Positions 1 to 38,530 of a stretch of 38,530 nucleotides of DNA are shown piece by piece; the first letter of the stretch is position 1, and the number at the start of each line of letters is the position of its first letter. The notes beneath the pieces are model-generated. The model searched no databases, was not told the DNA's origin, and was given only the letters and a program-made list of their open reading frames with translations. Origin of the DNA: Acidobacteriota bacterium (GTDB lineage: Bacteria; Acidobacteriota; Terriglobia; Acidiferrales; UBA7541); the NCBI GenBank assembly GCA_021818865.1, contig JAKASX010000025.1, positions 1 to 38,530 on the forward strand, written 5' to 3'. The position numbers and the translations under genes are program-made.

Positions 1-51
1 GGATTGCAGCAAGGGTTTGAGAATCGCCCACTGGGCGTCGGTAAGGTCCAT
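1..51 (-). CDS. IS5-type transposase, N-terminal fragment (runs off the left edge)
   Basis: Read on the minus strand from the ATG at 51-49, the sequence gives MDLTDAQWAILKPLLQS and then leaves the window. The 'M-D-L-T-D-x-Q-W-x-x-L-x-P-L' opening is the characteristic start of IS5-family (DUF4096-type) transposases. Only 17 codons are visible, so the catalytic DDE residues cannot be checked. The end of the insertion sequence should lie between about 52 and 141; the stretch around 110-124 (tttatgagatagctt) could be its terminal inverted repeat, but the other end is outside the window. The neighbouring gene at 142 reads away from it and may have lost upstream phage sequence to the insertion. 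Confidence 0.75.
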   Translation of the reverse strand, partial: MDLTDAQWAILKPLLQS

Positions 52-141
52 GAACACGTTTTGGACCTCTCCCCGCCCATCGGCAACGCCTAATTCGACT
101 TGTTGTGATTTATGAGATAGCTTCTAGCGAGGAGGCCCTAA

Positions 142-387
142 GTGCCAAGGGAAGAACAGAGCGAATCGGCAGCCATTTCCGGTGGAGGGATTCCATCGCT
201 CCTGCCGCCGGGGTGGGAACTGGTGGACTGGTGGAAGAAGCAGGGGGTGGTGACGCTGAAGGCTCAGCGCAGCGACGGGCGGGGCGCAACTGTTTCGGTA
301 GATACGCTGCCAATGGTCTGCGAAGCCGACGCGATCCGTTGGTTCAAACAAGTGCTGGATCTGGAGTTGCTATGGGCGATTTCCTAG
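142..387 (+). CDS. Small phage protein, unknown function
   Basis: This 81-aa product is not recognised. The GTG start at 142 is supported by a strong ribosome-binding site (GAGGAGG at 129-135, 6 bases upstream) and by an in-frame stop at 139-141. The protein is soluble, with a central stretch containing WELVDWWKKQG and no membrane segment. It overlaps the next gene by 16 bases, which supports co-transcription with the rightward late block. It is the first gene after the insertion sequence, so the original operon may be interrupted just upstream. Function is unknown; only the coding call is offered. Confidence 0.55.
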   Translation: MPREEQSESAAISGGGIPSLLPPGWELVDWWKKQGVVTLKAQRSDGRGATVSVDTLPMVCEADAIRWFKQVLDLELLWAIS

Positions 388-659
388 GCCGACTTGGGCG
401 AGTGGTCGGGGCACCTATCAGGCAGGCGGCTGCCTGGCTGTGGCCGCGCTGTTTCGTGTTGGTGATTTTTTCGGACGGAAGCTTTTTGGTGGCGAAGTTT
501 TCGAGGTTGGAGCCGGCACGAGAAGAGCTGGCGATCGAGGGAGAAGGGGGATTTTGCCTGCTGCGAGCCGATCTCGGAAAAGTGAGGATCTACCGATACG
601 TGCGCCGAAAAGACAGCGTGGCGGCCGCCGACGCCGCGTGCAGCCGAACGGTTCAGTAG
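372..659 (+). CDS. Small phage protein with a hydrophobic segment
   Basis: This 95-aa product starts at ATG 372, inside the end of the preceding gene, with GGAG at 363-366 as ribosome-binding site. A hydrophobic stretch around residues 18-32 (AAAWLWPRCFVLVIF) could be a membrane or core segment; the rest is mixed-charge. A longer GTG-initiated reading from 105 is possible but would overlap the whole preceding gene, so it is not preferred. No family is recognised. Gene order and overlap place it in the phage late operon. Confidence 0.5.
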   Translation: MGDFLGRLGRVVGAPIRQAAAWLWPRCFVLVIFSDGSFLVAKFSRLEPAREELAIEGEGGFCLLRADLGKVRIYRYVRRKDSVAAADAACSRTVQ

Positions 660-669
660 AGGAAACGCG

Positions 670-1053
670 ATGACGATTTGGCAATGGTTAAGCACGAGCC
701 GTCACACGCGGTGGCTGGAAGCGGAAGTGGAACGACTGCGGGCCGACCGAGACGAGGCACGAAGGCAGGTCTGGGCGCTCGTCAATTCGCTGGTGACGAC
801 GGCGGGGGCTCCGTTGCCACAGGAGATTCTGAAACTGGCGGAACAAAAGACGGGCACTCCAGCGGCAGGCGGAGCGGTTTCGCAACGCGGGAAGAAGAGC
901 TGGCACCAGCGAGCGATGGCTCTCGAAATCGAGAGCGTCCGCCGAGCGCGCAACGTTGCTGACGGCGGCGGTGTGGAAACCGCGCAAGCAAGAGCTGCAC
1001 ACGAAATGAAGCCAGGTGTTGGCAGCGCGGAGCAAAGAGGAGAGCCGCAATGA
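670..1053 (+). CDS. Phage coiled-coil protein, unknown function
   Basis: This 127-aa product begins MTIWQWLS and carries a charged heptad-like helix at about residues 15-40 (EAEVERLRADRDEARRQVW), likely a short coiled coil. The C-terminal half is Ala/Arg/Gly-rich with no motif. Its stop overlaps the next start (ATGA-type at 1050-1053), so the two genes are translationally coupled. The composition resembles small assembly or scaffold-adjacent phage proteins, but no homology can be named. Confidence 0.5.
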   Translation: MTIWQWLSTSRHTRWLEAEVERLRADRDEARRQVWALVNSLVTTAGAPLPQEILKLAEQKTGTPAAGGAVSQRGKKSWHQRAMALEIESVRRARNVADGGGVETAQARAAHEMKPGVGSAEQRGEPQ

Positions 1054-1523
1054 ACTTGAATTGGAGTCGAGGAACGCGACCCGAAGAGCCCGGCATCTCC
1101 GAGACGGGGGAAACGGCAGAGCGGTACTACATGAATAAGGCCTTCGGGCGCAGCCTGGAAAGGGCAAAGGCGCTCGACGGAGAAATGGGCAAATCACAGG
1201 AACGAGATGGTCAAATCCAGAAGGCCACGATCGAACCGGACGCGCGAGGCGGGCACTTGGTAACGATCGAGCGCCTGATCGAGGCGACGGGAAACGGCCG
1301 GGAAGCGCGACAGAGCAGAGTCTGGTTTCCCGAGATCGAAAGCGCCATCCAATTTCTGCGTCACGTGCTAAGCGGAAAACGGCCGGAAGACGGGCAGGTG
1401 GGGGAGCGCGAAAACGGAGAGGCCGAAAAGAACGTGCTTCCGCTGGACGAGCGCGGAGCAACAGGCGCGCTCCGGAAGGGGTCTGCCCGAGGCGCGGCGG
1501 GCACGGCCGACGATTTAGCCTGA
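1050..1523 (+). CDS. Phage hypothetical protein
   Basis: This 157-aa product is coupled to the previous gene by a 4-base overlap. It is highly charged. The central part (about residues 65-110) has a regular pattern (QKATIEPDARGGHLVTIER, then VWFPEIESAIQFLRHVLSG) that looks like a small folded alpha/beta domain; the Gly/Glu/Arg-rich tail looks disordered. The central fold resembles small phage proteins of unknown role found near structural genes, but that is an impression rather than a family assignment. Confidence 0.5.
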   Translation: MNLNWSRGTRPEEPGISETGETAERYYMNKAFGRSLERAKALDGEMGKSQERDGQIQKATIEPDARGGHLVTIERLIEATGNGREARQSRVWFPEIESAIQFLRHVLSGKRPEDGQVGERENGEAEKNVLPLDERGATGALRKGSARGAAGTADDLA

Positions 1524-1555
1524 TTGCCGCTATCGAAAGGGAGAACGGCGCGAGA

Positions 1556-1978
1556 ATGAAGATCCGCGAGTACAAAAGCGGCGATCTGCGCAGACTCCGC
1601 GAAATGCACGCCAAGCAGGGCTTTCGCTACCCGATGCCCGACGTCGAGGACGCATCGTTTCTGCTGAAGGCGGTGCTCGAGGACGACGCAGGCGAGCCGG
1701 TGATGGCGGCGCTGGCGCGGCTGACGTCGGAAGTGTATCTGCTGGCAGATCCTGAAGCAGGCAGTCCACGCGAACGATGGGAGCGACTGGTGGCGCTCCA
1801 CCAGGCGGCGACGCGGGAGGCGTGGCGACGCGGGATCGACGACGCACACTGCTGGCTGCCGCCACGAATCGCAAGAAGTTTCGGGCGAAGGCTCGTGCGG
1901 CTGGGATGGTCGGAGCCGGCGTGGCCTTGTTTTTGGCTGCCCCTTAGCCAATCCGAGGATGAGTGGACGGCAACGTAG
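1556..1978 (+). CDS. GNAT-like N-acetyltransferase-type phage protein
   Basis: This 140-aa protein begins MKIREYKSGDLRRLREMHAK, the beta1-alpha1 opening typical of GNAT folds ('I-R-x-Y-x-x-x-D-L-x-x-L-x-x-x-H'). A central strand (EVYLLADPEAG) and a C-terminal part consistent with the fold follow (RRLVRLGWSEPAWPCFWLPL). The classical acetyl-CoA loop (Q/R-x-x-G-x-G/A) is not clear, so enzyme activity is uncertain. GNAT-like proteins of this size are common among structural genes of short-tailed phages. It lies in the late block ahead of virion proteins. Confidence 0.55.
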   Translation: MKIREYKSGDLRRLREMHAKQGFRYPMPDVEDASFLLKAVLEDDAGEPVMAALARLTSEVYLLADPEAGSPRERWERLVALHQAATREAWRRGIDDAHCWLPPRIARSFGRRLVRLGWSEPAWPCFWLPLSQSEDEWTAT

Positions 1979-2101
1979 CCGCACGGCCAGCCTAAAACCT
2001 CAAGAAAAACGACGGCAAGACGGCAAAGAGAACGATGCACTCAGGAAACGGCTGCCACTGAAAGCACAGGCAGAACAACGAGTGCCGCCAGGGAGAACGC
2101 G

Positions 2102-2623
2102 ATGGCGAGAGGCGAATCGAAAGTCCAGAACCAGGCCCAGCAGCTCGGGGTGCAGCAGCAGCAAAACGCAATGCAACAGGAAGCGGCGAATCAAGCGCTT
2201 CAGCAGCAGATCGTTCCCGGACTGCAAGGCCTGGCGAGTTGGGGGTCGCCGCAGATCGAAAACGGTTACGAACAGATGGCGATGCAGCCGGTGGCCACGT
2301 CGCTCGACGCGACGCGGCAGCAAGCGGCCAACCGCGTTTCCCGCACGAAGAACGAGGCGGGCTACGGCGCAGAAGAAGAGAACCTGGCCGGGCAGCGGGC
2401 GGCACAACTTGGCCAGGCGGCGCAGCGCGGGCAACTCGCGTATCAAGACACTCAGACACAGAATCAGCTCGCGGGGTTGAAGGGCCTGGCCAGCCTCTAC
2501 GGAATCGATACGAACCTGCTCGGGAACATGCTGCGCCTGCCGACGCAAACACTGGGCGTGCAGCAGCAAGCGTCACGGCCGACGAGTTCCTTGCAAATCG
2601 GGCCGTTGTCGTTGGGGTTCTGA
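2102..2623 (+). CDS. Gln/Ala-rich phage virion-type protein
   Basis: This 173-aa protein has GGGAGA about 6 bases ahead of the ATG. The first ~50 residues are very Gln-rich (QQQQNAMQQEAANQALQQQ) and helical. A further Ala/Gln-rich helical part runs from about residue 65 to 125, and the tail is short and hydrophobic (SSLQIGPLSLGF). No membrane segment or enzyme motif is present. Such proteins, sitting directly before a large tail/stabilisation protein, are typically internal virion or ejection proteins in podovirus-like phages. That role is inferred from position and composition only. Confidence 0.55.
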   Translation: MARGESKVQNQAQQLGVQQQQNAMQQEAANQALQQQIVPGLQGLASWGSPQIENGYEQMAMQPVATSLDATRQQAANRVSRTKNEAGYGAEEENLAGQRAAQLGQAAQRGQLAYQDTQTQNQLAGLKGLASLYGIDTNLLGNMLRLPTQTLGVQQQASRPTSSLQIGPLSLGF

Positions 2624-2676
2624 GGCACCTGGCGGGCCGCGGAGGATTTTTTGTTTAGGGTAGCGAGGTTTGGGCG

Positions 2677-5607
2677 ATGAGCGGCGAAAGCTTCCTGCCT
2701 GACACGATTACGATGTTCGGCGGCTGGGTGCCGAATGCGGCGCCACAGGCGCTGCCCAACGGGATGTCGTGGGACTGCCAAGATGTGGACCTGATCGCCG
2801 GCGGCGCCCGCACGCGGCCCGGACTCGTGGCGCAGTTCCCTTCCCTCACGGGCGGTGCATACATCAACTACCTCAAGACGTTTCCGACACTCAATGGAAC
2901 GAACCGGCTGCTGGTGCTCGATTCGCTGGGGAATTTTTACAAGGAAAACCCGACGGGAACGCTGGAATTGGTCATTTCGGCGCTGGCCGACGGAGCGTTG
3001 TGCCGCTCGCAAACACAGTTTGGGCGCGAGTATCTGGCGCTCAGCGACGGGAAGGTGGGAATCGATCTGCCGAGGCAGTTCGACGACACGTATTTCGATC
3101 GCGTAAGCCAGGTGGGCCCGGGCTCGGCGCCGACCGTGGCCGACGCGGGCGACGCGATCGAGAACATCGCCCGGTCGGCGAACGTGGTGACGGTCACGTG
3201 CCAATACGCCCACACGCTGAATGTCGGCGACAACGCGACGATCGAGAATGTGGCGGGCGGAACGACGAGTTTCAACGGGACGTTTGCCGTTGCATCGGTG
3301 CCAAACGCGTATCAATTCACCTACGCTCAGACCGGAGCGAATGAATCGGGCACGGGCGGCGAGGTGATGGTGCCGGGAAACGTTTCGGCCGGGCTGCACC
3401 AGGTTGCCGTCGCGTTCATCACACGGCAGGGGTATTGGACGCGGCCTTCGCCGCCGGCGCAATGGACCGCTACGGGCGGCTTCAAGGCACAGCTCACCGG
3501 AATTCCGACCGGGCCGGCAAACGTCACGGGGCGGCTCATTCTGTTTACCGCTGCTGGACAATCGGGAGCGCCGAGCTTCTACACGATTCCGCCGTCGAAC
3601 ACCCCTTCCACATCGCCAACGGCGATGCTGATTCCCGACAACACGACGACGGAAGCAACGTTTGATTTTTCGGACACCGAACTGCTAGCGGGGACTTCGG
3701 TCGGTTATTTGTTCGACCTCGTGGAACTGCCGGAGCAAGCCGGCGTCATTGCTTACAGCGACCGGCTGTTCTGGTGGGGCGAACGGACGGGAATGTGGAG
3801 CGGGAAAAACGGCGTCTGGCTGAATCTGACCTTTGATGGAGGGTGGAACGGGAACGTACCGCTCGGCTGGACGGCGGACGCGACCTACGGAGCGGGCGGC
3901 AGCCGTGAATCGACAACCGTTGCGTGGGGCGACGCCTACCGGATCACAGGGGACGGGGTAACGGCGGTCCGAGGGGAAATCACGCAGTCCGCGGTCGCGG
4001 ACTACAACGGTGTGCAGCTCATTTCCGCGAACACGGCGTATTCGGTGCGAGCGCGGGTGATGGGCGTGGGGCTGCTGAGTTCCGGCACACTGCATGTGAA
4101 TCTGGCTTCGGCGTCGCAAAATTTCGTAACGGCTGGGCTGGCCGTGGCCTACAACCAAGTCTCGAGCGGAGGCTACGCCGAGTTCGTTGCAGACTTGACC
4201 GATCCATTGGCTTCGATTCCGAGCGATTTGGTACTTCAGGTTTACGTCGACGGGACGCCGTCGAACGCCGCTTATTTTCTGATGGACAACATCGAGATCT
4301 ACGAGACGGCGCTCGGCGAAATCGCCGGATCGGTGCTCCGCGGCAGCCGGGTGAACGACCCGGAAAGCTACGACGGCGTGCAGGGACTGATGATCGTCTC
4401 GGCGAACGATGGGCAGCGAATCACGAACGCCTTTGTGCTGCGCAACAACCTTTACATCGTCAAAGAGCGATCGCTGTATGTGACGGCGGACGACGGAGTG
4501 AACGAGCCGGCGCTGTGGGCGATTCAGCAAGTTTCGAACCGCGTGGGGACGCCATCGGTGCACGGCGTCGGGATGACGGATGAAGCGGCCGTGATCGCCG
4601 GCCAAAATGGAGTCTTCGTCTTCGATGGCACTCCGCCGCAGAAAATCAGTCAGGAAATCCAATCCGATCAGAGGAATCTGGCTACCGGAACGGGCCCGGT
4701 GTGGGACGAAGTGAATTGGGACGCCGGCGAAGCGATATGGGTGGTTCTGCAGGAAGACCGGAAGCGCCTGCTCGTCGGCGTGCCAACCGGCGCGGCAACG
4801 CAGCCGAACTGGACTCTGACCATGCAGTTCTCTTATGGATCGCAAAGCCTGGTTGATGTCACGGAATTTCGCGTATTCCGGGACGCTCCGCTGGCGCGGG
4901 GTTGGTGCCCGTGGACAATTGCGGCGAATTGCGCCGCGGCAATCGCCCGGCCGAGCGGCGACTTTCCGCTCCTGCTCGGATCAAACGACGGCAGCGGGAA
5001 CATCCTGGAATTGAGCGAAGGCGTCTACAGCGACAACGGCAAGGTGATCCCGGCATATTACGGGATGTATTTTGCGAATGGATCTTCCTTCGGGCTGCTC
5101 CCGATCCAGAGGAAGCTCTTCGGCTATTTGCGGACGAACGTCGAAGGACAAGGGACGCTGCTGGTGGCCGGTTTCCCGATTCCCAACCGCGCGGTCGCCA
5201 TTGTGTCGGTTTCACGGGCGGGGAACGTGGCGACCGCAACGACTGCCACGCCTCACGGTTTTTACGAAGGGCAGACGGCGGATGTTGGCGGGGTTGCAGA
5301 CGCGAGCTTCAACGGTCCAGTCGTTATCATTGGCGTTCCGAGCACAACCCAGTTCACGTATGCAAGCGCGGGGATAAACGGAACGTCGACGGGCGGATCA
5401 GCCGTTCCTCTGTTGGGCAGTCTCGCGCTCAGCAGTCCGGCTTCGGCAACCGGGAACCTGGAATTGCCTTTGAACGTTTCCGGCGAGTCGCTTTCCGTGC
5501 GATTCGCCATCGACAGGGGCGGGAGCGCGGGCGATTGGTTTTGCGTGTCCCAGCGGGTGGAGCAGTATATGAAACCGGATCCGTGGGCTCCCTTTGGAAG
5601 CAATTGA
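2677..5607 (+). CDS. Large phage structural protein, tail/stabilisation type, with two repeated beta modules
   Basis: This 976-aa protein has a GAGG ribosome-binding site 8 bases upstream. Its opening (FGGWVPNAAPQALPNGMSW, then DLIAGGARTRPGL) resembles phage stabilisation or tail-hub proteins that map inputs such as 'all ids / RPG-x'. The body is rich in beta strands with recurring aromatic-Gly turns, suggesting propeller-like architecture. A module of about 70 residues occurs twice, at ~164-235 and ~842-912. Each copy has the pattern 'N-V-x-T-x-T-x-x-x-H-x-x-x-x-G-x-x-x-x-x-x-x-G', then 'S-F-N-G' and 'F-T-Y-A'. It overlaps the lysin start by one base. The structural role is well supported; the precise part of the particle is not. 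Confidence 0.7.
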   Translation: MSGESFLPDTITMFGGWVPNAAPQALPNGMSWDCQDVDLIAGGARTRPGLVAQFPSLTGGAYINYLKTFPTLNGTNRLLVLDSLGNFYKENPTGTLELVISALADGALCRSQTQFGREYLALSDGKVGIDLPRQFDDTYFDRVSQVGPGSAPTVADAGDAIENIARSANVVTVTCQYAHTLNVGDNATIENVAGGTTSFNGTFAVASVPNAYQFTYAQTGANESGTGGEVMVPGNVSAGLHQVAVAFITRQGYWTRPSPPAQWTATGGFKAQLTGIPTGPANVTGRLILFTAAGQSGAPSFYTIPPSNTPSTSPTAMLIPDNTTTEATFDFSDTELLAGTSVGYLFDLVELPEQAGVIAYSDRLFWWGERTGMWSGKNGVWLNLTFDGGWNGNVPLGWTADATYGAGGSRESTTVAWGDAYRITGDGVTAVRGEITQSAVADYNGVQLISANTAYSVRARVMGVGLLSSGTLHVNLASASQNFVTAGLAVAYNQVSSGGYAEFVADLTDPLASIPSDLVLQVYVDGTPSNAAYFLMDNIEIYETALGEIAGSVLRGSRVNDPESYDGVQGLMIVSANDGQRITNAFVLRNNLYIVKERSLYVTADDGVNEPALWAIQQVSNRVGTPSVHGVGMTDEAAVIAGQNGVFVFDGTPPQKISQEIQSDQRNLATGTGPVWDEVNWDAGEAIWVVLQEDRKRLLVGVPTGAATQPNWTLTMQFSYGSQSLVDVTEFRVFRDAPLARGWCPWTIAANCAAAIARPSGDFPLLLGSNDGSGNILELSEGVYSDNGKVIPAYYGMYFANGSSFGLLPIQRKLFGYLRTNVEGQGTLLVAGFPIPNRAVAIVSVSRAGNVATATTATPHGFYEGQTADVGGVADASFNGPVVIIGVPSTTQFTYASAGINGTSTGGSAVPLLGSLALSSPASATGNLELPLNVSGESLSVRFAIDRGGSAGDWFCVSQRVEQYMKPDPWAPFGSN

Positions 5608-6089
5608 TGGCGCAGCAAGATTTGATCGCCTTGGCGCGAGCCCGGGCAGCGGCTTGTGGCCTGTCGCCGGAACTGGTTTGTGCTGTGTGCGAACAGGAGA
5701 CCGGCGACCGGTGTCCCGATCCGCAGACCGGCCGAGAAGCATGGAATCCCTGGGCAATCCGTTACGAGGACGGTTTCTACCACCATTACGTGCTGCCGCT
5801 GCTCGGAAGCGGCGACCTGAGGGATCTGACGGAAGCGAGAGCACGCGCGTTCAGTTGGGGCCTGATGCAAGTGATGGGACAGACAGCGCGAGAAAACGGA
5901 TTTGCAGGACACATGGCACAACTCTGCGACCCAGCAGTGGGGCTCGAGACGGGCTGCCGAGTGCTGGCGCAAAAACTCGCTGCAGCTCGAGGAGACGTCG
6001 TGCGCGGTCTACTGCTCTGGAACGGCGGAGCAAACACTGAATATCCAGCCAGCGTGCTGGCAAGAATGGCGAAGTACGCGACCGGCTGA
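5607..6089 (+). CDS. Phage lytic transglycosylase (SLT-fold endolysin or virion lysin)
   Basis: This 160-aa protein starts at ATG 5607, overlapping the previous stop. The N-terminal helix ends in VCAVCEQETG, where one of E29/E31 is the likely catalytic glutamate, followed by NPWAIRYE. The core motif FSWGLMQVMGQTA (about residues 83-95) is the conserved 'S-x-G-L-M-Q-V' signature of Slt/goose-lysozyme-like transglycosylases. LWNGGANTEYPASVLARMAKY near the end matches the usual 'YNGG...Y-x-x-x-V' motif. There is no signal peptide. It would cleave peptidoglycan, either for host lysis or, given its place right after a structural protein, during DNA entry. Confidence 0.85.
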   Translation: MAQQDLIALARARAAACGLSPELVCAVCEQETGDRCPDPQTGREAWNPWAIRYEDGFYHHYVLPLLGSGDLRDLTEARARAFSWGLMQVMGQTARENGFAGHMAQLCDPAVGLETGCRVLAQKLAAARGDVVRGLLLWNGGANTEYPASVLARMAKYATG

Positions 6090-6119
6090 GAAAACAACGG
6101 CGACACGGGCGGAACAAAC

Positions 6120-6422
6120 ATGGGGAACACACTGGTATGGCAGTTGGGGACAGGAGGGCTGTTTGCCCTCCTTGTGGTACGAGAGGTTCTGAGTTTTCTT
6201 CGAGAGAAAGGACGCGTTCTAAACGGCTCCGGAGGGAAACCGGTGGACTTCTGGCGCCTGGAATTGCGAACTGCCGTGAACGAAGGGTTGGCGACCACGC
6301 TGAAACCGCTCATCGAGACGCAGGTACAGCTGCTCAGAGAAATCCGCGACTCGGTGACAACTAGCAACCAGGGAATCAGCGAACTCGTGGTGACTAGCCG
6401 CGGCAATCGGCGTAGCCGGTGA
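6120..6422 (+). CDS. Small single-span membrane protein of the lysis region (holin-like)
   Basis: This 100-aa protein has an N-terminal hydrophobic segment at about residues 5-21 (LVWQLGTGGLFALLVVR). It is followed by an amphipathic, charged helix (EVLSFLREKGRVL) and a long helical tail (TLKPLIETQVQLLREIRDSV). One membrane span plus a charged tail directly after a lysin gene fits a class III-like holin or a holin-associated protein. Equally it could be a small virion membrane protein. The call rests on topology and position only. Confidence 0.55.
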   Translation: MGNTLVWQLGTGGLFALLVVREVLSFLREKGRVLNGSGGKPVDFWRLELRTAVNEGLATTLKPLIETQVQLLREIRDSVTTSNQGISELVVTSRGNRRSR

Positions 6423-6436
6423 CGGAGGGGAAAACA

Positions 6437-6802
6437 ATGGCAGCACTATTCGGACCTCTTGTCGGATTTGGAGCGGGAAGCGCCGGTCCTTACTCCTCTT
6501 CGTCCGGAATCGCCGCTTCCGGTTCGCCCGGGTACTATGGCCAGCCTGGATGGGAAGGCTACCTGCGATCCTGGCGGGCAGCCGCAGCCACCGCAGCACG
6601 TCCCAGACCAATCTACCCCGCTCCACCGGTGAAAAATTTCGACACACCAAACGGCCTGCCCACCTTCGGTCCCCCTCCGGCAGTAAACATTGTTGGAGGT
6701 CAACAAACCCGGGCCGACCGGCTGTTTGGACCACTTGCAAGACTCGGGGCGAATTCGAATGGCCCGGGAATGCTGAGTTCCGCGCCATTTCCCCAAAGCT
6801 GA
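6437..6802 (+). CDS. Gly/Pro/Ser-rich phage protein
   Basis: This 121-aa protein starts at ATG 6437, preceded by an excellent ribosome-binding site (GGAGGGG, about 6 bases upstream). It is low-complexity, rich in Gly, Ser, Pro and Tyr (GAGSAGPYSSSSGIAASGSPGYYGQPG), with no helix-forming or membrane stretch. Nothing identifies a family. The disordered composition suggests a structural or linker role in the particle. Confidence 0.55.
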   Translation: MAALFGPLVGFGAGSAGPYSSSSGIAASGSPGYYGQPGWEGYLRSWRAAAATAARPRPIYPAPPVKNFDTPNGLPTFGPPPAVNIVGGQQTRADRLFGPLARLGANSNGPGMLSSAPFPQS

Positions 6803-6931
6803 ACTCTGCGACAGCCTTCTTCCGCCAAATCATCATTCAGGACGTTCCTGACACGATCAGCGATTTCCGGCCGCGAAGTTTTCGACTGAAAAAAATCTAA
6901 AACAGAAACCACACATCCGGAGAAAAACCCT

Positions 6932-7429
6932 GTGGAAACTTCTCCTCACGAGCATGATACGCGGCCGTCCGTACCGGTAACGTGCGGAACATTTCATCGG
7001 CGGGCGTTCGGGACGAGTGCCGAGACGAAGTGCATCATGACGTCACATGACGTCCCCCTGGCCGACCCGCAAAGCGAAACGGCACAGGGATGGACTCCGA
7101 CCCTTGCAGGTCCAGAGGCAAAGGGCCTGTTGGACAGAACGACGGCGGCCAACATGGAAAGGGGCGTGGACCACGCGGCGCGCACGCACTCGCGCGTCGC
7201 GGGCAAGAACGCGGTGGAAACAAGACCCTGTTTTTTCCATCGCGACTGTCGCGGAACGGCAGAAGTGGAAAAACAGGGGAAAGCCGTCTGCCGGAAATGC
7301 GCGGCCGGACTCAAAGGAGACGAGTATCCACTTCGTGGAGCAAGCCGTGAGCCCCTTTACGCAAACGTCAGGGAACTGATCCTGCAACTCGAGATGAAGG
7401 AAAGTGGCCATGGAGGATCCGAGACATGA
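6932..7429 (+). CDS. Phage protein with a zinc-ribbon-like C-terminal part
   Basis: This 165-aa product starts at GTG 6932 (GGAG about 9 bases upstream); ATG 7037 is an alternative giving about 130 aa. The N-terminal half is hydrophilic and unstructured. The C-terminal half contains four suitably placed Cys (CFFHRDC, then VCRKC), suggesting a small zinc-binding knuckle followed by an amphipathic helix (YANVRELILQLEMKE). It overlaps the spanin-like gene by four bases. Function is unknown; a regulatory or nucleic-acid-binding role is possible. Confidence 0.5.
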   Translation: METSPHEHDTRPSVPVTCGTFHRRAFGTSAETKCIMTSHDVPLADPQSETAQGWTPTLAGPEAKGLLDRTTAANMERGVDHAARTHSRVAGKNAVETRPCFFHRDCRGTAEVEKQGKAVCRKCAAGLKGDEYPLRGASREPLYANVRELILQLEMKESGHGGSET

Positions 7430-8070
7430 GCTGGGACCTGAAGCACACGTTGCTCGCGGGAACGGCCGCCATCGCATTCGTGGGGGGTGGGATCGCAGTT
7501 TCGGCGTGGATCAAAGCGCACGATTCCTGGGTGCGCGCCCAGGCAACAGTGCAAGCGCAAGCGGTGACGATGCGCGAAGTCGCAAGAGAGGAGCAGCAAG
7601 TCACTTCACAGGAAAAAGAGCGAGACACTCAGACGGCGCGCGTGATTGCGAAGATGCAAGCCGAACTGGAACGCGTAAAAACGCCCCGCCAGATCGCCGC
7701 GTGGCTGCCACAACAAGTGCCCTTGCCCCAAGCGGTGAAAATCACCGTGCCTCGCCCCAGTCGAGCCAATCCGAAACCGGCGGGCGTCGCAATCATCCCG
7801 CGGCCAGACCTGCTGCCGCTACGAGATTACGTCGAGTCTTGCAAAGTGTGCTCGGTGAAGCTGGCCACGGCGCAGGAGGATCTGGCTGCGAAACAACAGG
7901 AACTCACGCTGGCTGGCGAGAAGCTGTCTGCCGTGGAGAAGCAGCGGGACGCGGCGCTGAAAGCGGCGCGAAGGACGTTTTGGGAACGGTTGCTGACGAG
8001 AGCGAAATGGCTGGTCGTGGGCGCAGGAGCGGGTACGGCGCTGCTTTGCGGATCGGGGCATTGCCAGTGA
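7426..8070 (+). CDS. Spanin-like / membrane-anchored coiled-coil phage protein
   Basis: This 214-aa protein has an N-terminal membrane segment (residues ~8-26, TLLAGTAAIAFVGGGIAVSAW). A long charged helix (~40-85) leads to a proline-rich middle (QQVPLPQAVKITVPRPS). A second coiled coil (~140-180) contains CKVC, and a second hydrophobic segment lies near the C-terminus (WLVVGAGAGTALLCG). Membrane anchor plus periplasmic coiled coil is the layout of inner-membrane spanins (Rz-like), and the position after the lysin fits. The extra C-terminal hydrophobic segment is unusual and might make it a unimolecular variant. It overlaps both neighbours by four bases. Confidence 0.6.
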   Translation: MSWDLKHTLLAGTAAIAFVGGGIAVSAWIKAHDSWVRAQATVQAQAVTMREVAREEQQVTSQEKERDTQTARVIAKMQAELERVKTPRQIAAWLPQQVPLPQAVKITVPRPSRANPKPAGVAIIPRPDLLPLRDYVESCKVCSVKLATAQEDLAAKQQELTLAGEKLSAVEKQRDAALKAARRTFWERLLTRAKWLVVGAGAGTALLCGSGHCQ

Positions 8071-8501
8071 CAACGTTGCTTTACACGTGTAAGGCCTTCG
8101 GGCTCTTCGCGACGGTCACGATCATCCTGGCGGGTGTTTCGCGACTGATCGGGCACAAGAGGACGCTTCGCAGCTATCTGCGACGGGCCGCTCAGGAAGG
8201 CTACCTGCACCGCGTGCTCGTTGCGTTCGATCAATTCTGGAACGTGGTGCTTGGGGGCAACCCCGACGAAACCATCAGTTCGCGAGCGGCGCGATGGGCC
8301 GCGCGGCGGCAACGCGGGCTCTGGCTTTGGCGAATCGTCGCGCGCGCGATGGTCGCCTGGCTGGATTTCATACAGCCGGGACACGACGTCGGCGCACGCG
8401 CGGGAGATCTGGTCAGGGCCGAGGAAGTGGAGCGAACGGAGGCGGCGTCGCTACAGATCAGGGAAGACGATTCAACGTCATCGAATGGAAATTACCAGTG
8501 A
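8067..8501 (+). CDS. Small phage membrane-associated protein (DQ-x-x-N / G-G-x-P-D-E-T family)
   Basis: This 144-aa protein starts at GTG 8067, overlapping the previous stop. An N-terminal membrane segment (residues ~3-25) precedes a motif, FDQFWNVVLGGNPDETISSRAARWA. The motif is recognisable from small proteins in the lysis neighbourhood of many tailed phages ('D-Q-x-x-N-x-x-x-G-G-x-P-D-E-T-x-S-x-R'). Their molecular role is not established as far as I know. A second amphipathic helix (RIVARAMVAWLDFIQPGHD) and an acidic tail follow. The family and position support it as a true phage gene. Confidence 0.6.
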   Translation: MTTLLYTCKAFGLFATVTIILAGVSRLIGHKRTLRSYLRRAAQEGYLHRVLVAFDQFWNVVLGGNPDETISSRAARWAARRQRGLWLWRIVARAMVAWLDFIQPGHDVGARAGDLVRAEEVERTEAASLQIREDDSTSSNGNYQ

Positions 8502-8631
8502 TCGCAAAGAGCGAAAACACGCTGGCGTTCCGGCGAGCACTTTGACTCCATGGGAAATTGCGATTGGGTCAATCTGGGCGCGAAAGGACCGCGCTGAGCC
8601 GAGCAGCAGCCTAAGGAATGTGAAGGAATGA
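8485..8631 (+). CDS. Possible small phage ORF
   Basis: ATG 8485 opens a 48-codon frame (MEITSDRKERKHAGVPAST, ending SSLRNVKE) that overlaps the end of the previous gene by 17 bases and stops 8 bases before the tail-fibre-type gene. It fills an otherwise empty gap in a tightly packed operon. There is no clear ribosome-binding site and no recognisable motif, so it may not be translated. Confidence 0.25.
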   Translation: MEITSDRKERKHAGVPASTLTPWEIAIGSIWARKDRAEPSSSLRNVKE

Positions 8632-8638
8632 GACGCCA

Positions 8639-9784
8639 ATGCTGAACCTCGCAAGCCTCGGTTATCTGACGATTGACGATCCGGTGCTCTATGACTGGCT
8701 GGGAGGACTTGTCACGGCGTTCAACCAACTGCAACAGCAAATCGGCGTAGACGCAGCCCCGGCGCCCCAAGCAACAACGGGCCAGACGATTCCCGCGCCG
8801 GCCGCGCCTGCTTCGTTGGTGGCTAACGCAGCACGGGGGACCTTCAACATCGCGCTCGGTTCGAGCCCGGGAGCCGCACCTGGCATTCAATATTTCGTTG
8901 AAGTGGCAAGCGATCCGTCATTTCCCTCGTCCACCATGGTGTATCCCATCGGAACTACCCTGACCCTGTCACTGAACCTGGGCAATGTGACGCGATACTT
9001 TCGTGCAAGAGCAAAATACCCTTCTTCGGCCTATTCGCCATACACCTACATTGGGACGGCGGCAAACCCGACCGCGGTCACGGGCGGACTGGCCACTTCG
9101 AACGACATTCTGCAGAATCCGCCCTCCAATTCGGTGAACAACGCAACAGTGGATTCGATCGACGCGGGAAACGGCACGGCGACGATTCGTATCTACGGGC
9201 CCGGCGGCGTGGGCAGCTCTTGGACGCAAAGCTACGGGCAGGGGACGCGGACGTTCCCCACAGGCACAGTCAACGGTCTGGCTTATTCGACCTTGTATTA
9301 CTTGATCTGGGACACCGTGGGAGGAGCCTATTTGGCCTTCGCCTCGCTTCAGCAAACCGTCGCTGATCCCTATACTTTTTGCGGAAAAGTGACGACGGTG
9401 GCTTCCGGCGGGACGGGCGGGACTTCAGGCGGGGGCGGCTCGGACTGGGGCACGGGGGGCTGCACGGAGGTGGGAACGGAACTGAGCTTCCCCGAAAATT
9501 CGGAAGCGAGCCTGCAATTGGAAGAATGCCGGAAGTGGATAGAAATCGAACTGGAATCGGGGGCGCGAGTGGCTTTCGCGCCCGGCACGCTCGTTTCCGT
9601 TTTTCGCCGCGCGGAAGAATTGAAGCCGGGGGATTTGGTCGAAATCGGGCGGGAAGGCCGGGTGTCCGCTGTCCGGCAAGCGGCGCAGGCGTGGCGCGCT
9701 TCGCAAAGGATGGTTGTGCGAGTGAAACCGCAGGGCATTTATTGGGCCAACGGAATTCGCGTTCACAACATGAAACTGATTTAG
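8639..9784 (+). CDS. Phage tail/fibre-type protein with C-terminal Hint (intein-like) domain
   Basis: This 381-aa protein has a helical N-terminus (~1-35), a Pro/Ala linker, then two beta-rich regions (~65-250) resembling fibronectin-like fibre domains (YFVEVASDPSFPSS; TVNGLAYSTLYYLIWDT). A Gly/Ser hinge follows (SGGTGGTSGGGGSDWGTGG). From C275 to N377 lies a Hint-like domain. It has block A (C-T-E-V-G-T), a middle element (AEELKPGDLVEIG) and a block G ending (YWANGIRVHN), followed by just four residues (MKLI). The usual block B T-x-x-H appears to be replaced (FAPGTLVSV). Such domains self-cleave or attach a nucleophile; here that would release or modify the fibre end. Tail role is inferred; the Hint assignment rests on visible motifs. 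Confidence 0.7.
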   Translation: MLNLASLGYLTIDDPVLYDWLGGLVTAFNQLQQQIGVDAAPAPQATTGQTIPAPAAPASLVANAARGTFNIALGSSPGAAPGIQYFVEVASDPSFPSSTMVYPIGTTLTLSLNLGNVTRYFRARAKYPSSAYSPYTYIGTAANPTAVTGGLATSNDILQNPPSNSVNNATVDSIDAGNGTATIRIYGPGGVGSSWTQSYGQGTRTFPTGTVNGLAYSTLYYLIWDTVGGAYLAFASLQQTVADPYTFCGKVTTVASGGTGGTSGGGGSDWGTGGCTEVGTELSFPENSEASLQLEECRKWIEIELESGARVAFAPGTLVSVFRRAEELKPGDLVEIGREGRVSAVRQAAQAWRASQRMVVRVKPQGIYWANGIRVHNMKLI

Positions 9785-9831
9785 AAAGAGAGAACGCACG
9801 CCTGCTTCATGGCTGGCGGCAAGGACTCGTC

Positions 9832-10053
9832 ATGGCGAAAGAAATCACCAGAAGATTCGATCCGGCGGCCGCAGCCGTCTTCGTGACCATCGAGGACGAA
9901 TTGGGCGCACGCAGTGTCCACACGATCCAGGTGCTTCGCGCCGATGGCGCTCAGGAAGACGTCGAAGAGGTGGTGCGAAAGGCGATCGAGGAGGCCGCGG
10001 CTCGGGCTGAGAAAGTGAAATTGGCCTTTCGCGCGGCGGGCTGGAAAGGGTGA
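9832..10053 (+). CDS. Small phage hypothetical protein
   Basis: This 73-aa product has AAGGA about 6 bases before ATG 9832. The pattern is one beta-hairpin (AAAVFVTIEDELGARSVHTIQVLRADG) followed by a charged amphipathic helix (DVEEVVRKAIEEAAARAEKVK). No family is recognised. It is the last gene of the rightward late block. Confidence 0.5.
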   Translation: MAKEITRRFDPAAAAVFVTIEDELGARSVHTIQVLRADGAQEDVEEVVRKAIEEAAARAEKVKLAFRAAGWKG

Positions 10054-10109
10054 TCACTCTCCCGGCATAAATTTAAAGAGAAAGACCGACGCCGAAAGAC
10101 GAGCACTTC

Positions 10110-10135
10110 CTGGGCTGGATTTCCGCAGAGCCCAG
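10110..10135. terminator. Hairpin between convergent phage blocks
   Basis: A perfect 7-bp inverted repeat (CTGGGCT / AGCCCAG) with a 12-base loop lies in the only gap between the rightward late block and the leftward early block. There is no T-tract on either side, so a factor-independent terminator is only a possibility. Confidence 0.3.
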
Positions 10136-10195
10136 TGGCACGGAAGAATCGCACACCCCCAGACCGTTCCCGTCCCACCGATTTGATTCCCTCCT

Positions 10196-10810
10196 TCACG
10201 CAACCATCACCCGGCGGTAGAAACGTTCGACGCGGGCGGCGGTGCGCGCACGCACGCGCGTTCGCTTGATCTGGAGACACGGGGACCGAAACCCGAGCCG
10301 ACGGGCAATTTCCGCTCTGGAAAATCCTTCCTCAAGCAGACGCCCGATCATTCGCCACGTGGAATCGGCACGGACCAGGCGCGCCTCGTTCATCGCCTGG
10401 CTGGTGACGAGAAAAATTCGGCGTTCCGTTCTGGCGCGAATGCGCCGGCGCCTCCCCGTCTTGATCTGGTGAACGAGAGACTGCGGAACGCCGGAAATTT
10501 CCGCTACCGTCCGGCGGCCGATTCCGACACGAGAAAGCAACTTCAGATGACGGCGCGCGCGACCGGCCGGAATGACGCCGTTCCAGTCCCCCTCTTTGCG
10601 CGCGTGTACCCTCCAGCCTTCATAGCGTGCATTGGCCGCGCGACACGGCAAACAGCGACACCCACTCACGTACCTCAGACGCGAGCCGTGTGGTTTATCG
10701 TTCGCCACCGCCCAGAACGGTTTGGTGCATAGCGCGCTCACCGATTCGTTTCCCCCGCTCTCTCGTTGAAGGATTTCATCGAATATCGAGTTCCCTTTCT
10801 CCCGCACCAT
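10196..10810 (-). CDS. Phage helix-turn-helix DNA-binding protein with HG...GCRC..C motif
   Basis: This protein has up to 204 aa. Around residues 41-60 it carries HGSRLRYVSGCRCLPCRAA, the 'H-G-x-x-x-x-Y-x-x-G-C-R-C-x-x-C' zinc-knuckle-like element seen in many actinobacterial and other phage regulatory proteins. Two helix-turn-helix-like segments follow: GIGRRTVAEISGVPQSLVHQIKTG (~95-118) and EEGFSRAEIARRLGFRSPCLQI (~158-180). It is probably an early transcription regulator. ATG 10810 is used; GTG 10741, with a better purine-rich upstream, would give about 181 aa and keep all motifs. It is last in the leftward early operon. Confidence 0.65.
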   Translation of the reverse strand: MVREKGNSIFDEILQRESGGNESVSALCTKPFWAVANDKPHGSRLRYVSGCRCLPCRAANARYEGWRVHARKEGDWNGVIPAGRARRHLKLLSRVGIGRRTVAEISGVPQSLVHQIKTGRRRRIRARTERRIFLVTSQAMNEARLVRADSTWRMIGRLLEEGFSRAEIARRLGFRSPCLQIKRTRVRARTAARVERFYRRVMVA

Positions 10811-10855
10811 CCCGTGACGTATCGAACTGGCTCATCGGACGGATGCGCGTCTTTT

Positions 10856-11479
10856 TCAGGGTGGGCTCCGATCGGTGATCGCTCGATGGGCGTCTGGCGT
10901 ACCCTGCGTATGCGAAGGCACGACCGGATGGACCGCCAGAAAGAGGGCTTTCCTCCTTGCCAGTTGGCGAACAGGAAATGGGATTGGGCAGCGCAGGAAG
11001 GCTTCTTCTCCCGAGCGCTTTTCGGAAAAGGCGGAATCGAAGAGGGAATTCCCCGGAACGGCATCCGCCATAGACTGCTTCTTGAAAGATCTTCTTACGT
11101 TTCTCTTATCCTGGTCGCCGGGATGATCAAAGCGGTCATCCGGCTGATCATGCCGCCTATGCGAAGCGGACATTTGCACTGGGTTTTGCACAGGTTTATT
11201 CGGCGGGTTGTCCACAGAAAATCTCAGAATTTCCACACAGCCGCGGTTCCGGTCCCACAACAGATATCCCTTCCTTTCGAGCGAAGTAAGCAGCTTCCAG
11301 GCGGAGCCTGAGCTGATTCCCGCGGCAATCGCGAAGGAGCGCTGAGTGCCATACCATCGTCCGTTCGAAAAATCGGCCAATTGAAGAAGGAGTGTGAAAG
11401 CCCCGTGCTCGCTGAGGGTCATGCGGCCATTGCGAACGTGCTCGGCCAGGCCGCGACGCAATTTCACGAAGCCGTTCAT
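10856..11479 (-). CDS. Phage winged-helix protein, probable replication initiator type
   Basis: This 207-aa protein starts at ATG 11479, which overlaps the upstream stop (ATGA) and has a purine-rich ribosome-binding site (GGAAGGTGG). Residues ~1-85 form a winged helix: MNGFVKLRRGLAEHVRNGRM, TLSEHGAFTLLLQLADF, then SFAIAAGISSGSAWKLLTSLERKGYLLWDR as recognition helix plus wing. This arrangement is typical of phage replisome-organiser and replication-initiator N-terminal domains. The remaining ~120 residues are polar and low-complexity (HRRHDQPDDRFDHPGDQDKR) with no helicase or primase motif. A replication role is inferred from architecture and early-operon position; a transcription regulator is the alternative. 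Confidence 0.6.
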   Translation of the reverse strand: MNGFVKLRRGLAEHVRNGRMTLSEHGAFTLLLQLADFSNGRWYGTQRSFAIAAGISSGSAWKLLTSLERKGYLLWDRNRGCVEILRFSVDNPPNKPVQNPVQMSASHRRHDQPDDRFDHPGDQDKRNVRRSFKKQSMADAVPGNSLFDSAFSEKRSGEEAFLRCPIPFPVRQLARRKALFLAVHPVVPSHTQGTPDAHRAITDRSPP

Positions 11480-11829
11480 CGGGACCACCTTCCCTTGCGC
11501 GAAATGCGCGGCGAGAAAGACCGCTTGAGGACGAACGGCGCCGACGATTCCTCGGGTGGTCGGGATCGCGTCGGGTGAGCGTCCGCCGCTTGACGCGTGG
11601 ACGGGAATTTTCGCCGTACTCGGCAAACTCCGGGCAAGCAAGTCGGAGAAATCTGTGGATTTCCATGCGACGTAGGAGAGCCGACTTTACGGCCAGGTGC
11701 GGGAAACGCCACCCGCTTCGGGGAACCGCAGGATGCGCATTCGAACCAGCGCACTCCCCATTCGCGTCGTTCCCGTATGCCACCTCCACAGAAGGAACAG
11801 TGCAACATCGAAGCTTCGCTGACGAACAT
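11476..11829 (-). CDS. Phage zinc-ribbon protein
   Basis: This 117-aa protein starts at ATG 11829 with GAGGT about 6 bases upstream; ATG 11808 is an internal alternative. LHCSFCGGGIRERREWGVRWFECASCGS near the N-terminus is a classic four-Cys zinc ribbon (CxxC...CxxC). The rest is basic and Pro/Ser/Arg-rich (APFVLKRSFSPRISRKGRWSR), suggesting nucleic-acid contact. It is translationally coupled to the downstream winged-helix gene by ATGA overlap, which is good evidence that it is real. Confidence 0.55.
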   Translation of the reverse strand: MFVSEASMLHCSFCGGGIRERREWGVRWFECASCGSPKRVAFPAPGRKVGSPTSHGNPQISPTCLPGVCRVRRKFPSTRQAADAHPTRSRPPEESSAPFVLKRSFSPRISRKGRWSR

Positions 11830-11862
11830 GGACGCACCTCGCTTTCGGCCTGACTCGACCAA

Positions 11863-12105
11863 TCAGCGCGAAACCTGTTTTGCCACTCGCATCCACACCA
11901 CACACAAAGACGGCCACAGGCCTAGAAACACAATCACGACCCAAAGAGACAGCAAGACGAACAGGCAGACGGCCCGCGCCACCGGCCCGGACTCAGCAGC
12001 CTCCCGGGACCCATCGCTGGCAGACAGTGAGGGCGCGGAGTCAAAGCGGGCGCGCATGGCCGCAGGGCCGGAAGAGGAAGACTTGGCAACGGATTCAGGC
12101 GTCAT
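11863..12105 (-). CDS. Small early-operon membrane protein
   Basis: This 80-aa protein starts at ATG 12105 with GAGAGGTGG about 6 bases upstream. The N-terminal ~50 residues are hydrophilic (Ser/Ala/Glu-rich), then a strong membrane segment follows (residues ~54-76, VCLFVLLSLWVVIVFLGLWPSL), with a short basic tail. It is the first gene of the leftward operon, just downstream of the operator region. Possible roles include superinfection exclusion or host-membrane interference, but nothing in the sequence proves either. Confidence 0.5.
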   Translation of the reverse strand: MTPESVAKSSSSGPAAMRARFDSAPSLSASDGSREAAESGPVARAVCLFVLLSLWVVIVFLGLWPSLCVVWMRVAKQVSR

Positions 12106-12179
12106 GGCGAGCCACCTCTCGGTAAGGGGCAAGGGTGAAAGCGGGGCGAGGAGGAAAACATATAAAGTTTATAGTCAAG

Positions 12180-12237
12180 TCATTAATAACCACTAATGTA
12201 CACTGCATAATGTCATGTAAACACATTAATGTGTCAA
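12180..12237. promoter_or_regulatory. AT-rich early operator/promoter region with 14-bp palindrome
   Basis: Between the divergent early operon and the ribbon-helix-helix gene lies an AT-rich stretch in GC-rich surroundings. It contains a perfect 14-bp palindrome (acacattaatgtgt, 12221-12234) and more copies of the same half-site (taatgt / acatta) at 12194-12199 and 12208-12213, plus cattaa at 12181-12186. On the minus strand TTGACA (12237-12232) overlaps the palindrome and is followed 19 bases later by CATTAT, a plausible promoter for the leftward genes. The arrangement is what a repressor binding as stacked dimers would need. Confidence 0.6.
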
Positions 12238-12286
12238 GTGGGTTTTTTATCCTCGCCACTTCCGGTAGAGTTTTGAGCGGGTTCTC

Positions 12287-12682
12287 ATGGGCGAACACCG
12301 CGTCAATATCGGCGTCATGGCTCCTCCCGAACTCAAGCGGGAATTGCAGGAACAGGCGCGTTGCGAGGGCCGCACCACCAGCAACCTTTCCGAGCGCCTG
12401 CTCGCCTGGGCGATGAAGCAGGTCCGTCTGGCGGGGGATTCGCAAACGTTACTCGACTGGTCGGCGCGGCCCGTCGGCCGCGGTAGGGGGACTAGGACTA
12501 GCTCAGGAAGCAGAAGTCGGGGTATTTATCATGAAGTAACGATACCGGCCGAAGATTTTGCCCGAATGGCACGCGAAATGGCAGAACGGCCCCACGAGGG
12601 GGGCCATGAACAGCGTCCTGCAGTTTCCCAAGAAGACGAGGCGCGTCACCCAGGCCGACCTCGCCGAAGAGCGCATTCTTAG
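12287..12682 (+). CDS. Ribbon-helix-helix phage regulator (candidate repressor)
   Basis: This 131-aa protein has an N-terminus (HRVNIGVMAPPELKRELQEQ, then ARCEGRTTSNLSERLLAWAM) with the beta-strand, helix, 'G-R-T-x-S-x-L' turn, helix of Arc/MetJ-type ribbon-helix-helix DNA-binding domains (residues ~4-46). The remainder is polar, with a short strand (GIYHEVTIPAEDFARMARE) that might form a second ribbon. It diverges from the early operon across the palindromic operator, the usual position for an autoregulated repressor. The ribosome-binding site is weak (GAGCGG). Confidence 0.7.
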   Translation: MGEHRVNIGVMAPPELKRELQEQARCEGRTTSNLSERLLAWAMKQVRLAGDSQTLLDWSARPVGRGRGTRTSSGSRSRGIYHEVTIPAEDFARMAREMAERPHEGGHEQRPAVSQEDEARHPGRPRRRAHS

Positions 12683-12809
12683 AAAGCGAGCCATCCTGTG
12701 GTCCCGTTTATGGGAAAAGAAAAAGCGCCAGATTCGGGAATGTCTGCTCCAAGGTGGGGAGGTTGAAGAAGGCCCGTTGACGGCCGAACTTGACGTACGA
12801 GTTCACTAA
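12606..12809 (+). CDS. Small phage protein downstream of the RHH regulator
   Basis: This 67-aa product starts at ATG 12606 inside the preceding gene (77-base overlap in another frame), with a strong GAGGGGGG ribosome-binding site. It is helical and very basic in the first half (RILRKRAILWSRLWEKKKRQIRECL), then has GGEVEEGPLTAELDVRVH, a pattern seen in small phage proteins of unknown role. It could be a control or excisionase-like protein, but no motif settles this. Confidence 0.5.
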   Translation: MNSVLQFPKKTRRVTQADLAEERILRKRAILWSRLWEKKKRQIRECLLQGGEVEEGPLTAELDVRVH

Positions 12810-13143
12810 ACGGTGACCAGCACCGCAGCAATGATTTCGCTCGTGGCGGGCAGGAAATGTTTTTTAGTGGGGCCATAGCGTTCCCCTGTCCGGATAGCAA
12901 CGAGTCTATTCGAAACCCCTTCTTGCGGAGGGGAGGGTGTTTCTTGCCCCTGCTGGCTCGGGCGAGCCAACGGACGGATCATCATTCTATTTTTGTGCCC
13001 GGCTTTGGCGCAACAATTCGAGCAAACGTGCGCTCGTTTCTAGCCGCAACATGATTTCTTTCGGTATGATGAACACCGGCTAGATCAGCCTGGCGCAGTC
13101 ACGACGGCTGATCCACCACGAGTACCCGCATGTGCTTCACCGT
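12810..13143. other. Prophage-host junction, non-coding
   Basis: No credible gene is seen here. There is a compact 7-bp inverted repeat (tggctcg/cgagcca, 12954-12969) and a second 8-bp repeat (gatcagcc 13083-13090 / ggctgatc 13106-13113) with a 15-base loop, ending 30 bases before the tRNA. A TATGAT at about 13064-13069 could be the -10 box of the tRNA promoter, but no good -35 is seen. The prophage end should fall within this stretch. Confidence 0.4.
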
Positions 13144-13218
13144 TCCGGGGTCGGCTAACCGGTAGGCCACCAGACTTTGGATCTGGTTATCCTGGTTCGA
13201 GTCCAGGCCCCGGAACCA
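13144..13218 (+). tRNA. tRNA-Gln (UUG), CCA encoded
   Basis: All four arms fold. The acceptor stem is tccgggg/ccccgga (13144-13150 with 13208-13214), and the D arm is ggct/ggcc. The anticodon stem is ccaga/tctgg with loop ctttgga, giving anticodon TTG for CAA codons. The T arm is cctgg/ccagg with ttcgagt. The discriminator is A at 13215 and CCA is encoded at 13216-13218. Its 5' side faces the prophage, so it is not in the usual orientation for a tRNA 3'-end attachment site. Confidence 0.95.
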
Positions 13219-13320
13219 AAATCTTTTGGCGTCGAGCGATTCCCTGCCCTGCATGAATCCGCGTCCCGCTAGCCCGCCCTCCCATTCCCCGCTGAAACGG
13301 CAACGCGCCGCCACACCACA

Positions 13321-15939
13321 TCAAAAATGCAATTCGATCTTTCGTTCGACATATCCAGACCCCTCGAACGAAATTTCCAGGCGAATGCCTTGTGCGGTTC
13401 TCTCGACGGTCGCTCCGTCGGCCAACACATCCCGAAGCTGCGTAATCGCGTCGAGCGCGTAATTCCGGCCGCCGCGCCCAGCCACAGTCAGTGTAATCAC
13501 GCCATGGTCCCCGGCGAGTTGCTGCTCGACGCCTAGAATCTTGAGCTGCACGGAACGGGCGCCAGGCTGCGGATGCGGCACGGGCGGGACGATTGCAAGG
13601 CCGCCGCTGTAGTCGATAGCGACGTCGGCCTGGCGCTCGAGCCGAAAATGAACGGAAACGCGCGAAAGTGCGCTCGAATCGAGTTGGCGGAACGCGATCG
13701 CCATTCCATTCACCCTGACGCGAGTCACGTGCGCGCCCCAGGGCAAAGTCGGCGAGAAACGCACATCGAGCGGCTTCGGCGAATCGTCTTCGAGGCGCAA
13801 GTTCATCCGCGCAGCCGATTGACTGATTTTCCCGCTCAGATGATGCATTCCAAATCTGAAACTCTTGAATCGCACCCACGGCCACTGCGCCGGCAGCGCC
13901 GGCCGAAATGTGAGTTCGTCCCGCGGCGCGTCCGGGCTGAGCCCCAAAATTCCCCGCACCAGCGGCACGACGACACCCATGGACGAGAACAGTTGGTGCG
14001 GCACGGCGCGTGATTGCGGAATGTAACGGTCGCCGGTCATCTGCTCGGGCAGTGCCCCGGGCGTTTCGATTCCGGTGAGCTGGGCGATCGCGCTCCAGGT
14101 GGCGAACCCGGCTAGCGGCTGATCGTTGCGATATTGCGCCAATGCAACCAGGCCGCTGATGAACGGCCACACGCTACCGTTGTTGTAACTGACCGGGTCG
14201 TAGAGCGGATTCTCGTTCGAAAGCCAGCGCGAGCCCCAATCGGTCGCCAAGTCAGGTCGCGCGAATGCCGCGGTCGCCTCAAAAGCCTTTCGCTCGCCAA
14301 TCGCCTGCGGCTCCAGCGCGAGCAGCACCGCCGGCCAGCTCCCATCGAACGAAGCCTGTTTCCCGCTCGCCGTCAGGCCGAAAACGAGCCGCTGGCTTTT
14401 CTCGTTCCACCACTCGGTCGCGATCGAACGCTCGGCTCGCGCAAGCCGCATGGAAGCGTCGGCCGCGAGCCGCGCGTCTCCCGTCGCCGTCGCCAGATCG
14501 CGCATCGAGCGGAGCGCGGCGAGCCAGAAGCCTTCGAGGTAAACGTCTTTCACCACCTTGTCGCGCAGCACGCCGACTTCGACCGCAGCCAGCCCGGCCT
14601 TGGTGTTGTCCATCAAGCCGTCCGGATCGAGCGTCGAAAGGCAATACGCGTAGGCCTTTTGCGCCGAAGGCCAGAATTCGTCCAGAAATTTCCGGTTGCC
14701 GCTTCGCCGCCAATACTGATCGAGCGCGTAGAGGTACATCGGCGTCGTATCGGCGTGGTAGTAAGCGAAATTGTATTTGCCGAACCAATCCACCAGATCG
14801 ACGCTCTGCGTCATCTCGTGCATCATCTTGCCGTCGCCGCGCTGGTGTTTCTTCAGGAAACGCAGCGCCTGCCGCGCGCCAGCCAAGTCTCCGTAATCTT
14901 CGAGCGCCCAGCCGTTCATCAGCGCGTCGCCGCCGAACCACCAATCGAATCCCGGCCGCTGGCTCGATCCCGACGGCGCGTAACCGGCCACCATCCCGCA
15001 ACCCAGGCCCGGATGGCACACCCAACCCGCATTCAGCGCCAGTTTCGCCCACAGCCACGCGCGATTCCATTTCCGGTCGGGCGTTTCTATTTGGGTTGTG
15101 CGCGCCAGAAAATTTCGCGCGTCGGTCACGCGAGCCTGATACAACGCGGGAATCTCCCGCAGCACGCTCGCGTAGACGCCCTCGGCCTGCTCAAGATTTT
15201 TCATTCCCAGCGCCATCACCACAGGGAAAAGCGAAGCGCGCGCCTCGCCCGGCGTCACGTGGATGTCGAATTCCGTTTCGCCGCTCGCCAGCCGGTGGCC
15301 GACGAACTGCGTGTAGGCCGACGCCGCGGGCGAACCGACGAGCGCGGTCGGCAGATTCGTCGCGTCGGTGAGCGCGAACGCCTTGTCGCGGTTCACCCAA
15401 TAGCTGTATTGCCCGCCGAAACTCGCCGGCCACATTGGCTGAAAATCGGGAGCGAACAGCACCTTGATCGTCAACGGTTTCGCCGTGTCCACGTCGAACA
15501 GCAGCACGATAGCCGGCTCGTCGTCGGGCGCGAAAATCGTTTCGCGCACCGTGAACGACGGATCGGCGTAGACCAGCGTGGTGGATTCCGGCCGCGTGAT
15601 CACCTGCGCCATCAAGCCGTCGCCTTCCACGGGCTGCAGCGCGCCCTGCGGCTGAAATTCCAGATGAAAATCCTGCAGCACCTTGATCGGATAGATCCAC
15701 GCCTCGAATCGCCCGCTGCGCCAGCCAAGCACGGCAGAGCGCTCGCCCGTGGCGTCGAAATAGAGGTTTGGCAGCGCCGCCGAGCGCAGTTCCGGCCCGC
15801 TTTTCGGCAACTCGAATCGCGGCACGCCTGCCGGCGCAGGTGCCGTCTGCTGCGCGCGGCAAGGCGCGGCGAAAACCGCCGCCGCAAGCAACAGCCACGC
15901 TCCCGCCAGTTTCCCACTCGCCTTCACAATTCCTCGCAT
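13321..15939 (-). CDS. Secreted (alpha/alpha)6-barrel glycoside hydrolase, glycogen-debranching-enzyme-like
   Basis: This 872-aa protein starts at ATG 15939 with GGAGA about 6 bases upstream; the ATG 21 bases earlier lacks a ribosome-binding site. A signal peptide (residues ~1-30, LAGAWLLLAAAVFAAPCRA) implies export. Residues ~30-270 form a beta-sandwich. From ~290 to ~690 are six-hairpin barrel motifs: PGFDWWFGGDALMNGWALEDYGD, GDGKMMHEMTQ, YHADTTPMYLYALDQY, DNTKAGLAA, and GYVERK at the very end of the C-terminal beta region. These match COG3408-type amylo-1,6-glucosidase/trehalase-like enzymes. Substrate is unknown; acidic residues in the barrel could serve in catalysis but I cannot assign them. 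It diverges from the TIR-protein gene. Confidence 0.75.
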   Translation of the reverse strand: MRGIVKASGKLAGAWLLLAAAVFAAPCRAQQTAPAPAGVPRFELPKSGPELRSAALPNLYFDATGERSAVLGWRSGRFEAWIYPIKVLQDFHLEFQPQGALQPVEGDGLMAQVITRPESTTLVYADPSFTVRETIFAPDDEPAIVLLFDVDTAKPLTIKVLFAPDFQPMWPASFGGQYSYWVNRDKAFALTDATNLPTALVGSPAASAYTQFVGHRLASGETEFDIHVTPGEARASLFPVVMALGMKNLEQAEGVYASVLREIPALYQARVTDARNFLARTTQIETPDRKWNRAWLWAKLALNAGWVCHPGLGCGMVAGYAPSGSSQRPGFDWWFGGDALMNGWALEDYGDLAGARQALRFLKKHQRGDGKMMHEMTQSVDLVDWFGKYNFAYYHADTTPMYLYALDQYWRRSGNRKFLDEFWPSAQKAYAYCLSTLDPDGLMDNTKAGLAAVEVGVLRDKVVKDVYLEGFWLAALRSMRDLATATGDARLAADASMRLARAERSIATEWWNEKSQRLVFGLTASGKQASFDGSWPAVLLALEPQAIGERKAFEATAAFARPDLATDWGSRWLSNENPLYDPVSYNNGSVWPFISGLVALAQYRNDQPLAGFATWSAIAQLTGIETPGALPEQMTGDRYIPQSRAVPHQLFSSMGVVVPLVRGILGLSPDAPRDELTFRPALPAQWPWVRFKSFRFGMHHLSGKISQSAARMNLRLEDDSPKPLDVRFSPTLPWGAHVTRVRVNGMAIAFRQLDSSALSRVSVHFRLERQADVAIDYSGGLAIVPPVPHPQPGARSVQLKILGVEQQLAGDHGVITLTVAGRGGRNYALDAITQLRDVLADGATVERTAQGIRLEISFEGSGYVERKIELHF

Positions 15940-16116
15940 AGTCTCTCCGGGCCTAATCATCGGGCTGGCGATGCTAGGAAAGCCTTACGCTACATGTCAA
16001 CGGATTTCTCCGCAGCGCATTGCCCTACGCCAGGTTGTATTCTCGGCACGCGCGTGCACCCGGCGTCTTGTGGCGCTCGGTAACCGATGCTAATCTCAAT
16101 TCTCCCTTCCAAACGT

Positions 16117-17361
16117 ATGTCCTTGCGCACACTCTACCTGCAATGCCAGCCGTCTGCCGATGGCAATGGCGGCGGAATCGGCGAAAAGCTGTTCGCCGAG
16201 ATTCGCTCGCGTTCCGAGGATTGCCTGGCCGCTCATCGCGTCTTGCCCGCGCTCGTGGCCGGCGAAATGGACCCGAGCTTCGCGCGCCAATCCGTTTCCG
16301 AGGAACTCCTGCGCGAATTCGCTCCCAATCTGATTTACATCGAGGGAGGTCTCTTCGCCGACCCTCGCGGCTCGTGGAAAATCGATTGGCCGGTGATCGA
16401 GGATTTGATTGATTCAGGCGCAGTGCTGATTCTGGCCGATTGCGGCGCGCGCGAATTGTGTCGGCACCGTCCCCGTTATGAATACGCGGCCCGTTTCCTG
16501 CGCGCCCGCGCCCAATTCAGCGGTAACGGCGTCGTCTACGCCACCGACGCCGAACACTCGTGGCAAACCCCCTCCCAAGTCGTTTGCCAACCCGCGAAAA
16601 TGATGATTTCCGAATGGCTCAGGCCCGCCTGGGACGGCGTCGAGGAGGTCGTCGTCGGCAATCCGGCCCAGCTCTGTTCCTGGCAGGATTTGCCCGCATC
16701 CACCAACCTCGGCACCTCGCGAATCATCGAGCCGAAAGGGTCCGGCGAGAGCGCCCGCGTCGAGCCCGGCATTTTCGCCTCGACCGCTCGCTGCGGCCTG
16801 GGACACGTCGTCTTCCTGGCCGGCGAAGTTTCCGCCGACAAGTGGACCGAGCGCTGCCCGGGGAATCCCATCTGGCTGGCGAACCTGGCCGAACTGCTTC
16901 ATCACGAGGCGCTGCAAAGCCGCGCCCGTTTCCGCGCCGATTTCCGCTGGCCTTTCTCGCTCTTTCTTTCCCATCGCTCGGTCAATCGCCAGCTCGTCGC
17001 CCGCGTTTCCGCCGCTCTGCAATCGAGCGGCGTCGAAACCTGCAACGATATCGCCCGATTCACGCCTCCCGATTCCCTGGTGCAGGAAACCGGCCGGGCG
17101 CTCGAAACGATGACGCATTTCGTGTTGTTCTGGTCGCGCGCCTGCCTGGGCGCGCCGTGGGTGGAACGCGAACTGGCAACCGCCCTCACGATGGTCGTCG
17201 AACGGAAACTGCCTCTGCTGGTTGTCCGCCTGGATTCGACGCCTGTTCCCAAACTCCTGAACGACGCGTTTCGCATCGAAGCGATTGGAATGTCGCCGCA
17301 CGAACTCGCCCAAAGCCTGCTCGACGGAATCCAGCGCATCGCGCGCAACGCCCGCGCCTGA
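16117..17361 (+). CDS. TIR-domain protein with N-terminal ThuA/GATase-like domain
   Basis: This 414-aa protein has two parts. Residues ~1-265 look like a class-I-glutamine-amidotransferase/ThuA-type Rossmann fold: NLIYIEGGLFADPRGSW (71-87), DLIDSGAVLILADCG, and GLGHVVFLAGE (227-237) leading to NPIWLANLAELL. The last pair resembles the 'G-x-G-x-V-x-x-x...N-x-x-x-N' ending of ThuA-like domains. Residues ~278-395 are a TIR domain: WPFSLFLSHRSVNRQL (278-293), an alpha/beta core, FVLFWSRACLGAPWVERELATAL with the candidate catalytic glutamate at E352 (or E350), and LPLLVVRLDSTPVP. TIR domains in bacteria commonly degrade NAD+ or make cyclic ADP-ribose signals in antiphage defence. ATG 16087 is an alternative start; a TGCTAAT -10-like box overlapping it favours 16117. 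Confidence 0.75.
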   Translation: MSLRTLYLQCQPSADGNGGGIGEKLFAEIRSRSEDCLAAHRVLPALVAGEMDPSFARQSVSEELLREFAPNLIYIEGGLFADPRGSWKIDWPVIEDLIDSGAVLILADCGARELCRHRPRYEYAARFLRARAQFSGNGVVYATDAEHSWQTPSQVVCQPAKMMISEWLRPAWDGVEEVVVGNPAQLCSWQDLPASTNLGTSRIIEPKGSGESARVEPGIFASTARCGLGHVVFLAGEVSADKWTERCPGNPIWLANLAELLHHEALQSRARFRADFRWPFSLFLSHRSVNRQLVARVSAALQSSGVETCNDIARFTPPDSLVQETGRALETMTHFVLFWSRACLGAPWVERELATALTMVVERKLPLLVVRLDSTPVPKLLNDAFRIEAIGMSPHELAQSLLDGIQRIARNARA

Positions 17362-17436
17362 GCGCCCCGAACCATCCCTACAGCCGGCCGCGCCCGTGGC
17401 CAATCGCGTGCCCGCGCCCGGGCCCTCGCTCTTGCC

Positions 17437-17838
17437 CTATCCCATCGCGCTCGCGCTTTCCACTTGAATCCTGTAAATCACGCGAATCTCCGCCTTTTGA
17501 CGGTATGGGTAGCTGTCCACGCCCAGGTATTTCTTCGCCAGACTGTCGATGTGCGCATCGGCTCCCGTTTCGGTGATTTCCACAACGCGCCCGCGCAGTT
17601 CCAGGTAACGATAGGGATTCTCCGGGTCCGTCACGCACAGGGAAATGCGCGGCTCGCGCCGCATATTGCGATCTTTCTGGCGACCCTTGGCCGAATTCAC
17701 GCGCACGAAGCCGTCGGCGTAGTCGCACCACACCGGCGTCACCTGCGGCGAGCCGTCGGGCATCAGCGTTCCCAGATGGGCGAAAGCCTTTTTGGACGTG
17801 AGCAGGTCTATGTATTGTTCCGGAATCGAGCCAGCCAT
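17437..17838 (-). CDS. PPOX-class (F420-dependent type) flavin/deazaflavin oxidoreductase
   Basis: This 133-aa protein has a split-barrel FMN/F420-binding fold of the pyridoxamine-5'-phosphate-oxidase superfamily. Hallmarks in order are SIPEQYIDLLTSKKAFAHLG, MPDGSPQVTPVWCDY, VRVNSAKGRQKDRNMRREPR (cofactor phosphate contacts), DPENPYRYLELRGRVVE, and KKYLGVDSYPY. This pattern and length match Rv1155-like F420-dependent proteins. The start at 17838 matches the family N-terminus; GTG 17886 would add 16 residues. It faces the TIR gene convergently. The exact substrate is unknown. Confidence 0.85.
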   Translation of the reverse strand: MAGSIPEQYIDLLTSKKAFAHLGTLMPDGSPQVTPVWCDYADGFVRVNSAKGRQKDRNMRREPRISLCVTDPENPYRYLELRGRVVEITETGADAHIDSLAKKYLGVDSYPYRQKAEIRVIYRIQVESASAMG

Positions 17839-18086
17839 CGGTTGCACCTGCCTTTCGCGGTTTTCCAATCGCGGAATGTATAGCACTTTTCCGAAACGCG
17901 AGCGAGCTTCCGACGAATCGCCCGCGCGCTTGCGCTCGCTCCGCGAACTGTAATCTCTTCGCGAAAATGGGCCGCTTCACCACACCTGTTTCACTCTGGA
18001 GCATGTTCTTTCCGCCTCATTCGCAATCTTCTGTGTTCCCACTCGTTTTTTGGCACTGCGCCTGCTGTCTTCCACTCGGCCACCGA

Positions 18087-18434
18087 ATGGAGCTGCAATC
18101 ACCACCCTCGCAATATCGAGTCGAAGTCTCCGGTTGGGATATCGCCGAAAGTTTCTTCGTCGAAAAGGCCACGCTCGAGCTCAGCCAGCAGGGCGAGCGG
18201 ATCGTGCACCTGTGCCATCCCGTGCGCGAGGGCCTGCTCGTTTTTCTCCGGCTGATTGATTCCCGTCTCAGCTTCCCCGCGCTGCCCGTCGCCTATCGAG
18301 TCGTCCACGTCACGTCCGCGCCAAACGAAACTCCGCGCCGCGTGATGCTTCGCAAGCTCCCGCATCGCAGGCCAGGCGAAGAAGAGGAACTGCCCGCCGC
18401 CGACGCCACCACCGAACCCTCCGACCTACTCTAG
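18087..18434 (+). CDS. Small conserved protein, PilZ-like in pattern
   Basis: This 115-aa protein has core residues 8-95 reading YRVEVSGWDIAESFFVEKATL, HPVREGLLVFLRLIDSR, FPALPVAYRVVHV. This is a mostly beta pattern familiar from short acidobacterial proteins and reminiscent of PilZ-like barrels, though the RxxxR and D/NxSxxG c-di-GMP motifs are not evident. ATG 18087 is chosen because the conserved part starts there; an upstream ATG at 17967 adds a 40-residue Cys/Pro-rich stretch that looks non-coding. No function is assigned. Confidence 0.55.
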   Translation: MELQSPPSQYRVEVSGWDIAESFFVEKATLELSQQGERIVHLCHPVREGLLVFLRLIDSRLSFPALPVAYRVVHVTSAPNETPRRVMLRKLPHRRPGEEEELPAADATTEPSDLL

Positions 18435-18528
18435 ACGCCATTTCATCGCCCGAACGCCGCACCACGCGAGACTCGGCGCAAACTCACAGGAATGAGGCAG
18501 TCAGCCGCACGCGGCGTCAATATCTTTT

Positions 18529-18545
18529 TGAAACAGAACGTTTCA
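18529..18545. promoter_or_regulatory. Possible activator-binding inverted repeat upstream of sigma54 promoter
   Basis: TGAAAC-AGAAC-GTTTCA is a perfect 6-bp inverted repeat about 160 bases upstream of the sigma54 promoter core. A related half (TGTTTCA) lies at 18653-18659. This is the usual distance for enhancer sites of NtrC-type activators, suggesting autoregulation by the downstream gene. Confidence 0.35.
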
Positions 18546-18702
18546 TTGTGGAACAGTCGCTGCCCCGCTTTGTTCTGCCTCCTTGCCTCTGTTTGCGTTC
18601 TTTCCGAAACCGTTCCAGAAAGACCTAACTTCCTTTCCTAACTGGCATTAGATGTTTCAAAGCGATAGCTTCCTGCCCGCCTTCGCAACACCACTCCTGA
18701 TT

Positions 18703-18718
18703 TGGTACAGCTCTTGCC
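18703..18718 (+). promoter_or_regulatory. Sigma54 (RpoN) promoter
   Basis: TTGGTACAGCTCTTGC has the invariant GG (18704-18705) and GC (18716-18717) separated by exactly 10 bases, in the consensus context TGGYAC-N5-TTGC. It predicts transcription starting near 18729, two bases before the ATG of the sigma54-activator gene, so the message would be almost leaderless. Confidence 0.7.
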
Positions 18719-18730
18719 TGTCTCCAGGGC

Positions 18731-20149
18731 ATGCCACTGATTGCTGAAGATCGCGTAATCCTCACCGCGCGGCGAACGATTTCCATCTGCGTCGTCGCCG
18801 CGGAAATCGCCACGGCTGAATCCATCGCTGATAATCTGGAACGGCTCGGCTATCCCGTTTTCGCAACCCAGAGCCCGAATCAGGCGCTCGAACGCATTCG
18901 CGACGGCCAGCATCGCGTCGCCATGGTCGAAATGAATCTCGGGGAATCGAGCGGCCTCGAATTTCTCGAGCGCGCTCTCGAAATCGATCCCGGCGTCTAC
19001 GTGATTCTGCTCGGCGAGGGCAAGCCGCTCGAACTCGCCGTCGAGGCCATCAAGCGCGGCGCCTACGATTTCCTCGAGTCTCCCGTGAATTGGTCTCATC
19101 TCGAGCGCACGCTCGATCGCCTGGGCGAGGAATTCGGCCGCCGCGCGCACATCCGCGATCTCGAGGACCGTCTGCTCTCGCATCTGGAATTTCACGGCAT
19201 CGTCGGCCGCAGCCCGGCCATCATCGAAGTCTTCGAACGCGTCCAGAAAATCGCCCGCCATTTCACCAACGTCCTCGTCGTCGGCCCCACCGGCAGCGGC
19301 AAGGAACTGGTCGCCTGGGCCCTCCACAAACTGAGCCCCGTCGCGTCCCAGCGTTTCGCCGTCTGCAACTGCTCGGCGCTCGTGGATACGCTTCTTGAAA
19401 GCCAGCTCTTCGGCCACGTCCGCGGCGCCTTCACCGGAGCCACCGACACGCGTCCCGGCCTTTTCGAATACGCCAATGGCGGCACGGTGTTTCTCGACGA
19501 AATCGGCGAAATGTCGCTCGGCATGCAATCGAAGCTGCTGCGCGTGATTGAAAATCGGGAAATCCAGCGCGTCGGCTCGCCCGAAATCCGCAAAGTCGAC
19601 GTGCGTCTGGTCGCGGCCACCAATCGCGACTTGCGCGCCGAAGTGATGGCCGGCCGCTTCCGCGAGGATCTCTTCTATCGCCTCTCCACGCTCGAGGTTC
19701 GCGTCCCCAGCCTCGTCGAGCGCATCGAAGACATCCCGCTGCTCGTCCAGTTTTTCCTGAAAAAATACAACCAGGCTTACGGCAAAAACGTTCGCGGTCT
19801 CACCCGCCGCGCCCAGGCCGTTCTGCTGCGTTACCACTGGCCGGGAAACGTGCGCGAACTCGAAAACGTCGTTTCGAGCGCCTGCCTCACCGCCGAATCC
19901 AGCTTCATGGATATCGGCGATCTCCCGCCCCACCTGCAAAAGCCGCATCCGGCCGCGCTCGATCTCGACGACACCTGGCGCCCGGTCCCCATCGAAGAAG
20001 TGAAGCGCCAGCACATTGCTCGCGTGCTCGAATTCTGCGCCGGCAACCGCGTCCGCGCCGCCCAAATCCTCGGCATCGGCCGCACCAGCCTCTACCGCTA
20101 TTTCAAGCGCGAAGCCCGGCTGAAAGCCAAACAGCCCAAATCCGCCTGA
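18731..20149 (+). CDS. Sigma54-dependent transcriptional activator (NtrC family) with degenerate receiver
   Basis: This 472-aa protein has three domains. A receiver-like domain (~16-130) lacks the activating residues: the acidic pair is VVAAE (A23, A24), the phospho-acceptor Asp is E67 (MVEMNLGESSG), and the conserved Lys is S117 (FLESPVN). The AAA+ domain (~150-385) has Walker A GPTGSGKE (185-192), the sigma54-contact loop GAFTGA (232-237), Walker B GGTVFLDEIGE, and FREDLFYRL with the arginine finger region. A Fis-type helix-turn-helix (~428-460, VLEFCAGNRVRAAQILGIGRTSLYRYF) ends it. It should activate RpoN promoters but probably not by phosphorylation; Glu at the phospho-site may mimic the active state. 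It lies directly behind a sigma54 promoter. Confidence 0.92.
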   Translation: MPLIAEDRVILTARRTISICVVAAEIATAESIADNLERLGYPVFATQSPNQALERIRDGQHRVAMVEMNLGESSGLEFLERALEIDPGVYVILLGEGKPLELAVEAIKRGAYDFLESPVNWSHLERTLDRLGEEFGRRAHIRDLEDRLLSHLEFHGIVGRSPAIIEVFERVQKIARHFTNVLVVGPTGSGKELVAWALHKLSPVASQRFAVCNCSALVDTLLESQLFGHVRGAFTGATDTRPGLFEYANGGTVFLDEIGEMSLGMQSKLLRVIENREIQRVGSPEIRKVDVRLVAATNRDLRAEVMAGRFREDLFYRLSTLEVRVPSLVERIEDIPLLVQFFLKKYNQAYGKNVRGLTRRAQAVLLRYHWPGNVRELENVVSSACLTAESSFMDIGDLPPHLQKPHPAALDLDDTWRPVPIEEVKRQHIARVLEFCAGNRVRAAQILGIGRTSLYRYFKREARLKAKQPKSA

Positions 20150-20172
20150 CCTTCCTGGTTTGTATTTCGTCG

Positions 20173-20201
20173 TTGTCCGGCACGCGCTTCCGCAATAGCA
20201 T
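20173..20201 (+). promoter_or_regulatory. Possible promoter for the DpnI-like operon
   Basis: TTGTCC (20173-20178) and TAGCAT (20196-20201) are separated by 17 bases and lie 39 bases before the first gene of the pair. The match to consensus is moderate. Confidence 0.3.
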
Positions 20202-20239
20202 ACGCGCAGTGGCGAAAGCACGCCGACGCGGAGCAGCGC

Positions 20240-20425
20240 ATGGGCGAGCATCTCTTCGTAAATTATTACAGGTGCCCAGAGGACGGGACGGCGTGGGCCA
20301 TGACTTGGAGTTGCATGTGCGACGACCGCTGCCCGACGTGCAGTCGCGAAATCGAACCTCATAGGAGCGAGGATTTATTTGGCGAGACAGGCTCCGCTGT
20401 GTCGCCCGGAGGCAAGCCCGATTGA
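20240..20425 (+). CDS. Small zinc-ribbon protein upstream of the DpnI homologue
   Basis: This 61-aa protein has GGAG 6 bases before ATG 20240. YRCPEDGTAWAMTWSCMCDDRCPTCSREIEP contains five Cys (C12, C25, C27, C31, C34), enough for one zinc site. It follows a widespread small-protein pattern (CP-x-x-G-T-x-W...W-S-C-x-C-x-D-R-C-P-x-C). Its last codons overlap the TTG start of the nuclease gene (TTGA), so the two are translated together. It might be a companion or modulator of the nuclease, but such small proteins also occur alone on plasmids and phages. Confidence 0.6.
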   Translation: MGEHLFVNYYRCPEDGTAWAMTWSCMCDDRCPTCSREIEPHRSEDLFGETGSAVSPGGKPD

Positions 20426-21213
20426 TTCCCCAAATGCCGGCTCACCTTGCAGAGGGATATGAGAATCCCTCCCAACAAACGAGGGTAGTGAGCGAGGCTT
20501 GGGCGGAGCGAAACCTATTCTGCCCTTGCTGCCCGTCGCCGCGCCTTGAGCTCACAAACCCCAACACGCGTGTCGTAGACCTCTCGTGCCGTGGATGCGG
20601 CGCCCGGTTCCAGTTAAAGGCCCGATCGAAACCGCTTGCTACGCGAGTCACGGATGCTGGCTACGACGCAATGGCCGGGGCAGTCGAGCGCGGGGATGCG
20701 CCCAACCTTTTCGTTCTCGACTACGACCGAGCAAAATGGCAGGCTCGGAATCTGCTTCTGATACCCCGGTACGCGCTCTCCCTCTCGTGCATTGAAAAGC
20801 GTCGGCCGCTCGGCCCGAAAGCCCGACGCCATGGCTGGGTCGGATGCAACATTCTGCTGGCAAATATTCCACCTGACGCCCGGATTCCTGTTCTGACCGA
20901 CGGCGCCGTGGAACGGCCGGCGCGCGTGCGCCAGCTCTACGCCCGGCTGAAACCTCTGGAAGGGCAACAGCATGATGCACGCGGCTGGACCCTGGACGTA
21001 TTACGTGTCGTCAGAGGCCTACGCCTCGAACGGTTCTCTTTGGCGGATATTTACGCACGGGAAGCCGAACTCCAGGGGCTGCATCCCAATAACCGAAATG
21101 TGCGCCCCAAGATTCGCCAGCAGCTACAGCGGCTCCGTGACATGGGGCTGGTCGAATTCCTCGGCGGGGGAAGCTACCGCGTCCCAGAACTGGGCGGTAC
21201 CCAAGCTCCCTAG
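20422..21213 (+). CDS. DpnI-family methyl-directed restriction endonuclease
   Basis: This 263-aa protein aligns with DpnI (remembered sequence) almost without gaps: YENPSQQTRVVSEAWAERNLFCP, then zinc ligands C34, C37, C56, C59, then the PD-(D/E)xK core with D53 and K66. The position of the catalytic E64 is Q64 (FQLK). GPKARRHGWVGCNI (131-144) matches the DpnI loop with its base-contacting Trp, and the C-terminal winged helix is conserved (RGWTLDVL..., VRPKIRQQLQRLRDMGLVEF, GSYRV). DpnI cuts GATC when the adenine is methylated, so the gene would destroy dam-methylated foreign DNA. TTG 20422 is the start: GGAGG lies 9 bases upstream, whereas ATG 20434 is too far from it. Confidence 0.88.
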   Translation: MIPQMPAHLAEGYENPSQQTRVVSEAWAERNLFCPCCPSPRLELTNPNTRVVDLSCRGCGARFQLKARSKPLATRVTDAGYDAMAGAVERGDAPNLFVLDYDRAKWQARNLLLIPRYALSLSCIEKRRPLGPKARRHGWVGCNILLANIPPDARIPVLTDGAVERPARVRQLYARLKPLEGQQHDARGWTLDVLRVVRGLRLERFSLADIYAREAELQGLHPNNRNVRPKIRQQLQRLRDMGLVEFLGGGSYRVPELGGTQAP

Positions 21214-21259
21214 GCGCCCCGGCGACGCACGGCCACACAAGACGCAGCCAAGCACAAAC

Positions 21260-21682
21260 CTAAAGCCTTCCCGTGCCCGCCAGGGCGATGAAATGTTCGG
21301 CAGGGACCACGCGGACAGCTTGCACGACGGATTCCGCGAGGCACCTCCGCAGCCCGCCGCCCGTGTAGAAATCCTTGAGGCTCCAGCCGTCGCCCTCGAG
21401 GACAAGATACGCCTTCGAGAAGCCGCCTCCGAGGACAGCTCTCGCCAGGCATACCACCTCGAAAGGAATCGTTTGCTCCGCACTGCTTCTGACCTGCTGG
21501 CGCCTGACGGAAACCAGAATCTTACTTCTGCCCTTGGCAGCGACCGCTCGCACCCTATGCTCTTTGCCGCCAGGTCGCACCCCGACCTTAACGCGGGCCT
21601 GGCAGGCGTAACCGCCGCGCCTCAGCGTGGGCACGAGCAATGATCCCAGCGTCGAGCCCGTTCGTGTGCCTCGGGGTCTCAT
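21260..21682 (-). CDS. PD-(D/E)xK nuclease-like protein, catalytic residues apparently lost
   Basis: This 140-aa protein has a segment, ILVSVRRQQVRSSAEQTIPFEVVCLARAV (~56-84), followed by KAYLVLEGDGWSLKDFYTGGGL. The segment strongly resembles a small PD-(D/E)xK superfamily domain whose usual form, as I remember it, is '...V-D-x-V-A...ILVS-x-K-W-Q-Q-x-x-G-T-A-E-Q-K-x-P-F-E-V'. Here the expected Asp is Arg (HRVRAVAAKG), the Lys is Arg (VRRQQ) and the G-T is S-S, so the active site looks dead. It converges with the DpnI-family gene, leaving 46 bases between them. It may be a decaying restriction gene or a repurposed DNA-binding fold. There is no clear ribosome-binding site. Confidence 0.5.
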   Translation of the reverse strand: MRPRGTRTGSTLGSLLVPTLRRGGYACQARVKVGVRPGGKEHRVRAVAAKGRSKILVSVRRQQVRSSAEQTIPFEVVCLARAVLGGGFSKAYLVLEGDGWSLKDFYTGGGLRRCLAESVVQAVRVVPAEHFIALAGTGRL

Positions 21683-21789
21683 CTGTCAGACGTGAAGTTA
21701 CCATCGGTCACGCCCGGGCGCCAGACCGAACACGATTGCGCGCCACGAACTACCGCAGACGCCCGTTGCCCCACGCGGGCAGCCGTCTG

Positions 21790-22485
21790 TCACTGCCCGA
21801 CGGCCGTTTTCGTCGGTGCCACGTTCAGCAGCGATTCCGGGAACGTGATCGTCGTATCTAGCCTCACGTTGAACGCGGTATGCGCCGGCAACTCCACGTT
21901 CTTGCCTTTGCGAATCAGGACGTACGCCGCGCCGCCCGCCATCCCGAGCGCCAGGCCGCGAACCACGTGGCTGAAAATCGCTCCGACGAGCGTTCCTCCG
22001 CCCGTCCCGATGGCCGCGGTCTCGACGTCGCCAACGATATCGGGTTTCTCCTGCACGATGGCGCCTTCCTCGGTTTTCAAATCCTTGCGCCGTTTCGGGC
22101 TCTGTGCGCTTTTCTCGATGGAAAGGATGCTCATCTGGCAGGGAATCCGCACGCCGCCGATAGTGATGGATTTGAATTCCAGCACCATCGCCGCCTGCCC
22201 GCGGATCAGGTTGAATCGTTTCGTGTGGTAAACGCGCGCCACAACGCCACTCACGCGCGCTCCAGCCGGAATCAGCAGCTGGTTGCCCAGGAAAACGGGC
22301 GCGGCGACCATCGCTTCAAAGGGATCGCCGTCCCGGTTGACGTTCGTGCTCAAGCCGTTGAGCAGCACCAATCGGATTTCGGTGCCGCGAAAAACCTGCA
22401 CGGTGGGTTTGCCGTAAGCGGGCAGCGAGGCCCAAAGGCCCATCACTAGCAGCGCCACGGCGGAAATAGACAGAGTCCACCTCAT
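21790..22485 (-). CDS. Secreted hypothetical protein with VirB10-like stretch and glycine zipper
   Basis: This 231-aa protein has a signal peptide (residues ~1-25, LSISAVALLVMGLWASLPAYG). A domain of repeated strands reads GTEIRLVLLNGLSTNVNRDGDPFEAMVA, LLIPAGARVSGVVARVYHT, AAMVLEFKSITIGGVRIP. The 'P-A-G-A-x-V-x-G' turns recall the outer domain of VirB10/TrbI, but length and context give no type IV system. A glycine-rich hydrophobic zipper (~160-190, GTGGGTLVGAIFSHVVRGLALGMAGGAA) could insert into a membrane. No function is proposed. Confidence 0.7.
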   Translation of the reverse strand: MRWTLSISAVALLVMGLWASLPAYGKPTVQVFRGTEIRLVLLNGLSTNVNRDGDPFEAMVAAPVFLGNQLLIPAGARVSGVVARVYHTKRFNLIRGQAAMVLEFKSITIGGVRIPCQMSILSIEKSAQSPKRRKDLKTEEGAIVQEKPDIVGDVETAAIGTGGGTLVGAIFSHVVRGLALGMAGGAAYVLIRKGKNVELPAHTAFNVRLDTTITFPESLLNVAPTKTAVGQ

Positions 22486-22719
22486 GCCTTCCTCCTATGC
22501 CCGTTGGGGCCGGGCTTGGCGCTGCGAATAGGGGAGGATGTCTACGGCCAGCATAGCGCAACGCGTCCTGGCGCAAGGGCGCCGGTTGCGCCCCAGGTTC
22601 CAGAATCGAAACGCTGCCGCCTGGCCCAAATGCCGCGCGCTGTGAAGTCGGAAAGCCAAGGACCACGACCCCCAACCGGCAACTCTCACTACATTTCCCC
22701 CTCCCGCAATAAAAACGGT

Positions 22720-22757
22720 GTCATTCTGAGCCGATCCGACCAGGATCGGCGAAGAAT
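22720..22757. repeat. Dispersed-type palindromic repeat (GTCATTCTGAG-type)
   Basis: gtcattctgag leads into a perfect 8-bp stem (gccgatcc 22730-22737 / ggatcggc 22743-22750) and then gaagaatccc. The 'TCATTCTGAG...GAAGAATC' pattern is a familiar intergenic repeat unit in acidobacterial and other genomes. Only one copy is in this window. Confidence 0.5.
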
Positions 22758-22836
22758 CCCAGAGTACACTCCGGCACAACCCCGGCCCACACGAGGGCGA
22801 TGAACAGCCGATGAGTTCCACGTGATTTCCGCCCCG

Positions 22837-22863
22837 AAAGAATCGTAGGCCTACCGATTCTTT
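22837..22863. repeat. Inverted repeat with palindromic loop
   Basis: aaagaatcg (22837-22845) and cgattcttt (22855-22863) form a perfect 9-bp stem around taggcctac. The descending strand ends in ttt followed by ccc, so it could end transcription for neither gene convincingly; a REP-like role is as likely. Confidence 0.4.
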
Positions 22864-23080
22864 CCCACTCTCAATTCGCCGCCATCGACGCTCGTCTGTC
22901 CGTCGCTCCGGCCTCTGGACTCAGAATTCCGAACTCTCAGCTCGCAACTCCGGTCCCAAGCCTTCGCTCCCCACGCCACAAGAGAAATCCCTACGGCGAG
23001 CGTCCATCACCCACGCCGTCTTTCTCGCTCTTGACCCCTGTGCTAGACTCGGTTTTCGTGACGCAAGGATTTTGCACCGC

Positions 23081-23184
<104 letters not shown>

Positions 23185-23307
23185 TCCAACCCTCTGGGAA
23201 ACGAAACGAATTTCGCCTGGTGGGGGCGAGGTCCGTGAGTGTGACCGGGACGCCCAGCCCGCGTTTGGAAGGCGCTCAAATACCCGAAATTGGGGCAGCG
23301 GTTGTAG

Positions 23308-23327
23308 GGGCGACGCATGCGTCGCCC
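23308..23327. repeat. 20-bp perfect palindrome (GTAGGGGCGACGCATGCGTC-type element)
   Basis: The 20 bases centred on gcatgc read the same on both strands (ggg-cgac-gcatgc-gtcg-ccc) and are flanked by gta/gtac, giving a long hairpin. This element is known as a dispersed repeat in several phyla. It sits between the SRP RNA and dnaX and could end the SRP transcript. Confidence 0.6.
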
Positions 23328-23388
23328 GTACCAACCCGAAGAAAGTAGTCTGAAGACCCAGGGAGCATCAGCCGGCTCTCTCACGCCA

Positions 23389-25260
23389 ATGAACTACCAG
23401 GTGATTGCGCGCAAATGGCGGCCGCAGACGTTTGCCGACGTCGTCGGCCAGCAGCACGTCTCGCGCACGCTGCAAAACGCCATCCAATCGAATCGCGTGG
23501 CGCACGCGTACATTTTTTCCGGCGTGCGCGGCGTGGGCAAAACGACCACCGCGCGCATTCTTGCCAAGGCGCTCAACTGCGAAAAAGGGCCCGCCGCCGA
23601 GCCGTGCAACCAGTGCGACCGCTGCCGCGAAATTTCCGCCGGCTCGTCGCTCGACGTGCTGGAAATCGACGCCGCTTCGAATCGCGGCATCGACCAGATC
23701 CGCGAACTGCGCGAGATGGTTCGCTACGCTCCCGCCGTCGGCCGTTACAAAGTGGTGATTCTCGACGAAGCCCACCAGCTCACCGAGGAAGCCTCGAACG
23801 CGCTTCTCAAGACGCTCGAAGAGCCGCCCGAACGCGTGATTTTCATCCTCGCCACCACCGCGCCGGAAAGTTTGCCCGAAACCATCCGCTCCCGCGCCCA
23901 GCATTTCCATTTCCGCTCGCTCTCGTTCGGCGAAATTTCCGATTCGCTCGAGCGCGTCACGAAAGCCGAGGGCCTCGAAATCGAGCCGGCCGCCGTCGCC
24001 GTGCTGGCGCGCGCCGCCGAGGGCAGCCTGCGCGACGCCCTTTCGCTCGTCGAGCAGGCCATCGCCTATTGCGACCGTTCGATCTCCGATCGTGAGGTGC
24101 GCGAATTGCTCGGCGTGGTGAGCGAAGAAGCTCTCGACGAAATGGTCGACGCCGTCGCATCGAGTTCCGCCGAACGCGCGCTCGCCCTGGTTCACCAGAT
24201 CATTTCGAGCGGCGAAAATCTCGATTCCTTCTGCCGCGAAGCGATTCGCCACGTCCGCAACCTGCTCGTGGTGCGCATCGCCGGAGCCGATTCGCCGATG
24301 GTTGCCGCTTCCGCCGACGAACGCCCGCGCCTCGACCGCCAGGCCGAGCGCTTCACCGAAGAGGATTTGACGCGCTTCTTCCAGATTCTGCTTTCCACGC
24401 AGACCGATCTGCGCCGTCAGCCCGATCCGCGCCTTCATCTCGAAATGGGACTTTTGCGGTTGGTCAACGCCGCGCGTCTCGCGCCGCTCGAAGAGCTGCT
24501 GGCCGAATTGCGCGGCGAAATTCCTCCCGTCCGCGCCGCGGGACCATCCACGCCCACGCCGCCTCCGGCGCCCGCTCGTTCGGGGAATCCTCCTGCCGGC
24601 TCGGGTCACGCTCGTTCGTCCAGCGCTTCGTTTTCCGCGCCGGCATCTTCAACGCCAGTTCCCTCGCCCGCGCGCCCTGTTTCTCAGCCTGAACGCAGCG
24701 AGAGCCAAGCGTCACTTTCAGCCGCTGCACCAACGCCTGCGCCAGTTGCTCCGGTTTCGTCAGCCGCTTCGGCTTCGCCGGCCGCGCCAAACGAGCCGGA
24801 ATCCGCCGAATCTTCCGCAACCGCCGCCGCGCCCGTCGAAGCGGAAACCGAAGGCCTCGATGCCGCCCAGGTTCAGGCGCTGAAAGAAGCGGCGTTTGAA
24901 TCGCAACAAAAATTTCTCGGCTATTTGCTCGATCAGGTGTCGCGATGGGAAGTCGCGGACGGCGAATTGCGAATTTATTTCCCGGGCGATCAGGCTTCGC
25001 TGGTGGATATGCTCCAGGCGCGCGAGCGAATGGAGCGATTGCGCACACTCGCCGCGCAGGTACTGGGTCAGCCGCTGCGCGTCTGTGTTAAACTGGCCTC
25101 CAGCTGGAAATCGGCGGCGAACGCCGCACCTTCGCCGCGGCCTTCCGGCGTCGCAGCGGAAAATCTCTACGCCCGCTACGAGCAGAACCCGGCCGTCCGT
25201 GCGGTGCTCGAACGTTTTGGAGGAAGAATTTCCGCGATCAAGCCCGCGGGGGAGAGCTGA
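23389..25260 (+). CDS. dnaX: DNA polymerase III subunit gamma/tau
   Basis: This 623-aa protein is the clamp-loader ATPase of the replicative polymerase. Motifs include the DnaX opening YQVIARKWRPQTFADVVGQ, Walker A GVRGVGKTT (45-53), zinc ligands C64, C73, C76, C79, Walker B ILDEAHQL, and sensor TTAPESLPETIRSRAQ. After the AAA+ and collar domains, a long Ala/Pro/Ser-rich linker (~400-520) leads to a short C-terminal domain (DQVSRWEVADGELRIYFPG) that would contact polymerase/helicase in tau. ATG 23389 is the family start. The ybaB gene begins two bases after the stop. Confidence 0.95.
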   Translation: MNYQVIARKWRPQTFADVVGQQHVSRTLQNAIQSNRVAHAYIFSGVRGVGKTTTARILAKALNCEKGPAAEPCNQCDRCREISAGSSLDVLEIDAASNRGIDQIRELREMVRYAPAVGRYKVVILDEAHQLTEEASNALLKTLEEPPERVIFILATTAPESLPETIRSRAQHFHFRSLSFGEISDSLERVTKAEGLEIEPAAVAVLARAAEGSLRDALSLVEQAIAYCDRSISDREVRELLGVVSEEALDEMVDAVASSSAERALALVHQIISSGENLDSFCREAIRHVRNLLVVRIAGADSPMVAASADERPRLDRQAERFTEEDLTRFFQILLSTQTDLRRQPDPRLHLEMGLLRLVNAARLAPLEELLAELRGEIPPVRAAGPSTPTPPPAPARSGNPPAGSGHARSSSASFSAPASSTPVPSPARPVSQPERSESQASLSAAAPTPAPVAPVSSAASASPAAPNEPESAESSATAAAPVEAETEGLDAAQVQALKEAAFESQQKFLGYLLDQVSRWEVADGELRIYFPGDQASLVDMLQARERMERLRTLAAQVLGQPLRVCVKLASSWKSAANAAPSPRPSGVAAENLYARYEQNPAVRAVLERFGGRISAIKPAGES

Positions 25261-25262
25261 AC

Positions 25263-25592
25263 ATGGAAGTGAAAGCATTGCAGCAAATGCTCACCCAGTT
25301 CCGGCAAATGCAGGAAACCCTCCAACGCCAGATTGATTCCGTCCAGGTGGAAGCCTCCTCCGGCGGCGGCATGGTCGTCGTGAAAATGAACGGCCAGAAA
25401 GTCGTCACCGAAGTGAAAATCGAGCCGGAGGTTTTCGCCGCAAAAGATCAGGAAATGCTGCAGGAACTGGTCCGCGCCGCGGTCAACGAAGCCGGCCGCC
25501 GCGTCGACGAAGCGCTTTCCGATCAGATGAAAAGCCTGGCCGGCGGCTTGCCCGGGGTGGGCAACTTGCTGAAAATTCCGGGCCTCTTTTGA
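25263..25592 (+). CDS. ybaB: Nucleoid-associated protein, YbaB/EbfC family
   Basis: This 109-aa protein has an N-terminal helix MEVKALQQMLTQFRQMQETLQRQ, then VEASSGGGMVVVKMNGQKVVTEVKIEPE, the conserved YbaB core, and a final helix with the DQMKSLAGGLPGVGN tail. It binds DNA as a dimer. It lies between dnaX and recR, two bases after dnaX, the classic dnaX-ybaB-recR operon. Confidence 0.93.
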   Translation: MEVKALQQMLTQFRQMQETLQRQIDSVQVEASSGGGMVVVKMNGQKVVTEVKIEPEVFAAKDQEMLQELVRAAVNEAGRRVDEALSDQMKSLAGGLPGVGNLLKIPGLF

Positions 25593-25622
25593 TCCCGCCC
25601 TCCGCCTCGCCGGTGGCCCGTC

Positions 25623-26222
25623 ATGCCTGATTTCGCCGCTCCCGTCTCCCGGCTCATCGACGAACTGAAGCATCTGCCCGGCATCGGTCAGAAAACCGCC
25701 CAGCGTCTCGCGTTTTTCCTGCTTCGTGCCGATCGCGCGCAGGCGCTCGCGCTCGCTGACGCCATCCGCGCGGCTCGCGAATCCATCCGTCAATGCTCCG
25801 TCTGCGGCAATCTGACCGACGTCGATCCGTGCCTTTTCTGCTCGAACCCCGGGCGCAACCGCCGCACGATCTGCGTTGTCGAGGAAGCCACCAACATTCT
25901 CCCAATCGAAAAGACGCGCCAGTATACCGGCCTCTATCACGTGCTCGGCGGCGCGCTTTCCCCGCTCAGCGGCGTCGGCCCCGAGCAGCTCCACATCAAG
26001 AGCCTGCTCGAACGGCTGAAGGACGGCTCGGTGGAGGAAATCATCATCGCCACCAATCCCACAGCCGAGGGCGAAGCGACCGCGATGTACCTTTCCAAGC
26101 TGCTCAAGCCGCTCGGACTGCGCGTCACCCGCATCGCCACGGGCATTCCCGTCGGTTCCGAGCTGGAATATGCCGACGAAGTCACGATGCTCAAGGCGAT
26201 GGAGGGTAGGCGTGAACTATGA
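25623..26222 (+). CDS. recR: Recombination mediator RecR
   Basis: This 199-aa protein has a helix-hairpin-helix start ([20 protein letters not shown]), a zinc finger C58/C61/C70/C73 ([16 protein letters not shown]), and a TOPRIM domain ([18 protein letters not shown]...[20 protein letters not shown]). The C-terminal part ends in [21 protein letters not shown]. With RecO/RecF it loads RecA at gaps. It has full family length. Confidence 0.96.
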
Positions 26223-26318
26223 ACTGCGCGCAAAAGACATTAACGAACTGATTAGGGGGCGTTGAACCGCGCGCGCCGCCGTGATATTTTCTGGGCGGAC
26301 TCCTCTCGGAGGGATGAG

Positions 26319-27008
26319 GTGCTCACCCTCATTTTGATTTTCTCGGCTGTGGCAGCCGCGGTCGCGGTGATCGTAGCGGTGCGCGTCTTCCAGCTGGATA
26401 ACCCCGGCGGGGCGCAGGATGCGCTCTCGCACACCATCGCGCCTCCGCTTTTCGCCATGAACACCAAGATTGATACGCTGCAGCAGAGCCTTTCGGCGAT
26501 GCTCGCCGCGGCCGTGCAGAGCGGCAATCAGACCCTCAACACGTCCGTCGCCGAGCTGCGCGACGAAACGCGCGCCAAAGTGGACGACAAGCTCTCCGGC
26601 TTCGCCACCGAACTCCGCGGCACCTTCGACACCCTGGCCAAATGGCTCGAAAGCCGGCTGAGCGCCAAGGGCGAAGCAGGCGGCTCAAGCCCGCAGCTGC
26701 GCGCCGCCATCGAGGAACGCCTCAACCAGGTGCAAAATCAGGTGGCCGCTTCGCTCGACGCGCTGCACGAAAGCGTCGAAGAGGAATTGCGTCACGCCCG
26801 CGCCGAATCCCGCGAATCCCTCGCCGCCGTCCAGCAGTCGCTCGTCGAGGCGTTCCGCATGCTCCAGGCCAGCCACGAAGCGCGGCTCGAAAATCTGCGC
26901 CGCGCCGTGGAAGATCGCCTGCTGAAAGACGCCGACCGCGGCTTCAGTTCCTTCAAGGAAACGATCGCCGACCTCGATCGCGACCCCGCCCGCGAAAAAA
27001 TCCGCTGA
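26319..27008 (+). CDS. Membrane-anchored coiled-coil protein (RmuC N-terminus-like)
   Basis: This 229-aa protein has GTG 26319 behind a GGAGGG ribosome-binding site (5-base gap), which fits better than the TTG at 26262. An N-terminal membrane segment (~2-22, LTLILIFSAVAAAVAVIVAV) is followed by about 190 residues of continuous charged heptads (TLQQSLSAMLAAAVQSGNQT, SVEEELRHARAESRESLAAV, MLQASHEARLENLRRAVED). This is the arrangement of the RmuC N-terminus, but the RmuC nuclease domain is absent. It is 96 bases after recR and may belong to that transcript. Confidence 0.6.
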   Translation: MLTLILIFSAVAAAVAVIVAVRVFQLDNPGGAQDALSHTIAPPLFAMNTKIDTLQQSLSAMLAAAVQSGNQTLNTSVAELRDETRAKVDDKLSGFATELRGTFDTLAKWLESRLSAKGEAGGSSPQLRAAIEERLNQVQNQVAASLDALHESVEEELRHARAESRESLAAVQQSLVEAFRMLQASHEARLENLRRAVEDRLLKDADRGFSSFKETIADLDRDPAREKIR

Positions 27009-27121
27009 TTCCTCGCAACTGACGTCAACGTTGCTGCCGGTACACTTACCCGTTCGTCTTTGCGCTCTTTGCATTCACTTTCATGGACGTTTCTGCCGAT
27101 CCCAGGGAGGTCGCCGCGGGC

Positions 27122-28540
27122 TTATTGCTCTGTGCGGAATCGGTTGACGACACACACCCTCTCCCGATCCAGTTCACTGGCCTTTCGCTCTGCTTCAGAC
27201 GGCCGTCTGCCCGCGAACAATCCCTGCGCCCATTTCCACGGCTTGCGCCGCCGGTAATTGCCGGCCAATTCAAGGAAAATGCCAATGTCGCGTTCCAGGT
27301 CCGATTGCGTGCCGTCGAAATAGAAATTCCGGATCGGAATGCCGGAATTGTCCTGGCTGACTCGCGGATAAATCGCTTCGCAGATGATTCCGTTCATGCA
27401 GGTGAACGGGCTGATATCGATCACGCCGTCGAGGCCCTTGCGAGCGAAATACACGGCTTTGCCCACGTTCAGCACCATCTCGCCCGATGCGCCGGCCGCG
27501 GGCAAATATGGCTCCGCGTTGGCCAGCACTTCGCCGATTTCCGGTTCCTCGTAGCCATGCAGGTCTTCCCGCACGGCGGCCAGCAACGCTTGCTCGTCTT
27601 TTTTCTGGTAATGCGCGCGAATCCGCGCCGAAAACATCTGCGTCGAAAACCGTTTCCCTTCCCGCCGCAGAATGCGCGCCTGTTCGTCATTCGTATACCA
27701 GATCCATTCGGAAACGTCGTTCATCCAGACGGCTGCTCCCGCCGCTTCTAATCGGCGCACCAGATCGTCGTTGCTGAAGGCATTCAACCGGCAGAAAATT
27801 TCCCCCACCACGCCGATGAGCGGCCGGTCGTCATCCTGCCGAATCGGCACGCTGCGAAAGCGTGTGCGCGTGCGCAGCAGCCAGTGGCCCAGCGCGGCAA
27901 GCTGTGCCTCCTGATCCCGATACCGCGTTTCGAGCACCTGGCAAAGGTCGCCGATGGACGCCTCGTGCGCAGCGTCCGCGCTGCCGGCTTCCGTTTCGTA
28001 GGGCCGCGTCTTCAGCAGAAGTTTCAGCACGATATCTCCCGCGACAACCGCGCGCCAGGCGCTGCGGACGAACGCGGAGAGCGAATCCCCGAAATCCGCA
28101 TAGCCGCCCTCAAACGTCGGCGCCAGCACCGGCACGCCGGGATAGCCGAGCGAATCCAGCACGGCGCGCATGTACGGAACGTATTGACCGAAACGGCAGG
28201 GCCCCTGTCCGCTCGCCATGAAAAAGGCAATCTTGTCGGGATCGGCTCCTGGGGCTTGCAGCACCTTCAGAAAATCGCCCAGCGTGACTTTCGTTGGGTA
28301 GCATTCGTCGCCGCAGGTATGGCGCGCGCCCAGTTCGCGAGTGCGCTCGTCGGAAGGCGGCGTAACGTCCGCGTCGAGCCCGAATGACCGGAAAACCGCA
28401 GCCATGGCGCGCGCACTCGCTTCGGTGAGCCGCGGCATCCACACCTTTCGCCCTTCGAGCACCGTTGGCGCGCCGTTCCCGTGCCCGTTCCCGTTGCCAT
28501 TTCCGTTTCCGCTACCGTTCTTGGATTTCAGGATGCGCAT
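27122..28540 (-). CDS. 2-hydroxyacyl-CoA dehydratase/activase-related protein (COG3581 type)
   Basis: This 472-aa protein begins with a Gly/Asn repeat (residues 8-23, alternating N-G) encoded by a six-base tandem repeat. The body resembles the CoA-substrate-specific activase partner domain: VWMPRLTEASARAMAAVFRSFG, GDECYPTKVTLGDFL (conserved Cys), ASGQGPCRFGQY, PLIGVVGEIFCRLNAFSND, DGVIDISPFTCMNGIICEAIYP. The conserved Cys (C-Y-P-T, G-P-C-R-F-G, F-T-C-M-N-G) suggest an Fe-S cluster. Its ATG overlaps the stop of the upstream 1067-aa gene, so they are one operon. The biochemical substrate is unknown. Confidence 0.75.
   Translation of the reverse strand: MRILKSKNGSGNGNGNGNGHGNGAPTVLEGRKVWMPRLTEASARAMAAVFRSFGLDADVTPPSDERTRELGARHTCGDECYPTKVTLGDFLKVLQAPGADPDKIAFFMASGQGPCRFGQYVPYMRAVLDSLGYPGVPVLAPTFEGGYADFGDSLSAFVRSAWRAVVAGDIVLKLLLKTRPYETEAGSADAAHEASIGDLCQVLETRYRDQEAQLAALGHWLLRTRTRFRSVPIRQDDDRPLIGVVGEIFCRLNAFSNDDLVRRLEAAGAAVWMNDVSEWIWYTNDEQARILRREGKRFSTQMFSARIRAHYQKKDEQALLAAVREDLHGYEEPEIGEVLANAEPYLPAAGASGEMVLNVGKAVYFARKGLDGVIDISPFTCMNGIICEAIYPRVSQDNSGIPIRNFYFDGTQSDLERDIGIFLELAGNYRRRKPWKWAQGLFAGRRPSEAERKASELDRERVCVVNRFRTEQ
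28472..28519 (-). repeat. Hexanucleotide-like tandem repeat encoding Gly-Asn run
   Basis: Six-base units (GGNAAC on the coding strand, with a few substitutions) encode residues 8-23 of the downstream protein. The units keep the reading frame, so changes in copy number would lengthen the linker rather than switch the gene off. Confidence 0.5.
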
Positions 28541-31500
28541 CGCAGAATTCCCTTGCTGTCCAGATAGGCTTCGCAGCGGGTCAGATAGCCCGCGTCGTTG
28601 CCGTGTCCGTCGAACTGGAGCACCAGAAACGGCGATCCGGCCACATCCCGGAGAAAGTGTTTGATGAAAGAATCGGGGCCGCACTTGAAATTCGTAATGT
28701 AAATCACGTGGGTTCCCGGATGATTTTGCGCGAAGCGGCCGGCGGCCAGGATGCGGCGGCCGGAATTCCAATACATATTCGGGTGCAATTCGACGGGAGG
28801 AACATCGTCGAGCGGGAGAAAATCAAAAGGAAGAACGTTCACGCCATAGAGATCGCGCAGCTTTCGCGGAATATCGCAATTGCTGTTTCGGTCGTAGAGG
28901 TTGTATGCGCGGCCGACCAGCAGAACGGCGGGTTCGCCCGCTTCGGCGAGCTTCGCGCAAGCCGCGCGGCCCGCTTCCCTGAGTTGCGCCTCGAATTTCT
29001 GCTGAGCGCCAAAAGCCGCCGCAGCCGCGGCGTCGCTTTCGCGCCGGCTGACGCCGAAGCCGTGGAAATAATCGCTCAATTCCCGCGCCGCGTGCCGCCG
29101 TCCCGGGCGGAAATGGACCGTCGGCGCCAGAATCCGGTTCGCATGGCCGGCGAGGTCCGGCGTTGCGCGAATCACGAATGGAAGCGTCTGGTTCCACGGA
29201 CACAAATAGGAAGCGGTTTCCGAAGGCGGCGATTCGCGATCCATTACGTTCGGAAGTAGCACGAAATCCGGAGCTTCGTCGCCCATTTTGCCGTCGAAAA
29301 GCGCCTGCACGTGCCCGTGCGCGATTTGCACCGGGAAGCAAGGCTCGGCCACGCTCAGTTCGGCGCCGCGCGCGGCCAGATAGCGATCGGTGGGTGGGGA
29401 AAGAACGACCTCGAACCCCAACGTTTCGAGATAGGCTCTCCAGAACGGGAACTGATCGTGAAAAAACATGGCGCGCGGAACTCCCACGCGGCCTCGGCGC
29501 CCGTGGCCGTTTCCCCTGCCGATTTCCGGCCCCGCCGAAAAACCTTCGAGCAGCGCGGCTTCGCGAAACGCCAGCAGGTCCTCGATCGCCGGCTGGCGAT
29601 CGGTGCGGGCGCGTTTGCGGAATTTGTCCGAGCACTTGTCGCCCCAGTACGTTTTTTGCCCCTCGATCGTGATTTCCTTCATGTCGCAGTAGTTCGAGCA
29701 GGCCTTGCAGACGAATTCACGCGTTTCGAAACGCGTCGCGTTCAAATCGAATCCGCGAAAGGAAGAAGGCGCGGCGGCGGGCGCGACCGGTTCGCGCGCC
29801 GGCGCCGCAATGGAGGCGACAGCCGAACGATTCCGCGCGCGCGAGCGCACTCGCGTCAGCTGCTGGGCGATCAGCGCCATGCCGATGGCGCCGATGATGC
29901 CGTTGTGCGGCGGCACGATGATCGCTTTCCCGAGGAGCGTCGAAAAAGCGGCGGCAACGGCGTCGTTGTACGCCGTTCCTCCCTGAAAGTAGATGACGTC
30001 GCCGATTTTCCTGCCGCGCACCACGCGGTTCAGGTAATTCAGCGCCACCGAATACGCCAGTCCGGCCGTCAGATCCTCGATGCGCGCGCCCTGCCCGAGC
30101 GCGGATGTAACGTCGCGCTCCATGAACACCGTACAGCGCTCGCCCAGGCGCGCCGGCGCTTTGGACCCGAGCGCCAGCCGCGCGAATTCGTCCTTGATCT
30201 GGATTCCCAGCCGCTCGGCCTGCTCTTCGAGAAACGATCCGGTGCCCGCGGCGCAAGCTTCGTTCATCGCGAAATCCACCACGACGCCGCGATCGATGGA
30301 AATGAATTTCGAATCCTGGCCGCCGATCTCGAAAATCGTATCCACTTCGCCGGCTGCGCCCATTGGTTTCACCAGTGTCTCGTGCACGTACATGGCGCCC
30401 GTTTTGTGGGCCGTGATTTCGTCGTTCACAGTGTCCGCGCCAACGAGTTCCCCGATCAATTCGCGGCCGGAGCCGGTGGTTCCCGCGCCGCGAATGTCGA
30501 TGCGCGAGCCGAACAGGCGCTCGATTTCCGCCAGGCCGTCGTTCACGACTTCGACGGGCCGCCCGGCGGTTCGCAGATAGATGCCGTGGAGCAAGCGGCC
30601 GTCATCATCGAGCAGCGCGAGATTCGTGCTCACCGAACCGACGTCTATGCCCAAATAAACCGGCAATTTAGCCGCGCTCGCCTTCGGGAGCGGGGCGGTG
30701 CGCGTGGCGTCGGGGTGGTCGCGCAACAACAAAACATTGGAGAGCGACAACGGCTCGTTTGGCGAACGCCGATCCGAAGCCAATTCGCTCGAGGGCGAAG
30801 TTGTCGGGGATTTTTTTGCTCTCGCCCACGCGCCTGCAGCATCCTCGTCCGCGCCGAGCAAAGCCGCGCCCACCGCGCCGAGCCAGGCGTACAATTCGGG
30901 CACGAACAAATCGCCGGATGCGAGGTGAAATGCTTCCGCAATCGCCGCGGCAACGCCGCTGTTTTGCGAAACGCCGCCGATGAAGGCCACCGGCGCGGCG
31001 ATTTTTCTGCCTTTCACGATGTTGCTTTTGAAATTCCGCGCGACCGCTTCACAGAGCCCCTTCAATACTTCGCCGGTCCCGTAGCCTTTCTGCTGGGCGT
31101 GAATCATGTCCGATTTCGCGAACACCGAGCAGCGGCCGGCAATGCGCGCGGCCGTTTTGGCCTGCGCCACCACGGCTCCGATTTGCTCCACCTGATAGCG
31201 CAGGCGCGTGGCCTGCTGATCGATGAACGAGCCGGTGCCCGCGGCGCATTCGCCGCTGCTGGAATAATCGGCGATGCCGAGCGTTTCCGACGCGCCGCTT
31301 GCGGCGCTTTCGAGCAGGAGATATTTCGAGCTTTCGCCGCCCATTTCGAAAATCGTTCGCAGTTGCGGATAGAGCGTGGAGACGCCGCGTGCGATGGCAC
31401 GAAATTCGTTTTCGTGCTCGGCGGCCAGCATCTGGGCGGCGCGGCGCCCGCCCGACCCGGTTACGCGGATCCCCGCGATCGCTCCTTCGGGAACGCATCC

Positions 31501-31731
31501 GCGAAACCGTTCCACCAAGGCGAGCGCGGCATCGAGCGGACTACCGTGGGCGCGTTCATATTTCGACAGCACAATCGCGCGCCCCGCGCGGTGGGCGAAC
31601 GGGGAGGCGAGGAGCCAAAAATCGGGCGAGCGCTCGAAAAGGCGTTCCAATTCGGCGGAAAATTCAGGGGAGGCAAAGGCCGCCAGTTTTGCGCTGATAC
31701 TGCCGACATCCAGCCCGACATGAAATTTCAT
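28528..31731 (-). CDS. Tandem 2-hydroxyacyl-CoA dehydratase activase (BadF/BcrA-type) fused to DUF2229-like domain
   Basis: This 1067-aa protein carries two ASKHA-fold ATPase modules in series. Module 1 (~1-330) starts VGLDVGSISAK and has the cluster ligands C162 (CAAGTGSFI) and C201 (CSVFAKSD). Module 2 (~357-625) starts LGIDVGSVSTN and has C493 (CAAGTGSFL) and C533 (CTVFMERD). In single-module activases these two Cys bridge a [4Fe-4S] cluster across a homodimer; here one chain could supply both halves. A Cys-rich hinge follows (C675, C678, C682, C700), then a DUF2229-like domain to the end. ATG 31731 fits the conserved start. It drives ATP-dependent low-potential electron transfer. Confidence 0.85.
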   Translation of the reverse strand: MKFHVGLDVGSISAKLAAFASPEFSAELERLFERSPDFWLLASPFAHRAGRAIVLSKYERAHGSPLDAALALVERFRGCVPEGAIAGIRVTGSGGRRAAQMLAAEHENEFRAIARGVSTLYPQLRTIFEMGGESSKYLLLESAASGASETLGIADYSSSGECAAGTGSFIDQQATRLRYQVEQIGAVVAQAKTAARIAGRCSVFAKSDMIHAQQKGYGTGEVLKGLCEAVARNFKSNIVKGRKIAAPVAFIGGVSQNSGVAAAIAEAFHLASGDLFVPELYAWLGAVGAALLGADEDAAGAWARAKKSPTTSPSSELASDRRSPNEPLSLSNVLLLRDHPDATRTAPLPKASAAKLPVYLGIDVGSVSTNLALLDDDGRLLHGIYLRTAGRPVEVVNDGLAEIERLFGSRIDIRGAGTTGSGRELIGELVGADTVNDEITAHKTGAMYVHETLVKPMGAAGEVDTIFEIGGQDSKFISIDRGVVVDFAMNEACAAGTGSFLEEQAERLGIQIKDEFARLALGSKAPARLGERCTVFMERDVTSALGQGARIEDLTAGLAYSVALNYLNRVVRGRKIGDVIYFQGGTAYNDAVAAAFSTLLGKAIIVPPHNGIIGAIGMALIAQQLTRVRSRARNRSAVASIAAPAREPVAPAAAPSSFRGFDLNATRFETREFVCKACSNYCDMKEITIEGQKTYWGDKCSDKFRKRARTDRQPAIEDLLAFREAALLEGFSAGPEIGRGNGHGRRGRVGVPRAMFFHDQFPFWRAYLETLGFEVVLSPPTDRYLAARGAELSVAEPCFPVQIAHGHVQALFDGKMGDEAPDFVLLPNVMDRESPPSETASYLCPWNQTLPFVIRATPDLAGHANRILAPTVHFRPGRRHAARELSDYFHGFGVSRRESDAAAAAAFGAQQKFEAQLREAGRAACAKLAEAGEPAVLLVGRAYNLYDRNSNCDIPRKLRDLYGVNVLPFDFLPLDDVPPVELHPNMYWNSGRRILAAGRFAQNHPGTHVIYITNFKCGPDSFIKHFLRDVAGSPFLVLQFDGHGNDAGYLTRCEAYLDSKGILRCAS

Positions 31732-32017
31732 TTGGCACCGCAGGTTCCCCTGCGCGGGGTCTTTTGCCCAGGATGCGAGCATCTACAGTGCCAAACCGCC
31801 GCTCGTGAACAGGTTCTAAGTGCTTGTATATCATTGTCGTGCGGATTGCTTGCCGCGCGGAGAATCCGCCGTGGGTGATTTCGCGAAGCTCGGGTGCAAT
31901 ATTCTTCGCCTATGCCAGCTCAGTTCCTGCGAGAAGCCCATGCCGTCTGACGGATGGAGGGCGTGAAGAATCCGGGGTGCGTTTCCTCTCGAAAGGCCAA
32001 TTGTCGCCCGCACAACC

Positions 32018-33175
32018 ATGCGCCAGTTCTCACCGTCGAAGTTACTAATGCTTCCCAGGGCCCTTCCATCGTTCGTCGCGGAGCATCCGAAAAGCAGCCC
32101 GGGCGTCTCCAAGCGTGAGATTTTGGCCGCTTGGGGAAGAATCCTCAAGGGCAGAATCCCGATGCTCTCCATCGAAATCACCCGCGAGTGCCCGCTCCAC
32201 TGCCCCGGGTGTTACGCCTACGGGGAATCGCACTTGGGAGGCGAAACGACGCTGCGCGACCTGCACGACCTGCGCGGTGACGCCCTGGTCGAAGGCGTGC
32301 TGCAACTGATTCGACGACACAAACCTTTGCATGTCTCCCTGGTGGGCGGGGAGCCTTTGGTTCGCCATCGCGAGCTGAGCCGGATTCTGCCGGAGCTGAG
32401 CTCGATGGGCGTTTTCAGCCTGGTGGTTACGAGCGGCATCATTCCGATTCCCATGGGATGGATGAAGCTTCCGCGCGTTCGCGTCGCCATTTCCGTCGAC
32501 GGTCTGCCGGAGCATCACGACGTTCGGCGCGCGCCAGCCACCTACCAGCGCATCCTGGAAAATCTTGCTGGCCGCGAAGTCAACATCCACTGGGTCGTCA
32601 CTCGCCCCATGCTTTCGCGGCCCAGTTACCTGGAAGAGTACGTTTCTTTTTGGTCCGCGCGACCGGAGGTCAACCGCATCTGGGTGAGCGTCTATACGCC
32701 TCAAATCGGCGAACAAAGTCCGGAAATGCTGTTGCCCGAAGAGCGCGCGGCGCTCGTCCGCCAGTTGCCCTTGCTTCGCCGGCGCTACCCAAAACTGTTG
32801 TTCAACAACGGCATAGCGCAAGCGGTAATCGAGCCTCCGGCCAACCCCGGGGAATGCCTTTTCTCGAAGATGTCCGCGAATTACTCCGCCGATCTCGCCA
32901 CTCGCGTCGAACCGTGCGTTTTCGGCGGCGCGCCCGATTGTTCCCAATGCGGCTGCGCGATTAGCAACGCCTTGCATTGGATTCAATCCATACGACTGGC
33001 GGGTCCCTTGAAAATCGGCCATCTCGTCGCCGGTTCGGTCGAAATCGGGCGCCTGGCCAATCGGCTGCGCCGCGATCCGGCGAGGCCTTCTCGATGGGAC
33101 CTGTCGCGCCCGCGGCCAACGGCGGGCAACGGCCTGATTCAGATCGATTCCGCCGCTCCGAACGTCCGCGGCTAG
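32018..33175 (+). CDS. Radical SAM enzyme with C-terminal Cys cluster (SPASM-like)
   Basis: This 385-aa protein has a 4Fe-4S/SAM motif ITRECPLHCPGCYAYG (CxxxCxxC, about residues 53-68). It continues with the SAM-fold motifs VSLVGGEPLVR, VVTSGI and RVAISVDGLPEHHDVRRAPATYQRI. In the C-terminal half, CLFSKMSANYSADLATRVEPC and CVFGGAPDCSQCGC supply six Cys, reminiscent of a SPASM auxiliary cluster. Substrate is unknown; such enzymes modify peptides or small molecules. ATG 32048 is an alternative start. The 286 bases upstream, shared with the divergent activase gene, show no further features. Confidence 0.8.
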   Translation: MRQFSPSKLLMLPRALPSFVAEHPKSSPGVSKREILAAWGRILKGRIPMLSIEITRECPLHCPGCYAYGESHLGGETTLRDLHDLRGDALVEGVLQLIRRHKPLHVSLVGGEPLVRHRELSRILPELSSMGVFSLVVTSGIIPIPMGWMKLPRVRVAISVDGLPEHHDVRRAPATYQRILENLAGREVNIHWVVTRPMLSRPSYLEEYVSFWSARPEVNRIWVSVYTPQIGEQSPEMLLPEERAALVRQLPLLRRRYPKLLFNNGIAQAVIEPPANPGECLFSKMSANYSADLATRVEPCVFGGAPDCSQCGCAISNALHWIQSIRLAGPLKIGHLVAGSVEIGRLANRLRRDPARPSRWDLSRPRPTAGNGLIQIDSAAPNVRG

Positions 33176-33269
33176 CTGCCCTCCCAAGACAGTTCCGAGC
33201 AGCATCGTGCGGATTGCCGCACCAGAGTCACTCGGATGGTTTCGCCAGTGCGTCGAGGGGCAAGCCCGT

Positions 33270-33275
33270 TATAAT
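33270..33275 (+). promoter_or_regulatory. TATAAT -10 box, possible leaderless start
   Basis: A perfect TATAAT lies 8 bases before the ATG at 33284, so transcription would begin at or next to the start codon. No convincing -35 element or ribosome-binding site is present. Confidence 0.4.
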
Positions 33276-33283
33276 GAGTGCCG

Positions 33284-33955
33284 ATGTCCAACCGCGCGTA
33301 TCTCAGCCTTTGGTTCAAGAATTTTCGTGAGACGGCGATGATCGAGCAGTTTCAGAAACTGCTCGAGACGGTTCCGCTCTCCGCGAGCCAACCGGGATTC
33401 ACTTCGCTGGTGGTGCGGGCGATCGGGCCGGACGAAGCGCCGCTAGTGGAGCGCGATCTGCGTGGCGCCACATGCGACGCGGCGCGCGTGGCCGAACTGG
33501 TCGCGGAATACGCGCACGCGGATTGCAGCTACGAAGTGGAAGCATTTTGGGACTTGTGGACCTACGACGCCGGGCGCGACCTGTGGCAGCAGGGGCCGAT
33601 GAAGCTCGAAATCCTGTGCCTGGGCGAGCTTTACGACGACGGAGCCTTTCACGAGTTGGGGCACTGCTGGATCAACGCGGGATTCGAGCACTTGTTCACC
33701 GGGCACGCCGGTTTGCTGGGCGCGGCGGCGACCGAAATCAGCTCGCGCGAATCGGCGGAAGCGGAATTTCTCGATCGGATGCGGCGGCCGGGCGGATTGG
33801 CCGATTACCGGCAGAAGACGCAGGAAAATATCCGGAAGCTCGTCGGCTGGGCTACGGACATCGAGCGCGCGGTGGGCGTGGAGCGCTGGCGGTTGTGGTC
33901 GGAAGGCGAGGAGAATTTCGAGGCGCGGCTGGATTCCATTTTGGCCGAACGATGA
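33284..33955 (+). CDS. Conserved hypothetical protein (acidobacterial type)
   Basis: This 223-aa protein opens MSNRAYLSLWFKNFRETAMIEQF, then VVRAIGPDEAPLVERDLRG, YEVEAFWDLWTYD, GPMKLEILCLGELYDDGAF, GFEHLFTGHAGLLG. This is a recognisable conserved pattern in small soluble proteins, without known function. HELGH (around residue 127) resembles a zinc-protease motif, but related proteins as I recall do not keep both His, so it is probably coincidental. ATG 33284 fits the conserved start. Its stop overlaps the next ATG (ATGA). Confidence 0.6.
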   Translation: MSNRAYLSLWFKNFRETAMIEQFQKLLETVPLSASQPGFTSLVVRAIGPDEAPLVERDLRGATCDAARVAELVAEYAHADCSYEVEAFWDLWTYDAGRDLWQQGPMKLEILCLGELYDDGAFHELGHCWINAGFEHLFTGHAGLLGAAATEISSRESAEAEFLDRMRRPGGLADYRQKTQENIRKLVGWATDIERAVGVERWRLWSEGEENFEARLDSILAER

Positions 33956-34602
33956 GCGGCCGGGGGCAAATGAAAAAACAACAGGCAGGGATACCGGCGG
34001 GGAAATTCCGTTGCCGGATGCTCGTCGGGGTGCTTGCATTGACGCCGATGCTGCTGGCGGCAGGGTGCGCGGAATCGGCACAGTCGCGCGAGTCGCAACG
34101 AAAAGCGGTGGAGGCGGCCACGAAGACGGCGGAATACCGCGCGGCAGCGCGAAGCGCCTTGGGACGGGAAAGCGAAGTGATACTTTCCGGCGACCTGGCG
34201 CGCAACGGCCACATCCAACTGCTCGTGGTGGAACCCCTGCCGAAAACGCCGCAGAACGCGGCCGCGGGGACGATGATGGTGTCGCGCGCGGCCATCCTCG
34301 AGCAGGATGGCACCGATTGGCGCGAGATTTTCCTGGCCGACGAGCAGCTGAAAAACACGGAAGGCTTCCTGGGCGGCACGCCGCGTGACGCGGTGAATGC
34401 CTGGAAGCTGGATTACCAGCAACCGGCAACGGGACTGACAATGTTCTTTACCCCGCTCGATCAGGGCGGAGGGCAGAGCTCGATTGAAGTGCGCTGGAAT
34501 ACGAAGGAGAGCGTTTACCAATCGCTGGATCGAGCCACTAGGCGATTCCTGGCGGAATCGACGTCGCTCGGGCCGCGACCTGAATTCGAAATGAAACCAT
34601 GA
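33952..34602 (+). CDS. Lipoprotein, unknown function
   Basis: This 216-aa protein has a lipobox MLLAAGC with the acyl-Cys at about residue 39 after the hydrophobic segment RMLVGVLALTPMLLAAG, so it is exported and membrane-anchored. ATG 33970 (MKKQQAG) would give a more typical n-region, with GGGGGC just upstream. The mature part is a beta-rich domain (ILSGDLARNGHIQLLVVEPLP...SRAAILEQDGTDWREIFLADE). It overlaps both neighbours by four bases, coupling it to the exporter genes. Confidence 0.65.
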   Translation: MSGRGQMKKQQAGIPAGKFRCRMLVGVLALTPMLLAAGCAESAQSRESQRKAVEAATKTAEYRAAARSALGRESEVILSGDLARNGHIQLLVVEPLPKTPQNAAAGTMMVSRAAILEQDGTDWREIFLADEQLKNTEGFLGGTPRDAVNAWKLDYQQPATGLTMFFTPLDQGGGQSSIEVRWNTKESVYQSLDRATRRFLAESTSLGPRPEFEMKP

Positions 34603-36527
34603 GCGCCGCAGCCGCACCCACCGCCGTCACACCGCCGGCCGCCAGCCGGCGCGCCGCCTGGCAGAGCCTGCTGAAGCTGCTGCCCTACCTGGGCCGCTAC
34701 AAGCGCGGGATTGTTTGGGGACTGCTGACGGTGGCCCTGATGGGCGTTGCGGGCGTCCTGCCGCCGCTTATCATCGGCCTTATCATCGACACGCTTTCAG
34801 GGACTCCCCATCCGTTGATGCATCTCGGCGGCCTGGGCGTTTTTCTGATGCGTGCGATAGTTCCCTTCTACCGTCCCTTTGACCATCACACACTGGTGCT
34901 GTGCTGTTTGCTGCTGATCGCGGTGATCGTCGTGAAGGGGATTTTTTCGTTCGCCAGCCGGTGGGTTCTGATCGGGATCTCGCGGGACATCGAATTCGAC
35001 TTGCGCGCCGACCTGCTGTCGCATCTTTTGAAGCTCGACCCGGAATTTTACGTGAGGAACCGGACGGGCGAATTGATGTCGCGAGCGACGAACGATCTGA
35101 GTTCGGTGCGGATGGTGCTGGGACCGGGGCTGATGTACAGCGCGACGACGCTCTTCACCATGATACTGGCCATTTCGGTGATGCTCCTCCTGTCGCCCAC
35201 GCTCACGCTCTGGGTGCTTCTGCCCGTGCCGGTCGTCGCGATCGTGGTGCGGTATTTCGGACGGCAAATCCATGTGCTGTACGAAAAAATCCAGGCGATG
35301 CTGGCGGTGCTTTCGGCGCGGGTGCAGGAGAATCTGACCGGCGTGCGCGTTTTGCGCGCGTACGCGCAGGAGCCTGCCGAAATCGCGGCGTTCGACGAGC
35401 CAAACCGGCTCTACGTGAAGCGCAACATGGAATTGATCACCACCTGGGCGATGTTCATGCCGGCGCTGACGGTGCTGATCGGCACGACGTTCCTGATCGT
35501 GCTCTGGCAAGGCGGACGGTTGGTGATGTCCGGCGCGTTTTCGCTCGGCACACTGGTGGCTTTTTACGCGTACATGGCGCAGTTGGTTTGGCCGATGGTT
35601 GCGCTCGGGTGGGTGACGAATATTTTCCAGCGCGGCGCGGCTTCGATGGGAAGGTTGGATTACATCCTTTCGTCCGCTCCGCGCGTGCGCGACACCGCCG
35701 AGGACGGCCATGCGGAAACGGAACCGGCGCAGGGCGCGCCGGAGATGCGAGGAGAAATCGAATTCCGGCGCCTGAATTTCCGGTATCCGACAACGCTCAG
35801 CGGCAACGGGCAGCAGGGCGAGGAGCGGCCGCTGGTTCTGGAAGACATCAACCTGACGATTCCCGAGGGCACGGTGCTGGCTGTCGTCGGGCCGACGGGA
35901 AGCGGCAAATCCACGCTGGCCGCGCTGATTCCCCGGCTGTGGGAAGCGCCGGCGGGGACTTTGCTGATTGACGGGAAACCGATCGAGGATTGGCCGCTCG
36001 CGGAGCTGCGGCGGTCGATCGGCTACGTGCCGCAGGATACGTTTTTGTTCAGCGACACGCTGCGGGAGAACATTTCGCTCGGCGTGCCCGGCGCTCCGCT
36101 CGAGGCGGTGACGGAAGCCGCGGAAGTGGCCAGCCTTTCGGGCGACGTCGAGGATTTTCCGCAGAAATACGAGACGCTGGTCGGCGAGCGCGGCATCACG
36201 CTTTCGGGCGGGCAGAAGCAGCGGACGGCGCTGGCGCGGGCGGTGGTGCGCGACCCGAGGATTCTGGTGCTCGACGACGCGTTTTCCAGCGTGGACAGCG
36301 AAACGGAGGAAAGGATCCTGGCGCGCCTGGAATCGGTGATTCGCCGCCGGACGACGCTGATCATCTCGCACCGCGTTTCGACGGTGCGGCGAGCGGACCG
36401 GATCGTGGTGCTCGAGGAGGGACGAATCGTCGAGCAAGGCAGCCACGAGGAACTCCTGGCGCAAGGCGGGCCGTACGCGGAGCTGTACCGGAAGCAACTG
36501 CTCGAAGAAGAGCTGGAACGGGCATGA
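34599..36527 (+). CDS. ABC exporter subunit, degenerate-site half (TM287/LmrC-like)
   Basis: This 642-aa protein has a six-helix exporter membrane domain (~20-350) and an ATPase domain. It has Walker A GPTGSGKS (431-438), a perfect signature LSGGQ (535-539), and Walker B LVLDDAFSSVD where the catalytic Glu is Asp (D560). Such a half cannot hydrolyse well alone but completes the active site of its partner. It starts by overlapping the lipoprotein stop and overlaps the next ABC gene (ATGA), so the two are made together as a heterodimer. Confidence 0.9.
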   Translation: MSAAAAPTAVTPPAASRRAAWQSLLKLLPYLGRYKRGIVWGLLTVALMGVAGVLPPLIIGLIIDTLSGTPHPLMHLGGLGVFLMRAIVPFYRPFDHHTLVLCCLLLIAVIVVKGIFSFASRWVLIGISRDIEFDLRADLLSHLLKLDPEFYVRNRTGELMSRATNDLSSVRMVLGPGLMYSATTLFTMILAISVMLLLSPTLTLWVLLPVPVVAIVVRYFGRQIHVLYEKIQAMLAVLSARVQENLTGVRVLRAYAQEPAEIAAFDEPNRLYVKRNMELITTWAMFMPALTVLIGTTFLIVLWQGGRLVMSGAFSLGTLVAFYAYMAQLVWPMVALGWVTNIFQRGAASMGRLDYILSSAPRVRDTAEDGHAETEPAQGAPEMRGEIEFRRLNFRYPTTLSGNGQQGEERPLVLEDINLTIPEGTVLAVVGPTGSGKSTLAALIPRLWEAPAGTLLIDGKPIEDWPLAELRRSIGYVPQDTFLFSDTLRENISLGVPGAPLEAVTEAAEVASLSGDVEDFPQKYETLVGERGITLSGGQKQRTALARAVVRDPRILVLDDAFSSVDSETEERILARLESVIRRRTTLIISHRVSTVRRADRIVVLEEGRIVEQGSHEELLAQGGPYAELYRKQLLEEELERA

Positions 36528-38389
36528 GCGGGCACGAAGAGGAAAAACTCGGAAAGATTTACGATGCGCGGCTGGCGCGGCGGCTGCTGCATTACCTGGC
36601 GCCGTACAAATGGCGCGTGGTGCTGGCGCTCGTGTTGACGCTGCTGGCCATTGGCGACGCCGCGTCGCCTTATCTCTTCAAAGTGGCGATCGATTCGGCG
36701 ATCGATCCGGTGGTGCATCATCGGCTGGCGCTCGGAGCCGGATTGCACCTGCTCGGTATGGTGACGCTGCTTTACCTGGGCGCGCTGCTCATTTCCTTTG
36801 CCGCCCTCTACGGCCAGGTGCGTATCATGCAGACCGTTGGGCAGCGGGCGATGTACGACCTGCGACGGGAAATTTTCGCGCATTTGCAGGCGCTGCCGCT
36901 TTCCTTTTACGACCGGACGCCGGTAGGCCGACTGATCACGCGGGCGACGACGGACGTGGACGCGCTGAACGACTTGTTCGCTTCGGGCGTGGTGGCGATG
37001 CTGAACGACGCGTTCATGCTGGTGGCGTTTGTGGCCTTCATGCTGGAGATGAACTGGCGATTGGCGCTGCTGACGCTGGCGGTGCTTCCGCTGATAGTTC
37101 TCGTGACGTGGCTTTTCCGCAATTCAGTGCGGGACGCGAACCGGCGGATTCGCGTGGCGATCGCGCGGATCAATTCATTCTTGCAGGAACACATCAGCGG
37201 GATGAGCGTGGTGCAGCTCTTCAACCGCGAGGCGAAAGCCCGGGAACAATTTTCCGAGCGCAACCGGGCGCATCTGGACGCGTACAAATCGGCGATCAAG
37301 GCGTTTGCGCTCTTCTATCCGACGGTGGAATTTCTGGCCTATGTGGCGATTGGCCTGGTTTTCTGGTACGGCGGCGGAAGGGTGCTGGTGGGCGCGGTGG
37401 AGGTGGGCGTGCTGGTGGCGTTCATGCAGTACGCGCAGCGATTCTTCCGGCCGATTCAGGATTTGAGCGAAAAATTCAACACATTGCAGACGGCGATGGC
37501 CAGTTCCGAGCGGATTTTCAAGCTGCTCGACGAGCCGGCGCCGGCGCTCGCACCGCCCGTGGCGAGCCGGATGGGCGAAATCCGCGGCGCAATCGAATTC
37601 CGCAACGTATGGTTCAGCTATCGCGGCGGGGCGCAGCCGACCGATGACGATTGGGTGCTGCGGGATGTGAGTTTCCGGATCGAGCCGGGCGAAATGATCG
37701 CGGTGGTGGGCCACACGGGAGCGGGAAAAACCACCACGATTCAGCTGCTGCTGCGATTCTACGAAATCCAGCGCGGGCAGATCCTGCTCGACGGCGTGGA
37801 TATTCGGGAAATCGATCCGCTGGAACTGCGGCGGCATTTCGGAGTGGTCTTGCAGGACCCGTTCCTTTTTACCGGCACGATCGAATCGAACGTGCGGCTG
37901 GGAACCGAAGACATTTCGGAGGAGCGCGTGGAACGCGCGCTCGTGGAAGTGGGGCTGGGGCCGTGGCTCGACGGCTTGCCGGAGGGGATACAGACGCCGG
38001 TCAGCGAGCGCGGCGCGACGTTTTCGGTGGGCCAGCGCCAACTCATCAGCTTCGCGCGGGCGCTGGCGCATCACCCGGAGATTCTGATTCTGGACGAAGC
38101 GACGTCGAGCGTGGATACGAACACGGAATTGCAGATTCGCGAGGCGCTCGAACGGATGTTCCTCGGCCGGACGTCCATCGTGATCGCGCACCGGCTGAGC
38201 ACGATTCAACGGGCGAGCCGCATCCTGGTTTTCCACAAGAGCCGGCTGCGCGAGCAGGGCACGCACCAGGAACTCCTGGCGCAAGCCGGAATTTACAGCC
38301 GGCTGTATCAACTGCAATATCGGGACCAGGAAGTGCGCGCAGGCTTTCCCCGGCCCGATCTCAGCGCGCCGCTTGCCGCCGGTGACTGA
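36524..38389 (+). CDS. ABC exporter subunit, catalytic half (TM288/LmrD-like)
   Basis: This 621-aa protein has a membrane domain (~25-330), then Walker A GHTGAGKTT, a non-canonical signature FSVGQ (500-504, instead of LSGGQ), and Walker B LILDEATSSVD with intact catalytic Glu E525. With the preceding subunit this gives one competent and one degenerate ATP site, the mark of heterodimeric exporters. Substrate is unknown; the overlapping lpxB-like gene makes a lipid or lipopolysaccharide precursor conceivable, but multidrug export is equally possible. Confidence 0.9.
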   Translation: MSGHEEEKLGKIYDARLARRLLHYLAPYKWRVVLALVLTLLAIGDAASPYLFKVAIDSAIDPVVHHRLALGAGLHLLGMVTLLYLGALLISFAALYGQVRIMQTVGQRAMYDLRREIFAHLQALPLSFYDRTPVGRLITRATTDVDALNDLFASGVVAMLNDAFMLVAFVAFMLEMNWRLALLTLAVLPLIVLVTWLFRNSVRDANRRIRVAIARINSFLQEHISGMSVVQLFNREAKAREQFSERNRAHLDAYKSAIKAFALFYPTVEFLAYVAIGLVFWYGGGRVLVGAVEVGVLVAFMQYAQRFFRPIQDLSEKFNTLQTAMASSERIFKLLDEPAPALAPPVASRMGEIRGAIEFRNVWFSYRGGAQPTDDDWVLRDVSFRIEPGEMIAVVGHTGAGKTTTIQLLLRFYEIQRGQILLDGVDIREIDPLELRRHFGVVLQDPFLFTGTIESNVRLGTEDISEERVERALVEVGLGPWLDGLPEGIQTPVSERGATFSVGQRQLISFARALAHHPEILILDEATSSVDTNTELQIREALERMFLGRTSIVIAHRLSTIQRASRILVFHKSRLREQGTHQELLAQAGIYSRLYQLQYRDQEVRAGFPRPDLSAPLAAGD

Positions 38390-38530
38390 CGGAAAACCTT
38401 CCACGACCGCACAACGAGCGGCGAACGCGCCGCGCATCCTCATTTCCTCCGCAGATCCTTCGGGCGCGATGTATGCGGCGCAACTGGCGCGCGCGCTTCG
38501 CGACCGAACGGGAGCGGATTGTTTTGGCCT
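38382..38530 (+). CDS. lpxB: Lipid-A-disaccharide synthase (LpxB), N-terminal fragment
   Basis: GTG 38382 opens a frame that continues off the right edge (49 codons seen). RILISSADPSGAMYAAQLARAL matches the LpxB opening pattern 'ILISAGE-x-SGD-x-Y-A-x-x-L-x-x-A-L', although the usual GE and D are DP and A here. It overlaps the exporter stop by 8 bases. LpxB joins two acylated glucosamines in lipid A synthesis at the inner membrane. Only the N-terminus is visible, so another GT-B glycosyltransferase cannot be excluded. Confidence 0.65.
   Translation, partial: MTDGKPSTTAQRAANAPRILISSADPSGAMYAAQLARALRDRTGADCFG

Follow-up and report, generated by a model that had tools for sequence, protein, structure and literature searches.

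A rare fusion of a TIR domain to a predicted ThuA/GATase1-like front domain in Acidobacteriota, a candidate single-gene immune effector

The sensor modules known from bacterial TIR effectors form a limited set. The stretch of DNA analyzed here (38,530 nucleotides of an Acidobacteriota contig, hereafter the window) carries a gene in which a TIR domain, of the kind by which bacterial cell-suicide immunity destroys NAD, follows a large front domain of no recognized family. This raises the question of what the front domain is, and whether one protein could serve as both sensor and effector. If so, it would add a further sensor fold to the set. The ORF claimed for this locus in an earlier note is present at 16117-17361. 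An alternative ATG at 16087 is possible and would add 10 residues; we favor 16117 because the relatives described below start there too (MSLRTLYLQ / MRILYLQ). The features discussed are as follows.

16117..17361, + strand: full gene, front domain plus TIR domain (414 aa, 414 codons)
16117..16941, + strand: N-terminal domain, residues 1-275, alpha/beta, probably of GATase1/ThuA-like fold, without sequence family
16342..16359, + strand: front-domain motif E76-G77-G78-x-F80-A81, invariant in the alignment of relatives
16585..16602, + strand: front-domain block C157-x-P159-x-K161-M162, invariant in the alignment of relatives
16951..17355, + strand: TIR domain, approximately residues 279-413, by Pfam and fold
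17035..17061, + strand: betaB/BB-loop region ETCNDIARF, residues 307-315, with D311 kept and the rest diverged from distant relatives
17158..17172, + strand: WxxxE motif, W348...E352, with the candidate catalytic Glu, aligned with AbTir W204/E208

The C-terminal part of the 414-aa protein is a TIR domain, both by sequence and by fold, as the earlier note had proposed from the motifs FLSHRS, WVEREL and LLVVRLD, all of which are present. Pfam TIR_2 matches residues 283-383 with 51.1 bits against a curated cut-off of 28 (E 2.4e-13), and the only further Pfam row for the whole protein is a related TIR model under its cut-off. In the full-length structure model (pLDDT 62), residues 277-413 match the TIR folds of SPARTA, RUN1, RPS4, SARM1 and PdTIR at Z 11-12 over 123-135 residues. 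MilB and receiver domains reach about equal fold scores, so that fold alone is not decisive and the assignment is carried by the sequence match and the motif. The closest annotated TIRs are those of defence proteins (retron-TIR, SAVED-TIR, ThsB), none of them matched at family level: the PADLOC matches all fall within the TIR region (SAVED-TIR 5e-8, ThsB 5e-5, PDC-S66 0.012), and in NCBIfam the sole match is to the retron-TIR model, confined to its TIR portion and far under the cut-off.

The fusion is real. It recurs in relatives at 34-38% identity, and we found no copy of the front domain that does not carry a TIR; the earlier suggestion of an unusual fusion partner is supported. Among 84,980 species genomes, scanned by a method that misses distant relatives because it needs exact short peptide matches, three relatives span the query length: a MAG from the window's own acidobacterial genus (L003, 88% identity), a Chlorobiales MAG (L004, 37% identity, truncated at the 5' end where the contig begins) and a Cytophagales MAG (L005, 34% identity, truncated at the 3' end where the contig stops). 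We also searched with a profile of the front domain in the order to which L005 belongs (291 genomes), the class of L004 (98), the phylum of L005, where the taxonomy places L004 too (395), and the Acidobacteriota (386). This added no copy, and in the approximately 1170 genomes covered, some of them counted twice, no front domain stood without a TIR. Within its own genus the gene is found in two of the five genomes, and the further members of the family that were searched lack it; phylum samples have it in 1/396 and 1/386 genomes. Phages, viral contigs and plasmids gave no full-length copy, plasmids matching in the TIR region only. Across Acidobacteria, Chlorobiales and Cytophagales (three bacterial classes), the architecture is constant, and its occurrence is very rare and patchy.

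The gene is maintained under purifying selection. Comparing the window copy with L003, we obtained a dN/dS of 0.16 over the whole gene; the front half taken separately gives 0.13, the TIR half 0.26, and four neighboring genes 0.11-0.21. Synonymous sites have diverged about as much as in the neighbors, and the gene thus predates the split of the window and L003 species. On its left lies a glycoside-hydrolase-type gene (13321-15960, - strand) and on its right a PNPOx-family gene (17437-17886, - strand), a 155-aa gene and a sigma-54 regulator, in an order that is the same in L003. Judging by eye, genes with TonB-type repeats fill the slot next to the PNPOx gene in the sister genomes G397 and G396. 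Because the contents of the slot differ between sister genomes, the gene was gained or exchanged within the genus. The TonB-type C-terminal repeat genes seen by eye in the slot are at L028:8968-10927 and L030:10867-11682.

We found neither a linked partner gene beside the fusion gene nor a classical defence island around it: it occupies a variable slot amid housekeeping genes. Enrichment in defence islands, which the earlier note had suggested looking for in the neighborhood, was accordingly not found, both the window copy and the Cytophagales copy lying beside housekeeping genes, by which the latter is surrounded. Next after the Chlorobiales copy comes what by eye is an IS110-type transposase (L004:1740-3164, - strand). 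Three kilobases downstream in the window, a second variable slot holds a gene for a DpnI-type methyl-directed restriction endonuclease (20422-21213, + strand; Pfam DpnI E 3e-49, PADLOC mREase_II 4e-61), which the corresponding stretches of three genomes of the genus (G396, G397 and G398) lack. Elsewhere in the window, a 976-aa protein (2677-5607, + strand) weakly matches families of virion structural and tail-fibre proteins, and replication-protein-like and ribbon-helix-helix genes run from it to a tRNA-Gln (13144-13218); this region is possibly the remnant of an integrated element.

Such surroundings would suit a non-immune protein, that is, a housekeeping or metabolic NAD-linked regulator, given the housekeeping neighbors of the window and Cytophagales copies. 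The distribution argues otherwise: most genomes in the genus and family of the window lack the gene, which is sporadic elsewhere, and we regard this explanation as distinctly improbable. A fixed housekeeping context together with an unconserved catalytic Glu had been named beforehand as evidence against an immune role; what we observed is a patchy gene and a conserved Glu.

That glutamate, E352, previously put forward as the candidate catalytic residue, is exactly the Glu of the WxxxE motif (W348, E352), which is invariant in 4/4 sequences (the window copy and its three relatives). Mutations show that the NADase activity of AbTir depends on S140, R151, D167, W204 and E208, among other residues (PMC11374754 Table II). 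Aligned through L004, these five correspond to S285, A295, D311, W348 and E352 of the window protein. Four of the five (S285, D311, W348 and E352) are kept and invariant, and NADase activity is predicted for the window protein from these retained residues. At the R151 position, the two acidobacterial copies have Ala, against Arg in the Chlorobiales and Glu in the Cytophagales copy. In the betaB/BB-loop stretch, the Chlorobiales sequence is VWFDEEEL and the Cytophagales sequence IWFDKDNM, versus ETCNDIARF in the window copy, where the aromatic residues are lost, and ETCNDIARL in L003. We conclude that the loop changed in the acidobacterial lineage. The BB-loop region looks canonical in the distant relatives and altered in both acidobacterial copies.

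There are two alternatives for the TIR domain. In the lineage of the window, it may have lost or changed its catalysis and become an assembly domain, the distant relatives still being enzymes. The BB-loop now reading ETCNDIARF/L and the Ala at the R151 position, both shared by the two acidobacterial copies, would fit such a loss, as would a dN/dS that is higher in the TIR half (0.26) than in the front half (0.13). Against it, S285, D311, W348 and E352 are all kept and dN/dS is still well under 1, so that we consider it rather unlikely. Alternatively, the TIR could make a messenger of the cyclic ADP-ribose type, as ThsB does, acting on an unlinked effector elsewhere in the genome with no direct depletion of NAD. 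ThsB and its effector ThsA are normally neighbors, and the window, L003 and Cytophagales copies have no adjoining effector gene; we judge the explanation quite unlikely, even with W348 conserved and a weak match to the ThsB model. The AbTir position matching W348 is needed for the cyclic product (PMC11374754).

What, then, is the front domain? By sequence, it resembles nothing that we searched. Residues 1-275 have no Pfam family, and ThuA (PF06283), to which the earlier note had likened this part, is matched at E<=10 by 0/4 members and nowhere in the own genome of the gene. Scans of the whole protein with NCBIfam and PHROG gave no informative family for the front domain, and a PDB sequence search with it returned matches at chance level only. 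An hhalign comparison with 20 ThuA relatives, with reversed controls, was not significant (P 0.1), the single segment aligned being the C-terminal Gly-x-Gly hairpin of both. Comparison with GATase1_like (PF07090), resting on two true members, stayed at noise level, as did shuffled pairwise scores against ThuA/GATase1_like.

The predicted structure points further. The model of residues 1-277 has a mean pLDDT of 54, with 129-222 below 50 and the first strands and helices at 70-89. With this pLDDT 54 model, the top six VIA-align matches, spanning 162-168 residues, are all ThuA/GATase1-like: 2gk3 (Z 10.2 over 163 residues), 1t0b (9.7), 3soz (9.3), 4jqs (9.0), 4pxy (8.9) and 3rht (8.8). We take 2gk3 and 3soz to belong to the GATase1_like group, their entry titles giving only 'cytoplasmic protein'. 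Receiver domains follow at 8.6 and lower, and at Z 7.0-7.9 come IFT52, OST48 and homoserine succinyltransferase, which have related folds. Foldseek with the same domain model gave no match at E <= 0.001, and a BFVD fold search nothing. SLOG-type nucleotide sensors, which we also considered, do not appear among the 50 VIA-align matches listed, an absence that excludes nothing. A ThuA/GATase1-like fold is thus likely for the front domain, not proven, and at the level of fold only. The part of the earlier assignment that stands is the fold, weakly (the VIA-align best six, on a model of pLDDT 54); the sequence comparisons (Pfam, hhalign, PDB search) did not bear it out.

The chemistry of the family may not be retained. 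The GATase cysteine at the expected elbow is not conserved among the four sequences: C109, placed by eye against L055 at about the position of the expected nucleophile, is Asn in L004 and Thr in L005. C157 is invariant, its place in the fold being unsure in the pLDDT 54 model. Residues invariant across the four sequences, such as E76-G77-G78, W87-K88, D108, C157, K161, N197, G199-T200, E245, N250 and N256, may form a binding site.

Starting from a TIR domain with a conserved WxxxE, a fusion present in three classes, purifying selection, patchiness and no linked partner, we propose that the protein is a single-gene immune effector, a standalone TIR NADase whose front domain senses or clusters; we give this reading a probability of about one half. 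It is modeled on SpbK of Bacillus subtilis ICEBs1, in which the front domain binds a phage protein, the TIRs gather, composite active sites form between them, and NAD+ is destroyed (PMC12847820). In the window protein, the front domain, of GATase1/ThuA-like fold and without a conserved GATase nucleophile, would bind an invader protein or metabolite, a phage protein and a small molecule both being candidates for the ligand. Binding would cluster the C-terminal TIR domains into composite active sites; the clustered TIRs would cleave NAD+ via E352, and the infected cell would stop. The parts that we infer are the NADase activity, its activation when the TIRs cluster, the sensing by the front domain and the role in defence.

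The immune reading is supported by the match of S285, D311, W348 and E352 to AbTir residues needed for NADase activity, by the patchy gene, the defence-type nearest TIRs and the DpnI-type gene 3 kb downstream, and by the precedent of SpbK, a sensor-plus-TIR protein able to defend alone (PMC12847820). It is weakened by the lack of a defence island and of full-length copies in phages, viral contigs or plasmids, by the lost BB-loop aromatics and A295 at the AbTir R151 position, and by the low-confidence model of the front domain. More tentatively, we suggest that one-gene TIR NADase immunity might have co-opted a ThuA/GATase1-like domain, devoid of amidotransferase chemistry, to sense infection or to act as a ligand-gated clustering module. 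In the open-access literature searched, we found no description of an infection sensor of ThuA/GATase1-like type and no TIR-ThuA fusion.

Compared with known systems, the protein differs from Thoeris in that glycosidase and PNPOx genes, and no ThsA effector, adjoin it. With ThuA-like and GATase1_like proteins (PF06283, PF07090; PDB 2gk3, 1t0b, 3soz, 3rht) the front domain shares its predicted fold, its length and a C-terminal Gly-x-Gly hairpin with a long helix after it; unlike them, it has no family match and no GATase cysteine at the expected place, and is fused to a TIR. AbTir, BtTir and PdTIR have in common with it the WxxxE, the Ser of betaA and the Asp of betaB, and differ in their front domain, the BB-loop and R151 position being altered in the window copy. 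The TIR-SAVED and TIR-STING effectors of CBASS, SPARTA and retron-TIR likewise join a TIR to a sensing module, which is putative in the window protein, and are among the best TIR model or structure matches; here, however, there is no cyclase, Argonaute or reverse transcriptase within or beside the protein, and the front domain has no sequence kinship with theirs. The front domain of SpbK is a 4-helix bundle of 94 residues, in contrast to the approximately 275 residues of predicted alpha/beta structure in the window protein, directly around whose gene we recognized no mobile element. Both are nevertheless one protein with a sensor front domain, putative here, and a C-terminal TIR NADase, predicted here, without partner gene, the clustering described for SpbK (PMC12847820) being proposed here by analogy. 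The same fusion in three bacterial classes, with no partner gene, would make an easy one-gene test case for bacterial TIR sensing.
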